Shown piece after piece: positions 1-64,000 of a stretch of 64,000 nucleotides of DNA. Where the stretch lies: the NCBI GenBank assembly GCA_000720535.1, contig JOAZ01000001.1, positions 1-64,000 of the forward strand, read 5' to 3'. The notes under the pieces were generated by a model that worked only from the letters and a program-made list of their open reading frames with translations, did no database searches and had not been told where the DNA came from. This DNA comes from Streptomyces halstedii. Its GTDB lineage: Bacteria > Actinomycetota > Actinomycetes > Streptomycetales > Streptomycetaceae. The translations under genes and the position numbers were made by a program. Each line of letters starts with the position of its first letter. Position 1 is the stretch's first letter.

Positions 1-47
1 ATGGTACTGCAGGGGGGACCCTGTGGGAGAGTAGGACGCCGCCGAAC
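1..47 (+). rRNA. rrf: 5S ribosomal RNA, 3' end only
   Basis: The first ~47 bases match the 3' third of actinobacterial 5S rRNA: the ATGGTACTGC and GGGGGGACCCTGTGGGAGAG helix segments followed by the closing strand ending GCCGCCGAAC. The 5' part lies outside the window, so an rrn operon transcribed on the plus strand must precede it. The exact 3' end is uncertain by a few bases. An open reading frame across this segment is a chance product of the rRNA. Confidence 0.93.
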
Positions 48-59
48 TATTATTCCGGG

Positions 60-92
60 AAAGCCCCGTGCCCTTGTGGCACGGGGCTTTTC
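60..92 (+). terminator. Intrinsic terminator of the rrn operon
   Basis: Perfect stem AAAGCCCCGTGCC / GGCACGGGGCTTT with a short CTTGT loop, followed by T residues, about a dozen bases after the 5S 3' end. The spacing and strength fit the rrn operon terminator. Confidence 0.9.
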
Positions 93-237
93 TGCGTTCC
101 GGACCCCCACCCACGTGCCGGACCCCCCACCACAGGATGAACCGGTCGGGCAGGGGCAGGGGCAGGGACGGCGGCGCTGCCGGGAAGGGCCCCGAGGCGC
201 CGGTGCCGGCGGGAGGAAGAGACCGGCCAGCAGGTGG

Positions 238-266
238 TTCTGAGTACCCCTCTGCTGGGGTATGCT
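238..266 (+). promoter_or_regulatory. Probable promoter of the tRNA-Thr gene
   Basis: TTCTGA and TATGCT are separated by 17 bases and lie about 33 bases upstream of the tRNA. The spacer holds an inverted repeat TACCCC-TCTGCT-GGGGTA (245-262) that runs into the -10 box. Assignment is by consensus only. Confidence 0.5.
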
Positions 267-298
267 TTATCTCGTCGCCGCAGGGTGACACGCAACAG

Positions 299-371
299 GC
301 CCCAATAGCTCAGTCGGTAGAGCGTCTCCATGGTAAGGAGAAGGTCTGCGGTTCGATTCCGCATTGGGGCT
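299..371 (+). tRNA. tRNA-Thr (anticodon GGT)
   Basis: A 73-base cloverleaf. The acceptor strands are GCCCCAA (299-305) and TTGGGGC (364-370) with discriminator T371. The D arm is GCTC...GAGC, the anticodon stem is TCTCC/GGAGA with loop ATGGTAA giving anticodon GGT (reads ACC), and the T arm contains GGTTCGATTCC. CCA is not encoded. The gene has its own upstream promoter-like site and a downstream terminator, so it is probably a single-gene unit rather than part of the rrn transcript, which already ends at the 60-92 hairpin. Confidence 0.95.
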
Positions 372-380
372 CGGACAAGA

Positions 381-413
381 AGAAAGGCCCCCGCCTCAGG
401 CGGGGGCCTTTCT
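381..413 (+). terminator. Terminator after tRNA-Thr
   Basis: Perfect 15-bp stem AGAAAGGCCCCCGCC / GGCGGGGGCCTTTCT with a TCA loop, ten bases after the tRNA. It is symmetrical enough to work in both directions and could also stop transcripts leaving osaC on the minus strand. Confidence 0.9.
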
Positions 414-432
414 CGTAGGTGGCGGGCGTGGA

Positions 433-600
433 CTAAGGGCTGTCCCGTCATCCCTGGCGGGCGCACGACGACAGCTACGGCACCTCGCCGCGTTGTCGGA
501 ACCCCCGAATACATCCAGTACGCGGACGTCCCTCCGCCTCGCGATCCACCGCATCTGACGCCGCGCGCTGATCCACCACGGATGACGGGACAGCCCTTAG
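433..600. mobile_element. MITE-like element (about 165 bp) with 21-bp terminal inverted repeats
   Basis: Perfect 21-bp inverted repeats lie at 433-453 (CTAAGGGCTGTCCCGTCATC, then C) and 580-600. The interior has no open reading frame with a start and good codon usage. TA dinucleotides at 434-435 and 598-599 could be a target duplication, giving a 162-bp element at 436-597. The ends resemble those I recall for IS5-type Streptomyces insertion sequences, so a non-autonomous derivative is the likely reading. The right end contains the TAA stop codon of osaC, so the element inserted exactly at the end of that gene. Confidence 0.75.
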
Positions 601-3221
601 AAGTTGTCCGGCTCCGGGACCCGCATGGCCAGGATCGCCATGTCGTCCGAAGCGGGCTCGGCGGCGAAGCGTTCGACCGCCCGCAGGATGCGGCCCGCGA
701 CCGCGCCGGCCGTCAGGCCCGTACACACCGAGAGGACCTCCGCCAGGCCGTCGTCGCCCAACATGCGCGTCCCCTCGCGGCGTTCGGTCACGCCGTCCGT
801 CACGCAGAGCAGGACATCGCCCGGCTCCAGGGTGACCTCCTGCTCGTACAGCTCCAGATCGTCCATGACGCCCAGCAGCGGTTGCGGATCGGCGGCGGCC
901 TCCACGGAGCCGTCCTGGCGCAGTCGCAGCGGAAGGGGATGACCGGCGCAGACGACCTTCAGCAGGGCACTGCCGTCCTCCTGCGGCCACAACTCCCCGT
1001 ACAACAGGGTGAGGAAGCGGCTGCGCTCTCCCTCGTCCATGATCGCCGCGTTGAGGCGTTCCAGTACCGCCGGGCCCCCGAACCCCTCCCGGGCCAGCAG
1101 GCGCAGTGCGTGGCGGGCCAGACCCGTCACCGCCGCCGCCTCCGGCCCCGTACCGCAGACGTCCCCGATGGCGAAGCCGTAGGCGCCGTCGCGGATCGGG
1201 AACACGTCGTAGAAGTCGCCGCCGACCTCGTTGCCCTCGCCCGCGGCGCGGTAGATCACCTCGATCTCCACGTTGGGTACGTCCGGCAGGCCCGGCGGCA
1301 GCAGACTGCGCTGGAGGGACTGGCTGATGGCCACGCGCTCCGAGTACAGGCGGGCGTTGTCGAGCGCCAGGGCCGCCCGGCGGGACAGGTCCTCGGCCAG
1401 TTCCAGGATCTCCTGGCGGAAGTGCTCGTCGGACGGCTTGCCCAGGGTGAGCATGCCGATCACACGGTTGCGCGCCACGAGCGGCAGGACCACCGTCTCG
1501 CCGCCCACCGCGGACGCCGTCTCCAGCGTCGTACGCGCGGCCGCCCCCATGCTCAACGGGGCGTCCCTGCCCAGGGTTCGCGTGGACACGCGCAGAGCCG
1601 CCTCGTGGCCTGCCTGGGCCGGCGCGGGCCAGATGCGCGCGCCCGGGGTCGGCACCGGGTCCGGCGGGGCGATGGAGGCCAGCAGTTCCTTGAGGCCGTC
1701 GATGCGCTCCTCGTCCTCGTGCAGGACGTAGGAGAGATACGGCTCCGCGAGCTGGTCGGCGATCGTGTACACCGCGCACCAGGTGGCCAGCGTCGGCACC
1801 GTCATCTGCGCCATGAGCGCCAGTGTCTGGTCCCGGTCCAGCGTGCCCGCCAGCAGGTCGGACGCCTCCACGAGGAAGGAGAGGGAGCCACGCCGCAGCC
1901 GCTCCAGCTCCCCGAGCCTGGCCGACTCCACGGCCAGCGCGATGCGGTCGGCCGCGAACTGGAGGCGCAGCGCCTCCTCGTTGGAGTACCGCCCGGCGGC
2001 CTCCGCCGCGACCCCCAGGGAACCGGTGAGCCGCCCCTCGACCTTGAGGGGCACGGTGACGACCGAACGCATCCCCGTGTCCGTGAGCAGCGGCACGGCG
2101 CCCGGGACGGCCGTCAGGTCCTCGTGGACCGCGGGCATCCGGGCCGAGCTGTACCGGTTGGTGCCCGCCTCGACGGGCACACGGGCGAAACGCTGGCGGG
2201 CGGAGGGAAGACCGGTCGTCGCCCGGACCTCCAGCTCCGTCTCGTCGTCGGTGGCCAGCAGCAGGAACGCCGCGTCTGCGTCGAGCATGTCCCGTGCGCG
2301 TTCCACCGTGCGCTGGAGGAGGCCGTCGAGGTCGTCGGGGGCGGGAGAGCCGATGAAGACCTCGAAGGGGTCCGCGGTGCGGCTGTCGTTCGCGGAGTCC
2401 ACCGGGGCCCGCACCGGCGTCTGCAGCACGGCACGCTCGTGGTCGCGGACGAGGAGGCAGACCGTCGAGGGCTCGCCCTGTGTGTCGCGGACCCTGAGGT
2501 GCGAGGCGTACACCGGGATCACGCGGCCGTCCGCGCCCCGGAGGCCGTAGCTGCCCTCCCAGCGGGAGAGCCGCAGGGCGTCGGCGATGCCTGTGCTCGT
2601 GCCCGGGGTGTGCGGCCACGCCGCGAAGTCGGTGAGCTGCTTGCCGGCGACCTGGTCCGCCGCGTACCCGAAGAGGAAGGCGGCGTCGTCGTTCCAGGAG
2701 GCGATGGCCCCGGAGCCGTCGATCTGGACGACCGCCACCCGTACCCGCTCGTCGGCGACCGGGAGCAGGGCCGTGGGCAGCACCGGGCCCGCCGAGCGGA
2801 TGCCCACCGGGCGCTCGGGAAGATCGAGCTGGAACCAGACGTGTTTGTGCTCCGGGGTGTACTCCACTCCCCAGCGCGAGGCGAGGGCGGCGCAGAGCAG
2901 CAGTCCGCGCCCGCCCTCCCGGTCCGGGCTGCCGAAGTCAAGTCCGGAACTCTGGAGCGGGATCTCCCGCTCCGGGTAGTGGTCGGACACCTCGACGCGG
3001 ACGCCGTCCTCGGTGCGCAGGCACAGCACGTCGGCGGCGGTGCCCGCGTGCACGACCGCGTTGGTCACGAGTTCGCTGGTCAGGACGACGGCGTCGTCGA
3101 CGATGTCGGTGTAGCCCCACCCTTGCAAGGTGTCGCGGACGAACGCCCGGGCGGTCGCCACCGAGCGTCCGACCGGATCGAAGGTGGCAGCCGCACGCGC
3201 GGTGATCACAGCACTCCCCAT
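597..3221 (-). CDS. osaC: OsaC-type multidomain regulator (anti-sigma kinase, PAS, GAF, PP2C phosphatase)
   Basis: 874 residues. Residues ~1-135 are an RsbW/SpoIIAB-like ATP-binding domain (SELVTNAVVHA N box; GGRGLLL). A PAS domain (~150-270), two GAF-like domains (~295-440 and ~450-625) and a SpoIIE/PP2C phosphatase (~640-870; GGDFYDVF, IGDVCGTGPEAA, VTDGVTERR) follow. In S. coelicolor the protein with this architecture beside osaAB is OsaC, which modulates the osmotic-stress sigma factor SigB; identity here rests on architecture plus position. It is divergent from osaA across a 355-bp gap. ATG 3221 was taken as the start; no strong ribosome binding site is seen, and an in-frame GTG 15 bases downstream is possible. 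The stop codon TAA lies in the right end of the MITE at 433-600. Confidence 0.88.
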   Translation of the reverse strand: MGSAVITARAAATFDPVGRSVATARAFVRDTLQGWGYTDIVDDAVVLTSELVTNAVVHAGTAADVLCLRTEDGVRVEVSDHYPEREIPLQSSGLDFGSPDREGGRGLLLCAALASRWGVEYTPEHKHVWFQLDLPERPVGIRSAGPVLPTALLPVADERVRVAVVQIDGSGAIASWNDDAAFLFGYAADQVAGKQLTDFAAWPHTPGTSTGIADALRLSRWEGSYGLRGADGRVIPVYASHLRVRDTQGEPSTVCLLVRDHERAVLQTPVRAPVDSANDSRTADPFEVFIGSPAPDDLDGLLQRTVERARDMLDADAAFLLLATDDETELEVRATTGLPSARQRFARVPVEAGTNRYSSARMPAVHEDLTAVPGAVPLLTDTGMRSVVTVPLKVEGRLTGSLGVAAEAAGRYSNEEALRLQFAADRIALAVESARLGELERLRRGSLSFLVEASDLLAGTLDRDQTLALMAQMTVPTLATWCAVYTIADQLAEPYLSYVLHEDEERIDGLKELLASIAPPDPVPTPGARIWPAPAQAGHEAALRVSTRTLGRDAPLSMGAAARTTLETASAVGGETVVLPLVARNRVIGMLTLGKPSDEHFRQEILELAEDLSRRAALALDNARLYSERVAISQSLQRSLLPPGLPDVPNVEIEVIYRAAGEGNEVGGDFYDVFPIRDGAYGFAIGDVCGTGPEAAAVTGLARHALRLLAREGFGGPAVLERLNAAIMDEGERSRFLTLLYGELWPQEDGSALLKVVCAGHPLPLRLRQDGSVEAAADPQPLLGVMDDLELYEQEVTLEPGDVLLCVTDGVTERREGTRMLGDDGLAEVLSVCTGLTAGAVAGRILRAVERFAAEPASDDMAILAMRVPEPDNF

Positions 3222-3576
3222 ATGGTGTCTCGTCGCTTCCCCGAGTCCTGTGCCCGTTTCTCGCCGCTTCGATTCGCTTGCCAGGCTAGACGCTCGCCCC
3301 GCGTCCCGGGTACACGAGGGCGTACTTGGGTCCGAGGCGCCCGACGGGTGGTACGTCGGCCCCTCGGCTGTGAACTCCCGGCGGGAGAAGAGGGGCGACC
3401 GCGGGACCTTGTCCCCCCGTCCGGTTACGGCCTGGTAGTTTCAACGATTTGACGTCCGCATAGTCACCCGTCGACGGTGTGCTGTGGCGGTGAGCCAAAG
3501 TGGAAGTGGGCAAGCTTCCGACAGCGGGCCCCGGAACGGTCCGAGCGAACGGTCAAACCCCTGCGGGAGGGACACG
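3222..3576. promoter_or_regulatory. Divergent osaC-osaA intergenic region
   Basis: 355 bases with no convincing gene. An AT-richer patch (about 3435-3470, including TAGTTTCAACGATTTGACG) is the best place for the osaA promoter, but I cannot fix -10/-35 boxes. A GGGTAC at 3308-3313 resembles the -10 of SigB-type promoters but lacks a matching -35 at the usual distance. Confidence 0.4.
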
Positions 3577-6500
3577 GTGGAGTCTGTGGCGGCGCGGGGT
3601 TCAGGAACGCGCACTAAAGGCGGACAGTCCGTGAAGAAACAGCGCAACGGCACCATCGAAGTGGACGCGGCGGCTCTCCACAGACTGCTGTCCGCCCTCG
3701 TGGCGATGCGCGACGGGAACTTCCGCAGGCGGCTGACGGTCTCGGGCGACGGCCCGCTCACGGAGATCGCGGCGGTCTTCAACGAGGTCGCCGACCGCAA
3801 CCTCCATCTGACCGGTGAGCTGGCTCGGGTGCGCCGCGTGGTCGGGCGGGAGGGCAAGCTCACCGAACGCCTGGAGACCGGCGCCTGCGAGGGCTCCTGG
3901 GCCTCGGCCATCGACGCCTCCAACGAGCTCGTCGACGACCTGGCACGGCCCGTGTCCGAGGTCGGACGGGTGCTGTCGGCGATCGCCGACGGTGACCTGG
4001 AGCAGCGGATGGAGCTGCGGACGCACACGGCCGACGAGACGGTGCGGCCCCTGCGCGGTGAGTTCCTGAAGGTCGCCCGCACGGTCAACAACCTGGTGGA
4101 CCAGCTGTCCGCGTTCACCGAGCAGGTGACGCGCGTAGCGGTCGAGGTGGGCACCGAGGGCAAGCTCGGCGGGCAGGCGCAGGTGCGGGGCATGTCGGGG
4201 TCCTGGAAGGACCTCACGGACTCCGTGAACACCATGGCGTACCGGCTGACCGCACAGGTGCGTGACATCGCCCTGGTGACGACCGCCGTGGCCAAGGGGG
4301 ACCTGTCGCGGAAGGTCACCGTCCATGTGGCCGGCGAGATGCTCCAGCTGAAGAACACCGTCAACACGATGGTCGACCAGCTGTCGTCGTTCTCCTCCGA
4401 GGTGACCCGGGTCGCCCGCGAGGTGGGTACCGAGGGCGAGCTGGGCGGCCAGGCGACGGTGCCCGGCGTCGCCGGGGTCTGGAAGGACCTCACCGACTCC
4501 GTCAACACGATGGCCGGCAACCTCACCTCCCAGGTGCGGGGCATCGCCGAGGTGACGACGGCCGTCGCCAACGGCGACCTGTCGCAGAAGGTCACGGTGA
4601 GCGCGCGCGGCGAGGTCGCCCAGCTCGCCGAGACGATCAACCAGATGACCGAGACGCTGCGGACCTTCGCCGACGAGGTGACGCGGGTGGCGAGCGAGGT
4701 CGGTGGCGAGGGCCTGCTCGGCGGCCAGGCCCAGGTGCCGGGGGCGGCGGGGACGTGGAAGGACCTCACCGACTCGGTGAACACGGTCTTCCGGAACCTG
4801 ACGACGCAGGTGCGGGACATCGCGCAGGTGACCACGGCGGTGGCCAGCGGTGACATGACGCAGAAGGTCACCGTGGACGTGGCCGGGGAGATGCTGGAGC
4901 TGAAGAACACCGTCAACACGATGGTGGACCAGCTTCAGTCGTTCGGGTCCGAGGTGACCCGGGTGGCCCGGGAGGTCGGTGTCGAGGGCCGCCTCGGCGG
5001 CCAGGCCGAGGTGCCGGGGGCGGCGGGGACGTGGAAGGACCTCACCGACTCGGTGAACACCGCCTTCCGCAACCTGACCGGCCAGGTCCGGGACATCGCC
5101 CAGGTGACGACCGCCGTCGCGAACGGCGACCTCTCGCAGAAGGTCACCGTCGACGTGGCCGGCGAGATGCTGGAGCTCAAGAACACCGTCAACACCATGG
5201 TGGCGCAGCTCTCCAACTTCGCCGACCAGGTGACCCGGATGGCGCGCGACGTGGGCACCGAAGGCCGCCTCGGCGGTCAGGCACGCGTCGACGGCGTATC
5301 GGGTACGTGGAAGGAACTCACCGACTCCGTCAACTTCATGGCGGGCAATCTCACCTCCCAGGTGCGGCAGATCGCCCAGGTGACGACGGCGGTGGCCCGG
5401 GGTGACCTGTCGCAGAAGATCGACGTGGACGCCCGGGGCGAGATCCTGGAGCTGAAGAACACCATCAACACGATGGTCGACCAGCTCTCCGCCTTCGCGG
5501 ACCAGGTGACCCGGGTGGCGCGCGAGGTGGGCACCGACGGGCGGCTGGGCGGCCAGGCGCAGGTACCGGGCGTGGCCGGTGTGTGGCGCGACCTGACGGA
5601 CTCCGTGAACGGCATGGCGGGGAACCTCACCGCCCAGGTCCGCAACATCGCGCAGGTCGCCACGGCGGTGGCGCGGGGCGACCTGTCGCAGAAGATCGAC
5701 GTGGACGCCCGGGGCGAGATCCTGGAACTGAAGAACACGCTGAACACGATGGTCGACCAGCTCTCGAACTTCGCGGAGCAGGTCACCCGGGTCGCCCGCG
5801 AGGTGGGCACGGAGGGCATCCTCGGCGGCCAGGCGGAGGTGCAGGGGGTCTCCGGTACGTGGAAGGACCTCACCCAGTCCGTCAACGGCATGGCGAACAA
5901 CCTCACCCTCCAGGTGCGCAACATCGCGGAGGTGACGACGGCGGTCGCCAAGGGCGACCTGTCCAAGAAGATCACCGTCGATGCCAAGGGCGAGATCCTC
6001 GAACTGGTCACGACGGTCAACACCATGGTCGACCAGCTGCTCAACTTCGCCGACGAGGTGACGAGGGTCGCCCGTGAGGTGGGTACCGAGGGCATCCTCG
6101 GAGGACAGGCCCGGGTGCGCGGTGCCACGGGCATCTGGAAGGACCTCAGCGACAACGTCAACCTGATGGCCAACAACCTGACCAGTCAGGTGCGCAACAT
6201 CTCCCGGGTCTCGTCCGCGGTCGCCAACGGCGACCTGACGAAGAAGGTGACCGTGGAGGCACGCGGCGAGGTGGCCGAACTCGCCGACACGGTCAACACG
6301 ATGGTGACGACGCTGTCCTCGTTCGCCGACGAGGTGACCCGGGTGGCGCGCGAGGTGGGCACCGAGGGCGAGCTGGGCGGGCAGGCACGTGTTCCGGGCG
6401 TCTCGGGCACCTGGAAGGACCTCACCGAGTCGGTGAACTCCATGGCGTCCAACCTGACCGGCCAGGTGCGCCAGATCGCCACGGTCACCACGGCCATCGC

Positions 6501-9075
6501 CAAGGGCGACCTCACGAAGAAGATCGACATCGACGCCCGGGGCGAGATCCAGGAGTTGAAGAACACCATCAACACGATGGTGGACCAGCTCTCGTCCTTC
6601 GCCGAGCAGGTGACCCGGGTGGCCCGCGAGGTGGGCACCGAGGGCCAGCTGGGCGGACAGGCCCGGGTGCGCGACGTGGACGGCACCTGGCGCGACCTCA
6701 CCGAGTCGGTGAACGAGATGGCCGGGAACCTCACCCGTCAGGTGCGCGCCATCGCGGCGGTCGCCACCGCGGTGACCCGGGGCGATCTCAACCTCAAGAT
6801 CGACGTCGACGCGGCCGGCGAGATCCAGGTGTTGCAGGACAACATCAACACGATGATCGCCAACCTGCGCGACACCACCCTGGCCAACAAGGAGCAGGAC
6901 TGGCTCAAGGGCAACCTCGCCCGGATCTCCGGTCTGATGCAGGGCCGCCGGGACCTGGACGACGTGGCCTCGCTGATCATGAGCGAGCTGACTCCGGTCG
7001 TCTCGGCCCAGCACGGGGCGTTCTTCCTGGCCGTGTCCACGGGTGACAGCGACGAGGTGGGCGCGGCCGACGACGCCAGCTCCAGCGCGTACGAGCTGCG
7101 GATGCGGGGCAGTTACGGCTACTCGGCGGGCTCGATGCCGACGTCCTTCCGGCCCGGCGAGACGCTCATCGGTACGGCGGCCGAGGAGAAGCGGACGATC
7201 CAGGTGGACAACGTGCCGCCCGGATACCTGAAGATCTCCTCCGGTCTCGGCGAGGCGCCCCCGGCCCATGTGATCGTGCTGCCGGTGCTCTTCGAGGGCA
7301 AGGTGCTCGGGGTGATCGAGCTGGCCTCGTTCCAGCCGTTCACCCACATCCAGCGGGACTTCCTCAACCAGCTCGCCGAGATGATCGCGACGAGCGTCAA
7401 CACCATCAGCGTCAACACGAAGACGGAGAAGCTCCTCGAACAGTCCCAGGAGCTCACCGAGCAACTCCGGGACCGCTCCCAGGAGCTGGAGAACCGGCAG
7501 AAGGCGCTTCAGGCCTCCAACGCCGAACTGGAGGAGAAGGCCGAGCTGCTGGCGCAGCAGAACCGCGACATCGAGGTGAAGAACACCGAGATCGAGGAGG
7601 CCCGGCAGGTCCTGGAGGAGCGCGCCGAGCAGCTGGCGGTCTCGATGCGCTACAAGTCGGAGTTCCTGGCGAACATGTCGCACGAGCTGCGTACGCCGCT
7701 CAACTCGCTGCTCATCCTGGCGAAGCTGCTCGCCGACAACGCCGAGGGGAACCTCTCCCCGAAGCAGGTGGAGTTCGCCGAGACGATCCACGGGGCGGGT
7801 TCCGACCTGCTCCAGCTGATCAACGACATCCTGGACCTGTCCAAGGTCGAGGCGGGCAAGATGGACGTGAGCCCGACCCGGATCGCCCTGGTCCAGCTGG
7901 TCGACTACGTGGAGGCGACGTTCCGGCCGCTCACCGCGGAGAAGGGGCTCGACTTCTCCGTACGGGTCTCGCCGGAGCTGCCGGCCACCCTGCACACCGA
8001 CGAGCAGAGGCTGCTCCAGGTCCTGCGCAACCTGCTGTCCAACGCGGTGAAGTTCACCGACAGCGGCGCCGTGGAGCTGGTGATCCGGCCCGCCGGGGCG
8101 GACGTGCCGAACTCCATCAGGGAGCACCTGCTGGAGGCCGGCTCGCTGCGGGACGCCGACGCCGACCTGATCGCGTTCTCCGTGACGGACACCGGGATCG
8201 GTATCGCGTCGAGCAAGATGCTGGTGATCTTCGAGGCGTTCAAGCAGGCCGACGGCACCACCAGCCGCAAGTACGGGGGCACCGGGCTCGGGCTGTCCAT
8301 CAGCCGGGAGATCGCGCGGCTGCTGGGCGGCGAGATCCACGCCGCGAGCGAACCGGGGCGTGGGTCGACCTTCACGCTGTACCTGCCGCTGCACCCCAGC
8401 GGGCTGCCGCCGCATGGGTATCCGCAGCTGGGTCCGGGGAACGTCGAGATCCCCGCGGGTGCCGGGGAGGAGGGGCTCGCGGAGGCGGGCGCGGAGAGCG
8501 GGTCCGAGCCGCCGCTCGGCGATCCGGCGGGTAGCGCCGGGGTGTTCCGGCGCCGGCGCAAGGCCCTGGGCACGGCGGCGCAGCGCCCGGCCCTGGCGAA
8601 CGGCGCGTCCGGCGAGGCGAACACGGCCAAGGCCGCCCCCGCCGAGGAGTGGGTGCAGGCACCGCAGGAGGAGCAGGAGCCCCGGCCGGTGTTCCGCTTC
8701 CACGGCGAGAAGGTGCTGATCGTCGACGACGACATCCGTAACGTCTTCGCGCTCACCAGTGTGCTGGAGCAGCACGGGCTGTCGGTGCTGTACGCGGAGA
8801 ACGGGCGTGAGGGCATCGAAGTCCTGGAGCAGCACGACGATGTGACGATCGTGCTGATGGACATCATGATGCCCGAGCTGGACGGCTACGCCACGACGAC
8901 GGCGATCCGCAGGATGCCCCAGTTCGCCGGGCTGCCGATCGTCGCGCTGACGGCCAAGGCGATGAAGGGCGACCGCGAGAAGGCGATCGACAGCGGAGCG
9001 TCCGACTATGTCACCAAGCCCGTCGATTCCGATCATCTGCTGTCGGTGATGGAGAGGTGGATGCGCGGAGAGTGA
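3577..9075 (+). CDS. osaA: OsaA-type hybrid histidine kinase with an eleven-unit HAMP array
   Basis: 1832 residues from GTG 3577, chosen because GGGAGG sits six bases upstream; an in-frame GTG at 3484 lacks this. Residues ~68-1100 are tandem ~92-residue HAMP-like units, ten clear ([12 protein letters not shown]...GGQA...[11 protein letters not shown]...) and one degenerate first unit. Then come a GAF domain (~1118-1275), a coiled coil (~1282-1355), a HisKA domain with the phospho-acceptor in [10 protein letters not shown] (His1369), HATPase_c (~1480-1605; GTGLGLSI), an Ala/Pro-rich linker and a receiver domain with Asp1762 ([10 protein letters not shown]). No transmembrane segment is evident, so it should be a soluble sensor. 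In S. coelicolor OsaA and OsaB are needed for growth under osmotic stress. osaB follows 243 bases downstream. Confidence 0.93.
3780..6880 (+). repeat. ~276-bp tandem coding repeats (HAMP array of osaA)
   Basis: Eleven consecutive ~276-bp units inside osaA. Near-identical stretches such as GAGGTGACCCGGGTGGC and AACACCGTCAACACGATGGT recur in phase. The first unit is diverged; the others are alike enough at the DNA level for unequal recombination to change unit number. Confidence 0.9.
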
Positions 9076-9318
9076 TCGGTGAGTGGCTTCTCCTCGTGAT
9101 CCGTTGACCGGGTGTGCTCGAACGGGTGTGGGTGCGGGGAATCCGGGGAACCTTCTGGTCTCCCCCCGCGTTTTCGCTACGTGCACAGTGACATCGCGGT
9201 GACAGGGTGTGGCGACGGGCGGGGTGCGGCTACCATGACCGGCACAAGGACGGACGGCGCAAGGGAGTCGTCCCCTGGGGCGGCACCCGGTGCGATTCCG
9301 GGGCGAGGAGGGCGGGCC

Positions 9319-9993
9319 ATGATGCAGAAGGCCAAGATCCTCCTGGTCGATGACCGGCCGGAGAATCTGCTGGCGCTGGAGGCGATCCTCTCCGCGCTCG
9401 ATCAGACGCTGGTGCGGGCATCGTCAGGGGAGGAAGCGCTCAAAGCGCTACTCACAGACGATTTCGCGGTCATTCTGCTGGATGTCCAGATGCCGGGCAT
9501 GGACGGATTCGAGACGGCCGCGCACATCAAGCGGCGAGAGCGGACCCGGGACATCCCGATCATCTTCCTCACCGCGATCAACCACGGTCCGCACCACACC
9601 TTCCGGGGGTACGCGGCGGGTGCGGTGGACTACATCTCGAAGCCGTTCGACCCCTGGGTGCTGCGCGCCAAGGTCTCGGTCTTCGTCGAGCTGTACATGA
9701 AGAACTGCCAGCTGCGCGAACAGGCCGCGCTGCTGCGCCTCCAGCTCGAAGGCGGTGTGCGGCCGGGTTCCGACGACAGGGAGCCCGCGGGTCTGCTGGC
9801 CGAACTCTCGGCGCGGCTGGCCGCGGTCGAGGAGCAGGCGGAAGCCCTCTCCAAACAGTTGGACGACGACGCGGCCGACGCCGCGGCCGTGGCCACCGCC
9901 GCTCATCTGGAGCGCAAGCTCACCGGACTGCGCCGCGCGTTGGACGCCCTGGAGCCGGGCACCGGCGGCTCGGCGAGCGCCTTTCCGTCGTGA
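9319..9993 (+). CDS. osaB: OsaB-type response regulator with C-terminal coiled coil
   Basis: 224 residues. Residues ~5-122 are a CheY-like receiver domain (ILLVDDRPEN acidic pocket, phospho-acceptor Asp55 in ILLDVQMPG, Thr in FLTA, Lys in ISKPFDP). Residues ~128-215 are charged, Leu-rich and predicted coiled coil, with no helix-turn-helix, so it probably acts through protein contacts rather than DNA. ATG 9319 has the purine-rich GGCGAGGAGGGCGGG upstream; a second ATG follows at once (9322). The partner kinase is OsaA just upstream. The 243-bp gap suggests osaB may also have its own promoter. Confidence 0.9.
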   Translation: MMQKAKILLVDDRPENLLALEAILSALDQTLVRASSGEEALKALLTDDFAVILLDVQMPGMDGFETAAHIKRRERTRDIPIIFLTAINHGPHHTFRGYAAGAVDYISKPFDPWVLRAKVSVFVELYMKNCQLREQAALLRLQLEGGVRPGSDDREPAGLLAELSARLAAVEEQAEALSKQLDDDAADAAAVATAAHLERKLTGLRRALDALEPGTGGSASAFPS

Positions 9994-10065
9994 AAGGGCG
10001 CCTGCCCGGCGGATTGAACGGGCGTCCTCCCGGTGGACTGAACGGGCGTCCTCCCCGTGGACGGG
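9994..10065 (+). repeat. Three 24-bp tandem repeats after osaB
   Basis: Units at 9994-10017, 10018-10041 and 10042-10065, of the form ACGGGCGTCCTCCC-GGTGGACTGA, begin directly at the osaB stop codon. The first unit is more diverged. They are non-coding; their position suggests slippage-generated 3'-UTR sequence. Confidence 0.7.
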
Positions 10066-10198
10066 GCCCTGTCGGGACGGGCGGAATCCCGGTAGTCGCC
10101 TGAAGGGGCGTCAGTTTCGCGCCTCGGCAGGGCGACACGGACGGGTGAAGCCGTAGGCACACGTGTCCACCGAGGTCGACACCGGTAACCTCAGTCAC

Positions 10199-12967
10199 AT
10201 GGCCTCACGTACGTCCGGCAAGGGTTCCCAGGGCGCGGCGGGCACCGGGAAGGCTGCCGGCCGTACCCAGGGGCCGGCCAAGAAAGCCGCCCCCGCCAAG
10301 AAGCCCGCAGCGAAGAAGACCGCGCCCGCGAAGAAGGCCCCCGCCAAGAAGGCGGCGGCCAGGAAGCCGGCGCCCAAACCCGCGCCGTCCCCCACCGGGG
10401 GCGTCTACCGGCTGGCCCGCGCCGTCTGGCTGGGCACCGCCCACGGCGTCGGCGCGGTGTTCCGTTCCATAGGGCGGGGCGCGAAGGGGCTCGACCCCGC
10501 GCACCGCAAGGACGGCCTCGCGCTGCTCCTCCTCGGCCTCGCGCTGATCGTGGCGGCGGGCACCTGGTCGCACCTCCAGGGACCGGTCGGCGATCTCGTC
10601 GAGATGCTGGTCACGGGAGCCTTCGGGCGGCTGGACCTGGTCGTACCCATCCTGCTGGGCGCGGTGGCCGTGCGGCTGATCCTGTATCCGGAGAAGCCCG
10701 AGGCCAACGGCCGTATCGTCATCGGCCTTTCCGCCCTCGTCATCGGGGTGCTCGGCCAGGTGCACATCGCCTGCGGCTCACCCGGCCGGGAGGACGGCAC
10801 CGACGCCATGCAGGGCGCGGGCGGACTCATCGGCTGGGCGGCCTCCAAGCCCCTGATCTTCGCCATGGGGGAGGTCCTCGCCGTCCCGCTGCTCTTGCTG
10901 CTCACCGTCTTCGGCCTGCTGGTCGTCACCGCCACCCCCGTCAACGCGATCCCGCAGCGCTTGCGGCAGCTCGGCGTCCGGCTGGGGCTCGTCGCGCCGC
11001 GGGAGGAGTCCGCGGGCGACACCGACGACGACGAGCGGTACGACGAGCAGTGGCGCGAAGCGCTGCCCGAGCGTTCACCCCGCGCCCCGGGCCGCCGCCA
11101 GGACCACGACGGTGTGTACGACGTGGACCGGGCCGAGGCGGAGCACGCGGGCAAGCGCCGCCGGACCCGCAAGCCGTCCGCGCAACCGGCGATGAACCGA
11201 ACCCTGGACGCGGTGGACGTCGCGGCCGCCGCCGCTGCCGCCCTCGACGGGGCCGTACTCAACGGCATGCCGCCCTCACCGCTCGTCGCCGACCTCACCC
11301 AGGGCGTCTCCACGGACCGCGAGCGCACCGGCGGCACCCCGGTGCCCGGTGCCCGGGCGGCCGAGAAGAGCACACCGGGAGCCCGTGACAAGCCGTCCGG
11401 CGGCTCCGGCGGCGTCCCCGATCTCACCAAGCCCGCCCCCGAGCGTTCCGAGCCGCTGCCGGCGCGCGCCGAACAGCTCCAGCTCTCCGGCGACATCACC
11501 TACGCCCTGCCCTCCCTGGACCTCCTGGAGCGCGGCGGTCCCGGCAAGACGCGCAGCGCGGCCAACGACGCCGTCGTGGCCTCACTGACCAACGTCTTCA
11601 CGGAGTTCAAGGTCGACGCGGCCGTCACCGGCTTCACCCGCGGTCCGACGGTCACCCGGTACGAGGTCGAACTCGGCCCGGCCGTCAAGGTCGAGAGGAT
11701 CACGGCCCTCACCAAGAACATCGCGTACGCGGTGGCGAGCCCGGACGTCCGGATCATCTCCCCGATCCCCGGCAAGTCCGCGGTCGGCATCGAAATCCCC
11801 AACTCCGACCGGGAGATGGTCAACCTCGGTGACGTGCTGCGCCTCGCGGACGCGGCCGAGGACGACCACCCGATGCTGGTGGCGCTCGGCAAGAACGTCG
11901 AGGGCGGCTACGAGATGGCCAACCTGGCGAAGATGCCGCACGTGCTGGTCGCCGGTGCGACCGGTTCCGGCAAGTCCTCCTGCATCAACTGCCTGATCAC
12001 CTCGGTGATGGTCCGGGCGACCCCGGAGGACGTCCGGATGGTGCTCGTGGACCCCAAGCGGGTGGAGCTCACCGCCTACGAGGGCATCCCGCACCTGATC
12101 ACGCCGATCATCACCAACCCGAAGAAGGCCGCCGAGGCCCTCCAGTGGGTCGTCCGGGAGATGGACCTGCGCTACGACGACCTCGCGGCCTACGGCTACC
12201 GGCACATCGACGACTTCAACCACGCCGTGCGCAGCGGCAAGGCCAAGGCGCCCGAGGGCAGCGAGCGGGAGCTCTCGCCCTACCCGTACCTGCTGGTGAT
12301 CGTCGACGAGCTGGCGGACCTGATGATGGTGGCGCCCCGGGACGTCGAGGACTCCATCGTCCGCATCACCCAGCTCGCCCGCGCGGCCGGCATCCACCTG
12401 GTGCTCGCCACGCAGCGTCCCTCGGTGGACGTGGTCACCGGCCTCATCAAGGCCAACGTGCCCTCCCGGCTCGCCTTCGCCACCTCCTCGCTCGCCGACA
12501 GCCGGGTCATCCTCGACCAGCCCGGCGCGGAGAAGCTGATCGGAAAGGGTGACGGGCTGTTCCTGCCGATGGGGGCGAACAAGCCGACCCGCATGCAGGG
12601 GGCCTTCGTCACCGAGGACGAGGTCGCGGCCGTCGTCCAGCACTGCAAGGATCAGATGGCCCCGGTCTTCCGCGAGGACGTGGTGGCGGGGACCAAGCAG
12701 AAGAAGGAGATCGACGAGGACATCGGTGACGACCTGGATCTGCTCTGCCAGGCCGCCGAGCTGGTCGTCTCGACCCAGTTCGGATCCACCTCGATGCTCC
12801 AGCGCAAGCTGAGGGTGGGCTTCGCCAAGGCCGGGAGGCTGATGGACCTGATGGAGTCACGCAACATCGTGGGCCCCAGCGAGGGTTCCAAGGCACGCGA
12901 CGTCCTGGTGAAGGCCGACGAACTCGACGGGGTGTTGGCCGTCATCCGGGGGGAAAACGCTCCGTAG
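10199..12967 (+). CDS. ftsK: DNA translocase FtsK
   Basis: 922 residues. The N-terminus (~1-60) is a Lys/Ala/Pro repeat tail, followed by about four transmembrane helices (~105-260), a variable linker, and the RecA-like motor with Walker A GATGSGKSS (near residue 585) and Walker B LLVIVDELADLMM. A C-terminal gamma winged-helix domain (~850-915; TSMLQRKLRVGFAKAGRLMD) reads orienting DNA sites. It pumps chromosomes across closing septa, which in Streptomyces matters mainly at sporulation. ATG 10199 was chosen: there is no ribosome binding site, but TAACCT lies eight bases upstream, as expected for a leaderless transcript. An in-frame GTG at 10163 is the alternative. Confidence 0.95.
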   Translation: MASRTSGKGSQGAAGTGKAAGRTQGPAKKAAPAKKPAAKKTAPAKKAPAKKAAARKPAPKPAPSPTGGVYRLARAVWLGTAHGVGAVFRSIGRGAKGLDPAHRKDGLALLLLGLALIVAAGTWSHLQGPVGDLVEMLVTGAFGRLDLVVPILLGAVAVRLILYPEKPEANGRIVIGLSALVIGVLGQVHIACGSPGREDGTDAMQGAGGLIGWAASKPLIFAMGEVLAVPLLLLLTVFGLLVVTATPVNAIPQRLRQLGVRLGLVAPREESAGDTDDDERYDEQWREALPERSPRAPGRRQDHDGVYDVDRAEAEHAGKRRRTRKPSAQPAMNRTLDAVDVAAAAAAALDGAVLNGMPPSPLVADLTQGVSTDRERTGGTPVPGARAAEKSTPGARDKPSGGSGGVPDLTKPAPERSEPLPARAEQLQLSGDITYALPSLDLLERGGPGKTRSAANDAVVASLTNVFTEFKVDAAVTGFTRGPTVTRYEVELGPAVKVERITALTKNIAYAVASPDVRIISPIPGKSAVGIEIPNSDREMVNLGDVLRLADAAEDDHPMLVALGKNVEGGYEMANLAKMPHVLVAGATGSGKSSCINCLITSVMVRATPEDVRMVLVDPKRVELTAYEGIPHLITPIITNPKKAAEALQWVVREMDLRYDDLAAYGYRHIDDFNHAVRSGKAKAPEGSERELSPYPYLLVIVDELADLMMVAPRDVEDSIVRITQLARAAGIHLVLATQRPSVDVVTGLIKANVPSRLAFATSSLADSRVILDQPGAEKLIGKGDGLFLPMGANKPTRMQGAFVTEDEVAAVVQHCKDQMAPVFREDVVAGTKQKKEIDEDIGDDLDLLCQAAELVVSTQFGSTSMLQRKLRVGFAKAGRLMDLMESRNIVGPSEGSKARDVLVKADELDGVLAVIRGENAP

Positions 12968-13179
12968 GACCATGCCGGGCAACCGTTCGGCCCGGTCGTA
13001 CGTCAACGTGGAAGGAGGGCGGCGAAATGATGTGTCCGCCGCTCCGTTCCGTGCCCTGCCCAAGGGGCTGTCCGGCGAACCCGATGGCGTACAAAGTCGT
13101 CCCTCCCGGTTGCCCCACCCTTTCGTACCACCCCTAGACTGAACATCCAGCAGGTGGCTCACGCTCGAAAGGCGCCCCC

Positions 13180-13971
13180 GTGTCCATCGGCAACTCCCCC
13201 GAAGACGACCGGCCTTCGATCGGTCACGCGCTTCAGCAGGCTCGTATCGCCGCAGGTCTGACGGTCGAGGAAGTCAGCAGTTCCACCCGGGTGCGCATCC
13301 CCATCGTGCACGCGATCGAGACGGACGACTTCTCCCGCTGCGGCGGCGACGTCTACGCGCGCGGTCACATCCGCATGATCGCCCACGCCGTCCGGCTCGA
13401 CCCCGACCCGTTGATCGCCCGGTACGACGCCGAGCACGGGGGCCGGCCCGCGCCCACCCCCGCGGCGCCGCTGTTCGAGGCGGAGCGCATCCGCTCCGAG
13501 CCCCGCCGTCCCAACTGGACCGCGGCCATGGTCGCGGCCATCGTCGCCGTGGTGGGGTTCGTCGGATTCACGTTCGTCAAGAGCGGCGACGACTCCGGTA
13601 CGGCCCCCGTCGCCGAAGGTTCCACGCCCGACGCCACGGCCCGGCCGACGCCCAGCAAGACCGCCGATCCCAAGCCCGCCCCCTCCGAGAGTGCCATCGC
13701 CGCCGCCCCCCGGGACAAGGTGACCGTCAAGCTCAGCGCCACCGGAAAGAGCTGGATCTCGGCCAAGGACCACAACGGGCGCCAGCTCTTCGACGGCCTG
13801 CTGAACAAGGGCGACTCCAAGACCTTCCAGGACAAGGAGCGGATCGACCTCGTCCTGGGGGACGCCGGTTCCATCGAGCTGTTCGTGAACGGCAAGAAGG
13901 TGGACGACCAGTTCGAGGCGGGACAGGTCGAACGACTCTCCTACACCAAGGGCGACCCCGAGGTCGGCTGA
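13180..13971 (+). CDS. RodZ-like helix-turn-helix membrane protein
   Basis: 263 residues. An N-terminal HTH_25/RodZ-type helix-turn-helix (~12-85; [26 protein letters not shown]), a single transmembrane helix (~110-130), an Ala/Pro/Thr-rich linker and a C-terminal DUF4115-like beta domain (~178-260) outside the membrane. GTG 13180 is preceded by GAAAGG. This family sits between ftsK and rimO in streptomycetes. RodZ proteins connect the cytoskeleton to wall synthesis in rods; in MreB-containing Streptomyces the role is probably in envelope or spore-wall assembly, but that is inference. Confidence 0.85.
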
Positions 13972-14002
13972 CCTCTCCGTCCCTTCCGCCCCGGTTCTTC
14001 CC

Positions 14003-14035
14003 GGTGAGCGCCCGGCCCGGTGCCGGGCGCTCACC
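14003..14035 (+). terminator. Terminator after the RodZ-like gene
   Basis: Perfect stem GGTGAGCGCCCGGC / GCCGGGCGCTCACC around a CCGGT loop, 32 bases after the stop codon. It separates this gene from rimO. Confidence 0.8.
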
Positions 14036-14134
14036 CGTTTCACGGGCCCCGGGCCGTACACCCGTCCGGTCACTCCCCGTAGCACCCAACCCTGCACGCC
14101 GGGGCGGGGTGCGGGACAAAGTAGTCTTGAGCCC

Positions 14135-15613
14135 ATGCCCGAACGCCGTACCGTCGCCCTTGTCACTCTTGGCTGCGCCCGTAACGAGGTGGACTCGGAG
14201 GAGCTGGCAGGCCGCTTGGCAGCGGACGGCTGGGATCTCGTCGAGGACGCCTCGGACGCGGATGTCGCCGTCGTCAACACCTGTGGATTCGTCGAAGCCG
14301 CCAAGAAGGACTCGGTCGACGCCCTGCTCGAAGCCAACGATCTCAAGGATCACGGCAGAACCCAGGCCGTGGTGGCCGTCGGCTGCATGGCCGAGCGCTA
14401 CGGCAAGGACCTCGCCGAGGCGCTGCCCGAGGCGGACGGAGTCCTCGGCTTCGACGACTACGCCGACATCTCCGACCGCCTCCAGACGATCCTCAACGGC
14501 GGCATCCACGCCTCGCACACCCCGCGTGACCGGCGCAAGCTGCTGCCGATCAGCCCGGCCGAGCGGCAGGACGCCGCCGTCGCGCTGCCCGGCCACGCCC
14601 AGGAGATCGCCCCGGCGCCGGCCGACCTGCCCGAGGGTGTCGCCCCCGTCTCCGGGCCGCGGGCCCCGCTCCGCCGCCGCCTGGGCACCAGCCCGGTGGC
14701 CTCGGTGAAGCTCGCCTCCGGCTGCGACCGCCGCTGCTCCTTCTGCGCCATCCCCTCCTTCCGGGGCTCCTTCATCTCGCGACGCCCCTCGGACGTCCTG
14801 GGGGAGACGCGCTGGCTGGCCGAGCAGGGAGTCAAGGAGGTCATGCTGGTCTCCGAGAACAACACCTCTTACGGCAAGGACCTCGGCGACATCAGGCTCC
14901 TGGAGACCCTGCTGCCCGAGCTCGCCGACGTCGAGGGCATCGAGCGGATCCGCGTCAGCTACCTCCAGCCCGCCGAGATGCGCCCCGGACTGATCGACGT
15001 CCTCACCTCGACACCGAAGGTCGCGCCGTACTTCGACCTGTCCTTCCAGCACTCCGCCCCCGGGGTGCTGAGGGCCATGCGCCGCTTCGGCGACACGGAC
15101 CGTTTCCTGGAGCTCCTGGGCACCATCCGGGGCAAGGCACCGCAGGCCGGCGCCCGGTCGAACTTCATCGTGGGCTTCCCGGGTGAGACCGAGGCCGACC
15201 TCGCGGAGCTGGAACGCTTCCTCACCGGGGCGCGCCTCGACGCCATCGGGGTCTTCGGCTACTCCGACGAGGAGGGCACCGAAGCCGTCGGCTACGAGGA
15301 CAAGCTGCACGCCGACGTGATCGCCGAGCGGCTCGCGCACATCTCGCAGCTGGCCGAGGAGCTGACCTCGCAGCGAGCGGAGGAGCGGGTCGGCGAGACC
15401 CTCCAGGTCCTGGTCGAATCCGTGGAGTCCGAGGAGGACGGACCGGTCGCGGTGGGCCGTGCGGCCCATCAGGCACCGGAAACGGACGGCCAGGTCGTCT
15501 TCACCGCACGCGAGGGCCTCGTCCCGGGCCGTATGGTCGAAGCGAAGGCAGTGGGCACCGAGGGAGTGGACCTCGTGGCCGAACACCACGAGCTTGCGGA
15601 GGCAGCCAGATGA
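14135..15613 (+). CDS. rimO: Ribosomal protein S12 methylthiotransferase RimO
   Basis: 492 residues. An N-terminal UPF0004 domain with its three cluster cysteines (TLGCARN, NTCGF, VGCMAE), a radical-SAM core with CDRRCSFC (Cys197, 201, 204), and a C-terminal TRAM domain (~420-485). RimO adds a methylthio group to an aspartate of ribosomal protein S12 using two [4Fe-4S] clusters and S-adenosylmethionine. The short spacing and RimO-type motifs ([16 protein letters not shown]-like ENNTSYG) separate it from MiaB at 43609. ATG 14135 has TAGTCT about nine bases upstream and no ribosome binding site, so the transcript is probably leaderless. The stop overlaps pgsA. Confidence 0.94.
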
Positions 15614-16524
15614 CGGGAGCCCCGGCATCCGCGGCAGGCGGCTCCGGCGCGACGCCGGTACCCCGCGGCGGCAAGCTGGGCGCGGCGGCCGTCAACCAGG
15701 CCGGCCTGTGGAACATCGCCAACATCCTCACCATGGCGCGGCTCCTGCTGGTCCCGGGCTTCGTCCTGCTGCTCCTGCACAACGGCGGTGACGACCCGGT
15801 CTGGCGCGCGTTCGCCTGGGCGGCCTTCGCCGTGGCGATGATCACGGACCTCTTCGACGGCCATCTCGCACGCACGTACAACCTGGTCACCGACTTCGGG
15901 AAGATCGCCGACCCGATCGCCGACAAGGCGATCATGGGGGCGGCCCTGATCTGTCTGTCCGTCCTGGGGGACCTGCCCTGGTGGATCACCTCGGTCATCC
16001 TGTTCCGGGAGATCGGGATCACCCTCATGCGGTTCTGGGTCATCCGGCACGCGGTGATCCCGGCCAGCCGCGGCGGGAAGCTCAAGACCCTGGCCCAGGG
16101 CACGGCCGCCGGCATGTACGTCCTGGCGTTGACGGGGCCGCTGGCGACCTTGCGTTTCTGGGTGATGATGGCGGCCGTCGCGCTGACCGTCGTCACCGGG
16201 CTCGACTACGTGCGGCAGGCCGTCGTGCTGCGCCGCAGGGGCCTGGCGGCCGAGCGGGCCGCGGCCCTGGAGGCGGTCGTCGCGGCCGCGGACGCCGTGG
16301 AGCCCGACGCGGCCCCCGTCGTGGCCGTGGTGCGGTCCGAGGCGCCCGAGGTGGTCGCCGTGGTGACCGCGGAGACGGGCACGACGGAGGGCGCGAGCCC
16401 CGAGGGCGTGGGCCCCGAGAGCGTGGAAGAAGCGGTCGGGCGTGCCGGTACGGCACCCGGAGCGCCCCAGGGCGCCGGGGAGCAGGTCGCCGGGACCCGT
16501 GGCGCGACGGACGTCGAGCGGTGA
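15610..16524 (+). CDS. pgsA: CDP-diacylglycerol--glycerol-3-phosphate phosphatidyltransferase
   Basis: 304 residues. The CDP-alcohol phosphatidyltransferase motif DG-x2-AR-x8-G-x3-D-x3-D is complete ([22 protein letters not shown]) in a membrane domain with about six helices (~35-205). It makes phosphatidylglycerophosphate, the first step to phosphatidylglycerol and cardiolipin. The start overlaps the rimO stop as ATGA and the stop overlaps pncC as GTGA, so the three are translationally coupled. Residues ~210-304 are an extra low-complexity Ala/Val/Glu tail not needed for the fold. Other CDP-alcohol transferases share the motif; the gene neighbourhood supports PgsA. Confidence 0.9.
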
Positions 16525-17033
16525 CGTCGGCGGCGGCCCGGGTGCTGGGGCGGTTGCGGGAACGCGGTGAGACGCTCGCGGTCGCGGAGTCCCTGACCGG
16601 CGGTCTGGTGGCCGCGGAGCTCACGGCGGTCCCCGGCGCCTCCCACTCCTTCCTGGGGTCCGTCACGGCCTATGCCACGCCCCTGAAGCGGGACGTGCTG
16701 GAGGTGGACGGGGACCTGCTCGCCGAACGCGGCGCGGTGGACCCCGACGTGGCGGCGGCGATGGCCGCCGGAGTACGCCGGGTGCTGGGAGCGGACTGGG
16801 GGGTGTCCACGACGGGGGTCGCCGGACCCGAGCCCCAGGACGGGAAGCCGGTCGGCACCGTCTTCGTGGCGGTCTCCGGACCCGGCGGGGTGCGGAAAAC
16901 CGCCGAGCTGAGGTTGAACGGCGGACGGGCGGACATTCGTAGAGAGAGCGTACGGAGCCTGCTCGAACTGCTCTCGGGCGAACTCGCCGGTAACGCGGGG
17001 GCACAGGATACGGAACAGAACGGGGGGAATTGA
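16521..17033 (+). CDS. pncC: CinA C-terminal-domain protein (nicotinamide-nucleotide amidohydrolase, PncC type)
   Basis: 170 residues, only the CinA C-terminal domain: AESLTGGLVAAELTAVPGAS with the catalytic Ser/Thr region, GSVTAYAT, TGVAGPEPQDGKPVGTVFVAV. This domain deamidates nicotinamide mononucleotide in pyridine nucleotide salvage. The N-terminal molybdopterin-binding-like domain of full-length CinA is missing, as is usual next to pgsA in actinobacteria. GTG 16521 overlaps the pgsA stop (GTGA). The coupling to lipid and tRNA/ribosome genes has no clear functional reason. Confidence 0.88.
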   Translation: MTSAAARVLGRLRERGETLAVAESLTGGLVAAELTAVPGASHSFLGSVTAYATPLKRDVLEVDGDLLAERGAVDPDVAAAMAAGVRRVLGADWGVSTTGVAGPEPQDGKPVGTVFVAVSGPGGVRKTAELRLNGGRADIRRESVRSLLELLSGELAGNAGAQDTEQNGGN

Positions 17034-17142
17034 TGTTTGCAGCCCTGAGTGAACACGACATCGCTCCCCGCACGGCCGCAGCACGAGGCGGTACGGTGGG
17101 GCGTGAAGGATGCGGCTACGCGGTCCGAGGAGGGAGCCACCG

Positions 17143-17526
17143 ATGATTCTGCTCCGTCGCCTGCTGGGTGACGTGCTGCGTCGGCAGCGCCAGCGCCAAG
17201 GCCGTACTCTGCGCGAAGTCTCCTCGTCCGCCCGAGTCTCGCTCGGCTATCTCTCCGAGGTGGAGCGGGGGCAGAAGGAGGCATCCTCCGAACTGCTCTC
17301 CGCCATTTGCGACGCGTTGGACGTACGGATGTCCGAGCTCATGCGTGAAGTGAGCGATGAACTGTCGCTGGCTGAGCTGGCCGAGTCGGCAGCGGCCAGT
17401 GATCCGGTGCCTGTGCCGGTACGCCCGATGCTCAATTCCGTCTCCGTCACATCGGTCACAGGCGTGCCGACGGGACGGGTGACCATCAAGGCGCCCGCGG
17501 AAGCGGTGGATGTCGTCGCCGCCTGA
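17143..17526 (+). CDS. clgR: ClgR-type transcriptional activator
   Basis: 127 residues. An XRE helix-turn-helix (~10-65; [26 protein letters not shown]) with the long recognition region typical of ClgR, followed by a short tail ending VDVVAA. ClgR activates clp protease and lon genes in actinobacteria, and the pgsA-cinA-clgR order is conserved from corynebacteria to Streptomyces. ATG 17143 follows GAGGAGGGAG at the correct distance. The terminal Ala-Ala matches what is known of ClgR being itself a Clp substrate recognised by a C-terminal Ala-Ala, giving negative feedback. A strong terminator follows. Confidence 0.9.
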
Positions 17527-17548
17527 CCTGCGCGGTTCCTGGTGAACG

Positions 17549-17585
17549 AAAGCCCCGGCCGGCCCTGAAGGGCCGGCCGGGGCTT
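17549..17585 (+). terminator. Terminator after clgR
   Basis: Stem AAAGCCCCGGCCGGCCC / GGGCCGGCCGGGGCTTT with a TGAA-type loop, 23 bases after the clgR stop, ending in TTT. Confidence 0.92.
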
Positions 17586-17739
17586 TGTCGTCCGCAGGTG
17601 TGCCAGGCGGTTCGCGGGGCAGGCGGGGGGTGAGGCAGGGAGGCGTTCTGCGGAACAACCTCCCCGAATGACTCTTTTGTGTGATTTGTGCCATCGTGGA
17701 CGGGTGGTACGCCGCACAGCGATCTGATCGGAGAAGTGG

Positions 17740-18210
17740 ATGTCTGTCGTGAAGAGCCCCCTGTCAGAGAGCGACCGCAAGGTCGTGGGTGACGCCCTGC
17801 AAGGCGCGCTCGTCGACCTGATCGACCTCTCCCTCGTGGCCAAGCAGGTCCACTGGAACGTGGTCGGACCCCGATTCCGGTCCGTTCACCTCCAGCTCGA
17901 CGAGGTCGTGGACACGGCGCGGCAGCACTCGGACACGGTCGCGGAGCGGGCCTCCGCGGTCGGGGTCAACCCCGACGGGCGCTCCAGGACCCTGGCGAAG
18001 ACCACGGCCATCGATGTCGTACCGGACGGCTGGATCAAGGACGCGGACGCGGTACGGGTGCTCGTCGACGCCCTCAAGGTGGTCATCGACCGGATGCGGG
18101 AGAGGATCGAGTCGACCGACGCCCCCGACCCCGTCAGCCAGGACATCCTGATCACGCTGACGGCGGATCTGGAGAAGCACGCGTGGATGTTCCAGGCGGA
18201 GAGCGCCTGA
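17740..18210 (+). CDS. dpsB: Dps-family ferritin-like DNA-binding protein
   Basis: 156 residues, a single ferritin-like four-helix domain. The Dps ferroxidase ligands are visible: His in AKQVHWNVVG and Asp/Glu in HLQLDEVVDTARQHSDTVAERASA. Dps dodecamers oxidise and store iron and compact the nucleoid under stress. The position after clgR is that of dpsB in S. coelicolor, so the symbol rests on synteny. ATG 17740 has GGAGAAGTGG upstream. The preceding ~90 bases are unusually AT-rich for this genome and contain GATT-N15-GGGTGG, a weak resemblance to a SigB-type promoter. A CsbD-like gene follows 44 bases later, probably co-transcribed. Confidence 0.9.
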   Translation: MSVVKSPLSESDRKVVGDALQGALVDLIDLSLVAKQVHWNVVGPRFRSVHLQLDEVVDTARQHSDTVAERASAVGVNPDGRSRTLAKTTAIDVVPDGWIKDADAVRVLVDALKVVIDRMRERIESTDAPDPVSQDILITLTADLEKHAWMFQAESA

Positions 18211-18254
18211 CCGTCCCCGTCCGCAGTACCGGAACCCGAGGAGAGGAGTTCGTC

Positions 18255-18449
18255 ATGACCGACAAGAACGCCATGGACAAGCTCAAGGGCAAGGCCAAGG
18301 AGGCGACCGGGAAGCTGACCGGTGACCGCCGCAAGGAGGCCGAGGGCAAGGGCGACCAGGCGAAGGCGAAGGCGGGCGACGCGATGGACGGAGCCCGCGA
18401 CCGCGCCAAGGGTGTGAAGGACTCGTTGACCGACGACGACGGGCGTTAG
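18255..18449 (+). CDS. CsbD-family stress protein
   Basis: 64 residues, Lys/Asp/Ala-rich and helical (DKLKGKAKEATGKLTGDRRKEAEGKGDQAKAKAGD), the composition of the CsbD family, whose founding member is SigB-controlled in Bacillus. Function is unknown. ATG 18255 has GAGAGGAG upstream. It probably shares the dpsB transcript, which fits a general stress regulon, and a terminator follows. Confidence 0.85.
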   Translation: MTDKNAMDKLKGKAKEATGKLTGDRRKEAEGKGDQAKAKAGDAMDGARDRAKGVKDSLTDDDGR

Positions 18450-18504
18450 TGTCCGCCGCGCGGTCCGTACGCCCTCGGCGTGGGGACCCGCGCCGTCCCT
18501 CTCT

Positions 18505-18533
18505 GTGCCCCCGCCGGTGTCCGGCGGGGGCAC
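18505..18533 (+). terminator. Terminator after the CsbD-like gene
   Basis: Perfect stem GTGCCCCCGCCGG / CCGGCGGGGGCAC with a TGT loop, 55 bases after the stop. Confidence 0.85.
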
Positions 18534-18760
18534 CGTTGTGCGGGGAGTGCGGGACGCGTGTGGGATGCAGACGGGTCGATCGCGGGAGAAACTGCCCAGA
18601 AGTGCGGTGGGCAGGGCGCTCCTGGGGCGGCTGGTGGCTTCCGGTTCCGTGCAGGGCGCGCACTCGTGCCCTGGGCCGTCGTCGCGCACGCCGGTTGTGC
18701 GCCGATGCGCCCTCCCGGCCTGAGACCGGGCCGTACTAGCGTCGGCCGGAGGAGGCAGCC

Positions 18761-19045
18761 ATGGTGCGGCGACGGGTGCCGGCGGTGGTCCTCGGGGGCG
18801 TGTGGTGGTGGGCCGTGCTGCGGCTGGCGCTGGAGCCCGACCACGCGGGCCTGGTCGAGGGCGCGGTGGCGGCGGGCGGATGGGGGCTGAGTCTGTTGCC
18901 GGTGCATGTGGCGGCTACCGTACGGCCCGCCGACGACGGGGAGCCCGTGGGAGACCGGCGGCCTGCGGACGGCGGAGAGCCCGTGGAGGGTGACGGCGCG
19001 CCCGTGGAGGGTGACCGGGCGTTCGTGGAGGATGACCGGGGCTGA
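18761..19045 (+). CDS. Small hypothetical membrane protein with acidic repeat tail
   Basis: 94 residues, unrecognised. The N-terminus has basic residues and one or two hydrophobic segments (~7-27, ~36-53; VVLGGVWWWAVLRLAL). The C-terminal 40 residues are imperfect repeats of a DGEPVEGDR-like unit, also visible as DNA repeats (GTGGAGGGTGAC). A strong GGAGGAGG lies seven bases before ATG 18761, and TACTAG about 25 bases upstream is a plausible -10, so I consider it expressed. It is convergent with the nei-like gene. Confidence 0.6.
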   Translation: MVRRRVPAVVLGGVWWWAVLRLALEPDHAGLVEGAVAAGGWGLSLLPVHVAATVRPADDGEPVGDRRPADGGEPVEGDGAPVEGDRAFVEDDRG

Positions 19046-19107
19046 CCGGAGCGAGGGCCGGCCGCCGGGGGCGCGGGTCCTGCCTGGAGGGGGAGCTGAC
19101 GGTCGCC

Positions 19108-19968
19108 TCAGGGGGTGGGTCCTGCCTGGCAGCCCGGACACCAGTACGTGGGCCGGTTGTCCCGCTCGACTCTCCGTACCGGGGTTCCGCAGCGCAGACA
19201 CGGGTGACCGCCCCTGCCGTAGACGAACAGCCTGTCCCGGAACCGACCGGGCTCATTCCGGGGACCGGGTTCGTGAGAGCGGCCCGCCTCCCGTACGCGG
19301 CTCCGGGCGGAGGTGACGACGGGCGCGGTCGTGGTGCGCACAGGCCGGTCGCGGTTGGCTTCCAGCAGGTGCTGGGCGGTGCGGACCAGGCGGGGCACCG
19401 TGGACGGTGGCAGCTCGCCCACGGGCAGCCAGGGCGTGACGCGGGCCAGGAAGCAGAGCTCGCACATGTAGACATTGCCGATCCCGGCGAGGTTGCGCTG
19501 GTCCAGCAGGGCCTCTCCCAGCGGGCGGCCTGGGGCGGCCAGCAGATTGCGCTCGGCGGTCTCCGGGTCCCAGTCCGGGCCCAGCAGGTCGGGGCCGAGA
19601 TGGCCGACGACCTGCTCCTCGTCCCGGGTGCGGAGCAGCTCCAGCACGGGCAGGCGGTAGCCGACGGCCGTGCGCTCCGCCGTCTGGAGGACGGCACGGA
19701 TCTGATGCGCGGGACCGCCGGTCCAGCGCTCTCCCGGGGCGTAGAGGCGCCAGGCCCCCTCCATCCTCAGATGGCTGTGCAGCGTGAGGCCGCCCTCGAC
19801 GCGGGTGAGGAGGTGCTTCCCGCGCGCGGTGACGTCGAGGACCGTCCGGCCGCTCAGATCGGCCGTGGCGAACTGGGGTACCCGCAGATCCGAACGGGTC
19901 AGGACATGACCCGCCAGCGCGGTGTCGAGACGCCTGGCCGTCTGCAGGACGGTGTCACCTTCGGGCAT
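19108..19968 (-). CDS. nei: Fpg/Nei-family DNA glycosylase (endonuclease VIII type)
   Basis: 286 residues starting MPEGDT, with the catalytic N-terminal Pro and Glu after Met removal. The helix-two-turn-helix region (QRNLAGIGNVYMCELCFL) and a C-terminal zinc finger (HPCLRCGTPV...YWCPGCQ) complete the fold. These enzymes excise oxidised bases and cut the abasic site. The start at 19968 is fixed by the MPEG motif. lhr lies 219 bases upstream on the same strand; lhr-nei pairing is conserved in actinobacteria including mycobacteria. The zinc-finger length and MPEGDT start favour the Nei branch over MutM. Confidence 0.92.
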   Translation of the reverse strand: MPEGDTVLQTARRLDTALAGHVLTRSDLRVPQFATADLSGRTVLDVTARGKHLLTRVEGGLTLHSHLRMEGAWRLYAPGERWTGGPAHQIRAVLQTAERTAVGYRLPVLELLRTRDEEQVVGHLGPDLLGPDWDPETAERNLLAAPGRPLGEALLDQRNLAGIGNVYMCELCFLARVTPWLPVGELPPSTVPRLVRTAQHLLEANRDRPVRTTTAPVVTSARSRVREAGRSHEPGPRNEPGRFRDRLFVYGRGGHPCLRCGTPVRRVERDNRPTYWCPGCQAGPTP

Positions 19969-19993
19969 GCCTCCATCATGCGCGGCCCGGCAC

Positions 19994-20080
19994 GCGCCTG
20001 TACCGCGTGCCCGCACTGCGGCGCCTGTACCGCGTGCCCGCACCGCATGGCTCGCACTTCGCGCCGGTACCGCGTGCGGG
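19994..20080 (+). repeat. 27-bp imperfect tandem repeats between nei and lhr
   Basis: Units at 19994-20020 and 20021-20047 are nearly identical (GCGCCTGTACCGCGTGCCCG plus seven bases). A third partial copy, GCGCCGGTACCGCGTGCGGG, sits at 20061-20080. Non-coding, directly upstream of nei. Confidence 0.7.
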
Positions 20081-20186
20081 ACGCCACCGGCTCGCGGGAT
20101 GCCACCTGTCCCCGGCCGGGCCGGCGCCTTTCGGCACGGCTGCGGGGCCGCGTCGGGTGAGGGGCCGGGGCCGCGCGGGGCCGGTG

Positions 20187-23100
20187 TCAGGCGCGCAGGC
20201 GCAGTCCCCTCGGTGTGGCGAGGAATCCGGCGGCCTCCAGTGTGCGGCCCAGCGGCGAGGTCAGAGCCGAGGCGCCGTTGGTCCGCTCCACCGTGACCGT
20301 GCCCAGCATCCCCGCACGGGCGGCCGCCGCGAGCACCTCCGCCGCGGCGACGAGCGCGGGGGCGTCGGGGCCGGTCGTCCACGCCAGGAGGGACTTGCCG
20401 CCGCGCTCCATGTACAGCGTCAGCTCACCCTCGACGAGGACCACCAGGGCCCCCGCCTTGCGCCCCGGCTTGTGTCCCGCCCCGTCCGGGGACTCGGGCC
20501 AGGGCAGGGCCGCGCCGTAGGCGTTGGCGGGATCGGCGGCGGCGAGCACCACGGCGCGGGGCGCGGCGTCCGGGTCCCTGCGCTCGCGGGCGGTGGACAC
20601 CGACCTGAGCCGGTCCACCGCGCCGTCCATCGCGAACTGCGCCGCCCCCAGCCCCTCGACGACGTATCCCCGGCGGGCCTGGCCGCTGTCCTCGAACGCG
20701 GCGAGCACGCGGTACGTCGCGGAGAACCCGCCCTCGACGCCCTCGGCCTGCACCGCCCCACGGGTCACCACGCCGTGCCGGTCGAGGAGCGTGCGGGCCA
20801 GGGCGTGCGCGCGGTGGGTGGGATCGGGCCGCTCCGTGGGGAGCAGGGACCAGCGGCCCGAGACCGTGGGCGGGCCGGTACGGGAGGCGGGGCGGGCCGC
20901 GCCCGTCAGCGTCCCGTAACGCCCGCGCGGGACACCGCGCTTCGCCCGGTGCGCGGTGGAACCCGCCGTGCGACCCGACCCCAGGAGCGAGCGCAGCGGC
21001 GCGAGGGTGTCGTTGGTGAGCCGGCCGGACCAGGCCAGGTCCCAGAGCGTGTCGGAGAGTTGGGGGTCGGTGCAGTCCGGGTGGGTGGTGGCCCGCACCT
21101 GGTCGGCGATCTGCCGGAAGAACAGGCCGTATCCGCCGGAGAGGACGCCGAGGACCGACGCGTGCAGGGCGGTCTCCTCCAGGGGGCGCGGCGGCGGCAG
21201 CAACAGGGGCGCGCTGTCGGCGAGGTAGAGGGAGAGCCAGCCGTCCTTGCCCGGGAGCGCCCCGGAACCGGCCCACACGACTTCGCCGGTCGTGGTGAGC
21301 TCGTCGAGCAGGGCGGGGGCGTAGCCCGCCACCCGGCTCGGCAGGATCAGCTTCTCCAGGGCCGACGCGGGCACCGGGGCGCCCTGCAACTGCTCGACGG
21401 CCCGCGCCAGTCCGTCGATTCCACGCAGACCGGTGTCGCCCACGTGCTGCCACTGGGGGAGGAAACCGGCCAGCGCGGCGGGCGGCACCGGCTCCAGCTC
21501 CTGGCGGAGGGCGGCCAGCGAACGCCGGCGCAGACGCCGCAGGACGGTGGCGTCGCACCACTCCTGGCCGATCCCGGCCGGATGGAACTCACCCTGGACC
21601 ACCCGTCCCGACGCGGCGAGCCTCTGCAACGCCCCTTCCGTGACCGCTGTGCCGAGGCCGAAGCGGCTCGCCGCACCGCTGGTGGTGAACGGGCCGTGCG
21701 TACGGGCGTAGCGGGCGAGGAGATCGCCGAGCGGGTCCTTCACCGGTTCGGTGAACGCCTCCGGGACGCCTACGGGCAACGCGGTGCCCAGGGCGTCCCG
21801 CAGCCGGCCAGCGTCCTCGATCGCCGCCCAGTGGGCCGCCCCGCCGATGCGGACCTCGATGGCCCGGCGGGCCGCCGCCAGCTCCGGTGCCCACTGCGGC
21901 CGCCCGCCGCGCTCGGTGAGTTCCGCGGTGGTGAGGGGGCCCAGGACGCGCAGGAGGTCGGCGACCCCCTCGACGTCCTTGATCTTCCGGTCGTCGGTCA
22001 GCCACTGGAGCTCCCGCTCCAGCTCGCCGAGGACATCGGCGTCCAGCAGCTCGCGCAGTTCGGCCTGGCCGAGCAGTTCGGCCAGCAGACGGGAGTCGAG
22101 CGAGAGGGCGGCGGCCCGCCGCTCGGCCAGCGGGGAGTCGCCCTCGTAGAGGAACTGCGCGACATAGCCGAAGAGGAGCGAGCGGGCGAACGGCGAGGGC
22201 TCCTGGGTGGTCACCTCGACGAGGCGGACCCGCCGGGCCTCCAGGTCGCCCATCAGTTCCGTGAGCCCCGGGACGTCGAACACGTCCTGGAGGCATTCGC
22301 GGACCGCTTCCAGGACGATCGGGAACGAACCGAACTCGGACGCCACCTGGAGGAGCTGGGACGCCCGCTGGCGCTGCTGCCACAGGGGGGTGCGCTTTCC
22401 CGGGTTCCGGCGGGGCAGCAGCAGGGCCCGGGCCGCGCACTCGCGGAAGCGGGAGGCGAACAGGGCCGACCCGCCCACCTGGTCGGTGACGACCTGACCG
22501 ATCTCGCCCTTGTCGAAGACCACGTCGGTGGCGCCCACGGGCGGCTGCTCGCCGTCGGACCCGCCGGGGAAGACGGGGGCCCGTGTGCCGCCGCCGGGGT
22601 CCTCCGCCCTCCCGCCGGATTCCGCCTGGACCGGGTCGAAGTCGAGCAGGTCGAGGCCCATCAGGTCGGCGTCCGGCAGCCGCAGCACGATGCCGTCGTC
22701 CGCGTGCATGACCTGCGCGTCCATGCCGTACCGCTCGCCGAGCCGGGCGGACAGGGCGAGCGCCCAGGGGGCGTGCACCTGGGCGCCGAACGGCGAGTGC
22801 ACCACGACCCGCCAGTCGCCCAGCTCGTCGCGGAACCGCTCGACGAGGATGGTCCGGTCGTCGGGGACGTGACCGCACGCGCGGCGCTGCTCGTCCACGT
22901 ACGACAGGATGTTGTCGGCGGCCCAGGCGTCCAGCCCGGCGGCGAGCAGCCGGAGCCTGGCGTCCTCGGCGGACAGCGCGCCGATCTCGCGGAGGAACGC
23001 GCCCAGCGCACGCCCCAGCTCCAGCGGGCGGCCCAGTTGGTCGCCCTTCCAGAACGGCAGTCGGCCCGGGACACCGGGGGCCGGCGAGACCAGGACCCGG

Positions 23101-24893
23101 TCCCGGGTGATGTCCTCGATCCGCCAGGACGTGGTGCCCAGCGTGAAGACGTCGCCCACCCGGGACTCGTAGACCATCTCCTCGTCCAGCTCCCCGACCC
23201 GGCCGCCGCCCTTCTTGGGGTCGGCGCCGGCCAGGAAGACCCCGAAGAGCCCGCGGTCGGGAATGGTGCCGCCGGAGGTGACGGCGAGCCGCTGGGCACC
23301 GGGCCGGCCCGTGACCGTGCCCGCGATGCGGTCCCAGACCACCCGCGGGCGCAGCTCGGCGAAGGCGTCGGAGGGATAGCGGCCGGCGAGCATGTCGAGC
23401 ACGGCCGTGAACGCCGACTCGGGCAGCGAGGCGAACGGGGCGGCACGGCGGGCCAGGGCCAGCAGGTCGTCGGCCTGCCAGCTGTCGAGCGCCACCATGG
23501 CGACGAGCTGCTGGGCGAGCACGTCCAGCGGGTTGGACGGGATGCGCAGGGCCTCGATGGCCCCTTCACGCATCCGTTCGGTGACGACGGCGGCCTGGAC
23601 GAGGTCGCCGCGGTACTTCGGGAAGACCACCCCGGTGGACACCGCGCCGACCTGGTGTCCGGCCCGGCCGACCCGCTGGAGCCCGGAGGCCACGGACGGC
23701 GGCGACTCGACCTGGATCACCAGGTCGACGGCGCCCATGTCGATACCGAGCTCCAGACTCGACGTGGCGACCACGGCGGGCAGCCTGCCCGCCTTCAGGT
23801 CCTCCTCGACCTGGGAACGCTGCTCCTTGGACACCGAACCGTGGTGCGCGCGGGCGAGGACCGCCGGCGCCCCCTTGGCCGCGCCGGACTGCGCCATGAT
23901 CTCGGCCGGGGCGTGTGCCTCCGGCAGCGGCACGGCGGGGGCGTCCGCGTCGAACACGGTGCCGGTGGCCCGCTCGTAGGCGATCTCGTTGAGCCGGTTG
24001 CACAGGCGCTCCGCCAGCCGCCGGGAATTGGCGAACACGATGGTCGAGCGGTGGGACTGGACGAGATCGACGATCCGCTCCTCGACGTGCGGCCAGATCG
24101 AGGGCTTCTCCGCCTGTCCGGCCCCGTCGTCCGTCGCGGGAGAGCCGCCGAGCTCCCCGAGATCCTCCACGGGCACCACGACGGAGAGGTCGAACTCCTT
24201 GGCCGACCGGGGCTGGACGATCTCCACCTTCCGCTGCGGCGACAGGTACCGCGCGACCTCGTCGACCGGGCGGACCGTGGCCGACAGGCCGATACGCCGC
24301 GCGGGCCGGGCCAGCAGCTCGTCCAGCCGCTCCAGGGACAGGGCGAGATGGGCACCCCGCTTGGTGCCCGCGACCGCGTGCACCTCGTCCAGGATCACCG
24401 TCTCGACCCCCGCGAGCGCCTCCCGGGCCGACGAGGTGAGCATCAGGAAGAGGGACTCGGGGGTGGTGATCAGGATGTCCGGAGGCCTCGTCGCCATCGA
24501 ACGCCGCTCGGCCTGAGGGGTGTCCCCGGAACGGATCCCCACCCGCACCTCGGGCTCCGGGAGGCCCAGGCGCACCGACTCCTGGCGGATACCGGTCAGC
24601 GGTGAGCGCAGATTGCGCTCCACGTCCACCGCGAGGGCCTTCAGCGGGGAGACGTACAGCACACGGCAGCGCTTCTTCGCCTCCGCGGGCGGTGGTACGG
24701 CCGCCAGCCGGTCCAGCGAGGCGAGGAAGGCGGCCAGGGTCTTGCCCGAACCGGTCGGCGCGACGACCAGCACGTCCGAGCCCTCGCCGATCGCCCGCCA
24801 GGCACCTTCCTGCGCCGCGGTGGGCGCGTCGAAGGCACCCGTGAACCAGCCGCGGGTCGCGGGCGAGAACGAATCGAGTGCTGAACCAGCCAT
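20187..24893 (-). CDS. lhr: Lhr-type large ATP-dependent helicase
   Basis: 1568 residues from ATG 24893. Superfamily-2 helicase core at the N-terminus: Walker A APTGSGKT (45-52), DEVH box VILDEVHAVAG, SAT motif GLSATVRP, motif VI QRVGRAGHQVG. This is followed by the Lhr winged-helix/beta-barrel region and a ~700-residue C-terminal extension of the long-form Lhr (helicase-core plus DUF4172-like C-terminal) proteins. Lhr translocates 3'-5' on single-stranded DNA and prefers RNA:DNA hybrids; it is induced by DNA damage in mycobacteria. Two in-frame ATGs lie further upstream; 24893 was chosen because a promoter-like motif ends seven bases before it. nei is downstream on the same strand. Confidence 0.93.
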   Translation of the reverse strand: MAGSALDSFSPATRGWFTGAFDAPTAAQEGAWRAIGEGSDVLVVAPTGSGKTLAAFLASLDRLAAVPPPAEAKKRCRVLYVSPLKALAVDVERNLRSPLTGIRQESVRLGLPEPEVRVGIRSGDTPQAERRSMATRPPDILITTPESLFLMLTSSAREALAGVETVILDEVHAVAGTKRGAHLALSLERLDELLARPARRIGLSATVRPVDEVARYLSPQRKVEIVQPRSAKEFDLSVVVPVEDLGELGGSPATDDGAGQAEKPSIWPHVEERIVDLVQSHRSTIVFANSRRLAERLCNRLNEIAYERATGTVFDADAPAVPLPEAHAPAEIMAQSGAAKGAPAVLARAHHGSVSKEQRSQVEEDLKAGRLPAVVATSSLELGIDMGAVDLVIQVESPPSVASGLQRVGRAGHQVGAVSTGVVFPKYRGDLVQAAVVTERMREGAIEALRIPSNPLDVLAQQLVAMVALDSWQADDLLALARRAAPFASLPESAFTAVLDMLAGRYPSDAFAELRPRVVWDRIAGTVTGRPGAQRLAVTSGGTIPDRGLFGVFLAGADPKKGGGRVGELDEEMVYESRVGDVFTLGTTSWRIEDITRDRVLVSPAPGVPGRLPFWKGDQLGRPLELGRALGAFLREIGALSAEDARLRLLAAGLDAWAADNILSYVDEQRRACGHVPDDRTILVERFRDELGDWRVVVHSPFGAQVHAPWALALSARLGERYGMDAQVMHADDGIVLRLPDADLMGLDLLDFDPVQAESGGRAEDPGGGTRAPVFPGGSDGEQPPVGATDVVFDKGEIGQVVTDQVGGSALFASRFRECAARALLLPRRNPGKRTPLWQQRQRASQLLQVASEFGSFPIVLEAVRECLQDVFDVPGLTELMGDLEARRVRLVEVTTQEPSPFARSLLFGYVAQFLYEGDSPLAERRAAALSLDSRLLAELLGQAELRELLDADVLGELERELQWLTDDRKIKDVEGVADLLRVLGPLTTAELTERGGRPQWAPELAAARRAIEVRIGGAAHWAAIEDAGRLRDALGTALPVGVPEAFTEPVKDPLGDLLARYARTHGPFTTSGAASRFGLGTAVTEGALQRLAASGRVVQGEFHPAGIGQEWCDATVLRRLRRRSLAALRQELEPVPPAALAGFLPQWQHVGDTGLRGIDGLARAVEQLQGAPVPASALEKLILPSRVAGYAPALLDELTTTGEVVWAGSGALPGKDGWLSLYLADSAPLLLPPPRPLEETALHASVLGVLSGGYGLFFRQIADQVRATTHPDCTDPQLSDTLWDLAWSGRLTNDTLAPLRSLLGSGRTAGSTAHRAKRGVPRGRYGTLTGAARPASRTGPPTVSGRWSLLPTERPDPTHRAHALARTLLDRHGVVTRGAVQAEGVEGGFSATYRVLAAFEDSGQARRGYVVEGLGAAQFAMDGAVDRLRSVSTARERRDPDAAPRAVVLAAADPANAYGAALPWPESPDGAGHKPGRKAGALVVLVEGELTLYMERGGKSLLAWTTGPDAPALVAAAEVLAAAARAGMLGTVTVERTNGASALTSPLGRTLEAAGFLATPRGLRLRA

Positions 24894-24900
24894 GCCCACC

Positions 24901-24923
24901 ATCGTGCACCCCGGCACTGACAT
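24901..24923 (-). promoter_or_regulatory. Degenerate RecA-NDp-like damage promoter of lhr
   Basis: Read on the minus strand: ATGTCAGTG, eight bases, CACGAT, then seven bases to the ATG at 24893. The RecA-NDp consensus is TTGTCRGTG-N8-TANNNT, so one mismatch occurs in the -35-like part and one in the -10. Spacing is exact. Function is inferred. Confidence 0.45.
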
Positions 24924-25007
24924 CGACCGGGCGCACGCCCCCCGCGTCCTTCACGCTCCACCCCACGGGGCCGCCGCCACCCGCCCCGGACCTGCGAGAA
25001 TCCAGCC

Positions 25008-25871
25008 ATGACGGCACCAGGAGCGGCGAAGGAGTGGGCACGGCACTGGCAGTACGCCGAGCTGCCGGACCTCGACCTGCTGCGGGCCCGCTACGTACGC
25101 CACACCTTTCCCCGGCACAGCCACGAGGGCTACGTCTTCGGCTCCGTCACCCGTGGCGTCGAGGACGTCGGACTGCCGGGCGGCACCGTCCACGCCGGCC
25201 CCGGCAGCGTGGTCATGATCAATCCCGAGGTGCCGCACACCGCCCGCGCGGGCGTGCCCGACGGCTGGGTGTACGCCACGCTCTACCCCTCGGTCCGGGT
25301 GGTCAACGACATCGCCGCGGATCTGACGAGCCTGCGGGGCACCGTCGGGTTCTCCCGGACCAGCGTGATGGACCCGCACGCCGCGCGGTTGGTCGCGGAG
25401 GTCCACCGGGCGGCCGAGGAAGGCAACGCGCTGGCGGCGGACAGTGTGCTGCGTGTCCTGGTCGCACGGTTGCTGGAGAGCTACGGCACCGTGCTGCCCA
25501 CCCGGACACCGCACTCGGCCGGTTCCCGGGACGCGGACCGCGCCCGCGCGGTGCTGGAGGAGCGGATGGACCGGCCGCCGACCCTGGAGACGCTCGCGGC
25601 CGAGCTGGGCACCAGGCCCTTCGCGCTGCTGCGTGCCTTCAAGAAGCGGTACGGGATGCCGCCGCACACCTGGCTCACCGACGCCCGGGTGCGGCGCGCG
25701 CGCCGCATGCTCGACGAAGGGACGGCCCCCGCCGCTGCCGCCGTCGCGGTCGGCTTCGCCGACCAGCCCCACCTCAACCGGCACTTCACCCGCATCGTGG
25801 GCGTGCCCCCGGGCGCCTACCAGCGGGAACGCGCAAGAACGTACAAGACGGGTCCGGGGCCCCAGCCGTAG
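25008..25871 (+). CDS. AraC-family transcriptional regulator
   Basis: 287 residues. An N-terminal cupin-like sensing domain (~15-100; HTFPRHSHEGYVFG, MINPEVPHTA) and a C-terminal pair of helix-turn-helix motifs (~185-280; LETLAAELGTRPFALLRAFKKRYGMPPHTWL, AAAAVAVGFADQPHLNRHFTRIVGVPPGAY). azlC starts ten bases after the stop, so it is co-transcribed with the azlCD exporter and probably controls it; this arrangement is common. ATG 25008 lacks a ribosome binding site, consistent with a leaderless transcript. Confidence 0.9.
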   Translation: MTAPGAAKEWARHWQYAELPDLDLLRARYVRHTFPRHSHEGYVFGSVTRGVEDVGLPGGTVHAGPGSVVMINPEVPHTARAGVPDGWVYATLYPSVRVVNDIAADLTSLRGTVGFSRTSVMDPHAARLVAEVHRAAEEGNALAADSVLRVLVARLLESYGTVLPTRTPHSAGSRDADRARAVLEERMDRPPTLETLAAELGTRPFALLRAFKKRYGMPPHTWLTDARVRRARRMLDEGTAPAAAAVAVGFADQPHLNRHFTRIVGVPPGAYQRERARTYKTGPGPQP

Positions 25872-25881
25872 CGTTCCGGGC

Positions 25882-26667
25882 GTGGCAGAACAGACAGCGT
25901 CATTCCCCCAGTCCACCGGAGCCCCCGGTGCCCCACCGCCGCCGGACGGTGGGAAACCGGACGCCGCGGTCGTCCGGGACGCCCTCGGCGTCGGTATCGC
26001 CGTAGGCCTGTCCGGCTTCGCCTTCGGGGTCACCTCGGCGGGATCCGGCCTCACCCTGCTCCAGACCTGCGCCCTGAGCCTCCTCGTCTTCACCGGGGCC
26101 TCGCAGTTCGCCCTCGTGGGCGCGCTCGCGGCCGGCGGCAACCCGTACACCGCGGCGGCCGGCGCGTTCTTCCTCGGCGTACGCAACGCCCTCTACGGGC
26201 TGCGGCTCTCCCAACTGCTCGCCCTGCCACGCCCGCTGAAGCCGCTCGCCGCCCAGTGGGTCATCGACGAGACGACCGCCGTCACCCTGCCCCAGCCCAC
26301 CCGGCGGGCCGCGCGCATCGCCTTCTCCGTCACCGGGCTCACCCTCTACGTCCTGTGGAACCTCACCACCCTGGTGGGCGCGCTCGGAGCGAAGGCGCTC
26401 GGCGACACCGAGACCTGGGGACTGGACGCGGCCGGCCCGGCCGTGTTCCTGGCCCTGCTCGCGCCGATGCTCAAGAGCGCCACGGAACGCGTGACGGCGG
26501 GACTGGCCGTCCTGCTCGCCCTGGGACTGCTGCCGGTCCTGCCCACGGGCGTGCCGGTCCTGGTGTCGGCGCTCTCCGCCCCCGTCGTCCTCTTCCTCAT
26601 GGGGCGGGCCGGCGACAGGGGCCCGGACGCGTCCGGGCCCACGACGACGCCCCGGGAGGGCAGGTGA
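25882..26667 (+). CDS. azlC: AzlC-family branched-chain amino acid permease
   Basis: 261 residues with about six hydrophobic helices. The AzlC signature is present (GVGIAVGLSGFAFGVTSAGSG, LLVFTGASQFALVG, FFLGVRNALYGLRL, WVIDETTAV). With AzlD it forms an exporter of branched-chain amino acids. GTG 25882 is preceded by TAGCGT nine bases upstream, so it may also be transcribed alone. The stop overlaps azlD as GTGA. Confidence 0.9.
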   Translation: MAEQTASFPQSTGAPGAPPPPDGGKPDAAVVRDALGVGIAVGLSGFAFGVTSAGSGLTLLQTCALSLLVFTGASQFALVGALAAGGNPYTAAAGAFFLGVRNALYGLRLSQLLALPRPLKPLAAQWVIDETTAVTLPQPTRRAARIAFSVTGLTLYVLWNLTTLVGALGAKALGDTETWGLDAAGPAVFLALLAPMLKSATERVTAGLAVLLALGLLPVLPTGVPVLVSALSAPVVLFLMGRAGDRGPDASGPTTTPREGR

Positions 26668-26969
26668 ACATCTGGATCGCCGTCGGGCTCACCGCGGTGG
26701 GCTGCTACCTGGCCAAGCTCCTGGGACTGCTGATCCCCGCGGGTGTCCTGGAACGCCCGCTCGTCCAGCGACTCGCGGCGCTCCTGCCGGTCGCGCTGCT
26801 CGCGGCCCTCACCGCCCAGCAGACCTTCGCCGACGCACAGCAACCGGTGCTGGACGCCAGGGCGGCGGGGCTTGCCGCGGCGGCGTTGGCCCTTGTCCTG
26901 AGGGCGCCCTTCCTGGTCGTCGTCGGGGTGGCCGTCGTGGTCACCGCGGGCGTACGGGCGCTGATGTAG
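26664..26969 (+). CDS. azlD: AzlD-family small subunit of the amino acid exporter
   Basis: 101 residues, four hydrophobic helices (AVGLTAVGCYLAKLLGLLIP, VALLAALTAQQTF). AzlD is the small partner required for AzlC activity. GTG 26664 overlaps the azlC stop by four bases, so the two are translationally coupled. Confidence 0.9.
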   Translation: MNIWIAVGLTAVGCYLAKLLGLLIPAGVLERPLVQRLAALLPVALLAALTAQQTFADAQQPVLDARAAGLAAAALALVLRAPFLVVVGVAVVVTAGVRALM

Positions 26970-26980
26970 ACCGGCGCTCT

Positions 26981-27041
26981 GGTGCGGGCGTACGGGATCT
27001 CACACGGCCTGTACGTTCCGGTGCGGGCGTACGGGACCTCA
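26981..27041 (+). repeat. Two 22-bp direct repeats downstream of azlD
   Basis: GGTGCGGGCGTACGGGATCT and GGTGCGGGCGTACGGGACCT (plus CA) start at 26981 and 27020, 39 bases apart, in the convergent gap between azlD and the next gene. A related GCGGGCGTACGGGCG occurs inside the end of azlD (26947-26960). Confidence 0.6.
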
Positions 27042-27054
27042 GCGGGCCGGCGCC

Positions 27055-27969
27055 TCAGCGTGGGCGGCGCCCGTAGGCCCGCAGGGTCCGCAGGGCCCGG
27101 AGTGTCACCAGGGGCCGCCCTTCGAGCTCGGTGCCGGGCGCCCACCGCCTCCAGGCGACCGGCCACCCGCCGTCCGGGCACTGCTCGGCCTCCAGCCGGT
27201 CCAGCGAGCCGTCCAACTCGTCCTCGCTGAACCAGCGGCGCGCGAGCGACCCGGGTGTGCGCGCGTAGTCGTACGGGAAGTGGTGCTCCCCCGGGGCGTA
27301 ACCGGACGCCACCGGGTACTCCGCCCGCCGCCGGGGGTCCAGCACCACGAGGCGCTGTTCGCGCACCAGCTGTCCGAGCCGGTCGGCGGCGGCCTCCGCG
27401 CGTGCCCGGTCCGGCACACCGTCCAGGAAGGCGACGGCCGCCTCGATCTCGTACGGATGAGACCGCTCCAGCGCGTCGACGGCGGCCCAGCAGAAGTCGG
27501 TGGCCCGGAACAGCCATGCGTGCCACACCCGGTTGCGGTGCAGCAGTCCGACCACCGGGCCGGTCGCCAGCAGCTCGGCCGGCGGGTCGTCGAGGACGGG
27601 GATGAAGGGCGCGGCGGGGTAGCCGCGCTGCGAGGGGAGCAGGGCGGGCAGCGCGCCCTCCTTGGTCGACACCCCGGTCAGATAACGGCAGACGCGTTCC
27701 ACCCGGGGACCCGCGCACCGGCCGATCGAGTCGAGGACGCTGAGCGCGTGAGCGGTGTGCATCGGCTGGCTCACGGGCCCGCGGAGATCGGGTTCCAGGG
27801 CGTGCCCGTAGCCGCCGTCCTCGTTGAGGTAGGCGGTGAGCGCGGTCTCGACCGCGTCCGCGCTCCCGTCCAGGAAGAGGTGGGCGAACCGCCGTTGTTC
27901 CAGGACGCGTGCGGTGAGCCAGATGAACTGTTCGGCGCGGGCGAGGGAGTGTGCTCCGGTTCCAGCCAT
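27055..27969 (-). CDS. Hypothetical protein with prenyltransferase/squalene-cyclase-like alpha-toroid repeats
   Basis: 304 residues. Several segments resemble the QW/alpha-alpha repeats of terpene cyclases and protein prenyltransferases: LTAYLNEDGGYGHALEPDLRGP (~40-65) and EAEQCPDGGWPVAW near the C-terminus. The DxDD and other catalytic acids of true cyclases are not seen, so it may be a non-catalytic or unrelated toroid. No signal peptide. ATG 27969 was chosen as the first Met of the conserved-looking region. It is divergent from the recA-side genes, and its role is unknown. Confidence 0.75.
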   Translation of the reverse strand: MAGTGAHSLARAEQFIWLTARVLEQRRFAHLFLDGSADAVETALTAYLNEDGGYGHALEPDLRGPVSQPMHTAHALSVLDSIGRCAGPRVERVCRYLTGVSTKEGALPALLPSQRGYPAAPFIPVLDDPPAELLATGPVVGLLHRNRVWHAWLFRATDFCWAAVDALERSHPYEIEAAVAFLDGVPDRARAEAAADRLGQLVREQRLVVLDPRRRAEYPVASGYAPGEHHFPYDYARTPGSLARRWFSEDELDGSLDRLEAEQCPDGGWPVAWRRWAPGTELEGRPLVTLRALRTLRAYGRRPR

Positions 27970-28048
27970 GAACCGACCGTAGAGGGGAACGGGCCGCCCG
28001 CAGGGCGTACCGGCTCGGCTGCACTCTCAGGAGCGGGATACTGGAGTC

Positions 28049-28243
28049 ATGCGGTTGACGATTTTCTGGGAACGGATGGCCGACCACTTCGGTGAGGCCT
28101 ACGCGGACTCCTTCGCTCGCGATCATGTGATGGCCGAGCTCGGCGGACGTACGGTCCAGGAGGCCCTGGCCGCGGGCTGGGAGACGAAGGACGTCTGGCG
28201 CGGGGTCTGCGCGGCGGTCGGCATCCCCGCGGACCGGCGCTGA
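28049..28243 (+). CDS. DUF3046 protein
   Basis: 64 residues, MRLTIFWERMADHFGEAYADSFARDH, a conserved small actinobacterial protein found just upstream of recA. Function unknown. GATACT lies six bases before the ATG, consistent with a leaderless transcript. A permease gene and recA follow. Confidence 0.85.
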   Translation: MRLTIFWERMADHFGEAYADSFARDHVMAELGGRTVQEALAAGWETKDVWRGVCAAVGIPADRR

Positions 28244-28347
28244 ACCCGGGATCCGGGTGCTCCCCTGACTGACGCGCCTCCCGGACCGGCAGGCTCCGGG
28301 GCAGCGGGCCGGACCGGGCAGGGCGACGGGTAGGCGAGACTTGTCCC

Positions 28348-29631
28348 GTGGCATCGACAGACGAGATCGACCAGAACCAGCAGCCCACCGCACCGCCCGT
28401 TCCGCCGACCGCGCCGCCCCACCGGCCCGGTCCCGTGCGCATGCCGGGCTGGCTGCCGCGCGCGATGCTCCTGGCCCTGGCGTTCTACGGCTGCTTCCAG
28501 CTGGGCAGCTGGGCTTTCTACCAGCTCATCGGATTGCTGACGAACATCGTCATCGCCTTCTTCCTGGCCCTCGCGGTCGAACCCGCCGTCGGGCGCATGG
28601 CCGACCGCGGGATGCGCCGCGGGCTCGCCACCTTCCTGGTGTTCCTGGCGGTGCTGATCGCCGGAGTCGGCTTCGTCGTGCTGCTCGGCTCGATGCTCGC
28701 CGGACAGATCGCCACCATGATCGAGGACTTCCCCAAGTACCTCGACTCGGTGATCAACTGGAGCAACCAGACCTTCGACACCGAGCTGTCCCGGGTCGGG
28801 GTGCAGGACAGCCTGCTGCACTCCGACTGGCTGCAGAAGTACGTCCAGAACAGCGCCACCGGTGTGCTCGACATCTCCACCACCGTGCTCGGCGGGCTCT
28901 TCCGGCTGCTCACGATCTTCCTGTTCTCGTTCTACTTCGCCGCGGACGGCCCGCGGCTGCGGCGGGCGCTGTGCTCCGTGCTGCCGCCCGCCCGGCAGAC
29001 CGAGGTGCTGCGGGCCTGGGAGATCGCGGTCGACAAGACCGGTGGCTACCTCTACTCACGTGGCCTGATGGCGCTGGTCTCCGGTGTCGCGCACTACGTC
29101 CTGCTGGTGTTCCTCGACGTGCCCTACGCGCCCGCACTCGCCGTCTGGGTCGGCCTGGTCTCCCAGTTCATCCCCACCATCGGCACCTATCTGGCCGGCG
29201 CGCTGCCCATGCTGATCGCCTTCACCGTCGATCCCTGGTACGCGGTGTGGGTACTCGCGTTCGTCGTGATCTACCAGCAGTTCGAGAACTACATGCTCCA
29301 GCCGAAGCTCACCGCCAGGACGGTCGACATCCATCCCGCTGTCGCCTTCGGCTCGGTCATCGCCGGCACCGCGCTGATGGGTGCCGTCGGCGCGCTGGTC
29401 GCCATCCCGGCCGTGGCGACCCTCCAGGCCTTCCTGGGCGCCTACGTGAAGCGCTACGACGTCACGGACGATCCGAGGGTGACCGGTGGGCGCCGCTGGC
29501 GGCGTGGTGAGCCGGTGCTGTCGCGGGTCATGCGCGGGATGAGGCCGAGGGGGAGCGCGGGCGAAGGCGGCCACCGCGACGAGACCGGCGGGGACGGTGC
29601 GGCGGGGGACGGCGCGCCGGGTGGCGCTTGA
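28348..29631 (+). CDS. AI-2E family (PerM-like) permease
   Basis: 427 residues. A Pro-rich N-terminus, then eight or so membrane helices with the family signature at the C-terminal half (GLVSQFIPTIGTYLAGALPMLIAF, YQQFENYMLQPKLTARTVDIHPAVAFGSVIAGTALMGAVGALVAIP). Members have been reported to export autoinducer-2 or to act in ion/pH homeostasis; the substrate cannot be read here. GTG 28348 was taken as start; no ribosome binding site is visible. The charged tail (~375-427) is low complexity. Its TGA stop lies inside the TTGACA of a recA promoter. Confidence 0.88.
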   Translation: MASTDEIDQNQQPTAPPVPPTAPPHRPGPVRMPGWLPRAMLLALAFYGCFQLGSWAFYQLIGLLTNIVIAFFLALAVEPAVGRMADRGMRRGLATFLVFLAVLIAGVGFVVLLGSMLAGQIATMIEDFPKYLDSVINWSNQTFDTELSRVGVQDSLLHSDWLQKYVQNSATGVLDISTTVLGGLFRLLTIFLFSFYFAADGPRLRRALCSVLPPARQTEVLRAWEIAVDKTGGYLYSRGLMALVSGVAHYVLLVFLDVPYAPALAVWVGLVSQFIPTIGTYLAGALPMLIAFTVDPWYAVWVLAFVVIYQQFENYMLQPKLTARTVDIHPAVAFGSVIAGTALMGAVGALVAIPAVATLQAFLGAYVKRYDVTDDPRVTGGRRWRRGEPVLSRVMRGMRPRGSAGEGGHRDETGGDGAAGDGAPGGA

Positions 29632-29658
29632 CACCAAAATCGAACATCCATTCATATG
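29628..29658 (+). promoter_or_regulatory. Upstream recA promoter with LexA (SOS) box-like site
   Basis: TTGACA at 29628-29633 overlaps the stop codon of the upstream gene; TCATAT at 29653-29658 is a possible -10. Between them GAACATCCATTC (29642-29653) matches the actinobacterial LexA box GAAC-N4-GTTC with one change. LexA binding here would block polymerase. The -10 choice is uncertain. Confidence 0.65.
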
Positions 29659-29730
29659 GAGGTTCCGGCCGGTGTTTTCCCGGTCCCCGGCCGCGGAGTT
29701 TTCCACAGGCCGGAAGGACGTCGAGGCCCA

Positions 29731-29753
29731 TTGTCAGTGGCAGGGGTTAGCGT
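29731..29753 (+). promoter_or_regulatory. RecA-NDp promoter of recA
   Basis: TTGTCAGTG (29731-29739), eight bases, TAGCGT (29748-29753): an exact fit to TTGTCRGTG-N8-TANNNT, the LexA-independent DNA-damage promoter known from recA of Streptomyces and mycobacteria (PafBC-dependent in mycobacteria). Transcription would start near 29760, giving a ~37-base leader. Confidence 0.85.
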
Positions 29754-29796
29754 CTGTGACGTGAAGCGATCGACACAAGCAAATCGGGTGGAACCC

Positions 29797-30927
29797 ATGG
29801 CAGGAACCGACCGCGAGAAGGCGTTGGACGCCGCGCTCGCACAGATTGAACGCCAGTTCGGCAAGGGTGCGGTGATGCGCCTGGGCGAGCGGCCGAACGA
29901 ACCGGTCGAGGTGATCCCCACCGGATCGACCGCGCTCGACGTCGCGCTCGGCGTCGGCGGCCTGCCGCGCGGCCGTGTGGTGGAGGTGTACGGGCCGGAG
30001 TCGTCCGGTAAGACGACGCTGACGCTGCACGCCGTGGCGAACGCCCAGAAGCTCGGCGGATCCGTGGCGTTCATCGACGCGGAGCACGCTCTGGACCCTG
30101 AGTACGCGAAGAAGCTCGGCGTCGACATCGACAACCTCATCCTGTCGCAGCCGGACAACGGTGAGCAGGCGCTGGAGATCGTGGACATGCTGGTCCGCTC
30201 CGGCGCGCTGGACCTGATCGTCATCGACTCCGTCGCGGCCCTGGTGCCCCGTGCGGAGATCGAGGGCGAGATGGGCGACTCGCACGTGGGTCTGCAGGCC
30301 CGCCTCATGAGCCAGGCGCTCCGTAAGATCACCAGCGCGCTCAACCAGTCCAAGACCACCGCGATCTTCATCAACCAGCTCCGCGAGAAGATCGGTGTGA
30401 TGTTCGGCTCACCGGAGACCACGACCGGTGGCCGGGCGCTGAAGTTCTACGCCTCCGTGCGTCTGGACATCCGGCGCATCGAGACCCTCAAGGACGGCAC
30501 CGAGGCCGTGGGCAACCGCACCCGCGTCAAGGTCGTCAAGAACAAGGTCGCACCGCCGTTCAAACAGGCCGAGTTCGACATCCTCTACGGCCAGGGCATC
30601 AGCCGTGAGGGCGGCCTGATCGACATGGGCGTGGAGCACGGCTTCGTCCGCAAGGCCGGCGCCTGGTACACGTACGAGGGCGACCAGCTGGGCCAGGGCA
30701 AGGAGAACGCCCGCAACTTCCTCAAGGACAACCCGGACCTCGCCAACGAGATCGAGAGGAAGATCCTCGAAAAGCTCGGTGTCGGTGTCCGCGCGGAGAC
30801 CTCGGCGGCGGAGCCCGCGGCCGACGGCGCGGTGACGGCCGGGGCCACGGCCGACCCGGCGGCGAAGTCGGTGCCGGCTCCCGCGGCCAAGGCCAAGCCC
30901 GCCAAGGCCGCAGCGGCCAAGAGCTAG
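29797..30927 (+). CDS. recA: Recombinase RecA
   Basis: 376 residues. Walker A GPESSGKT (66-73), Walker [14 protein letters not shown]1/L2 DNA-binding loops ([44 protein letters not shown]) and a Lys/Ala/Pro tail after ~335 typical of Streptomyces RecA. It forms the strand-exchange filament and triggers LexA cleavage. ATG 29797 gives the usual [14 protein letters not shown] start; an in-frame ATG at 29656 would add an unrelated 47 residues and is rejected. Two promoters precede it and recX follows after three bases. Confidence 0.98.
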
Positions 30928-30930
30928 GCC

Positions 30931-31620
30931 GTGACGCGCCGCACGGAGTGGCCGGGCACCGAAGGCGGCGGTGCCGGGAGCGAATCCGCCATGGAGCCGG
31001 TCGCGAACGCTTCGGGGCCCGGTGCGGGGGCCGGGTCCGGCCGGGGGGCGGGCCGCGGGTCCCGTTCCCGCACTGAAGACCGCGGTTCCCCCTTCTCGTC
31101 GAGGGCCGGGAAGGGGGAACCGCTTGACCCCGTCGAGCAGGCGCGCACCATCTGCCTGAGGCTGCTCACCGGGACCCCGCGCACTCGTAAGCAGCTTGCG
31201 GACGCCCTGCGGAAGCGGGAGATCCCGGACGAGGCGGCGGAGGAGGTGCTCTCGCGGTTCGAGGACGTCGGCCTGATCGACGACGCCGCGTTCGCCGACG
31301 CCTGGGTCGAGTCCCGGCACCACGGCAGGGGGCTGGCCAGGCGCGCGCTCGTGCGGGAACTGCGTACCAAGGGCGTGGACCCGACGGTGATCGACGAGGC
31401 GGTCGGCCAACTCGACTCCGAGCAGGAGGAGGAGACCGCCAGAGCGCTCGTGGCCCGCAAGCTGCGTTCGACCCGCGGCCTGGACCGCGACAAGCGGCTG
31501 CGCCGGCTGGCGGGCATGCTCGCACGGAAGGGGTACGGGGAGGGGATGGCCCTGCGTGTGGTGCGTCAGGCGCTTGAGGAGGAGGGGGAGGACACGGACG
31601 GGCTGGACGAGCCCTTCTGA
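30931..31620 (+). CDS. recX: RecA regulator RecX
   Basis: 229 residues. Residues ~60-225 are the three-repeat RecX helical domain (RTICLRLLTGTPRTRKQLADALRKREIPDEAAEEVLSRFEDVGLIDD...). RecX caps or disassembles RecA filaments. The first ~60 residues are a Gly/Ser/Arg-rich extension of low complexity. GTG 30931 lies three bases after the recA stop; read-through from recA presumably sets its level. Confidence 0.94.
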   Translation: MTRRTEWPGTEGGGAGSESAMEPVANASGPGAGAGSGRGAGRGSRSRTEDRGSPFSSRAGKGEPLDPVEQARTICLRLLTGTPRTRKQLADALRKREIPDEAAEEVLSRFEDVGLIDDAAFADAWVESRHHGRGLARRALVRELRTKGVDPTVIDEAVGQLDSEQEEETARALVARKLRSTRGLDRDKRLRRLAGMLARKGYGEGMALRVVRQALEEEGEDTDGLDEPF

Positions 31621-32101
31621 CACCGGGGGCCGGGGCCCGGCGGGGGCGGTTCTCGACGAGTGAGCGATCGGGTGTGAGCAGGGGCGCGAGCGAGGATGCG
31701 GGCTGCGGGATGCGGGGGTTGGCACGCGGTGAGCGGGGACGGTGGGGTTGAGGGGGGACGGCGACGCGTGCGGCAGTCGGTGATGTGACGAGGTGGCCCG
31801 GGGCGGGGCGTGTCCCTGGGCGGGGCATGTGCGGTGGGCGGCAGCGTGACGACGGGTTCGGGGGACATGTGCCGCGCGTAGGGGTGGGGCGCTGAGGCCG
31901 GCTCGGCGGCGGCGGAGGGGGCCGTCGCCGAGCCGGAGAACCACAGCGTCTTGGGCCCGCCCGGCGGGGCCGGGCGAGACCGGGTCAGGTGACCGCGGCA
32001 GGATCGGGCCGTGTGCGGGGGCGGCTGCCTGGCTCGCCCGGTTCTCTCGGTCGACCGGTCCGTGTGTTGCTCCGGCCGGACGGTCCGCCCTGCGGCGAGG
32101 G
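31621..32101. other. Gene-poor 481-bp gap after recX
   Basis: Between recX and the convergent 32102 gene. G-rich on the plus strand and full of short GCGGGATGCGGG-type repeats. Open frames here have poor codon usage and no ribosome binding sites. I see no clear terminator, RNA gene or mobile element. Confidence 0.5.
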
Positions 32102-32911
32102 TCAGTGTCCTGCCAGTGAGGCCCGGCGGATCGTGGCGTCGAGCAGGGACAGGGCGTCCGAGGCCGTGCGTCCCGGCTGACGGTTCCAAGGGCCGATCAA
32201 GTCGTTCCAGCCCTGGGAGCGAAGTTCGGTGATCAGCCAGGCTCCGGCCCGGTCCACGGTCTCCAGCGAGCCGTAACCCAGCCGGTGCGCCGTCAGCATG
32301 GCCCCGCACAGGCAGCGTGCGCCCCGGGCGTTCCGCAGCCGGTAGGGGGTGTTCTGCCAGCCCCACTCCGTCAGGATCCGCCGTGCGTAGCCGAGGTGGG
32401 TGGAGGGGCGTACGTCGGGCTGCCCGATCCGCCGCCACGTGTGAAGCCGGTCCGGTACCAGCGCGCCCAGGCGGCCGGGGAGCGGGCGCTCGCGCGGGAG
32501 CGAGGAAGGCAGGGCTCGCAGGGTTTCCTCCACGAGGCTACTGACGGGCACCGAGAGCAGCCCACGCCACTCGGCCGCCTGAGCGGCCTGAGCGGCCTGA
32601 CCGGCCTGAGCGGGTTGTGCCGCCTGGCCGGGGCGTGCGGGGCGTGTCGCCGGTCCCGGTGCTCGTGCCGGTGCCGGTGTGGCTGAGCCGGGGCGGGGCC
32701 TCGGCGGTACCCGTCCCGGTAGGAACGGCTCCGGTAGGAACGGCTCCGGCAGGACCGGTTCCGGCAGGACCGGGCGTGGGGCGGCGTCCGGGAGCACCGG
32801 ATCCGCCGCGGTGTGCTGCCGGCCCAGGACGATCTGCCGCCACGCCTCCGTGCCATGGAGGCGGGCGGCCTGGGCGTCGAGTTGTTCGGGGGTGAGGGGA
32901 ACGGTTTCCAT
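32102..32911 (-). CDS. Hypothetical protein, DUF6197-like C-terminal domain
   Basis: 269 residues from ATG 32911, chosen because GGAG lies ~12 bases upstream; in-frame starts at 32935 and 32983 remain possible. The middle (~40-110) is low complexity: four VLPEP/FLPEP repeats and a Gln-Ala run (GQAAQPAQAGQAAQ), both visible as short DNA repeats. The C-terminal ~110 residues (THLGYARRILTEWGWQNTPYRL...ARCLCGAMLTAHRLG...GWNDLIGPWN) resemble DUF6197-type domains of actinobacteria. Function unknown. It is convergent with recX and separated from the cysteine genes by a terminator. Confidence 0.7.
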   Translation of the reverse strand: METVPLTPEQLDAQAARLHGTEAWRQIVLGRQHTAADPVLPDAAPRPVLPEPVLPEPFLPEPFLPGRVPPRPRPGSATPAPARAPGPATRPARPGQAAQPAQAGQAAQAAQAAEWRGLLSVPVSSLVEETLRALPSSLPRERPLPGRLGALVPDRLHTWRRIGQPDVRPSTHLGYARRILTEWGWQNTPYRLRNARGARCLCGAMLTAHRLGYGSLETVDRAGAWLITELRSQGWNDLIGPWNRQPGRTASDALSLLDATIRRASLAGH

Positions 32912-33082
32912 CGCCACGACATCTCCGTACATTCCGGCCACATTGCTGAGCCGAATGTCCGTCGCGCGAGGAGATCGCTCCACCGGGGAGCGGCGTTCGG
33001 GTGTGTCAGGGCGGGAAGGCCGTCACGGGGGTACCGGATGTCACGCGGTGCTGAACGGCGGACGGCATGCGCTACCAGGGGT

Positions 33083-33121
33083 CATGTCGCACCGGACGGC
33101 GTGAGGATCCGGTGCGACATG
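33083..33121 (-). terminator. Terminator of the cysteine dioxygenase-rhodanese unit
   Basis: Perfect 14-bp stem CATGTCGCACCGGA / TCCGGTGCGACATG with an 11-base loop, 12 bases after the rhodanese stop codon on the minus strand. Confidence 0.8.
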
Positions 33122-33133
33122 CCGGTCGGGAGG

Positions 33134-33649
33134 TCAGCCCGGTCCGGGGGCGTGCGGGGGGACGACGACCGGCAGTCCGGCCGCGCGCCAGGCCTGGAAG
33201 CCGCCGATCAGGTCGGTGACCCGGCGCAGCCCCAGCTGTCGCAGCGACGCGACCGCGAGACTCGACGCGTATCCCTCGTTGCAGATCACCACGATCCGCA
33301 GGTCATGGCTCACCGCCTCGGGGGCGCGATGGCTGCCCCGGGGATCGAGACGCCACTCCAGTTCGTTGCGTTCGACGACCAGCGCGCCGGGTACGAGGCC
33401 GTCCCTTTCGCGCAGGGCCGCGTAACGGATGTCCACCAGCTGGGCCCCTTCGGCCGCGGCGGCCGCGGCCTGGGGTGGGGCGAGACGTTCGTAGCCGGCC
33501 CGGATCCGCTCCAGCAGTTCGTCGATTCCCACCGGCTCCCGGCGGTCCGCACCGTCGTCCCCGCGCCCTCCGCGGTCGTCCCCGCGTTTCGCACCGTTGT
33601 CCCAGGGCCCGGCGCCGTTGTCCTCGCGTCCCGCGTGATCCTCGCTCAC
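33134..33649 (-). CDS. Rhodanese-like sulfurtransferase
   Basis: 171 residues. The N-terminal ~40 residues are an Asp/Gly/Arg-rich extension; ~45-165 is a rhodanese domain with the active-site loop VICNEGYASS (Cys as persulfide carrier). GTG 33649 overlaps the stop of the cysteine dioxygenase (GTGA), so the two are coupled. Pairing with cysteine dioxygenase suggests handling of sulfane sulfur or sulfite from cysteine breakdown. Exact substrates are unknown. Confidence 0.88.
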   Translation of the reverse strand: MSEDHAGREDNGAGPWDNGAKRGDDRGGRGDDGADRREPVGIDELLERIRAGYERLAPPQAAAAAAEGAQLVDIRYAALRERDGLVPGALVVERNELEWRLDPRGSHRAPEAVSHDLRIVVICNEGYASSLAVASLRQLGLRRVTDLIGGFQAWRAAGLPVVVPPHAPGPG

Positions 33650-34239
33650 TTCCAGTCCTCCGGACGCTCGGTCTGCTCCAGGCGGAGTGTCGCGCCCGTG
33701 CGGCTGTAGCGGCGGATCTGCGGCAGGGGCGGGTAGTAGGCGTGCACCGACACGGCGTGTGTCCGATCGGACTCGTTGAGGACCTCGTGCACGTGGTGCC
33801 GGCCGAACCCCCGGCCCTCACCTGCCCTCAACTCCCGGGTGCGGTCGATGCCTTCGTGCAGCTCCAGTGACTTCCAGCCGTCCGTGGGCAGCCGCGCGGC
33901 GAGGGAGTGCTCCCGCAAGGCGCCCGTGGCCACCGTGAAGGCCCCAGTCGACTCGGCGTGGTCGTGCCAGCCCGTGCCCGTGCCGGGCGGCCAGCCGATC
34001 AGCCACGCCTCGCTGCCTCCGGGACCGTCCAGCCGGAGCCAGGTGCGGCCTTCGGGGTCGAGCGGCAGGGAGGCGACGAGAGCGGCGTCGTCGGCGGCCC
34101 GGCGGACGAAGCCGAGGAGTTCCGCGACGGTCGGGCCGCCGGAACCGGTGTCGGGCGACGCGGACGCGCGCAGCGCGGGAACGGGAACAGTTGCCGGGCC
34201 AGGGGCAGGCATGGGCGTGGAGAAGGAAGACGTGGACAC
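33646..34239 (-). CDS. Cysteine dioxygenase (cupin)
   Basis: 197 residues. A cupin of the type I cysteine dioxygenase family, with the metal-binding histidines in GTGWHDHAES and in the HHVHEV segment, and YYPPL near the C-terminus. It oxidises cysteine to cysteine sulfinate with Fe(II) and O2. GTG 34239 has AGGAC ten bases upstream. A 28-codon Cys-rich leader peptide gene precedes it by 84 bases and a rhodanese overlaps its end. The N-terminal ~40 residues are low complexity. Confidence 0.87.
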   Translation of the reverse strand: MSTSSFSTPMPAPGPATVPVPALRASASPDTGSGGPTVAELLGFVRRAADDAALVASLPLDPEGRTWLRLDGPGGSEAWLIGWPPGTGTGWHDHAESTGAFTVATGALREHSLAARLPTDGWKSLELHEGIDRTRELRAGEGRGFGRHHVHEVLNESDRTHAVSVHAYYPPLPQIRRYSRTGATLRLEQTERPEDWK

Positions 34240-34323
34240 AGGGACCGTCCTGAGGGTTCGCGTGGAGGCGCGCCCGTGCGCGAAGACAGCGCGAAGGGAG
34301 TACGGGGCGCGAGGGAAGGCGAT

Positions 34324-34410
34324 TCAGCAGGACGGACGACACACGCAGCCCGCATAGCGGACGAGGTCCATATGGACTCTCCGCCACAGGCGCACATCGG
34401 TGTCGGTCAT
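34324..34410 (-). CDS. Cysteine-rich leader peptide (28 aa)
   Basis: The peptide begins MTDTDVRLWRRVHMDLVRY and ends GCVCRPSC, with three Cys codons in its last seven. It starts at ATG 34410, seven bases after the -10 of a near-consensus promoter, so its mRNA should be leaderless. The cysteine dioxygenase gene follows 84 bases downstream. Cys-rich leaderless small ORFs act as cysteine-responsive attenuators in mycobacteria; the same role is inferred here. No classical terminator hairpin is evident in the 84-base gap, so the coupling may instead act on ribosome access. Confidence 0.72.
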   Translation of the reverse strand: MTDTDVRLWRRVHMDLVRYAGCVCRPSC

Positions 34411-34417
34411 GATCTGG

Positions 34418-34446
34418 AGTACACCATGTGCGCCTGCGACGGTCAA
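34418..34446 (-). promoter_or_regulatory. Promoter of the leader peptide-cysteine dioxygenase operon
   Basis: On the minus strand: TTGACC (34446-34441), a 17-base spacer, TGTACT (34423-34418), then seven bases to the leader ATG. The TGA inside TTGACC is the stop codon of the upstream monooxygenase, so transcription units abut without a gap. Confidence 0.75.
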
Positions 34447-36146
34447 TCGACGTCCGCGGTCCGGTCGGAACCTCGTCGGCGGGAGTCGCCGGCCGTCCGG
34501 CTCCTGCCCCGGGATGTCTCCCTGCCCGCGTCCCCGTTCCTGTCCGTGTCCTCGTCCCCGGGCTCCGCGTCCGCCTCGACGGGGCCGCCGCTGGCCGCGT
34601 CCGCCGCCGCGAGGAGTTCCCCGGGCCGGACCCCGTCGAACGCCGCCACCAGGTGCCCGTCCGGCCTCACCAGCAGTACCGTGTGGGCCGTCGCCCCGGG
34701 ATAGCTCTCGGTCACCAGGAGTTCGGCCTTCACGGGCAGCGCGTCCACGGCCTCGACGAGCCGGGGCATGACGCCCGCCGTCAGCCAGTGCCGCCGGTCC
34801 CACACCCCGGTACCCGGCGCGACCAGGACCACCAACAGGTGTCCCCGGCCCAGCCGTTCGCGCAGCCGCACCGACGTGCCGTCCGGCGCCGTCACCCGTA
34901 CATCGGTGACCGGCGCACCAGGGGGCGTACTCACGGGAGTGTGCGCCCCGGCGCGTTGAAGCGAAAGGGGGGAGTGCGTGTATGAGGGGGGCGCACCCAG
35001 CGGGCCGCAGCCCAGGTGTCCGTCCGCGAGCAAGGTGTCGTACCCGCGCGCGCTGCCCGGTACGAGCGTCCGCAGGCCCCCGCCGCCCCGCAGTATCGGC
35101 AGGGACTGGTCGGCGGCGCGCAGCCGGGAGGCCACCGCGGCACGCCGCTCCGCCTGGTAGCTGTCGAGGAGCAGCTCGGAGGCGCCCTGGTGCCAGGCCT
35201 GCGCCAGCTTCCAGGCGAGGTTCTCGGCGTCCCGGAGGCCCTCGTCCAGCCCCTGGGTGCCGAGCGCCCCTAGGAGGTGGGCGGCGTCCCCGGCCAGGAA
35301 GGCCCGCCCGGAACGCCACCGCCGGGCCAGCCGGTGGTGGAGCGTGTACACGCCGGTGTCGAGCAGCTCGTAGGGCGGGGTCTCGCCGCACCAGCCCGCG
35401 AGGGTGTCGCGGATCCGGGTGATCAGGGCGTCGGGGGTGACCAGTTCACCGCGCGGCGGAAGGAGCCAGTCGAGCCGCCAGACCCCGTCCGGCAGCGGGC
35501 GTGCCGTGACCTCGGCGCCTCCGGTACGCCACGGCGGGGAGCGGTGCAGCACGGCCTCGTCCGGCCAGGGCAGTTCGGCGCGGAGAGCGGCGACGGCGTG
35601 GCGTTCCACCGCCGTACGGCCGGGGAACCTGATGTCCAGGAGCTTGCGCACCGTGGACCGCGCGCCGTCGCAGCCCACCAGGTAGCTCCCGCGCCACCAG
35701 GTCGTACCCGGCCCCCGGGTGTGCGCGGTGACTCCGCGCGGGTCCTGTTCCAGCGTGTCGAGCCGGCTGAAGGGCACCAGGCGCACCAGCTCCCGGGTCG
35801 CGGCCGCGTCCCTCAGGCCGCGCGTCAGGGCGTGCTGGGGCAGGTGGACGGGCGACGGCAGCGGGACGGCGGCGTCCTCCTCGCCCAGCGGCACGGCCCG
35901 GACCAGCTGCTTGCGGCGGACCGACCGCCAGCCGGTCCAGCGCAAACCCTCCTCGTACAGCGACGAGAAGCCGAGCCGGAGCACCAGGTCCGCGGTGTCC
36001 TCACGCAGGACGACGGTGCGGGCGGGGCGTGGTTCGTCCTTCCCCGGTCCCTCGTCGAGCACGACGGAGGGGACGCCCTGATCCGCGAGGGCGAGCGACA
36101 GCGCCAGGCCCACCGGGCCGGCACCGACGACGATCACCGGGTCCAC
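34443..36146 (-). CDS. FAD-dependent aromatic monooxygenase-like oxidoreductase
   Basis: 567 residues. An FAD_binding_3 flavoprotein: dinucleotide motif VVGAGPVGLALSLALADQG at the N-terminus, GCDGARSTVRK in the middle, and GDAAHLLGALGTQGLDEGLRDAENLAWKL for the FAD ribityl site. A thioredoxin-like C-terminal region (~400-530) as in phenol hydroxylases follows, then a hydrophilic tail. Substrate unknown; the family hydroxylates phenolic compounds and includes antibiotic-tailoring enzymes. GTG 36146 has GAGGAG 8-13 bases upstream. Nothing nearby suggests a catabolic or biosynthetic pathway. Confidence 0.88.
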   Translation of the reverse strand: MDPVIVVGAGPVGLALSLALADQGVPSVVLDEGPGKDEPRPARTVVLREDTADLVLRLGFSSLYEEGLRWTGWRSVRRKQLVRAVPLGEEDAAVPLPSPVHLPQHALTRGLRDAAATRELVRLVPFSRLDTLEQDPRGVTAHTRGPGTTWWRGSYLVGCDGARSTVRKLLDIRFPGRTAVERHAVAALRAELPWPDEAVLHRSPPWRTGGAEVTARPLPDGVWRLDWLLPPRGELVTPDALITRIRDTLAGWCGETPPYELLDTGVYTLHHRLARRWRSGRAFLAGDAAHLLGALGTQGLDEGLRDAENLAWKLAQAWHQGASELLLDSYQAERRAAVASRLRAADQSLPILRGGGGLRTLVPGSARGYDTLLADGHLGCGPLGAPPSYTHSPLSLQRAGAHTPVSTPPGAPVTDVRVTAPDGTSVRLRERLGRGHLLVVLVAPGTGVWDRRHWLTAGVMPRLVEAVDALPVKAELLVTESYPGATAHTVLLVRPDGHLVAAFDGVRPGELLAAADAASGGPVEADAEPGDEDTDRNGDAGRETSRGRSRTAGDSRRRGSDRTADVD

Positions 36147-36436
36147 GGCGAGACTCCTCGGTGCGGTGCGGCGGCGGGCAGGGAAGAGGAGGTCATCGAG
36201 GGTGCGGAGGACGAGACCGTCGAAGATGCGGAGGCGGATGCTCGGGGCGCGATCACAGAACGTATGCAACTCACTGCCGGTGCTTGCGTCAAGTGACAGC
36301 CGCGTCCCGGCGGTGGCGCGGGTGCTCCGGGGCGCGTGTCCACGCCGGTGCGGACCCCGCGCCCCGGGGGTGGATCCCGCGCCGGAGACGGACGGCGAAG
36401 GCGCGTCGTCCTCCCCGCGCCCCCCCCGCACACGAC
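36147..36436 (-). promoter_or_regulatory. Upstream region of the monooxygenase gene
   Basis: About 290 bases with no gene. TTGACG-N17-TTGCAT on the minus strand (roughly 36293-36265) is a possible promoter within a locally AT-richer stretch, leaving a ~110-base leader. Confidence 0.35.
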
Positions 36437-36471
36437 GGACGGGCCCCCGGCCGAAACCGGTGGGCCCGTCC
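36437..36471 (-). terminator. Terminator of the gluABCD operon
   Basis: GGACGGGCCC...CCGG-CCGAAA-CCGG...GGGCCCGTCC, a strong stem with a GAAA-type loop, about 60 bases after the gluD stop codon. Confidence 0.8.
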
Positions 36472-36529
36472 GCCCGCGCCGGGGAGGTCCGCGACACAGC
36501 CGGCCGCGGACGCCCCTCACTCCGGCGGG

Positions 36530-37435
36530 CTACTCCTTGGGAGCGTCCGTGCGCGGACCCGGCGGACCGTCGGGGGAGTCCAGGACACCCGGGGCCTCCG
36601 CGGGCTCTGCCGCCCCGGCCATCACGATGCCGGTCTTGGCGCGGCGGCCGCGCTTCTCGATCCAGGTGGCGAGCGCCGACAGCAGCAGGCACATCGCGAC
36701 GTAGATGACGCCGATGACGACGATCGTCGAGACGTACGGGTACTGGCCGTTCACCAGGGTGTTCGACGCGATCAGGCGGGCGGTGTTCAGCAGCTCCGGG
36801 TACAGGATGATGTAACCGAGCGAGGTGTCCTTGAGGGTCACCACGAGCTGGCTGATGATCGTCGGCAGCATCGCCCGGACCGCCTGCGGCATCAGGACGC
36901 CGAGCATCACCTGGGTCTTGCTCATGCCCAGGGCGTACGCCGCCTCACTCTGGCCCTTGGGCACCGAGTTGATACCGGCCCGCAGCACCTCGGCCTGGAC
37001 GCAGCCGTTGTAGACCGACAGGCCGGTGGCCAGCGCCCACATCGAGTAGTCGGTCAGGAAGCCGACCCAGATGGCGTAGATCGTGATCAGCAGCGGGATG
37101 GAGCGGAACAGCTCGATGAACGCGGTGGCCAGCCAGCGGACCGGCTTGTGGTCGGAGAGCCGGCCGACGGCGAGCACCACGCCGAGCACCAGGGAGCCGA
37201 CCGCGGCCAGGCCGAACACCTTGAGGGTGGCGAGCACGCCGTCGGCGATGTTCTGCCGGATGCCCGAGTAGTTGAAGATGTCCCACATCTCGGGGGCGAG
37301 GTGCCCCTTGTCCGCCAGCCGCATCACACCGACGGCGAGGAGGGCGACGATCGCGAGGGACCCGACGACCGCGTAGACACGGTTGCGGACGACGGCCTTG
37401 GGGCCCGGGGCGTCGTAGAGAACGCTGGCACTCAT
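36530..37435 (-). CDS. gluD: Glutamate ABC transporter permease GluD
   Basis: 301 residues, the polar amino acid (HisMQ) type permease. About five helices and the EAA-type loop contacting the ATPase (SEAAYALGMSKTQVMLGVLMPQAVRAMLPTIISQ). The start overlaps the gluC stop as ATGA. A terminator follows. Part of the four-gene importer with GluA, GluB and GluC. Confidence 0.92.
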   Translation of the reverse strand: MSASVLYDAPGPKAVVRNRVYAVVGSLAIVALLAVGVMRLADKGHLAPEMWDIFNYSGIRQNIADGVLATLKVFGLAAVGSLVLGVVLAVGRLSDHKPVRWLATAFIELFRSIPLLITIYAIWVGFLTDYSMWALATGLSVYNGCVQAEVLRAGINSVPKGQSEAAYALGMSKTQVMLGVLMPQAVRAMLPTIISQLVVTLKDTSLGYIILYPELLNTARLIASNTLVNGQYPYVSTIVVIGVIYVAMCLLLSALATWIEKRGRRAKTGIVMAGAAEPAEAPGVLDSPDGPPGPRTDAPKE

Positions 37436-38079
37436 CGGGCGACCTCCATACGGCGCTCGAGCAGCCGGAACAGACCGCTGATGGCAAAGGTGACGACCAG
37501 GTAGCCGAGGGCCACCCAGATGAAGACGGGGACGATGTCGTAGCCCCTGTCACTCATCAGCTTCTGCCAGCCGAAGAGTTCGGTGACACTGAAGGCCCCG
37601 GCGATCGCGGAGTTCTTGGTGAGCGCGATGAAGATGCTGCTCAGCGGCGGGATGACGGTCCGGGTCGCCTGCGGGAGGATCACCATGCGCAGGGTCTGGG
37701 CGAACGTCATACCGATGGACCGCGCGGCCTCGGCCTGTCCCAGGGGGACGGTGTTGATGCCCGAACGGACGGCCTCGCACACGAAGGACGAGGTGTAGAG
37801 GCCGAGCGCGAGCGAGCCGAGCAGGAAGGGGCTCATACCGGGGAAGAGGATCTCCGGTACGACGAAGAAGAAGATCAGGAAGAGCAGGGTCAGCGGGGTG
37901 TTGCGCAGCAGGGTCACCCAGGCGGTGCCGAAGACTCGCAGCGGCGGTACGGGCGAGACCCGGAAGCCGGCGATGAGGACACCCAGGACCAGGGCGATGA
38001 CCGAGCTGACGACGGTGATCGACACAGTTCCTATGAAGCCGTCGCGGAACTCTGGGAAGTTGTCGAGCAATACGTTCAT
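37432..38079 (-). CDS. gluC: Glutamate ABC transporter permease GluC
   Basis: 215 residues, HisMQ-type permease with the EAA loop (QAEAARSIGMTFAQTLRMVILPQATRTVIPPL). It pairs with GluD as a heterodimeric channel. ATG 38079 has GGAGACCTC upstream. It is separated from gluB by 141 bases that contain a stable hairpin. Confidence 0.92.
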   Translation of the reverse strand: MNVLLDNFPEFRDGFIGTVSITVVSSVIALVLGVLIAGFRVSPVPPLRVFGTAWVTLLRNTPLTLLFLIFFFVVPEILFPGMSPFLLGSLALGLYTSSFVCEAVRSGINTVPLGQAEAARSIGMTFAQTLRMVILPQATRTVIPPLSSIFIALTKNSAIAGAFSVTELFGWQKLMSDRGYDIVPVFIWVALGYLVVTFAISGLFRLLERRMEVAR

Positions 38080-38173
38080 GAGGTCTCCGCGTCGGCGGTC
38101 AGCGGCATCAGGGCAGGGGAAGGGGCGCCCCGTACGCGCGCCGTGCTCAGTGAGGGCGGTGTACGGGACGCCT

Positions 38174-38196
38174 CACCGGCACGCGGGGTGCCGGTG
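38174..38196 (-). terminator. Intercistronic hairpin between gluB and gluC
   Basis: Perfect 9-bp stem CACCGGCAC / GTGCCGGTG around GCGGG, 24 bases after the gluB stop on the minus strand. No T-tract follows. It probably stabilises the gluAB part or partly terminates, allowing more binding protein than permease. Confidence 0.6.
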
Positions 38197-38220
38197 ACGG
38201 GGTCGTCGGTGACGAGAGGG

Positions 38221-39144
38221 TCAGTACTTCTCGATGGCCGGCGGCTCGGTGTAGTCCGAACCGGACAGCCCCAGGGTCGCCTCGTAGATCTTCTTGTACG
38301 TGCCGTCCTGGACGTGGGTCTCCAGGGAGGCGTTGATCGCCTCGCGGAGGACCTTGTCGTCCTTGTTCAGACCGATGCCGTAGGGCTCCTCGGTGAACGG
38401 CTTGCCGACGACCTTGAGCTTGCCGGAGTTGGCGGCCGCGTAACCCTTGAGGATCGAGTCGTCCGTGGTGACGGCGTCGACCTGCTTGGTGAGGAGCTGC
38501 TGCACGCAGTCCGAGTACTTGGCCAGCTCGACGACCGAGGCACCGTACTCGGGCTTCTTGATCTCCTGGAGGGGGGTGGAGCCCACGATCGAGCAGACCT
38601 TCTTGCCCTTCACCGCGTCCTTGCCGGTGATGGCCGTCTCGTCCTTGCGCACCAGCAGGTCGGCGCCCGCCTTGTAGTACGGGCCGGCGAAGCCGACCTG
38701 CTTCTTGCGCTCGTCGTTGATCGTGTACGTGCCGACGAGGTAGTCGACCTGGCCCTTGGCGATCGCCGTCTCACGGATGCCGGAGTCGACGGTCTTCCAC
38801 TCGATCTGCTTGTCGGAGAAGCCGAGGTCCGCCGCGATCATCTTGGCGATCTCGATGTCGAAGCCGGAGCGCTCCTTGGTCGACTGGTCCTCGAAGCCCA
38901 GGTACGGCTGGTCGGCCTTGGCGCCGATGACCAGCTTGCCGCGCTTCTTGGCCGCCTTGAAGGCCGGCGAGTCGAGGTCGACACCGGTCGCCACGGTGTA
39001 CTTCGGCAGTTCGGGAGCCTCGGACGTGCCGGGCTTGACGCCCGACGGCTTGTCACCGGCGGAGCCGTCCTTGCCGCCGCAGGCGGTCGCGGTCAGGGCG
39101 AGTACGGCGATGGCCGCGACGGCGGCCGACTTGCGGAGCTTCAT
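38221..39144 (-). CDS. gluB: Glutamate-binding lipoprotein GluB
   Basis: 307 residues. A lipoprotein signal with lipobox ATAC (Cys22) and a type 2 periplasmic-binding fold of the glutamate/aspartate class (GKLVIGAKADQPYLGFED, GFDIEIAKMIAADLG, DYLVGTYTINDERKKQVGFAGPYY, VDAVTTDDSI). In S. coelicolor GluB also feeds the GluR/GluK sensing system's transporter. It captures extracellular glutamate for GluCD. Position between gluA and gluC matches gluABCD. Confidence 0.93.
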   Translation of the reverse strand: MKLRKSAAVAAIAVLALTATACGGKDGSAGDKPSGVKPGTSEAPELPKYTVATGVDLDSPAFKAAKKRGKLVIGAKADQPYLGFEDQSTKERSGFDIEIAKMIAADLGFSDKQIEWKTVDSGIRETAIAKGQVDYLVGTYTINDERKKQVGFAGPYYKAGADLLVRKDETAITGKDAVKGKKVCSIVGSTPLQEIKKPEYGASVVELAKYSDCVQQLLTKQVDAVTTDDSILKGYAAANSGKLKVVGKPFTEEPYGIGLNKDDKVLREAINASLETHVQDGTYKKIYEATLGLSGSDYTEPPAIEKY

Positions 39145-39206
39145 GGGAACAGTCCTCGTGTCGTGGGTCGTTGGTGGTGCTGACAGGCGTCCGGCCGCGC
39201 GGGCGG

Positions 39207-39992
39207 TCAGTGGTGAAGGATCTTCGACAGGAAGTCCTTGGCACGGTCGCTGCGCGGAGCGCTGAAGAACTGGTCGGGCGTGGCCTCTTCGACGATCTTT
39301 CCGTCCGCCATGAAGACGACCCGGTTGGCGGCCGAACGGGCGAAGCCCATCTCGTGGGTGACGACGACCATCGTCATCCCCTCCCGGGCCAACTGCTGCA
39401 TGACCTCGAGCACTTCGTTGATCATCTCCGGGTCGAGCGCCGACGTGGGCTCGTCGAAGAGCATGACCTTGGGGTCCATCGCCAGGGCACGGGCGATGGC
39501 CACACGCTGCTGCTGGCCGCCGGAGAGCTGCGCGGGGTACTTGTCGGCCTGTACCCCGACGCCCACCCGGTCGAGCAGGGCCCGTGCCTTCTCCTCGGCG
39601 GCCTTCTTGTCCGCCTTGCGGACCTTGATCTGGCCCAGCATGACGTTTTCGAGCACCGTCTTGTGCGCGAAGAGATTGAACGACTGGAAGACCATGCCGA
39701 CGTCGGCACGCAGCCTGGCCAGCTCCTTGCCCTCCTGGGGCAGCGGCTTGCCGTCGATCGTGATCGCGCCCGAGTCGATCGTCTCCAAGCGGTTGATCGT
39801 GCGGCACAGCGTGGACTTCCCGGACCCGGAGGGCCCGATGACGACGACGACCTCGCCACGGGCGATGGTCAGGTCGATGTCCTGGAGCACATGCAGCGCG
39901 CCGAAGTGCTTGTTGACGTTGCTCAGTACGACAAGGTCGTCCGCCACAGGCGCGGCATCCTCGGCGGCCTTGTTCACTGAAACTCCGCTCAT
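39207..39992 (-). CDS. gluA: Glutamate ABC transporter ATPase GluA
   Basis: 261 residues. Walker [10 protein letters not shown]-loop, signature LSGGQQQR, Walker [15 protein letters not shown] and switch His (THEMG), all complete for a polar amino acid importer ATPase. ATG 39992 was used; an in-frame GTG at 39977 has a better-placed GGAG (five bases upstream) and could be the real start. It is the first gene of the operon and divergent from gluR. Confidence 0.93.
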
Positions 39993-40026
39993 CGGCTCTT
40001 GCTCCGTCCTCCTCGGTTAGGTAGGG

Positions 40027-40056
40027 ACCCTAGTGACGCAGTGCGATCAGCGTCAT
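40027..40056 (-). promoter_or_regulatory. Candidate gluA promoter with inverted-repeat operator
   Basis: On the minus strand ATGACG (40056-40051), 18 bases, TAGGGT (40032-40027), then ~34 bases to the ATG. An inverted repeat TGACGC-N10-GCGTCA (40034-40055) fills the spacer and is a plausible site for GluR. Assignments are by pattern only. Confidence 0.5.
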
Positions 40057-40278
40057 TACATCTGAGCGGAAATTGAGCATAACGATCCGGCCTCAACCGG
40101 ACACTCCGTGTGAACGGGGCGCAGCGGACCGCACGTCGGCGTACCGGGTGCATAACGGAAACCCGGTGGTAACGGGCAGGGTCTTGACGCGCGTGCCCCT
40201 CATCGGCGTGGATGCCCTGTACACACCATCACGCATAGTTCCAACCGTCCGTGCACACGCGAGGCGGAGAGGAGGGCC

Positions 40279-40971
40279 ATGAGGCTGCTGCTCGTCGAGG
40301 ACGACGACCACGTCGCGGCGGCCCTGTCCGCCGTGCTCGCGCGGCACGGATTCAAGGTCGTGCACGCCCGCAGCGGCGAGGAGGCCCTGCGGGCCCTGCT
40401 CCCCGCCGACCAGGAGCCCTTCGGGGTCGTCCTGCTGGACCTCGGGCTGCCCGACCAGGACGGCTACGAGGTGTGCGGGAAGATCCGCAAGCGCTCCGCG
40501 ACACCCGTGATCATGGTGACCGCCCGCGCCGACGTCCGCTCGCGGATCCACGGCCTCAACCTCGGCGCGGACGACTACGTCGTCAAGCCCTACGACACCG
40601 GCGAACTCCTCGCCCGGATCCACGCCGTCGCCCGGCGCAGGACGGCCGGCGAGGACACCGGCGCGACCCCGGCGGCGGCCCTGCTGCTCGGACCGGTCCG
40701 CATCGAACTGCCCACCCGGAGGGTCAGCGTCGGCGACCAGGAGATCCAGCTCACCCGCAAGGAGTTCGACCTGCTCGCCCTGCTCGCGCAGCGCCCCGGG
40801 GTGGTCTTCCGCCGCGAACAGATCATCAGCGAGGTGTGGCGCACCAGCTGGGAGGGGACCGGGCGCACCCTGGAGGTGCACGTGGCGTCCCTCCGGTCCA
40901 AGCTGCGGCTGCCCGCCCTGATCGAGACCGTGCGGGGCGTCGGCTACCGACTCGTCACGCCGTCCCGCTGA
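40279..40971 (+). CDS. gluR: Two-component response regulator GluR (OmpR family)
   Basis: 230 residues. A receiver domain with phospho-acceptor in VVLLDLGLPDQDG and a C-terminal OmpR winged helix (~135-228; LTRKEFDLLALLAQRPGVVFRREQIISEVW). GAGAGGAGGG precedes ATG 40279. It is divergent from gluA and followed 15 bases later by the kinase. In S. coelicolor the GluR-GluK pair at this position senses glutamate and controls gluABCD; identity is by synteny and family. Confidence 0.9.
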   Translation: MRLLLVEDDDHVAAALSAVLARHGFKVVHARSGEEALRALLPADQEPFGVVLLDLGLPDQDGYEVCGKIRKRSATPVIMVTARADVRSRIHGLNLGADDYVVKPYDTGELLARIHAVARRRTAGEDTGATPAAALLLGPVRIELPTRRVSVGDQEIQLTRKEFDLLALLAQRPGVVFRREQIISEVWRTSWEGTGRTLEVHVASLRSKLRLPALIETVRGVGYRLVTPSR

Positions 40972-40986
40972 GGACGTCCGGCACCG

Positions 40987-42381
40987 GTGCGTACCCGCCT
41001 GCTCCCGCTGCTCATCGTGCTGATGGCCGCCGTCCTGCTCGCCCTCGGCCTGCCGTTGGCCGACCGGGTCGCCGCCGCCGAACAGCAGCGGGTCGTCATC
41101 GACCGGATCGACGACACGGCCCGGTTCGCCGCGCTCGCCCAGTTCGTGAGCGAGCCCCTCGCGGGCTCCGACGAACGGCAGCGCGTCCTGCAGACCGAGC
41201 TGGAGGCCTACGAGTCGGTGTACGGGATCAGGGTCGGGGTCTTCTACCGGGACGACCGGGCCCTGGCCAAGGCCCCCGCCGCATGGTTCCTGCCCGTCGA
41301 GGGGGAGGGGCGCGAGGCGTTCAAGGAGGCGTTGCTGGGGCGCCGCTCGCACGACCCGCCGCAGGTCTGGCCCTGGCAGGACGGCCGGGTCGTCGTCGCC
41401 TCACCGGTCGTACGGGACGGTGACGTGGTCGCCGTGGTGGTGACCGACTCGCCCACCGGTGAGATGCGCTCCCGGATCCTGCGCGGCTGGCTGCTCATCG
41501 CCCTCGGCGAGGCGGTCGCCATGCTGGTGGCGCTGGGGGCGGCGTTCCGGCTGGCCGGGTGGGTGCTCCTGCCCGTACGGATCCTGGACGCGGCCACCCA
41601 CGACATCGCCAGCGGGCGGATGCGGTCGCGGGTCGCGGCCTCCGGCGGGCCCCCGGAACTGCGTCGGCTGGCCCGCTCGTTCAACGAGATGGCCGACAAC
41701 GTCGAGGACGTCCTGGAGCAGCAGCGCGCCTTCGTCGCCGACGCCTCGCACCAGTTGCGCAACCCGCTGGCCGCCCTGCTGCTGCGGATCGAGCTCCTGG
41801 CCCTGGAACTGCCGGACGGCAACGAGGAGATCGCTTCCGTCCGTACGGAGGGCAAGCGCCTCGCCCGGGTCCTGGACGACCTGCTCGACCTGGCGCTGGC
41901 CGAGCACGCCGCGGCCGACCTCCAGCTCACCGACATCGCGGCACTCACCGCCGAACGCGTCTCCTCCTGGCGCCCGCTGGCCGACGAGAAGGGCGTACGG
42001 CTCACGCTGGACGGCTCGCCGGCCGTCACCGGGTGGGCCGATCCGGTGGCCCTCTCCAGCGCGCTGGACGCCGTCATCGACAACGCGCTGAAGTTCACGC
42101 CCCCCGGCGAGGAGGTCCGGGTCACCGCCGGGACCGACGGCGACGGCACGACGGTCGTCGTCGCCGACCGGGGGCCCGGACTGAGCGAACAGGAGCTGGA
42201 GCGCGTCGGCGACCGCTTCTGGCGCAGCGGCCGGCACCAGAACGTCCAGGGGTCGGGTCTCGGCCTGTCCATCTCGCGCACCCTGCTCACGGCGGGCGGC
42301 GGATCGATCGGCTACGGCGTCCACGAGCCGCACGGCCTGCGGGTCACGGTCACCGTGCCGCGCAACCCGCCGCACGTCTGA
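40987..42381 (+). CDS. gluK: Sensor histidine kinase GluK
   Basis: 464 residues. Two transmembrane helices (~5-27 and ~165-190) bracket an extracytoplasmic sensing domain, followed by HAMP (~190-245), HisKA with DASHQLRNPLAALLLR and HATPase_c (NALKFTPPGEEV, DRGPGLS, GSGLGLSI). GTG 40987 is 15 bases after gluR. The pairing with a glutamate importer suggests external glutamate as signal. Confidence 0.9.
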   Translation: MRTRLLPLLIVLMAAVLLALGLPLADRVAAAEQQRVVIDRIDDTARFAALAQFVSEPLAGSDERQRVLQTELEAYESVYGIRVGVFYRDDRALAKAPAAWFLPVEGEGREAFKEALLGRRSHDPPQVWPWQDGRVVVASPVVRDGDVVAVVVTDSPTGEMRSRILRGWLLIALGEAVAMLVALGAAFRLAGWVLLPVRILDAATHDIASGRMRSRVAASGGPPELRRLARSFNEMADNVEDVLEQQRAFVADASHQLRNPLAALLLRIELLALELPDGNEEIASVRTEGKRLARVLDDLLDLALAEHAAADLQLTDIAALTAERVSSWRPLADEKGVRLTLDGSPAVTGWADPVALSSALDAVIDNALKFTPPGEEVRVTAGTDGDGTTVVVADRGPGLSEQELERVGDRFWRSGRHQNVQGSGLGLSISRTLLTAGGGSIGYGVHEPHGLRVTVTVPRNPPHV

Positions 42382-42421
42382 CGCCTCCGGGGCGTCCGCC
42401 CAGGACCGTCACCCGGGAGCC

Positions 42422-42478
42422 GTCACCCGTCGCCCGCGAGCCGTTGTGCGGGACCGGTCACCCGTCGCCCGTGACCCG
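42422..42478 (+). repeat. Direct repeats downstream of gluK
   Basis: GTCACCCGTCGCCCGCGAGC(CG) at 42422-42443 and GTCACCCGTCGCCCGTGACC(CG) at 42457-42478, within a run of related CACCCG units (42409-42500), fill the convergent gap between gluK and the next gene. Confidence 0.55.
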
Positions 42479-42510
42479 CCACCCGGGACCCGTCGCGCGG
42501 GCCCGCCGAA

Positions 42511-43509
42511 TCAGGGCTTCGCCGAGCGGTAGTAGCGCTTGGCCCCCTCGTGCAGCGGCAGCGGATCGGTGTAGATCGCCGTACGCAGGTCCACCAGCTG
42601 GGCCGCGTGCACCTCGCGCCCGATCCGGTCCCGGCTGTCGATCACGGTCCGGGTGAACGCCTCGGTCATCAGCGGATCCGTACGGTCCGTCGTGATCAGC
42701 AGGTTGGCCACCGCGACCGTCCGCACGGCCTGCCCCTGCTGCGCGTCCCGGTAGGCGTCCGCCGGCATCACGGCCGAGCGGTAGTGGCGGGTCGAACCCC
42801 CGGCCGTCTGGAGCGTGTGGATGAGCTCGTCCTCCAGCGGCACCAACCGGACCGCGAACTTCTTCGAGAGGTCCTCCAGCGCACCCGTCGGCAGCCCGCC
42901 GGACCAGAAGAAGGCGTCCAGCCGCCCGTCCGCGAGCCGCTGGGGCATCGTGTCGATACCCGCCTCGACCGGTGTGATGCCGTCCTGCGGGTCCACGCCC
43001 GCCGCGGCCATCAGCCGGTCCGCGACGAGCGTCACCCCGGAGCCCTTCTGGCCCACGCCGACCCGCTTGCCCCGCAGATCGGCGACCTCCCGTACGTCGG
43101 AGTCCCGGGGAACCACCAACTGCACGTAGTCGTCGTACAGACGCACACATCCGCGCAGCCGCTCGCCCCCGGGCCTGCCGCTCTGGAGGTAGGTGGCGAC
43201 GGCGTCGGCGGTGGCGATGGTGAAGTCGGCCTCGCCCGTCGCCACCCGTTCGATGTTCTGCTGCGAACCCTCGCTGGTCCGCAGCCGTATCGACACCTTC
43301 GGCATGTCCTTGGCCAGCGCGCCCTCCAACCGCTGCCCGTAGCGCTCGTAGACCCCGCTGCGCACCCCGGTGGAGAACGTGAGCGTCCCGCTCGGCTCCG
43401 GCTTCCCGAGCGGCAGCACCCACCACACCAGGAGCCCCAGGACGACGACGGCGGCCGCGCCCCCCTGAAAGGCGCGCCGACGGGCGAAACGGGACAGTGC
43501 GTGCGGCAT
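42511..43509 (-). CDS. TAXI-family TRAP transporter solute receptor
   Basis: 332 residues. An N-terminal hydrophobic anchor (~18-36), then a TAXI-type periplasmic binding protein: [87 protein letters not shown] receptors normally deliver a ligand (often glutamate or other carboxylates) to a large TRAP permease, but no such permease lies in the window. It is convergent with gluK and divergent from miaB. Ligand unknown; a sensory rather than transport role is possible. Confidence 0.88.
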
Positions 43510-43608
43510 GGCGCGATACTGCCAGGCCGGTCCCCGTCCTGGCCAGGCCCGATCCCGGGCGAAGGCTCCGGCGGCCGGGGGAGCCCCGCCACCGCCTACC
43601 CTTGTCCC

Positions 43609-45126
43609 ATGAGCAGCGGCAACCGGAGCGAAGCAGTGGACGTCCAGAAGAGCTACGAGGTACGCACCTACGGGTGCCAGATGAACGTCCACGACTCCGA
43701 ACGGCTGTCGGGCCTGCTGGAGGACGCAGGATACGTGCGCGCCCCGGAGGGCTCCGACGGGGACGCCGACGTCGTCGTCTTCAACACCTGCGCCGTGCGC
43801 GAGAACGCCGACAACAAGCTCTACGGCAACCTCGGCCGCCTCGCCCCGATGAAGACCAGGCGCCCCGGGATGCAGATCGCCGTCGGCGGGTGCCTGGCCC
43901 AGAAGGACCGCGACACCATCGTCGCCCGTGCCCCCTGGGTGGACGTCGTCTTCGGTACGCACAACATCGGCAAGCTGCCGGTGCTCCTGGAGCGCGCCCG
44001 GGTCCAGGAGGAGGCCCAGGTCGAGATCGCGGAGTCCCTGGAGGCGTTCCCCTCCACGCTGCCCACCCGCCGCGAGTCCGCGTACGCCGCCTGGGTGTCG
44101 ATCTCGGTGGGCTGCAACAACACCTGCACCTTCTGCATCGTCCCGGCCCTGCGCGGCAAGGAGAAGGACCGCCGCACCGGCGACATCCTCGCCGAGATCG
44201 AGGCACTCGTCGCCGAGGGCGTCAGCGAGATCACCCTCCTCGGGCAGAACGTGAACGCCTACGGCTCCGACATCGGCGACCGCGAGGCCTTCTCGAAGCT
44301 GCTGCGCGCCTGCGGCACGATCGACGGACTGGAGCGCGTCCGCTTCACCTCGCCCCACCCGCGCGACTTCACCGACGACGTGATCGCGGCGATGGCCGAG
44401 ACCCCCAACGTCATGCCCCAGCTCCACATGCCGATGCAGTCCGGCTCGGACCGCGTCCTGAAGGCCATGCGCCGCTCCTACCGCCAGGAGCGCTTCCTCG
44501 GGATCATCGAGAAGGTGCGGGCGGCCATGCCGGACGCGGCCCTCTCCACCGACATCATCGTCGGCTTCCCCGGGGAGACCGAGGATGACTTCGAGCAGAC
44601 CATGCACGCCGTGCGCGAGGCCCGGTTCGCCAACGCCTTCACCTTCCAGTACTCCAAGCGCCCCGGGACCCCGGCCGCCGACATGGAGGACCAGATCCCC
44701 AAGGAGGTCGTCCAGGAGCGTTACATGCGGCTGTCCGCCCTCCAGGAGGCGATCTCCTGGGAGGAGAACAAGAAGCAGGTCGGCCGCACCCTGGAGGTCA
44801 TGGTCGCCGAGGGCGAGGGCCGCAAGGACGGCGCCACCCACCGGCTCTCCGGCCGCGCCCCGGACAACCGCCTGGTCCACTTCACCAAGCCGGACCAGGA
44901 CGTGCGCCCCGGCGACGTGGTGACCGTCGCGGTCACCTACGCCGCCCCGCACCACCTGCTCGCGGAGGGCGTGCCGCTGGGCGTGCGGCGCACCCGGTCG
45001 GGAGACGCCTGGGAGAAGCGCACCGCAGCCGCGCCCGAGCCGGCCGGAGTGATGCTGGGCATCCCCGGCGTCGGCGTCCCGGCCCCGCTCCCCGAGGCGG
45101 CCGTCCCGGGGTGCGGCCTCGGCTGA
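43609..45126 (+). CDS. miaB: tRNA-2-methylthio-N6-dimethylallyladenosine synthase MiaB
   Basis: 505 residues. UPF0004 domain (TYGCQMN, NTCAVR, GGCLAQK), radical-SAM core with CNNTCTFC (Cys169, 173, 176), and a TRAM domain (~375-450). It adds the methylthio group to i6A37 of tRNAs reading UNN codons, downstream of MiaA, whose gene is 3 kb away on the same strand. ATG 43609 has TACCCT nine bases before it and no ribosome binding site, suggesting a leaderless mRNA. A ~55-residue Pro/Ala-rich tail follows TRAM. Confidence 0.95.
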
Positions 45127-45254
45127 CCCCCTGGGGCGGGGCCGCCCGGAAGCGGCGGTGCGGTCCATGGCCGGCGGCGGGGCCGTTCCGGGTGGCGGCG
45201 GTGGTGTCCCGGGTGGCCGCCTCCCGCACACCCTCGCGCAGTACGCTGACCGGC

Positions 45255-45974
45255 ATGCTCGTCGCCGCCGCCGTCTGTCCCTGTCCGCCGCTCCTGGTGC
45301 CCGAGGTGGCCGCCGGAGCCGCGCCCGAACTCGATGCCGCGCGGGCCGCCTGCGCCGACGCCGTGGGCGTGCTCGCCGCCGCACGGCCCGACCTGCTGAT
45401 CGTGGCGGGACCCGCGGGCCCGGACCACCTCGGGCCCTTCCCGGCGGGCTCGCCCGGCTCCTTCGCCGGGTTCGGCGTCGGGCTCACGGTCCGGCTCGGA
45501 CAGGACCCCGCCCCGTCCCCGGCCCCACCGCGCCCGCTCCCCGCCTCCCTCGCCGTCGGCGCCTGGCTGCTGGAGCGCGCCCGCTGGTCCGGCGCGCCGG
45601 TGGAAGGGTTCGGAGTCGCCGAACGCCTGGAGCCGGACCGCTGCGTCCGGGCCGGACGGGAACTCGCGGCGCGGGCGGACCGGGTGGCCATGCTGGTGAT
45701 GGGCGACGGGAGCGCCTGCCGCACGGTCAAGGCGCCCGGCTACCTCGACGCACGGGCGGCGGACTTCGACGCGGAGGCCGCCCGCGCCCTCGGCACCGCG
45801 GACCTCGCCGCGCTGAGCGCGCTGGACGAGACGCTCGCACACGAACTGTCGGTCGCCGGACGGGCCCCCTGGCAGGTCCTCGCGGGCGCGGCGGAGGGCG
45901 CGGGCCTGGGCGGGCAACCGCTGTACGAGGACGCCCCGTACGGCGTGGGCTACGTCGTCGCCTCCTGGTCCTGA
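45255..45974 (+). CDS. Class III extradiol dioxygenase-like protein
   Basis: 239 residues from ATG 45255 (MLVAAAVCPCPPLLVPEVAAGAA), a protein conserved between miaB and miaA in streptomycetes. The N-terminal CPxPPLLVPE and the ARPDLLIVAGPAG segment resemble the LigB-like fold of class III extradiol dioxygenases, but the metal-binding His pair of true enzymes is not evident. TACGCT lies seven bases upstream of the ATG. Its location suggests a role linked to tRNA modification or simply synteny; activity is unknown. Confidence 0.75.
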   Translation: MLVAAAVCPCPPLLVPEVAAGAAPELDAARAACADAVGVLAAARPDLLIVAGPAGPDHLGPFPAGSPGSFAGFGVGLTVRLGQDPAPSPAPPRPLPASLAVGAWLLERARWSGAPVEGFGVAERLEPDRCVRAGRELAARADRVAMLVMGDGSACRTVKAPGYLDARAADFDAEAARALGTADLAALSALDETLAHELSVAGRAPWQVLAGAAEGAGLGGQPLYEDAPYGVGYVVASWS

Positions 45975-46044
45975 CGGTCCGGTTCCGTCCTGACGGTCCG
46001 GCTTCGTCCTGACGGTCCGGCTCTGTCCTGACGGTCCGGCTCTG
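45969..46044 (+). repeat. Four 19-bp tandem repeats across a stop codon
   Basis: TCCTGACGGTCCGGTTCCG and three near copies (45969, 45988, 46007, 46026). The first copy contains the TGA stop of the dioxygenase-like gene, so the array is its 3' UTR. Confidence 0.85.
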
Positions 46045-46098
46045 TCCTGGCCGCACGGAGAACACGGGGAAGCGGCCGCGCGGGGCGGGCCCGGACAT

Positions 46099-46138
46099 GG
46101 CGGAGGGCCGTGGGGCAACGGCTCCACGGCCCTCCGCC
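46099..46138. terminator. Bidirectional terminator
   Basis: Perfect 15-bp stem GGCGGAGGGCCGTGG / CCACGGCCCTCCGCC with a 10-base loop between two convergent genes (ending at 45974 and 46153). Confidence 0.85.
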
Positions 46139-46152
46139 CGCCCGCGCCCGGA

Positions 46153-46401
46153 TCAGGCGGCGGGCGGTGGCGTCGGCGGCGTGCCGCCCCCGTCCTTCTG
46201 GCCGAGGCGGTCGACCGCGTCCTTGGCCTTCTGCGTACCCGACACGATCTTGTCGCTGTACTTGCCCTTGGTGCGCTCGTCGACCGTGCGGGCGGCCTTG
46301 TCGAGACCCTGGTCGATCTTGTCCCCGTGCTGCTGCGCGAGGTCGCCGACCTTCTCCTTGGCCGGGGCCAGCTTGGCCTTCAGGTTGTCCAGGAAACCCA
46401 T
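46153..46401 (-). CDS. Small antitoxin-like helical protein (MT0933 type)
   Basis: 82 residues beginning MGFLDNLKAKLAPAKEKVGDLAQQ, Lys/Asp-rich and helical, with a Pro tail. It matches the family named MT0933-like antitoxin in mycobacteria (Rv0909 type). No toxin gene adjoins it, so the name may not reflect function here. ATG 46401 has GGAAGGTGA upstream. It is divergent from miaA. Confidence 0.8.
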   Translation of the reverse strand: MGFLDNLKAKLAPAKEKVGDLAQQHGDKIDQGLDKAARTVDERTKGKYSDKIVSGTQKAKDAVDRLGQKDGGGTPPTPPPAA

Positions 46402-46535
46402 GGGGTCACCTTCCGTGCTGGGGGACTGTGCTCTCGATTTTACCCGTGCGAGGGCGATCGCGCGTGGCCCCGGAGGCGTCCGGCCGCGCATGGCGCCCCG
46501 GGTGTCACCCCCCGGTCCACGGCGTCTTGAAATTT

Positions 46536-46548
46536 GAGACACTGTCTC
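46536..46548. promoter_or_regulatory. Palindromic site directly before miaA
   Basis: GAGACA-C-TGTCTC, two bases before the GTG start of miaA, with TTGAAA at 46527-46532 just upstream in an unusually AT-rich patch. It could be an operator in the promoter shared by miaA and the divergent small gene. Confidence 0.4.
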
Positions 46549-46549
46549 G

Positions 46550-47488
46550 GTGAGAAGACAGGCTCCCACCCCTCGTGTCATCACCGTCGTCGGCCCCACC
46601 GCGGCCGGGAAGTCCGATCTCGGGGTGTTCCTCGCCCAGCGGCTCGGCGGTGAGGTGGTCAACGCGGACTCCATGCAGCTCTACCGGGGGATGGACATCG
46701 GTACGGCGAAGCTGACGCCCGCCGAGCGCGGAGGGATCCCCCACCACCTTCTGGACGTGTGGGACGTCACCGACACGGCCAGCGTCGCCGAGTACCAGCG
46801 GCTCGCGCGCGCGGAGATCGACCGGCTGCTGGCCGCGGGCCGCGTTCCCGTCCTGGTGGGCGGCTCCGGGCTCTACGTGAAGGGCGCCATCGACGCCCTG
46901 GAGTTCCCGGGGACCGACCCGGAGGTACGCGCCCGGCTGGAGGACGAGCTGGCCCGGAACGGCTCCGGGGCCCTGCACGCCCGGCTGGCCGACGCGGACC
47001 CACAGGCGGCTCGGGCCATCCTGGCCGGCAACGGCCGCCGTATCGTCCGCGCCCTGGAGGTCATCGAGATCACGGGCAAGCCCTTCACGGCCAACCTCCC
47101 GGGCGACGAGGCCGTCTACGACGCCGTGCAGATCGGGGTGGACGTCGAACGCCCGGAGCTGGACGCCCGGATCACCGCCCGGGTGGACCGGATGTGGGAG
47201 GCGGGCCTGGTGGACGAGGTGCGCCACCTGGAAGCCCTCGGTCTGCGGGAGGGGCGCACGGCCTCCCGGGCGCTCGGCTACCAGCAGGTGCTGGCCGCGC
47301 TCGCCGGTGAGTGCACCGAACAGGAGGCGCGCGCCGAAACCGTACGCGCCACCAAACGCTTCGCGCGCCGTCAGGACTCGTGGTTCCGGCGCGACGCGCG
47401 CGTGCGGTGGCTGAGCGGGGCCGAGGCGCGGCGCCGGGAACTCCCGGCACTCGCGCTGGCGTTGGTCGAACAGGCGGTCACAGCCTGA
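46550..47488 (+). CDS. miaA: tRNA dimethylallyltransferase MiaA
   Basis: 312 residues. P-loop GPTAAGKS (15-22), substrate-recognition DSMQLYRGMDIGTAK, VGGSGLYVKG and the RRQDSWFRRD C-terminal motif. It transfers a dimethylallyl group to A37 of tRNAs reading UNN codons, the substrate for MiaB. GTG 46550 gives the short N-terminus typical of the family. Confidence 0.95.
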   Translation: MRRQAPTPRVITVVGPTAAGKSDLGVFLAQRLGGEVVNADSMQLYRGMDIGTAKLTPAERGGIPHHLLDVWDVTDTASVAEYQRLARAEIDRLLAAGRVPVLVGGSGLYVKGAIDALEFPGTDPEVRARLEDELARNGSGALHARLADADPQAARAILAGNGRRIVRALEVIEITGKPFTANLPGDEAVYDAVQIGVDVERPELDARITARVDRMWEAGLVDEVRHLEALGLREGRTASRALGYQQVLAALAGECTEQEARAETVRATKRFARRQDSWFRRDARVRWLSGAEARRRELPALALALVEQAVTA

Positions 47489-47589
47489 TCACGTGATGGC
47501 ATCGGGACGCTCCGACCGTCATTTCGGCCGTCGCGAGCGTGCCATCATCGAGCATCGATCGACCAGTGGAGTCAGAGTGGGGAGGGCGC

Positions 47590-48060
47590 GTGGCGATGGC
47601 GGCCGGCCCTCGTGACACCGACCAGGAAGCACCGGATACGCGGCACGAGGCGGGACGCCTCAGCCCCGACGGACCCGATGGACCCGACGGCCCTGACGGG
47701 CTCGACGGAACCGAAGTGTCCCCCGAGGTCGAGGTCGAACTCCGTCCGGCCCGGCGCCTGCGGATCTGGCAGCTCGCGCCCATCGTGGTCCTGGCGGCAC
47801 TCGGCTCCCTGATGTTCGCCTTCCCCCTCGCCTTCGAGTTCGGCGACGGCGGGCCCGTCGTGGCCATGCTCGGACTGCTGATCAGCGGGTGCGCGGCCGG
47901 CTGGGGCATGATGGCGGCCCGCCGGGTGGGCCACACCTGGCCCGGCCTGCCGGCCAGGGGATCGGCCGAACGCCCGGACTGGCGCGTCGTCGGCCTCTAC
48001 GCCGCCGTCTGCGCCGTACTGGTCGCGCTCGCCGTCTGGCGCGTCGCCCGCCTGGGCTGA
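47590..48060 (+). CDS. Hypothetical integral membrane protein
   Basis: 156 residues. A hydrophilic N-terminus with PDGPDGPDGPDGLDG repeats, then three membrane helices (~66-85, ~92-112, ~133-151). No known family recognised. GTG 47590 was chosen because GGGGAGG lies five bases upstream; ATG 47596 is an alternative. Conserved position between miaA and dapF in streptomycetes; function unknown. Confidence 0.7.
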   Translation: MAMAAGPRDTDQEAPDTRHEAGRLSPDGPDGPDGPDGLDGTEVSPEVEVELRPARRLRIWQLAPIVVLAALGSLMFAFPLAFEFGDGGPVVAMLGLLISGCAAGWGMMAARRVGHTWPGLPARGSAERPDWRVVGLYAAVCAVLVALAVWRVARLG

Positions 48061-48138
48061 GACACCGCCCGGACCGGGACCCGTCCAGGGCCCGGACCGG
48101 GGCCGCGGACTGTCGGCGCCGCCTCGTACAGTGGGATC

Positions 48139-49011
48139 GTGAGCACTTCCCAGATCGCCTTCCTCAAGGGCCACGGCACCGAGAACGACTTCGTGATCGT
48201 TCCCGACCCGGACAACGCCGTGGACCTGCCCGCCTCCGTCGTCGCCCGGCTCTGCGACCGGCGGGCCGGCATCGGCGGCGACGGACTGCTGCACGTCGTG
48301 CGCTCCGCCGCGCACCCCGACGCCCGCTCCATGGCCGGACAGGCCGAGTGGTTCATGGACTACCGCAACGCCGACGGCTCGGTCGCCGAGATGTGCGGCA
48401 ACGGCGTGCGCGTCTTCGCCCGCTACCTGCGGCGCGCCGGCCTCGCCGCGGAGGGGGACCTGGCCGTCGCGACCCGAGGGGGCGTCAAGCGGGTCCGCCT
48501 CGCCGGTGACGGCGCCGTCACCGTCTCCATGGGACGCGCCCGACTCCCCGGAAGCGGCGTGCGGGTCACCGTCGGCGACCGCGGCTGGGACGCCCGCAAC
48601 GTGAACATGGGCAATCCGCACGCCGTCGCGTTCGTCGAGGACCTGGCACACGCCGGTGACCTGCTCTCCGCCCCGTCGTTCACCCCGGCCTTCGTCTACC
48701 CGGACGGCGTCAACGTCGAGTTCGTCGTGGACCGCGGACCTGGCCACCTCGCGATGCGCGTGCACGAGCGCGGATCCGGCGAGACCCGCTCCTGCGGCAC
48801 GGGTGCCTGCGCCGTGGCCGTCGCCGCCGCCCGCCGGGACGGCGTGGACCCGGCCGTGACCGGGACCCCCGCCATGTACACCGTGGACCTGCCCGGCGGC
48901 ACGCTGGTCGTCACCGAATTCCCGGACGGCAGCGTCGACATGACGGGCCCCGCCGTGATCGTCGCCGAGGGCGTGGTCGACGTGGACCTTCTCGAAACGG
49001 TGATCGGGTAG
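48139..49011 (+). CDS. dapF: Diaminopimelate epimerase
   Basis: 290 residues. Catalytic cysteines in MCGNGVRV (Cys86) and SCGTGACA (Cys219), and the family N-terminus FLKGHGTENDFVI. It converts LL- to meso-diaminopimelate for lysine and, in other bacteria, peptidoglycan; Streptomyces walls use the LL form, so here it mainly serves lysine. GTG 48139 has TACAGT eight bases upstream, a leaderless arrangement. Confidence 0.95.
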   Translation: MSTSQIAFLKGHGTENDFVIVPDPDNAVDLPASVVARLCDRRAGIGGDGLLHVVRSAAHPDARSMAGQAEWFMDYRNADGSVAEMCGNGVRVFARYLRRAGLAAEGDLAVATRGGVKRVRLAGDGAVTVSMGRARLPGSGVRVTVGDRGWDARNVNMGNPHAVAFVEDLAHAGDLLSAPSFTPAFVYPDGVNVEFVVDRGPGHLAMRVHERGSGETRSCGTGACAVAVAAARRDGVDPAVTGTPAMYTVDLPGGTLVVTEFPDGSVDMTGPAVIVAEGVVDVDLLETVIG

Positions 49012-49150
49012 AGCTTCGCTCGAATGGGTGATCCGTTTCACGCTGAGCGAGAGCCGGACTGCGCCACGTGGTGGGCTCGGTAGCATCAAGCACCGGCCCC
49101 GAGCGGCGTCCGCCCCTCTCACCGCCGGTCGACGCTGCCGGAGGTCCCCC

Positions 49151-51310
49151 ATGAGCGCAGAGGCCACCGATCCAGGTGCTCACGCACGCAAGCGCGGTCG
49201 TCCACGGATCGACCTGCGCCGGCTGGGCCGTGTCGCCCTGCTCGGTCCGGTGGCCCGCGACCGGCTGCCCGACGCCATCGGGCACGTCGCGGAGGCCCAC
49301 CGCGCCCACCATCCGGACGCCGACCTCACGGTCCTGCGCAGGGCCTACGTCCTGGCCGAGTCCTCCCACCGCGGCCAGATGCGCAAGAGCGGCGAGCCGT
49401 ACATCACGCATCCGCTCGCCGTCACCCTGATCCTCGCCGAACTCGGCGCCGGGACGACGACGCTGACGGCCTCTCTGCTCCACGACACCGTGGAGGACAC
49501 CGAGGTGACGCTCGATCAGGTACGCGAGCAGTTCGGCGACGAGGTCTGCTACCTGGTGGACGGGGTCACCAAGCTGGAGAAGGTCGACTACGGCGCGGCC
49601 GCCGAACCCGAGACCTTCCGCAAGATGCTCGTCGCCACGGGCAACGACGTACGGGTCATGTCGATCAAACTGGCCGACCGGCTGCACAACATGCGCACCC
49701 TCGGGGTCATGCGGCCCGAGAAGCAGGCCAGGATCGCCAAGGTCACCCGGGACGTCCTCATCCCCCTCGCCGAACGCCTCGGCGTACAGGCCCTCAAGAC
49801 GGAGCTGGAGGACCTGGTCTTCGCCATCCTCCACCCCGAGGAGTACGCGGGCACCCGGGCGCTGATCGCCGCGGCGGACGGCGGCCAGGACCCGCTGGCG
49901 GAGATCGCCGAGAGCGTGCGGGCGACCCTGCGTGAGGCCGGTATCAACGCCGAAGTCCTCATCAGGCCCCGCCACTTCGTGTCCGTGCACCGGGTCCGGA
50001 GCAAACGCGGCGCACTGCGGGGCACCGACTTCGGGCGGCTGCTGGTGCTGGTCTCCGAGGACGCCGACTGCTACGCGGTCCTGGGGGAGCTGCACACCTG
50101 CTTCACCCCGGTCGTCTCCGAGTTCAAGGACTTCATCGCGGCGCCGAAGTTCAACCTGTACCAGTCACTGCACACCGCGGTCGTCGGGCCCGAGGGCGCG
50201 GTCGCCGAAGTGCTCATCCGTACCCACCGGATGCACAAGGTCGCCGAGGCGGGCGTCGTCGCCCTGGGCAACCCCTATGTGCAGGACGGCACCACCGCGG
50301 CCCAGCACGACGAGCCCGTGGACGGCGAGCGGGCCGACCCGACCAGACCCGGCTGGCTCTCCCGGCTCCTCCAGTGGCAGGAGTCCGCGACCGACCCGGA
50401 CACGTTCTGGACCACCCTGCGCGACGACCTCGCCCAGGACCGGGAGATCACCGTCTTCGGCGCCGAGGGCGGCACGCTCGGGCTGCCCGCCGGCGCGAGC
50501 TGCGTCGACGCCGCGTACGCCCGGTACGGCGACGCGGCGCACGGCTGTATAGGGGCGCGCGTCAACGGGCGCCTGGCCACCCTGAGCACCGTCCTGACCG
50601 ACGGCGACACGGTCCAGCTGCTCCTGGCCCAGGACGCCTCCTCCGGGCCCTCCCCGGAGTGGCTGGACCACGCCCGTACGCCCGCCGCGAGGATCGCGAT
50701 CGCCGGGTGGCTCGAAGCGCACCCGGACGGGGCCCCGGGGAGCCACAAGACCCGGCCCGCACCGCCCCGGGCCCAGGACCGCGCCGCCGACGACCCCGTG
50801 CCCGGCCTCGGCCCCGGCCCCGGCAGGACGGGTGACCGGGACACCGGCGTGACCGTGGACGTGCCGGGCGCGCCCGTCCGGCTCGCCGGCTGCTGCACCC
50901 CCGTCCCGCCCGACGACATCATCGGCTTCACCGTGCGCGGCGGAGCCGTCACCGTGCACCGCCGGGAATGCCCCGCCACCGCCCGGATGCGGGCGGTGGG
51001 CCGGCCCGCCGTCGGCGCCCGCTGGCACGACACCGGAGCGTGGGGCGGGCCCGCCGACCACCGGGTCACCCTGGTCGCCGAGTCCTTCGGACGCCCCCGG
51101 CTGCTCGCCGACCTCACCGAGGCCATCGCGGCCGCCGACGCGGCCATCGTGTCGGCCACCGTGGAACCGCCGAGCGAGCAGCGCGTCCGGCACACCTACA
51201 CCCTCCAGCTCCCCGACGCGGCCGGACTCCCCGCGCTGATGCGGGCGATGCGCGCCGTACCGGGCGTCTACGACGTCAGCCGCGCCCAGCAGCCCGCCGC
51301 CGCCCGCTGA
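49151..51310 (+). CDS. rshA: RelA/SpoT homologue (RshA type)
   Basis: 719 residues. N-terminal HD hydrolase domain with intact motifs (THPLAVTL, SLLHDTVEDTEVT, KLADRLHNMRTL), a synthetase-like domain (~225-370; EFKDFIAAPKFNLYQSLHT, EVLIRT), TGS (~425-490), a Cys-containing domain (GCCTPVPPDD) and a C-terminal ACT (~625-705). Compared with classical Rel, the ATP-binding loop (RPRHFVSVHR) and the DxxGxR motif (DFGRLLVLV) are altered, so it may be mainly a (p)ppGpp hydrolase. The position matches the second RelA/SpoT homologue of S. coelicolor, rshA. ATG 49151 follows GGAGG. Confidence 0.88.
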   Translation: MSAEATDPGAHARKRGRPRIDLRRLGRVALLGPVARDRLPDAIGHVAEAHRAHHPDADLTVLRRAYVLAESSHRGQMRKSGEPYITHPLAVTLILAELGAGTTTLTASLLHDTVEDTEVTLDQVREQFGDEVCYLVDGVTKLEKVDYGAAAEPETFRKMLVATGNDVRVMSIKLADRLHNMRTLGVMRPEKQARIAKVTRDVLIPLAERLGVQALKTELEDLVFAILHPEEYAGTRALIAAADGGQDPLAEIAESVRATLREAGINAEVLIRPRHFVSVHRVRSKRGALRGTDFGRLLVLVSEDADCYAVLGELHTCFTPVVSEFKDFIAAPKFNLYQSLHTAVVGPEGAVAEVLIRTHRMHKVAEAGVVALGNPYVQDGTTAAQHDEPVDGERADPTRPGWLSRLLQWQESATDPDTFWTTLRDDLAQDREITVFGAEGGTLGLPAGASCVDAAYARYGDAAHGCIGARVNGRLATLSTVLTDGDTVQLLLAQDASSGPSPEWLDHARTPAARIAIAGWLEAHPDGAPGSHKTRPAPPRAQDRAADDPVPGLGPGPGRTGDRDTGVTVDVPGAPVRLAGCCTPVPPDDIIGFTVRGGAVTVHRRECPATARMRAVGRPAVGARWHDTGAWGGPADHRVTLVAESFGRPRLLADLTEAIAAADAAIVSATVEPPSEQRVRHTYTLQLPDAAGLPALMRAMRAVPGVYDVSRAQQPAAAR

Positions 51311-51401
51311 ACCCAGTCCCGCGACGGACCCGGCGACCCCGTTCGGGTGGTGCGGCGCGCGCCACCCCCACCCGGGGTGTTTCCGCTGGTAGCGGTAGTG
51401 C

Positions 51402-52892
51402 ATGCCGCACACCTCCCGCCGACTGCGTGCCGCGCTGCTGGTCACCGCGTCGGCCGCCCTCGTCGCCGCGACCCTGCCCGCCCCCGAACCGCTCGGCATC
51501 GGTGACCGCCTCTTCCCCCACCTCGGCAACCCCGGGTACGACGTCCTCGCCTACGACATCTCGCTCACCTACCGGGGGAAGAACACCGAACCCCTCGACG
51601 CCGTCACGACCATCGACGCGCGGACCACGCACCCCCTGGAGCGTGTCAACCTCGACTTCGCCGTGGGGACCGTCGAGACCGTCGAGGTCGACGGACGCGC
51701 CGCCGAGTTCGCCACCCGGGACGAGGATCTCGTCATCCGGCCACCGGACCGTCTCCCGGCCGGTGTGCCCGTCCGCATCACCGTCCGGCACACCAGCGAC
51801 CCCTCCGGGGACCCGTCCCGCGGCGGGTGGGTGCGCACCGCGGACGGTCTCGCGATGGCCAACCAGGCGGACGCCGCCCACCGGGTCTTCCCCGGCAACG
51901 ACCACCCGGCGGACAAGGCCTACTTCACCTTCCGGGTCACCGCCCCGAACGACCTCACGGTGGTGGCGGGCGGTCTGCCGGCGGGACGGCGGCGGCACGG
52001 GGACACGACCACCTGGACCTACCGCACCGCCCACCCGATGGCCACGGAACTGGCCCAGGTGTCCATCGGCCGCTCCACCGTCCCGCACCGCACGGGCCCC
52101 CACGGGCTGCCGGTCCGCGACGTGGTGCCCTCCGCCGACCGCGACATCCTGGAACCCTGGCTGGACAAGACCCCGAAGCACCTGGCCTGGATGGAGGAGC
52201 AGGTCGGCCCGTACCCGTTCGAGACGTACGGACTGCTGGTGGCCGACACCGAGACCGGCTTCGAACTGGAGACCCAGACCCTCTCGCTCTTCGAACGGTC
52301 CCTGTTCACCGAGCCCGCCTACCCCGCCTGGTACATCGAATCGGTCATGGTGCACGAGCTCGCCCACCAGTGGTTCGGCGACAGCGTCTCGCCCCGGGTC
52401 TGGTCCGATCTCTGGCTCAACGAGGGACACGCCACCTGGTACGAGGCCCGGTACGCCGAGGAGCACGCCGACAAGCCGCTCGAACAACGCATGCGGGAGG
52501 CCTACACCCACTCCGACGCCTGGCGCGCCGCGGGCGGACCGCCCGCCCACCCCGACCCGCCCTCACCGGACCACAAGATCAGCCTGTTCCGGCCGGTGGT
52601 CTACGACGGCAGCGCCCTCGTCCTGTACGCCCTGCGGCAGGAGATCGGCGCGGATGCCTTCGACCGCCTGGAGCGGGCCTGGGTGCGCGGGCACCGGGAC
52701 CGCTCGGCCACCACCGCGGACTTCACCCGGCTCGCCGCACGGATCGCCGGACGGGACCTGACGGCGTTCTTCGACGGCTGGCTCTTCGGCGAGAAGACAC
52801 CGCCCATGCCGGGGCACCCCGACTGGCGTGGCGCGGCCCCCCGTACCGCCGCCGGGCCGCGGGCCGCCGTACCCGCCCCGAAACCCGGGTGA
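51402..52892 (+). CDS. Secreted M1-family metallopeptidase
   Basis: 496 residues. A signal peptide (~1-28, RRLRAALLVTASAALVAATLPAPA-like) and a gluzincin M1 peptidase domain: HELAHQWFGD (His318, Glu319, His322) and the distal zinc ligand in NEGHATW (Glu341). The GxMEN exopeptidase motif appears as TGFELETQT, lacking the usual Met-Glu-Asn, so substrate binding may differ from aminopeptidase N. The C-terminal ARM-repeat domain of full-length M1 enzymes is missing, as in the short bacterial class. No ribosome binding site is seen before ATG 51402. Confidence 0.9.
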   Translation: MPHTSRRLRAALLVTASAALVAATLPAPEPLGIGDRLFPHLGNPGYDVLAYDISLTYRGKNTEPLDAVTTIDARTTHPLERVNLDFAVGTVETVEVDGRAAEFATRDEDLVIRPPDRLPAGVPVRITVRHTSDPSGDPSRGGWVRTADGLAMANQADAAHRVFPGNDHPADKAYFTFRVTAPNDLTVVAGGLPAGRRRHGDTTTWTYRTAHPMATELAQVSIGRSTVPHRTGPHGLPVRDVVPSADRDILEPWLDKTPKHLAWMEEQVGPYPFETYGLLVADTETGFELETQTLSLFERSLFTEPAYPAWYIESVMVHELAHQWFGDSVSPRVWSDLWLNEGHATWYEARYAEEHADKPLEQRMREAYTHSDAWRAAGGPPAHPDPPSPDHKISLFRPVVYDGSALVLYALRQEIGADAFDRLERAWVRGHRDRSATTADFTRLAARIAGRDLTAFFDGWLFGEKTPPMPGHPDWRGAAPRTAAGPRAAVPAPKPG

Positions 52893-53025
52893 CGGGTCCA
52901 TCGGGGGCATGCCACTATCGACACACCGGCACGGCGACGGCCCGCGGGATCCCGGTCCATGGGAATCTTCCGGCGGCGTCACACGTTGTGACCGGTGTAA
53001 CGACTTCCATCGACGTAAGGATCCA

Positions 53026-54546
53026 ATGACCTCCTCTTCCTCCCTTCCCCAGGACGCGCAGGACGCGCAGAGCGCCACGGACACCGCGTCCGAAAGCCTC
53101 ACCGAGAGCCTTCGGGCCGACGCCCTGATGGAAGAGGACGTCGCCTGGAGCCACGAGATCGACACCGAGCGGGACGGCGAACAGCTCGACCGCTCGGAGC
53201 GCGCGGCCCTGCGCCGTGTGGCCGGGCTCTCCACCGAGCTGGAGGACGTCACCGAGGTCGAGTACCGCCAGCTGCGCCTGGAGCGCGTGGTGCTGGTCGG
53301 TGTCTGGACCTCCGGCACGGTGACCGACGCGCAGAACTCCCTCGCCGAGCTGGCCGCCCTGGCCGAGACGGCCGGCGCGATGGTGCTCGACGCCGTCTTC
53401 CAGCGGCGCGACAAGCCGGACCCGGCCACCTACATCGGCTCGGGCAAGGCGCTGGAGCTGCGTGACATCGTCCTCGAATCGGGGGCGGACACCGTCGTCT
53501 GCGACGGTGAGCTGAGCCCCGGCCAGCTGATCCACCTCGAAGACGTCGTCAAGGTCAAGGTGGTCGACAGGACCGCGCTGATCCTCGACATCTTCGCCCA
53601 GCACGCCAAGTCCCGTGAGGGCAAGGCGCAGGTCTCGCTGGCGCAGATGCAGTACATGCTGCCGAGGCTGCGCGGCTGGGGCCAGTCCCTCTCCCGGCAG
53701 ATGGGCGGCGGCGGATCCAGCGGCGGTGGCGGCATGGCCACCCGTGGTCCTGGTGAGACCAAGATCGAGACAGACCGGCGCCGCATCCGCGAGAAGATGG
53801 CGAAGATGCGCCGCGAGATCGCGGAGATGAAGACCGGCCGCGAGATCAAGCGCCAGGAGCGCAGGCGCAACAAGGTGCCCTCGGTGGCGATCGCCGGATA
53901 CACCAACGCGGGCAAGTCCTCCCTGCTCAACCGGCTCACCGGCGCGGGCGTGCTGGTGGAGAACGCGCTGTTCGCCACCCTCGACCCGACCGTGCGCCGG
54001 GCCGAGACCCCGAGCGGCCGCCTCTACACGCTGGCCGACACCGTCGGGTTCGTGCGCCACCTTCCGCACCACCTCGTCGAGGCGTTCCGCTCCACGATGG
54101 AGGAGGTCGGCGAGTCCGACCTGATCCTGCACGTGGTGGACGGCGCCCATCCGGTGCCGGAGGAGCAGCTCGCCGCCGTGCGCGAGGTGATCAGGGACGT
54201 CGGCGCCGTCGACGTACCCGAGATCGTCGTGATCAACAAGGCGGACGCGGCCGACCCCCTGGTGCTCCAGAGGCTGCTGCGCAACGAGAAGCACGCGATC
54301 GCCGTGTCGGCGCGCACAGGTGCCGGGATCGACGAGCTGCTCGCGCTCATCGACGCCGAACTGCCCCGCCCGTCCGTCGAGATCGAGGCACTCGTGCCCT
54401 TCACGCAGGGCGCGCTCGTCTCCCGGGTGCACGCCGAGGGCGAGGTGGTCTCCGAGGAGCACACCCCGGAGGGCACCCTGCTCAAGGCCCGGGTCCACGA
54501 GGAACTGGCCGCGGAGCTCTCGACGTTCGTGCCGGCGGCCCACTAG
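53026..54546 (+). CDS. hflX: GTPase HflX
   Basis: 506 residues. N-terminal HflX domain with GSGKALEL and the Gly-rich linker MGGGGSSGGGGMATRGPGETKIETD, then a G domain with P-loop GYTNAGKSS (~290), DTVGFVRHLPHHLVEAF and NKAD. HflX splits stalled ribosomes, mainly under heat stress. AAGGA lies six bases before ATG 53026. The ~75-residue N-terminal extension is acidic and low complexity. Confidence 0.95.
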   Translation: MTSSSSLPQDAQDAQSATDTASESLTESLRADALMEEDVAWSHEIDTERDGEQLDRSERAALRRVAGLSTELEDVTEVEYRQLRLERVVLVGVWTSGTVTDAQNSLAELAALAETAGAMVLDAVFQRRDKPDPATYIGSGKALELRDIVLESGADTVVCDGELSPGQLIHLEDVVKVKVVDRTALILDIFAQHAKSREGKAQVSLAQMQYMLPRLRGWGQSLSRQMGGGGSSGGGGMATRGPGETKIETDRRRIREKMAKMRREIAEMKTGREIKRQERRRNKVPSVAIAGYTNAGKSSLLNRLTGAGVLVENALFATLDPTVRRAETPSGRLYTLADTVGFVRHLPHHLVEAFRSTMEEVGESDLILHVVDGAHPVPEEQLAAVREVIRDVGAVDVPEIVVINKADAADPLVLQRLLRNEKHAIAVSARTGAGIDELLALIDAELPRPSVEIEALVPFTQGALVSRVHAEGEVVSEEHTPEGTLLKARVHEELAAELSTFVPAAH

Positions 54547-54549
54547 CGA

Positions 54550-54603
54550 GTGTTTCGAAAGTCCCGCCCGCCCTCCGGGCGGACGGCGCTACTTTCGAAA
54601 CAC
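54550..54603 (+). repeat. Nested inverted repeat after hflX
   Basis: Outer arms GTGTTTCGAAAGT and ACTTTCGAAACAC (13 bp, perfect) enclose a second hairpin CCGCCCG/CGGGCGG. AT-rich outer arms are unusual for this genome. It starts three bases after the hflX stop and could be a terminator or a small palindromic element. Confidence 0.7.
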
Positions 54604-54627
54604 GCCCAGGCGTACGCACGGCCGTGA

Positions 54628-54675
54628 CATGCCGGAGGCCCGGCCCCCTTCCGAGGGGGCCGGGCCTCCGGCATG
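54628..54675. terminator. Bidirectional terminator between hflX and the protease gene
   Basis: Perfect 22-bp stem from CATGCCGGAGGCCCGGCC around TCCG, just before the stop of the convergent protease gene (54684). Works in both directions. Confidence 0.88.
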
Positions 54676-54683
54676 TGCGGGAC

Positions 54684-55898
54684 TCAGCGGTCGGCGTACT
54701 TCTCGCTGGCCGCCTCGTAGATCCCCTTGGCCTCCGTGCCGAGGCGCGGTCCGGCCAGCCAGCCCGCCCGCACCGGACCGATGGACGTGTTGGAGACCAG
54801 CGCCGGCTTTCCGTCCCGGCCCTTCGCGACCCAGCCGCCGCCGGAGGAGCCACCGGTCATCGTGCAGCCGATGCGGTACATCGTCGGCTGGTCCTCGAAG
54901 ACCGAGAGACGTCCCGGCCTGTCGGTGCACTGGAACGCCTTCTGGCCGTCGTACGGCGGAGCCGCCGGGTAGCCGGTCGCCGTCATGCCGTCGGTCTTTC
55001 CGGCCGCCGGGGCGTCGAAGTCGACCGGCAGGGCGGAACCGACCGTCTCCTCCAGCGACTTGCCCGTCGAGCCCTTCTCCGGGGTGACCTGGAGGACCGC
55101 GAAGTCGTACGGGGCCCCCTGCCCGCCGGTCGACGCGCCCTCGGAGATCCACTCGTCCGACGTCTGCGCCCACTGGCCCCACCACACGCCGTACGGGGCG
55201 ATCTGGTCCTTGGACGCGTTGTCCAGCTCGGCGGCCGGCATGGCGCTGTCGTTGTAGGAGGGGACGAAGGCGATGTTGCGGTACCACCCGCCCTTCTTGC
55301 CCGCGTGCACGCAGTGGCCCGCGGTCCACACCATGTTGGACTTGCCCGGGTGCGCCGGGTCCCGCACCACGGTCGCCGAACAGACCATCGGTCCCTCGGG
55401 GCCGTCGAAGAGCAGCTTCCCGGACGCCGGGGCGCTGTCGTGGTACGGCGTCGGCAGGCTCGCGGCCTCGACCGGGGCGGGTGTCGGGTCACTCACGCCC
55501 TCGTCGCCCGAGATGTCGTCGTCGACCGGATTCTCCGGCGGCTTCTCCGCCTCACGCATCCGGTCCGGGTCCCACAGGCCCTCGATGATCGGGTTGACGT
55601 AGTCCTTGGCCTCACGCAGCCACGTCGCGCGGTCCCAGTTCTTCCACTCGCCGTCGCGCCACTTGTCGACGTCGATCCCGTGCTCCTTGAGGCGGTCCTT
55701 CAGGTCCTCCGGAATCGTGATCTTGCCGTCGGACTGCCCGGCGGCGGCATCGCTCGCCTTGTCGCCCGGACCGTCCTCGTCCGGTCCGCAGGCGGTGACC
55801 GTGAGCGTCAGGACGGCGGCGAGCGCCGTCACGGCGAGGCCGGGACGGCGTACGCTCCTCCCGCGGCGTGCGGTGTCGGTCGGGCGTATGGGTCGCAT
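54684..55898 (-). CDS. Trypsin-like serine protease lipoprotein
   Basis: 404 residues from ATG 55898 (GGGGA nine bases upstream). Arg-rich N-terminus, hydrophobic stretch and lipobox VTAC (Cys37), so probably a lipoprotein; a twin-Arg pair (RR) precedes the hydrophobic region. The chymotrypsin-fold domain has His in WTAGHC, Asp in PYDFAVLQV and Ser in GGSSGGGW. A ~100-residue acidic region (KITIPEDLKDRLKEHGIDVDKWRD) sits between. Extracellular substrate unknown. It is divergent from the siderophore operon. Confidence 0.88.
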   Translation of the reverse strand: MRPIRPTDTARRGRSVRRPGLAVTALAAVLTLTVTACGPDEDGPGDKASDAAAGQSDGKITIPEDLKDRLKEHGIDVDKWRDGEWKNWDRATWLREAKDYVNPIIEGLWDPDRMREAEKPPENPVDDDISGDEGVSDPTPAPVEAASLPTPYHDSAPASGKLLFDGPEGPMVCSATVVRDPAHPGKSNMVWTAGHCVHAGKKGGWYRNIAFVPSYNDSAMPAAELDNASKDQIAPYGVWWGQWAQTSDEWISEGASTGGQGAPYDFAVLQVTPEKGSTGKSLEETVGSALPVDFDAPAAGKTDGMTATGYPAAPPYDGQKAFQCTDRPGRLSVFEDQPTMYRIGCTMTGGSSGGGWVAKGRDGKPALVSNTSIGPVRAGWLAGPRLGTEAKGIYEAASEKYADR

Positions 55899-56255
55899 CT
55901 GGTGATCCCCCTGGGACTTCGTCACTGACGTCGGTACGGCACTGCCTTCGGTACTGCGCCGCGGAGTCGCCCGGTGCGCGCGGCGCGGACACCCGGTGCC
56001 CCGCCCCGTACGCCGAGCCGGAGCGCCGGCTCCCCCTCGCGTGCGGCCCCCACTATGCCGGTGCCGTCGGGGACGGTACGCGGCAGGGCCGCGGTTCCGT
56101 GGCCGCGAGGATCTCGCGTCGGAGCCGTGATCCCCGGCGTCCCGCGTCGTTGGTACCTACGAGGAACGCCCGTACAGCGTTCACCGGCGGACTCCGCCTG
56201 TCGAGCGCCGTGCCGAGGTGCGACGTGACCGTGACAGCGGGAGGACCGAAGAGCC
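55899..56255. promoter_or_regulatory. Divergent protease-siderophore intergenic region
   Basis: 357 bases with no supported gene. I looked for a DmdR/IdeR iron box (TTAGGTTAGGCT-like) and found none. The ribosome binding site of the first siderophore gene (GGGAGGA, 56239-56245) is at its end. Confidence 0.5.
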
Positions 56256-57647
56256 GTGGCCGTGACCGAACCAGCTCCGGCGACAGCCACCGCCGCCCAC
56301 GAGGGGATCCTGCGGCGCCAGGCACAGCGCGAGTCGGCCGCCCGCACCTACGCGCGCTCGCTGCCGATCGTGCCGGTGCGGGCCAGAGGCATGACCATCG
56401 AGGGTGCGGACGGGCGGCGCTACCTGGACTGCCTGTCCGGCGCGGGCACCCTGGCCCTCGGGCACAACCACCCGGTGGTGCTGGAGGCCATCAGGAAGGT
56501 CATCGATTCCGGTGCCCCGCTGCACGTCCTCGATCTCGCCACCCCGGTCAAGGACGCCTTCACGACGGAGCTGTTCGCCACCCTGCCCCGCGAACTGGCG
56601 GAAGACGCCCGCGTCCAGTTCTGCGGGCCGGCCGGGACGGACGCCGTCGAAGCCGCGTTCAAGCTGGTGCGGGCCGCGACCGGCCGCGACGGACTGCTGG
56701 CGTTCACCGGCGCCTACCACGGGATGACCGCCGGGGCGCTGGCCGCCTCCGGGGGCGCCACCGACGTGCGGGTGACGCGGCTGCCCTTCCCGCAGACCTA
56801 CCGCTGCCCCTTCGGGACCGGCGGCGAACGCGGCGCGGAGATCGCCGCCCGCTGGACCGAGCACCTCCTGGACGACCCCAAGGGCGGGGTGCCCGCACCC
56901 GGCGCGATGATCGTGGAACCGGTCCAGGGGGAGGGCGGCGTCAACCCGGCGCCCGACGGCTGGCTCCGCCGGATGCGTGACATCACCCGGGACCGTTCCA
57001 TCGCCCTGATCGCCGACGAGGTACAGACCGGGGTCGGCCGGACCGGCGCGTTCTGGGCGGTCGAACACAGCGGTGTCGTCCCCGATGTGATGGTGCTGTC
57101 CAAGGCCATCGGAGGCTCGCTGCCCCTCGCGGTGATCGTCTACCGCTCCGGGCTCGACCTCTGGCAGCCGGGCGCCCACGCCGGTACCTTCCGCGGCAAC
57201 CAGCTCGCCATGGCGGCCGGGTCCGCCACGCTCGCCTACGTCCGGGAGAACCGCCTCGCCGAGCGCGCAGGGACGCTCGGCGCGCGTATGATCGCCCAGC
57301 TCCAGGCGCTCGCCGCGGACCACCCCAGCATCGGCGACGTCCGGGGCCGCGGTCTGATGATCGGGATCGAACTCGTCGACCCGGAGGCCGCGCCGGCCGA
57401 CGTCACCGCGGAGAGCGGCTGTGCCCCGCCCCCCGACCCCGAGCTCGCCGCCGCGGTCCAGCGGGAATGTCTGCGCCGAGGCCTTATCGTCGAACTCGGC
57501 GGACGCCACAGCGCCGTGGTCCGACTGCTCCCTCCCCTCACGCTCACCGACGAACAGGCAACGGCGGTCGTGGACCGCCTCGCTGACGCGCTGAGAGCCG
57601 CGGAGCACTCGTCGCATCGTCGGACCGCCGCCGGGCCGACCCGCTGA
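56256..57647 (+). CDS. Diaminobutyrate--2-oxoglutarate aminotransferase
   Basis: 463 residues. A class III PLP aminotransferase: AYHGMTAGAL, MIVEPVQGEGGVNPAPDGWLRR, IADEVQTGVGRTG, and the Schiff-base Lys in VLSKAIGGSLPL (Lys283). It is most like enzymes making L-2,4-diaminobutyrate from aspartate semialdehyde and glutamate (RhbA/EctB type). In this operon diaminobutyrate is presumably a siderophore building block; no ectA/ectC is present, so ectoine is unlikely. GTG 56256 follows GGGAGGA by ten bases. First gene of a four-gene operon. Confidence 0.87.
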   Translation: MAVTEPAPATATAAHEGILRRQAQRESAARTYARSLPIVPVRARGMTIEGADGRRYLDCLSGAGTLALGHNHPVVLEAIRKVIDSGAPLHVLDLATPVKDAFTTELFATLPRELAEDARVQFCGPAGTDAVEAAFKLVRAATGRDGLLAFTGAYHGMTAGALAASGGATDVRVTRLPFPQTYRCPFGTGGERGAEIAARWTEHLLDDPKGGVPAPGAMIVEPVQGEGGVNPAPDGWLRRMRDITRDRSIALIADEVQTGVGRTGAFWAVEHSGVVPDVMVLSKAIGGSLPLAVIVYRSGLDLWQPGAHAGTFRGNQLAMAAGSATLAYVRENRLAERAGTLGARMIAQLQALAADHPSIGDVRGRGLMIGIELVDPEAAPADVTAESGCAPPPDPELAAAVQRECLRRGLIVELGGRHSAVVRLLPPLTLTDEQATAVVDRLADALRAAEHSSHRRTAAGPTR

Positions 57648-57674
57648 CCCCGGATCCCTCACAAGGAAGACGCC

Positions 57675-59594
57675 GTGAACCCCACCCCCGCACCCCAGGC
57701 CGACGGCCCTCTCACCAGCCAGCAGCGAGGAGCGGAGCTGCCGGACAGCGACGTCGCCGTGGAACCGGCGACGGTACCTCGTCAGAAGTCCGGGCCCGGC
57801 GCGACGCCGCGCACCCCGGAGGGCATCGACGCCGGGCCGGCCCGACCGGTCACCACCGCGCAGCCGTCCGGCGAACCGGACGCGCTGGACCACCCCGATC
57901 CCTCCCGCGCCGCCGACAGCGCGGGCACCGAGAGCCTGTTGCGCTGCTGGATCCGGGAGAACGACCTGCCCCGGCCCGAGGACGGCGTCATGCGCGTCCC
58001 GCTGCCCGCCAGCGGCACCGCCCTGCTCGTCCCGGTCGGCCACTGGTCGGCGACCGGCTGGCACCGCCTCGGCACCCCCGCCCTGGAGAGCGCCCCGGCG
58101 GGCGCCCCGGGTGTCGACGCCGTCACCGTGGCCGCCCTCCTCGGGCGCGAGAGCGACCGGAACACCGGGACGGACCTGGTGGCCCGGGTCGCCGACTCGG
58201 TACGGCAGACAGCGGTCTTCCTCGCGGAGCGGCGCCGGCAGCCCGCCGCCGATCCCGAGGCCGACCTCTTCCTCACCGCGGAGCAGGCCCTCGTCCTCGG
58301 CCACCCCCTGCACCCCACGCCGAAGAGCCGCGAGGGCCTCTCCGAGTCCGAAACGCTGCTCTACTCACCCGAGTTGCGCGGGTCCTTCCCGCTCCACTGG
58401 ATGGCCGTGGACCGGTCGATCCTGGCCACCGAGTCGTCCTGGGCCCAGGACGGCCGGCCGGTCGGCGCCGAAGAACTCCTCGCCCCCCACACCGAGGGGC
58501 TGCGCCTGCCCGACGGCACCGCCGCCCTGCCCCTCCACCCCTGGCAGGCGGCCGAACTCACCCGCCGCCCGGACGTCGTGGCCCTGCTGGACAAGGGCCT
58601 CCTGCACGACCTCGGCCCCTACGGCGACCGCTGGCACCCCACCTCCTCCGTGCGCACCGTGCACCGCCCCGGCGCCGGGGTCATGCTCAAGCTGTCCCTG
58701 GGCGTCCGCATCACCAACTCCCGCCGGGAGAACCTCCGCAAGGAGCTGCGCAGGGGAGTCGAGGTGCACCGGCTGCTGGAGACCGGGCTGGCCCGGCAGT
58801 GGCACCAGGCGCACCCCGGCTTCGACATCGTCCGCGACCCCGCCTGGCTCGCCGCAGACACCCCGGACGGCGCCCCCGTCCGGGGCCTGGACGTGATGCT
58901 CCGTCACAACCCGTTCGCCCCCACCGACGACGCCGTGTGCATCGCCGGCCTCACCGCCCCGCGCCCCTGGCCCGGCCGCCCGGGTACGCACTCCCGGCTG
59001 GCGGACGTCGTCTCGTCGCTCGCCGCACGCACCGGCCGCACCGCCCAGGCGGTCGGCGTGGAGTGGTTCCTCCGCTACCTCGACCAGGTCATCCGCCCCG
59101 TAATCTGGTTGGATGCCATGGCAGGCGTCGCCCTCGAAGCACACCAGCAGAACACGCTCGTACTCCTCGACACGGACGGCTGGCCGATCGGCGGCAGGTA
59201 CCGCGACAACCAGGGGTACTACTTCCGTGAGTCCCACCGGGCCGCGCTGGAGCACCGGCTCCCGGGCATCGGCGCCGTCAGCGACACCTTCGTCAGCGAC
59301 TCCGTCACCGACGAACGGCTCGCCTACTACCTGGGCATCAACAACGTGTTCGGGCTCATCGGCGCGTTCGGCTCCCAGCGCCTGGCCGACGAACAGGTGC
59401 TCCTCGCCGCGTTCCGCGGATTCCTGGAGGAGGCCGCCGCACTCGGCTCGTCCCTGCCCGGATACCTGCTCGGCACCTCCCAACTGCGGTGCAAGGCCAA
59501 CATGATGACCCGGCTGCACGGGCTCGACGAACTCGTCGGCCCGGTCGACACCCAGTCCGTCTACGTCTCCATCACCAACCCCCTCCGCGCCTGA
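57675..59594 (+). CDS. NRPS-independent siderophore synthetase, IucA/IucC family (first copy)
   Basis: 639 residues, of which the first ~90 are a low-complexity extension. The IucA/IucC core has FPLHWMAVDRSI, PLHPWQAAEL, TSSVRTVHRPGAGVMLKLSLGVRITNSRREN, EAHQQNTLVLLD and GGRYRDNQGYYFRE, and ends in a FhuF-like region. Such enzymes adenylate a carboxylate (often citrate) and join it to an amine or alcohol. GTG 57675 has AAGGAAG seven bases upstream. 27 bases separate it from the aminotransferase. Which carboxylate and amine it uses cannot be read from sequence. Confidence 0.9.
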   Translation: MNPTPAPQADGPLTSQQRGAELPDSDVAVEPATVPRQKSGPGATPRTPEGIDAGPARPVTTAQPSGEPDALDHPDPSRAADSAGTESLLRCWIRENDLPRPEDGVMRVPLPASGTALLVPVGHWSATGWHRLGTPALESAPAGAPGVDAVTVAALLGRESDRNTGTDLVARVADSVRQTAVFLAERRRQPAADPEADLFLTAEQALVLGHPLHPTPKSREGLSESETLLYSPELRGSFPLHWMAVDRSILATESSWAQDGRPVGAEELLAPHTEGLRLPDGTAALPLHPWQAAELTRRPDVVALLDKGLLHDLGPYGDRWHPTSSVRTVHRPGAGVMLKLSLGVRITNSRRENLRKELRRGVEVHRLLETGLARQWHQAHPGFDIVRDPAWLAADTPDGAPVRGLDVMLRHNPFAPTDDAVCIAGLTAPRPWPGRPGTHSRLADVVSSLAARTGRTAQAVGVEWFLRYLDQVIRPVIWLDAMAGVALEAHQQNTLVLLDTDGWPIGGRYRDNQGYYFRESHRAALEHRLPGIGAVSDTFVSDSVTDERLAYYLGINNVFGLIGAFGSQRLADEQVLLAAFRGFLEEAAALGSSLPGYLLGTSQLRCKANMMTRLHGLDELVGPVDTQSVYVSITNPLRA

Positions 59595-59630
59595 GGACCC
59601 GGGCGCACCCCACGAGAGGAGAGCGTCACG

Positions 59631-60356
59631 GTGCACCAGGCCGATGCGCACCCCGACGCCGCGGCCCGGGCGGAACCGGGCGACGGCGCGGGAGCCGAAG
59701 ACACCCTGGAACTACGGCTCACCGAGGAGCTGCTCGCCGTCCTCGGGGACGAGCCGCAGCCGGCCGGCACGCGCCGTGACACCTCCGATCTCGTCGGCGA
59801 CCCCGCGTCCTGGCGCCCGGCAGCCACACCCGCCGGGGAGTTCCGGCTCGTCCCCGTGGAGCTGACCCGTGACCTCGGGGTGCTCACCCGCTGGATGAAC
59901 GATCCGGCGGTGGCGGCCTTCTGGGAGCTGGCCGGACCTGAGTCCACCACCGCGGGCCACCTGCGGCGCCAACTGGACGGAGACGGGCGCAGCGTGCCCT
60001 GCCTCGGCGTCCTGGACGGCAGGCCGATGAGCTACTGGGAGATCTACCGCGCGGACCTGGACCCGCTGGCGCGCCACTACCCGGCCCGCCCCCACGACAT
60101 CGGCCTCCACCTCCTCGTCGGAGGCGTCGCCAACCGGGGCCGGGGCATCGGCACCCTGCTGCTGAAGGCCGTCGCCGACCTCGTACTCGACAACCACCCG
60201 CGCTGCGCCCGGGTCGTCGCGGAGCCCGACCTGCGCAACACCCCCTCGGTCGCCGCCTTCCTGGGCGCCGGGTTCCGCTTCTCCGCAGAGGTCGAACTGC
60301 CCGACAAACGAGCCGCCCTGATGATCAGAGAACGAGCCCACCGTGCACAGCTGTGA
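59631..60356 (+). CDS. GNAT acetyltransferase of the siderophore operon
   Basis: 241 residues. A GNAT acyltransferase (~85-235; FRLVPVELTRDLGVLTRWMNDPAVAAFWEL, GLHLLVGGVANRGRGIGTLLLKAVADLVL acetyl-CoA loop) of the IucB/RhbD class that acylates amines or hydroxylamines in siderophore pathways. The first ~60 residues are disordered and resemble the start of an IucA/C-associated protein. GTG 59631 follows AGAGGAGAG. Sandwiched between two synthetase genes, as in rhizobactin clusters. Confidence 0.88.
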   Translation: MHQADAHPDAAARAEPGDGAGAEDTLELRLTEELLAVLGDEPQPAGTRRDTSDLVGDPASWRPAATPAGEFRLVPVELTRDLGVLTRWMNDPAVAAFWELAGPESTTAGHLRRQLDGDGRSVPCLGVLDGRPMSYWEIYRADLDPLARHYPARPHDIGLHLLVGGVANRGRGIGTLLLKAVADLVLDNHPRCARVVAEPDLRNTPSVAAFLGAGFRFSAEVELPDKRAALMIRERAHRAQL

Positions 60357-60416
60357 CCAGCAGACCGTCATATCCGCCCCACCCCTACCCCATCGGTCCC
60401 ACCCGGAGGTGTCACC

Positions 60417-62279
60417 GTGCCGACATACCCTGCGAGCCACGACCCGGCAGAACCCGATCCCGCACACGGCCTCCCGGAACTGACCCAGCCTCTCTGGGAC
60501 CGGGTGTCGGCGCGGCTGCTCGCGAAGATGCTCGGCGAGTTCGCGTACGAGGAAGTCGTGGAACCCGCCCCGGCACCGGACGCTGATCCGGGCGGCGAGG
60601 GGCAGTACACCCTCCCGCTCGACGACGGCACCCTCCTGCGCTTCCGGGCCCGGCGCGGTGTGTACGGCAGTTGGCGCGTGGAACCCGACTCGATCTCCGC
60701 GGCGACCGCCGCCCCGGGACCGTCCGGCGGACCCGGCGACCGGGTGCCCTTCCGCGACCCGCTGGACTTCCTCGCCCGCGCCCGCCACCTCCTCGGACTG
60801 GACGGCACCACCCTCGGCCACCTCGTACGCGAGCTCACCGCCACCCTGGCCGCCGACGCCCGGCTCGAACACACGGCGCTCGGGGCCGACCGGCTCGCCG
60901 ACCTCCCGTACGCCGAACTGGAAGGCCACCAGACCGGTCACCCCTGGCTCGTGGCCAACAAGGGCCGGCTCGGCTTCTCCGCCGCCGACGCCGCCCGGTT
61001 CACCCCGGAGGCGCGCACGCCCACCAGACTGCCCTGGATCGCCGTCAGCACCCGGATAGCCAGCTACCGGGGAGTGGCCCGCCTCGCCGCCCCCGAAGAC
61101 CTCTACTCCCGCGAGCTCGACACGGCCGTCCGCGACTCCTTCACCGGCATCCTGCGCGCCCGCGGGCTCGACCCCGAGGCCTATCTGTTCCTTCCGGTCC
61201 ACCCCTGGCAGTGGGACGAGTGGATCGTCCCCCTCTTCGCCCCGGCGATCGCCGGCGGCGACATCGTGCCCCTGCACGCGGACGACGACCTCCGGCTCCC
61301 GCAGCAGTCCATCCGCACGTTCAGCAACGTCCGGCGGCCCGACCGGCACTCGGTCAAGCTGCCCCTGTCGATCCTCAACACCCTCGTCTACCGGGGCCTG
61401 CCGACCGAGCGCACCCTCGCCGCCCCGGCGGTCACCGCCTGGGTCCAGGGGCTCTGCGACAACGACCCCTTCCTGCGGGACACCTGCCAGGTCGTCCTGC
61501 TGGGCGAAGTCGCCTCGGTGGCCGTCGAGCACCCGCTGTACGACCATCTCCCCGAGACGCCCTACCAGTTCAAGGAGATCCTGGGCGCGATCTGGCGGGA
61601 GCCGCTGCCGCCCCGGCTCGCCCCCGGCGAGCGGGCCCGCACCCTGGCCTCCCTGCTGCACACCGACCCCGCCGGCCGGTCCTTCACCGCCGAGCTGGTC
61701 GCCCGCTCGGGGCTCACCCCGCAGGCCTGGCTGACCCACCTCTTCGCCGCCCTGCTGCCGCCGCTCCTGCACTTCCTGTACCGCTACGGCACCGTCTTCT
61801 CCCCGCACGGCGAGAACGCCATCGTCGTCTTCGACGCGAACGACGTGCCCGTACGCCTCGCGATCAAGGACTTCGTCGACGACGTGAACGTCAGCGCCCG
61901 CACGCTGCCCGAACACGACTCGATGCCGCCGGAGGTCCGCCGCATCCTGCTGACCGAGGACCCCTCCTTCCTCACCCAGTTCATCCACTCGGGGCTCTTC
62001 GTCGGCGTCTTCCGCTACCTCTCGCCGCTCTGCGAGGACCAACTGGGTGTCCCGGAGGGCGAATTCTGGTCACTCGTCCGGGCCGAGATCCTGCGCCACC
62101 ACACCCGGTTCCCCGAGCTCAAGGAGCGGTTCGAGCTCTTCGACATGCTGACGCCGACCATCGAGAGGCTCTGCCTCAACCGCAACCGTCTGCACGTGGA
62201 CGGCTACCGCGACCGGCCGGAACGCCCGCACGCGGCCGTCCACGGCCACGTCCCCAACCCGCTCCACCCCTCCGCGTGA
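60417..62279 (+). CDS. NRPS-independent siderophore synthetase, IucA/IucC family (second copy)
   Basis: 620 residues. IucA/IucC core: TGHPWLVANKGRLGFSAADAARFTPEA, PVHPWQWDEW, RPDRHSVKLPLSILNT, HGENAIVVFDANDVPVRLAIKDFVDD. It is distinct from the first copy (different spacing and motifs), so the two probably catalyse successive, different condensations, as RhbC and RhbF do. GTG 60417 follows CCGGAGGTG. A perfect palindrome after the gene probably ends the operon. Confidence 0.9.
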   Translation: MPTYPASHDPAEPDPAHGLPELTQPLWDRVSARLLAKMLGEFAYEEVVEPAPAPDADPGGEGQYTLPLDDGTLLRFRARRGVYGSWRVEPDSISAATAAPGPSGGPGDRVPFRDPLDFLARARHLLGLDGTTLGHLVRELTATLAADARLEHTALGADRLADLPYAELEGHQTGHPWLVANKGRLGFSAADAARFTPEARTPTRLPWIAVSTRIASYRGVARLAAPEDLYSRELDTAVRDSFTGILRARGLDPEAYLFLPVHPWQWDEWIVPLFAPAIAGGDIVPLHADDDLRLPQQSIRTFSNVRRPDRHSVKLPLSILNTLVYRGLPTERTLAAPAVTAWVQGLCDNDPFLRDTCQVVLLGEVASVAVEHPLYDHLPETPYQFKEILGAIWREPLPPRLAPGERARTLASLLHTDPAGRSFTAELVARSGLTPQAWLTHLFAALLPPLLHFLYRYGTVFSPHGENAIVVFDANDVPVRLAIKDFVDDVNVSARTLPEHDSMPPEVRRILLTEDPSFLTQFIHSGLFVGVFRYLSPLCEDQLGVPEGEFWSLVRAEILRHHTRFPELKERFELFDMLTPTIERLCLNRNRLHVDGYRDRPERPHAAVHGHVPNPLHPSA

Positions 62280-62297
62280 GCCCCCTGCCGCCCGCGA

Positions 62298-62321
62298 GCC
62301 CGGTCCCCCGGGGGACCGGGC
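62298..62321 (+). terminator. Palindrome ending the siderophore operon
   Basis: GCCCGGTCCCCC directly followed by GGGGGACCGGGC, a 24-bp perfect palindrome 18 bases after the stop. As a hairpin it would have a short strained loop. Confidence 0.65.
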
Positions 62322-62351
62322 CGTCCGCGGGGCGTCCGGGAGTGGGCGTCG

Positions 62352-62374
62352 TTGTCGGTGGTGAGCCGTAGGGT
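62352..62374 (+). promoter_or_regulatory. RecA-NDp-type damage promoter of dinG
   Basis: TTGTCGGTG (62352-62360), eight bases, TAGGGT (62369-62374), nine bases before ATG 62384. Full match to TTGTCRGTG-N8-TANNNT and the same architecture as the recA promoter at 29731. Confidence 0.8.
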
Positions 62375-62383
62375 GGACGCGCT

Positions 62384-64000
62384 ATGACGAAGCCATCACT
62401 CCCCGAGCTCCTCCACGCCGCCGTCACCGCCGTAGGCGGTACGGAACGGCCCGGCCAGGCCGCCATGGCCGGAGCCGTCGCCGAGGCCGTCGACGACAAC
62501 GCCCACCTGCTGGTCCAGGCCGGTACCGGCACGGGCAAGTCCCTCGGGTACCTGGTGCCCGCGCTGGCCCACGGGGAGCGTGTCGTGGTGGCGACCGCGA
62601 CCCTGGCCCTCCAGCGCCAGCTGGTGGAGCGGGACCTCCCGCGCACGGTCGACGCGCTGCACCCGCTGCTGCGCCGCCGCCCACAGTTCGCCATGCTCAA
62701 GGGCCGGTCGAACTACCTCTGCCTGCACCGGCTCCACGAGGGCGTCCCGCAGGACGAGGAGGAGGGCCTGTTCGACCAGTTCGAGGCGGCGGCACCGTCC
62801 AGCAAGCTGGGGCAGGACCTGCTGCGGATGCGCGACTGGTCGGACGACACGGAGACCGGCGACCGCGACGACCTCACCCCGGGCGTCTCCGACCGGGCCT
62901 GGGCCCAGGTCTCGGTCTCCTCGCGCGAATGCCTGGGCGCGACGAAGTGCGCGTACGGCGCGGAGTGCTTCGCGGAGGCGGCGCGGGAGCGGGCCAAGCT
63001 CGCCGATGTCGTCGTCACCAACCACGCGCTGCTCGCCATCGACGCCATCGAGGGCGCCCCGGTCCTCCCGCAGCACGAGGTGCTGATCGTCGACGAGGCC
63101 CATGAGCTGGTCTCGCGGGTCACCGGGGTGGCCACCGGCGAGCTGAACCCCGGCCAGGTCAACCGGGCGGTGCGCCGGGCGGCCAAGCTGGTCGACGAGA
63201 AGGCGGCCGACGCGCTGCAGACCGCCTCGGAGGGGTTCGAGCGGGTCATGGAGCTGGCGCTCCCGGGGCGCCTGGAGGAGGTGCCCGAGGACCTCGGCTA
63301 CGCGCTGATGGCCCTGCGTGACGCCGCGCGTACGGTGATCTCCGCGCTCGGTTCCACCCGGGACAAGTCCGTGCAGGACGAGGACGCCGTCCGCAAGCAG
63401 GCGGTGGCGTCGGTCGAGTCCGTCCACAGCGTCGCGGAGCGCATCGTCCAGGGCTCCGAGTACGACGTCGTCTGGTACGAGCGCCACGACCGCTTCGGCG
63501 CCTCCGTGCGGGTCGCGCCGCTCTCCGTGTCGGGGCTGCTGCGGGAGAAGCTCTTCGCCGAGCGTTCGGTGGTCCTGACCTCGGCCACGCTGAAGCTGGG
63601 CGGCGACTTCAACGGGGTGGGCGCGTCCCTCGGGCTCGCCCCGGAGGGCACGGCCGGCGAGGACGTCCCGCAGTGGAAGGGGCTGGACGTCGGTTCGCCG
63701 TTCGACTATCCGAAGCAGGGCATCCTGTACGTCGCCCGGCACCTGGCGACCCCGGGCCGGGAGGGGGCCCGCACGGACATGCTGGACGAGCTCGCCGAGC
63801 TGGTGGACGCGGCGGGGGGCCGCACCCTGGGGCTGTTCTCCTCCATGCGGGCGGCCCAGGCCGCCGCGGAGGAGCTGCGCGGACGGCAGGACCGGACGAT
63901 CCTCCTCCAGGGCGAGGAGACGCTCGGGGAGCTGATCAAGAACTTCGCGGCGGACCCGGAGACCTGCCTCTTCGGCACCCTGTCGCTCTGGCAGGGCGTG
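62384..64000 (+). CDS. dinG: DinG-family ATP-dependent helicase (3' end beyond the window)
   Basis: 539 residues are visible with no stop before the window ends. XPD/DinG-type SF2 helicase: Walker A GTGTGKS (48-54), DEAH box VLIVDEAHELV, SATLKLGG, and four Fe-S cluster Cys (NYLCLH, then CLGATKCAYGAEC). These 5'-3' helicases unwind forked DNA and R-loops during repair. ATG 62384 was chosen because a damage-type promoter ends nine bases before it. The reading frame remains open to base 64000. Confidence 0.93.
   Translation, partial: MTKPSLPELLHAAVTAVGGTERPGQAAMAGAVAEAVDDNAHLLVQAGTGTGKSLGYLVPALAHGERVVVATATLALQRQLVERDLPRTVDALHPLLRRRPQFAMLKGRSNYLCLHRLHEGVPQDEEEGLFDQFEAAAPSSKLGQDLLRMRDWSDDTETGDRDDLTPGVSDRAWAQVSVSSRECLGATKCAYGAECFAEAARERAKLADVVVTNHALLAIDAIEGAPVLPQHEVLIVDEAHELVSRVTGVATGELNPGQVNRAVRRAAKLVDEKAADALQTASEGFERVMELALPGRLEEVPEDLGYALMALRDAARTVISALGSTRDKSVQDEDAVRKQAVASVESVHSVAERIVQGSEYDVVWYERHDRFGASVRVAPLSVSGLLREKLFAERSVVLTSATLKLGGDFNGVGASLGLAPEGTAGEDVPQWKGLDVGSPFDYPKQGILYVARHLATPGREGARTDMLDELAELVDAAGGRTLGLFSSMRAAQAAAEELRGRQDRTILLQGEETLGELIKNFAADPETCLFGTLSLWQGV

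Follow-up and report, generated by a model that had tools for sequence, protein, structure and literature searches.

We propose that a four-gene operon of Streptomyces halstedii and a gene pair on another contig of the same genome (G000) probably constitute one rhizobactin/schizokinen-type pathway spread over two loci, with a citrate bis-hydroxamate as its predicted product. The window, by which we mean the whole 64,000-nt stretch of DNA that was analysed, contains the operon, which consists of an aminotransferase (AT), an IucA/IucC-type synthetase (NIS1), an N-acyltransferase (GNAT) and a further IucA/IucC-type synthetase (NIS2), and lies upstream of dinG (Table 1). Open reading frames and Pfam matches confirm this operon and its gene order, in which the initial annotation had seen the rhb arrangement. 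The second locus, on contig C5, holds DEC, which resembles diaminobutyrate decarboxylases, and MONO, which resembles amine N-hydroxylases. We infer the enzymatic steps, the substrates, the product and the cooperation of the two halves from gene content, conservation and the organization of related operons.

Table 1. Features of the operon, its flanks and the distant gene pair.
Feature	Position	Strand	Assigned from
hflX, upstream flanking marker	52828..54546	+	Pfam
Divergent protease-like gene, conserved neighbour	54684..55925	-	protease-like by eye only; no Pfam match at E 0.001
Intergenic region preceding AT; conserved blocks at ~56051-56065 and ~56145-56157; no iron box	55926..56255	.	sequence comparison
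AT, predicted diaminobutyrate--2-oxoglutarate aminotransferase (csbA/rhbA-like)	56256..57647	+	Pfam, NCBIfam
NIS1, IucA-like predicted type A synthetase (csbB/rhbC-like)	57675..59594	+	Pfam; nearest solved structure IucA, 183 bits
GNAT, predicted N-acyltransferase (csbC-like), N-terminal extension of ~77 residues ahead of the domain	59631..60356	+	Pfam; nearest solved structure MbtK
NIS2, predicted type C synthetase (csbD/rhbF-like)	60417..62279	+	Pfam; nearest solved structures DesD, AlcC, IucC
dinG/yoaA-type helicase, downstream flanking marker, extends beyond the window	62384..64000	+	NCBIfam
DEC, diaminobutyrate-decarboxylase-like	contig C5, L010:8701-10101		PF00282, nearest structure, NCBIfam
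MONO, amine N-hydroxylase-like	contig C5, L010:10098-11540		PF13434, nearest structures

The four operon genes are long open frames with gene-like codon bias. AT has an Aminotran_3 domain, NIS1 and NIS2 each combine IucA_IucC and FhuF domains, and GNAT is of the Acetyltransf_8 family. With 486 bits, AT exceeds the cut-off (401.6) of TIGR00709, a diaminobutyrate-transaminase model; it is slightly below the cut-off of NF005393 (648 against 671) and far below that of the EctB model (350 against 552). Judged by their nearest solved relatives, the two synthetases are predicted to be of different types (A and C), in line with the earlier description of them as dissimilar. No exporter or receptor gene is present in the operon or among its direct neighbours, and for these genes the annotated absence of both stands.

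The description of the operon as an orphan is out of date, because it corresponds to the csb cluster of Streptomyces sp. YIM 121038, a cryptic siderophore locus already in print (PMC9600172). The gene order is identical (csbA-csbB-csbC-csbD, i.e., AT, IucA-like, GNAT, IucC-like), followed in that paper's table by DinG, LexA and NrdR; as far as the available text of the paper goes, the hydroxylase is called missing, no decarboxylase is named, and no product was found. The DEC-MONO locus is what the present analysis adds to this cluster. Genes resembling lexA and nrdR, judged from their N-termini only, occur in locus L013.

The rhizobactin 1021 genes are ordered rhbABCDEF, and the relative order of aminotransferase, type A synthetase, acyltransferase and type C synthetase is common to both systems. 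DEC and MONO match the two rhizobactin steps that are missing from the window operon, but here the genes corresponding to rhbB and rhbE are on a different contig, and neither locus has an iron box. As for schizokinen-type systems in general, the operon contains a diaminobutyrate aminotransferase and predicted A and C synthetases with a predicted hydroxylamine acyltransferase, while the decarboxylase and N-hydroxylase are outside it, with candidates on C5. Aerobactin (iuc) clusters include a lysine hydroxylase and are not known to carry a diaminobutyrate aminotransferase; the window operon has AT, and no hydroxylase in the cluster. The desferrioxamine genes desABCD follow a common logic (decarboxylase, hydroxylase, acyltransferase, type C synthetase), but form one locus with iron boxes, unlike the window pathway; across seven des loci, DesA matches are 34-37% identical to DEC, and DesB matches 39-43% to MONO. 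An arrangement of DesD beside DesA, DesB and DesC is absent from the window's genome.

Genome-wide, there are two matches to the decarboxylase family PF00282 and two strong plus three weak matches to the hydroxylase family PF13434, none of them near the operon; the sole match to either family on the operon's contig is a weak one at 231 kb. The absence of rhbB and rhbE counterparts applies to the operon and not to the genome, which has the DEC-MONO candidates on C5. A DEC or MONO gene just beyond the window edge, which had been named as contrary evidence, was rejected, as neither family matches there. The idea that missing steps are supplied from another locus is supported by the C5 pair, although not in the form first suggested: the desferrioxamine genes cannot help in this genome because it has no further IucA/IucC synthetase. 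Such genes number two, both in the window, so that desD is absent, and the one strong Acetyltransf_8 gene is the operon's own GNAT (a second, on C19, passes at 40 bits).

The DEC and MONO reading frames overlap by ATGA and are situated between pepN and the genes for a 5'-nucleotidase and pyruvate kinase. DEC scores 257 bits against the L-2,4-diaminobutyrate decarboxylase 2qma versus 190 against the desferrioxamine decarboxylase, and a DesA control gave the opposite ranking (486 against 306). Its best NCBIfam model is DABADecarRhbB, at 292 bits under a cut-off of 900. The nearest structures to MONO are 6xbb, the putrescine N-hydroxylase 7us3 and the desferrioxamine hydroxylase 5o8p (~300 bits each), with MbtG at 175. 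DEC is the one diaminobutyrate-type decarboxylase of the genome; the other PF00282 gene (C22) was rejected as a candidate, being a glutamate decarboxylase. A promoter motif common to AT and DEC was likewise rejected, the search having found merely weak short words.

Schizokinen-type molecules consist of citrate with two N-acyl-N-hydroxy-1,3-diaminopropane arms, and the enzyme set here predicts such a product, with acetyl or succinyl as the acyl group. In the proposed pathway, AT would form 2,4-diaminobutyrate, DEC would convert this to 1,3-diaminopropane, MONO would hydroxylate one of its amines, and GNAT would acylate the hydroxylamine; NIS1 would then join the first arm to citrate, and NIS2 would add the second arm to give schizokinen or its succinyl analogue. 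The use of undecarboxylated diaminobutyrate, as initially suggested, is not needed, because the dedicated DEC-MONO pair fits better. Schizokinen has been tentatively reported, by LC-MS, in three Streptomyces strains (PMC11865988, PMC13136089).

Both loci are conserved in the genus. Among 181 sampled genomes, MONO orthologues were scored by match in 171 and NIS1 matches in 173, and AT-NIS1-GNAT is as widespread as the DEC-MONO pair; NIS2 is present in 82 genomes and lacking in 99. The NIS2 count excludes G113, whose locus L055 belongs to a different cluster, and the association test took 83 genomes. The order hflX, protease-like, AT, NIS1, GNAT, NIS2, dinG is found in 62 of the 80 named loci; the remaining 18 are mostly cut by contig ends, and L179 and L198 are without a NIS1 or GNAT match. 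No DEC or MONO gene occurs at the dinG site in the genus (0/80 named and 0/39 unnamed loci, omitting L119 of G054, which is another cluster). By comparison, an unsplit operon, with DEC and MONO inside, adjoins dinG in all six loci fetched from one other family. The only sampled genome of the sister genus (G166) also has an unsplit operon beside dinG, without NIS2 and with no detached pair.

The presence of AT and MONO is associated (Fisher p 0.0007, with kinship among genomes not corrected), which favours the split pathway. A threshold of E 1e-120 overstates the absence of AT: of the 12 loci inspected that it scores as lacking the gene, 6 have a diverged AT in place and 6 have none; conversely, some AT matches counted as present sit in other clusters (e.g., L119 of G054). 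In G134, AT is the sole remaining operon gene. G084 was counted as present on a single 472-residue match. Against the split stand the lack of association between NIS2 and MONO (p 0.35; genomes lacking NIS2 carry the pair just as often) and two genomes. G091, matched to S. mutomycini NRRL B-65393, combines the operon with no MONO above 32% identity in its 410 contigs; in G103, the AT-NIS1-GNAT operon seems to be intact, but the DEC and MONO matches are in pieces. Schizokinen has been reported for another S. mutomycini strain.

Trees were built for the synthetases and for the pair. In favour of the split pathway, NIS1 of the genus joins G166 (support 100/99), and NIS2 joins the dinG operons of the other family (96/95). 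The nearest relatives of the pair are genes of other Streptomyces clusters (L054, L071/L052, L093) and not those of the G166 operon, which also runs against the split, as do AU tests on a reduced set, where a grouping of the pair with Des enzymes was not rejected (p 0.34 and 0.49). Constraining MONO with the G166 genes gave a p-AU of 0.08, and the grouping of DEC with G166 is already in the best tree (support 64/91). The trees appear compatible both with departure of the pair from the operon and with replacement of lost genes.

A DmdR/IdeR-type iron box with up to three mismatches is absent from the 64-kb window, with a desferrioxamine locus as positive control, which upholds the initial observation, and none is present at the DEC-MONO locus of this genome. 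Desferrioxamine loci have iron boxes in 9 of 9 cases read. An iron box is present in three unsplit dinG operons from a single genus (L043, L223, L224). A clean tie between iron-box loss and the split was rejected, since the unsplit L044, L221 and sister-genus L222 have no box with up to three mismatches, and of two additional detached pairs, one (L218) has a three-mismatch site.

It is unlikely that DEC-MONO serves another pathway and that the operon makes a carboxylate-type citrate/diaminobutyrate chelator without N-hydroxylation. The occurrence of the pair in genomes without NIS2, the missing NIS2-MONO association, and the absence of any AT, NIS or GNAT gene beside it in about 20 loci of the genus (20-21; 20 were picked by MONO matches, and so test neighbourhood rather than MONO frequency) favour such a separation. 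However, this genome has no other IucA/IucC gene to use the pair's product, both enzyme types sit inside the orthologous operon of relatives, AT-NIS1-GNAT matches the pair in prevalence, and in known pathways GNATs of this kind use hydroxylamines as substrates. That the operon is a decaying, productless remnant is very improbable: losses do appear stepwise, given the partial retention of NIS2, the six inspected loci missing AT and the reduction of G134, but NIS1 is nearly as frequent as the sample allows, the frames retain the codon bias of genes, and attempts to disrupt csbC failed in one strain (PMC9600172).

A different possibility, which we regard as tentative, is that the split holds and schizokinen is not the main output; GNAT would add succinyl, and the N-hydroxy-N-succinyl-diaminopropane would be joined to citrate or handed to a different synthetase, for instance DesD, particularly in the 99 genomes without NIS2. 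Separate NIS pathways reportedly cross-talk in making desferrioxamine derivatives, going by the title of a 2024 paper, the organism reportedly being S. ambofaciens. The tentative schizokinen of three strains, an acetyl compound, and the lack of DesD in the window's genome speak against this. According to PMC9600172, CsbC succinylates amines, including putrescine, better than it acetylates them, and on antibiotics it favours succinyl- over acetyl-CoA, which runs against plain schizokinen.

Cluster finders seek neighbouring genes, so a pathway with its decarboxylase and hydroxylase among housekeeping genes looks incomplete. If the two-locus pathway is real, a cryptic cluster that is very widespread in a genus of antibiotic producers gains a defined substrate and a predicted product, and the missing iron box raises the question of the molecule's purpose. 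More speculatively, most Streptomyces might have a two-locus hydroxamate metallophore pathway freed from iron-box control, with the synthetase half by dinG and the amine half beside pepN/pyruvate kinase; it may be constitutive or under a non-iron signal, could, given the failed csbC disruption, matter for normal growth, and without NIS2 its arm may go to other synthetases. SCO5799-SCO5801 of S. coelicolor are in print as a putative siderophore cluster. These genes are probably the AT-NIS1-GNAT form, which lacks NIS2, unlike the window operon.

The four genes of the window operon, namely the diaminobutyrate aminotransferase (AT), the two IucA/C synthetases (NIS1 and NIS2) and the N-acyltransferase (GNAT), are flanked upstream by hflX and then a divergent protease-like gene, and downstream by dinG. 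Based on nearest solved structures, NIS1 is IucA-like while NIS2 resembles the synthetases DesD, AlcC and IucC, which bears out the initial annotation's view of two dissimilar synthetases; we take these to be types A and C, respectively. The closest solved structure to GNAT is MbtK. A decarboxylase and a hydroxylase had also been described as missing, and indeed a family search of the window's genome matched neither family near the operon.

Features of the operon, of its upstream region and of the detached DEC-MONO pair
Feature	Location	Remarks
Protease-like gene/AT intergenic region	window 55926-56255	genus-conserved blocks at ~56051-56065 and ~56145-56157, unlike the iron box
AT	window 56256-57647	same strand as NIS1, GNAT, NIS2
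NIS1	window 57675-59594	same strand as AT, GNAT, NIS2
GNAT	window 59631-60356	same strand as AT, NIS1, NIS2
NIS2	window 60417-62279	same strand as AT, NIS1, GNAT
DEC	L010:8701-10101 (C5)	
MONO	L010:10098-11540 (C5)	

The genome search for decarboxylase and N-hydroxylase genes proposed in the initial annotation yielded candidates for both on contig C5, a diaminobutyrate-decarboxylase-like gene (DEC) and an amine-hydroxylase-like gene (MONO), which overlap by ATGA and are flanked by pepN on one side and by a 5'-nucleotidase and pyruvate kinase on the other. Both of the genome's two IucA/C genes are inside the window. Acetyltransf_8 gives a single strong match and another, on C19, scoring 40 bits; the pyridoxal decarboxylases number two, DEC and, on C22, a glutamate decarboxylase; and the Lys/Orn-type hydroxylase family has a strong match each on C5 and C3 and three weak matches besides. 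The best structure-database relative of DEC is L-2,4-diaminobutyrate decarboxylase (257 vs 190 bits, scores that do not decide substrate chain length), and the diaminobutyrate-decarboxylase model ranks best in NCBIfam, at 292 bits and far below its cut-off of 900; the DesA control gave the opposite ranking. MONO is closest to 6xbb, 7us3 (putrescine hydroxylase) and 5o8p (desferrioxamine hydroxylase), ahead of amino-acid hydroxylases, with chain length again not decided by the scores, and it matches the NCBIfam amine hydroxylase model at 402 bits, under the cut-off of 700. Both 6xbb and 5o8p are enzymes acting on diamines. The C3 hydroxylase (L011:8156-10689, G000:C3) adjoins formyltransferase-like and iron-siderophore-transporter-like genes, judged by their N-termini, and its locus is perhaps a coelichelin-type cluster.

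Throughout the genus, the operon and the pair occupy separate sites. All 20 pair loci picked by MONO matches contain pepN and 19 contain DEC (none at E 1e-15 in L032), with no AT, NIS or GNAT match in any of the 20; likewise, neither DEC nor MONO was matched at the genus dinG site in 80 organism-labelled or 39 unlabelled loci. The labels of the 80 are Streptomyces in 78 cases, and Kitasatospora papulosa and Microtetraspora glauca in the remaining two; on the strength of these labels the window's genus is taken as Streptomyces. For genomes without NIS2, AT-NIS1-GNAT lies ahead of dinG in 19 of 20 fetched loci, the other (L119) being a different locus. In one family outside the genus, a single operon, AT-DEC-NIS1-GNAT-MONO-NIS2, adjoins dinG in all six fetched loci (L043, L044, L220, L221, L223 and L224), with hflX visible on the opposite flank in two. 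The sole sister-genus genome sampled, G166, has the order hflX-AT-DEC-NIS1-GNAT-MONO-dinG and no detached pair. Six-gene clusters also occur more distantly within the phylum (L081, L082 and L086). In two labelled loci, L179 and L198, hflX, the protease-like gene, AT, NIS2 and dinG are present, and NIS1 and GNAT are unmatched.

Genus sequences join G166 in the NIS1 tree (support 100/99) and the other family's dinG operons in the NIS2 tree (96/95), and because of these groupings we regard the dinG-site operon as the same across the genus, G166 and the other family. The pair's DEC and MONO are placed among the order's rhizobactin-type (rhb-type) clusters, nearest to L054, L071/L052 and L093; L054 and L071/L052 have AT and NIS genes too, and in L093 only DEC and MONO are visible, the locus stopping at a contig edge. 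In two samplings each, the branch separating pair and rhb-type sequences from the desferrioxamine (Des) enzymes has support of 81/82 and 96/99 for MONO, and of 100/100 and 92/90 for DEC. In three of the four trees, the distant clusters L081 and L082 are on the same side of this branch as Des, and AU tests on a reduced set did not reject a grouping of DEC/MONO with Des.

In 197 genomes of the order (181 from the window's genus), presence was scored from best matches, with positions inspected for a minority of the MONO matches. On this basis MONO occurs in 171, NIS1 in 173, AT in 144 (an undercount) and NIS2 in 82 (G113 excluded) of the 181. With relatedness uncorrected, MONO is associated with AT (Fisher p 0.0007) and NIS1 (p 0.006) and not with NIS2 (p 0.35, 83 NIS2 genomes used). 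Ten genomes are without MONO. In six of them there is a hydroxylase sharing 54-58% identity with MONO: NIS genes adjoin the four that were read (L047, L048, L050 and L053), an NIS2-like match is close by in G065, from coordinates, and that of G081 borders a contig end. Of the other four, G134 possesses a hydroxylase with 67% identity within a separate cluster (L071/L052), and the assemblies of G046, G089 and G091 comprise 410 to 910 contigs. G103 (L217, G103:C4:1776000-1792000, and L108) combines fragmented DEC and MONO matches with full-length AT-NIS1-GNAT matches, which represents either sequencing error or a test case provided by nature. Several genomes of the genus have an additional rhb-type cluster that includes DEC, MONO and iron boxes of its own (L046, L047, L049, L050, L051, L054 and L071/L052), in addition to the detached pair or replacing it.

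SCO5799-SCO5801 of S. coelicolor are probably the counterpart of the window operon, in the form without NIS2. A literature search by title found none joining a csb-type operon to a second locus; one 2024 paper (doi 10.1128/aem.02115-23), reportedly on S. ambofaciens, may cover part of this. The window operon has already been published as the csb cluster found in Streptomyces sp. YIM 121038; there, an iucD-like monooxygenase is reported missing, the product was not detected, attempts to disrupt csbC were unsuccessful, and CsbC succinylated antibiotics better than it acetylated them in vitro (PMC9600172). In other papers, SCO5799-SCO5801 appear as a putative siderophore cluster or siderophore biosynthesis entry (PMC3224560, PMC7324645, PMC6414726), and their aminotransferase is tabulated (PMC3610822).

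The split route would lead to a citrate bearing two N-acyl-N-hydroxy-1,3-diaminopropane arms, and with acetyl as the acyl group the product would be schizokinen; a succinyl analogue is also possible because CsbC prefers succinyl. LC-MS reports of schizokinen concern S. anulatus RLA103 (PMC11865988) and, with a tentative or putative assignment, two further strains, Streptomyces sp. SL03 and S. mutomycini SL02 (PMC13136089), in passages that do not state the assigned clusters to be the csb-type operon. The operon is present in the S. mutomycini reference assembly (L138; taken as G091), where MONO was not found and candidates, partly scored, gave no further matches at the thresholds used.

Iron boxes (DmdR/IdeR-type sites) were scanned for as TWAGGTTAGSCTNACCTWA with up to three mismatches, which located sites in 9/9 des loci and 10/17 rhb-type loci, several of the 17 missing at least one of six genes; 550 kb of shuffled sequence gave 0 sites. 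The scan agrees with the initial annotation that the window operon has no iron box. At the same threshold none was found at genus dinG loci (0/80 labelled, 66 of which extend beyond AT by gene order; 0/26 unlabelled; 0/12 additional) or in the first set of pair loci (0/23), and one of two additional pair loci carries a 3-mismatch site. Among operons with DEC and MONO inside, L043, L223 and L224, whose codes point to one genus, carry a site; none with up to three mismatches was found in L044, L221 or L222, and L220 is cut ahead of the promoter. Conserved words recur upstream of AT, e.g., one in 44 and another in 37 of 61 regions. A palindrome, CTTAGG-4 bases-CCTAAG, seen by eye ahead of DEC in L033 and L036, differs from the 19-base iron box. 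The divergent protease-like neighbor of AT (window 54684-55925) is present as two tandem copies in the relatives L056, L058, L097 and L104.
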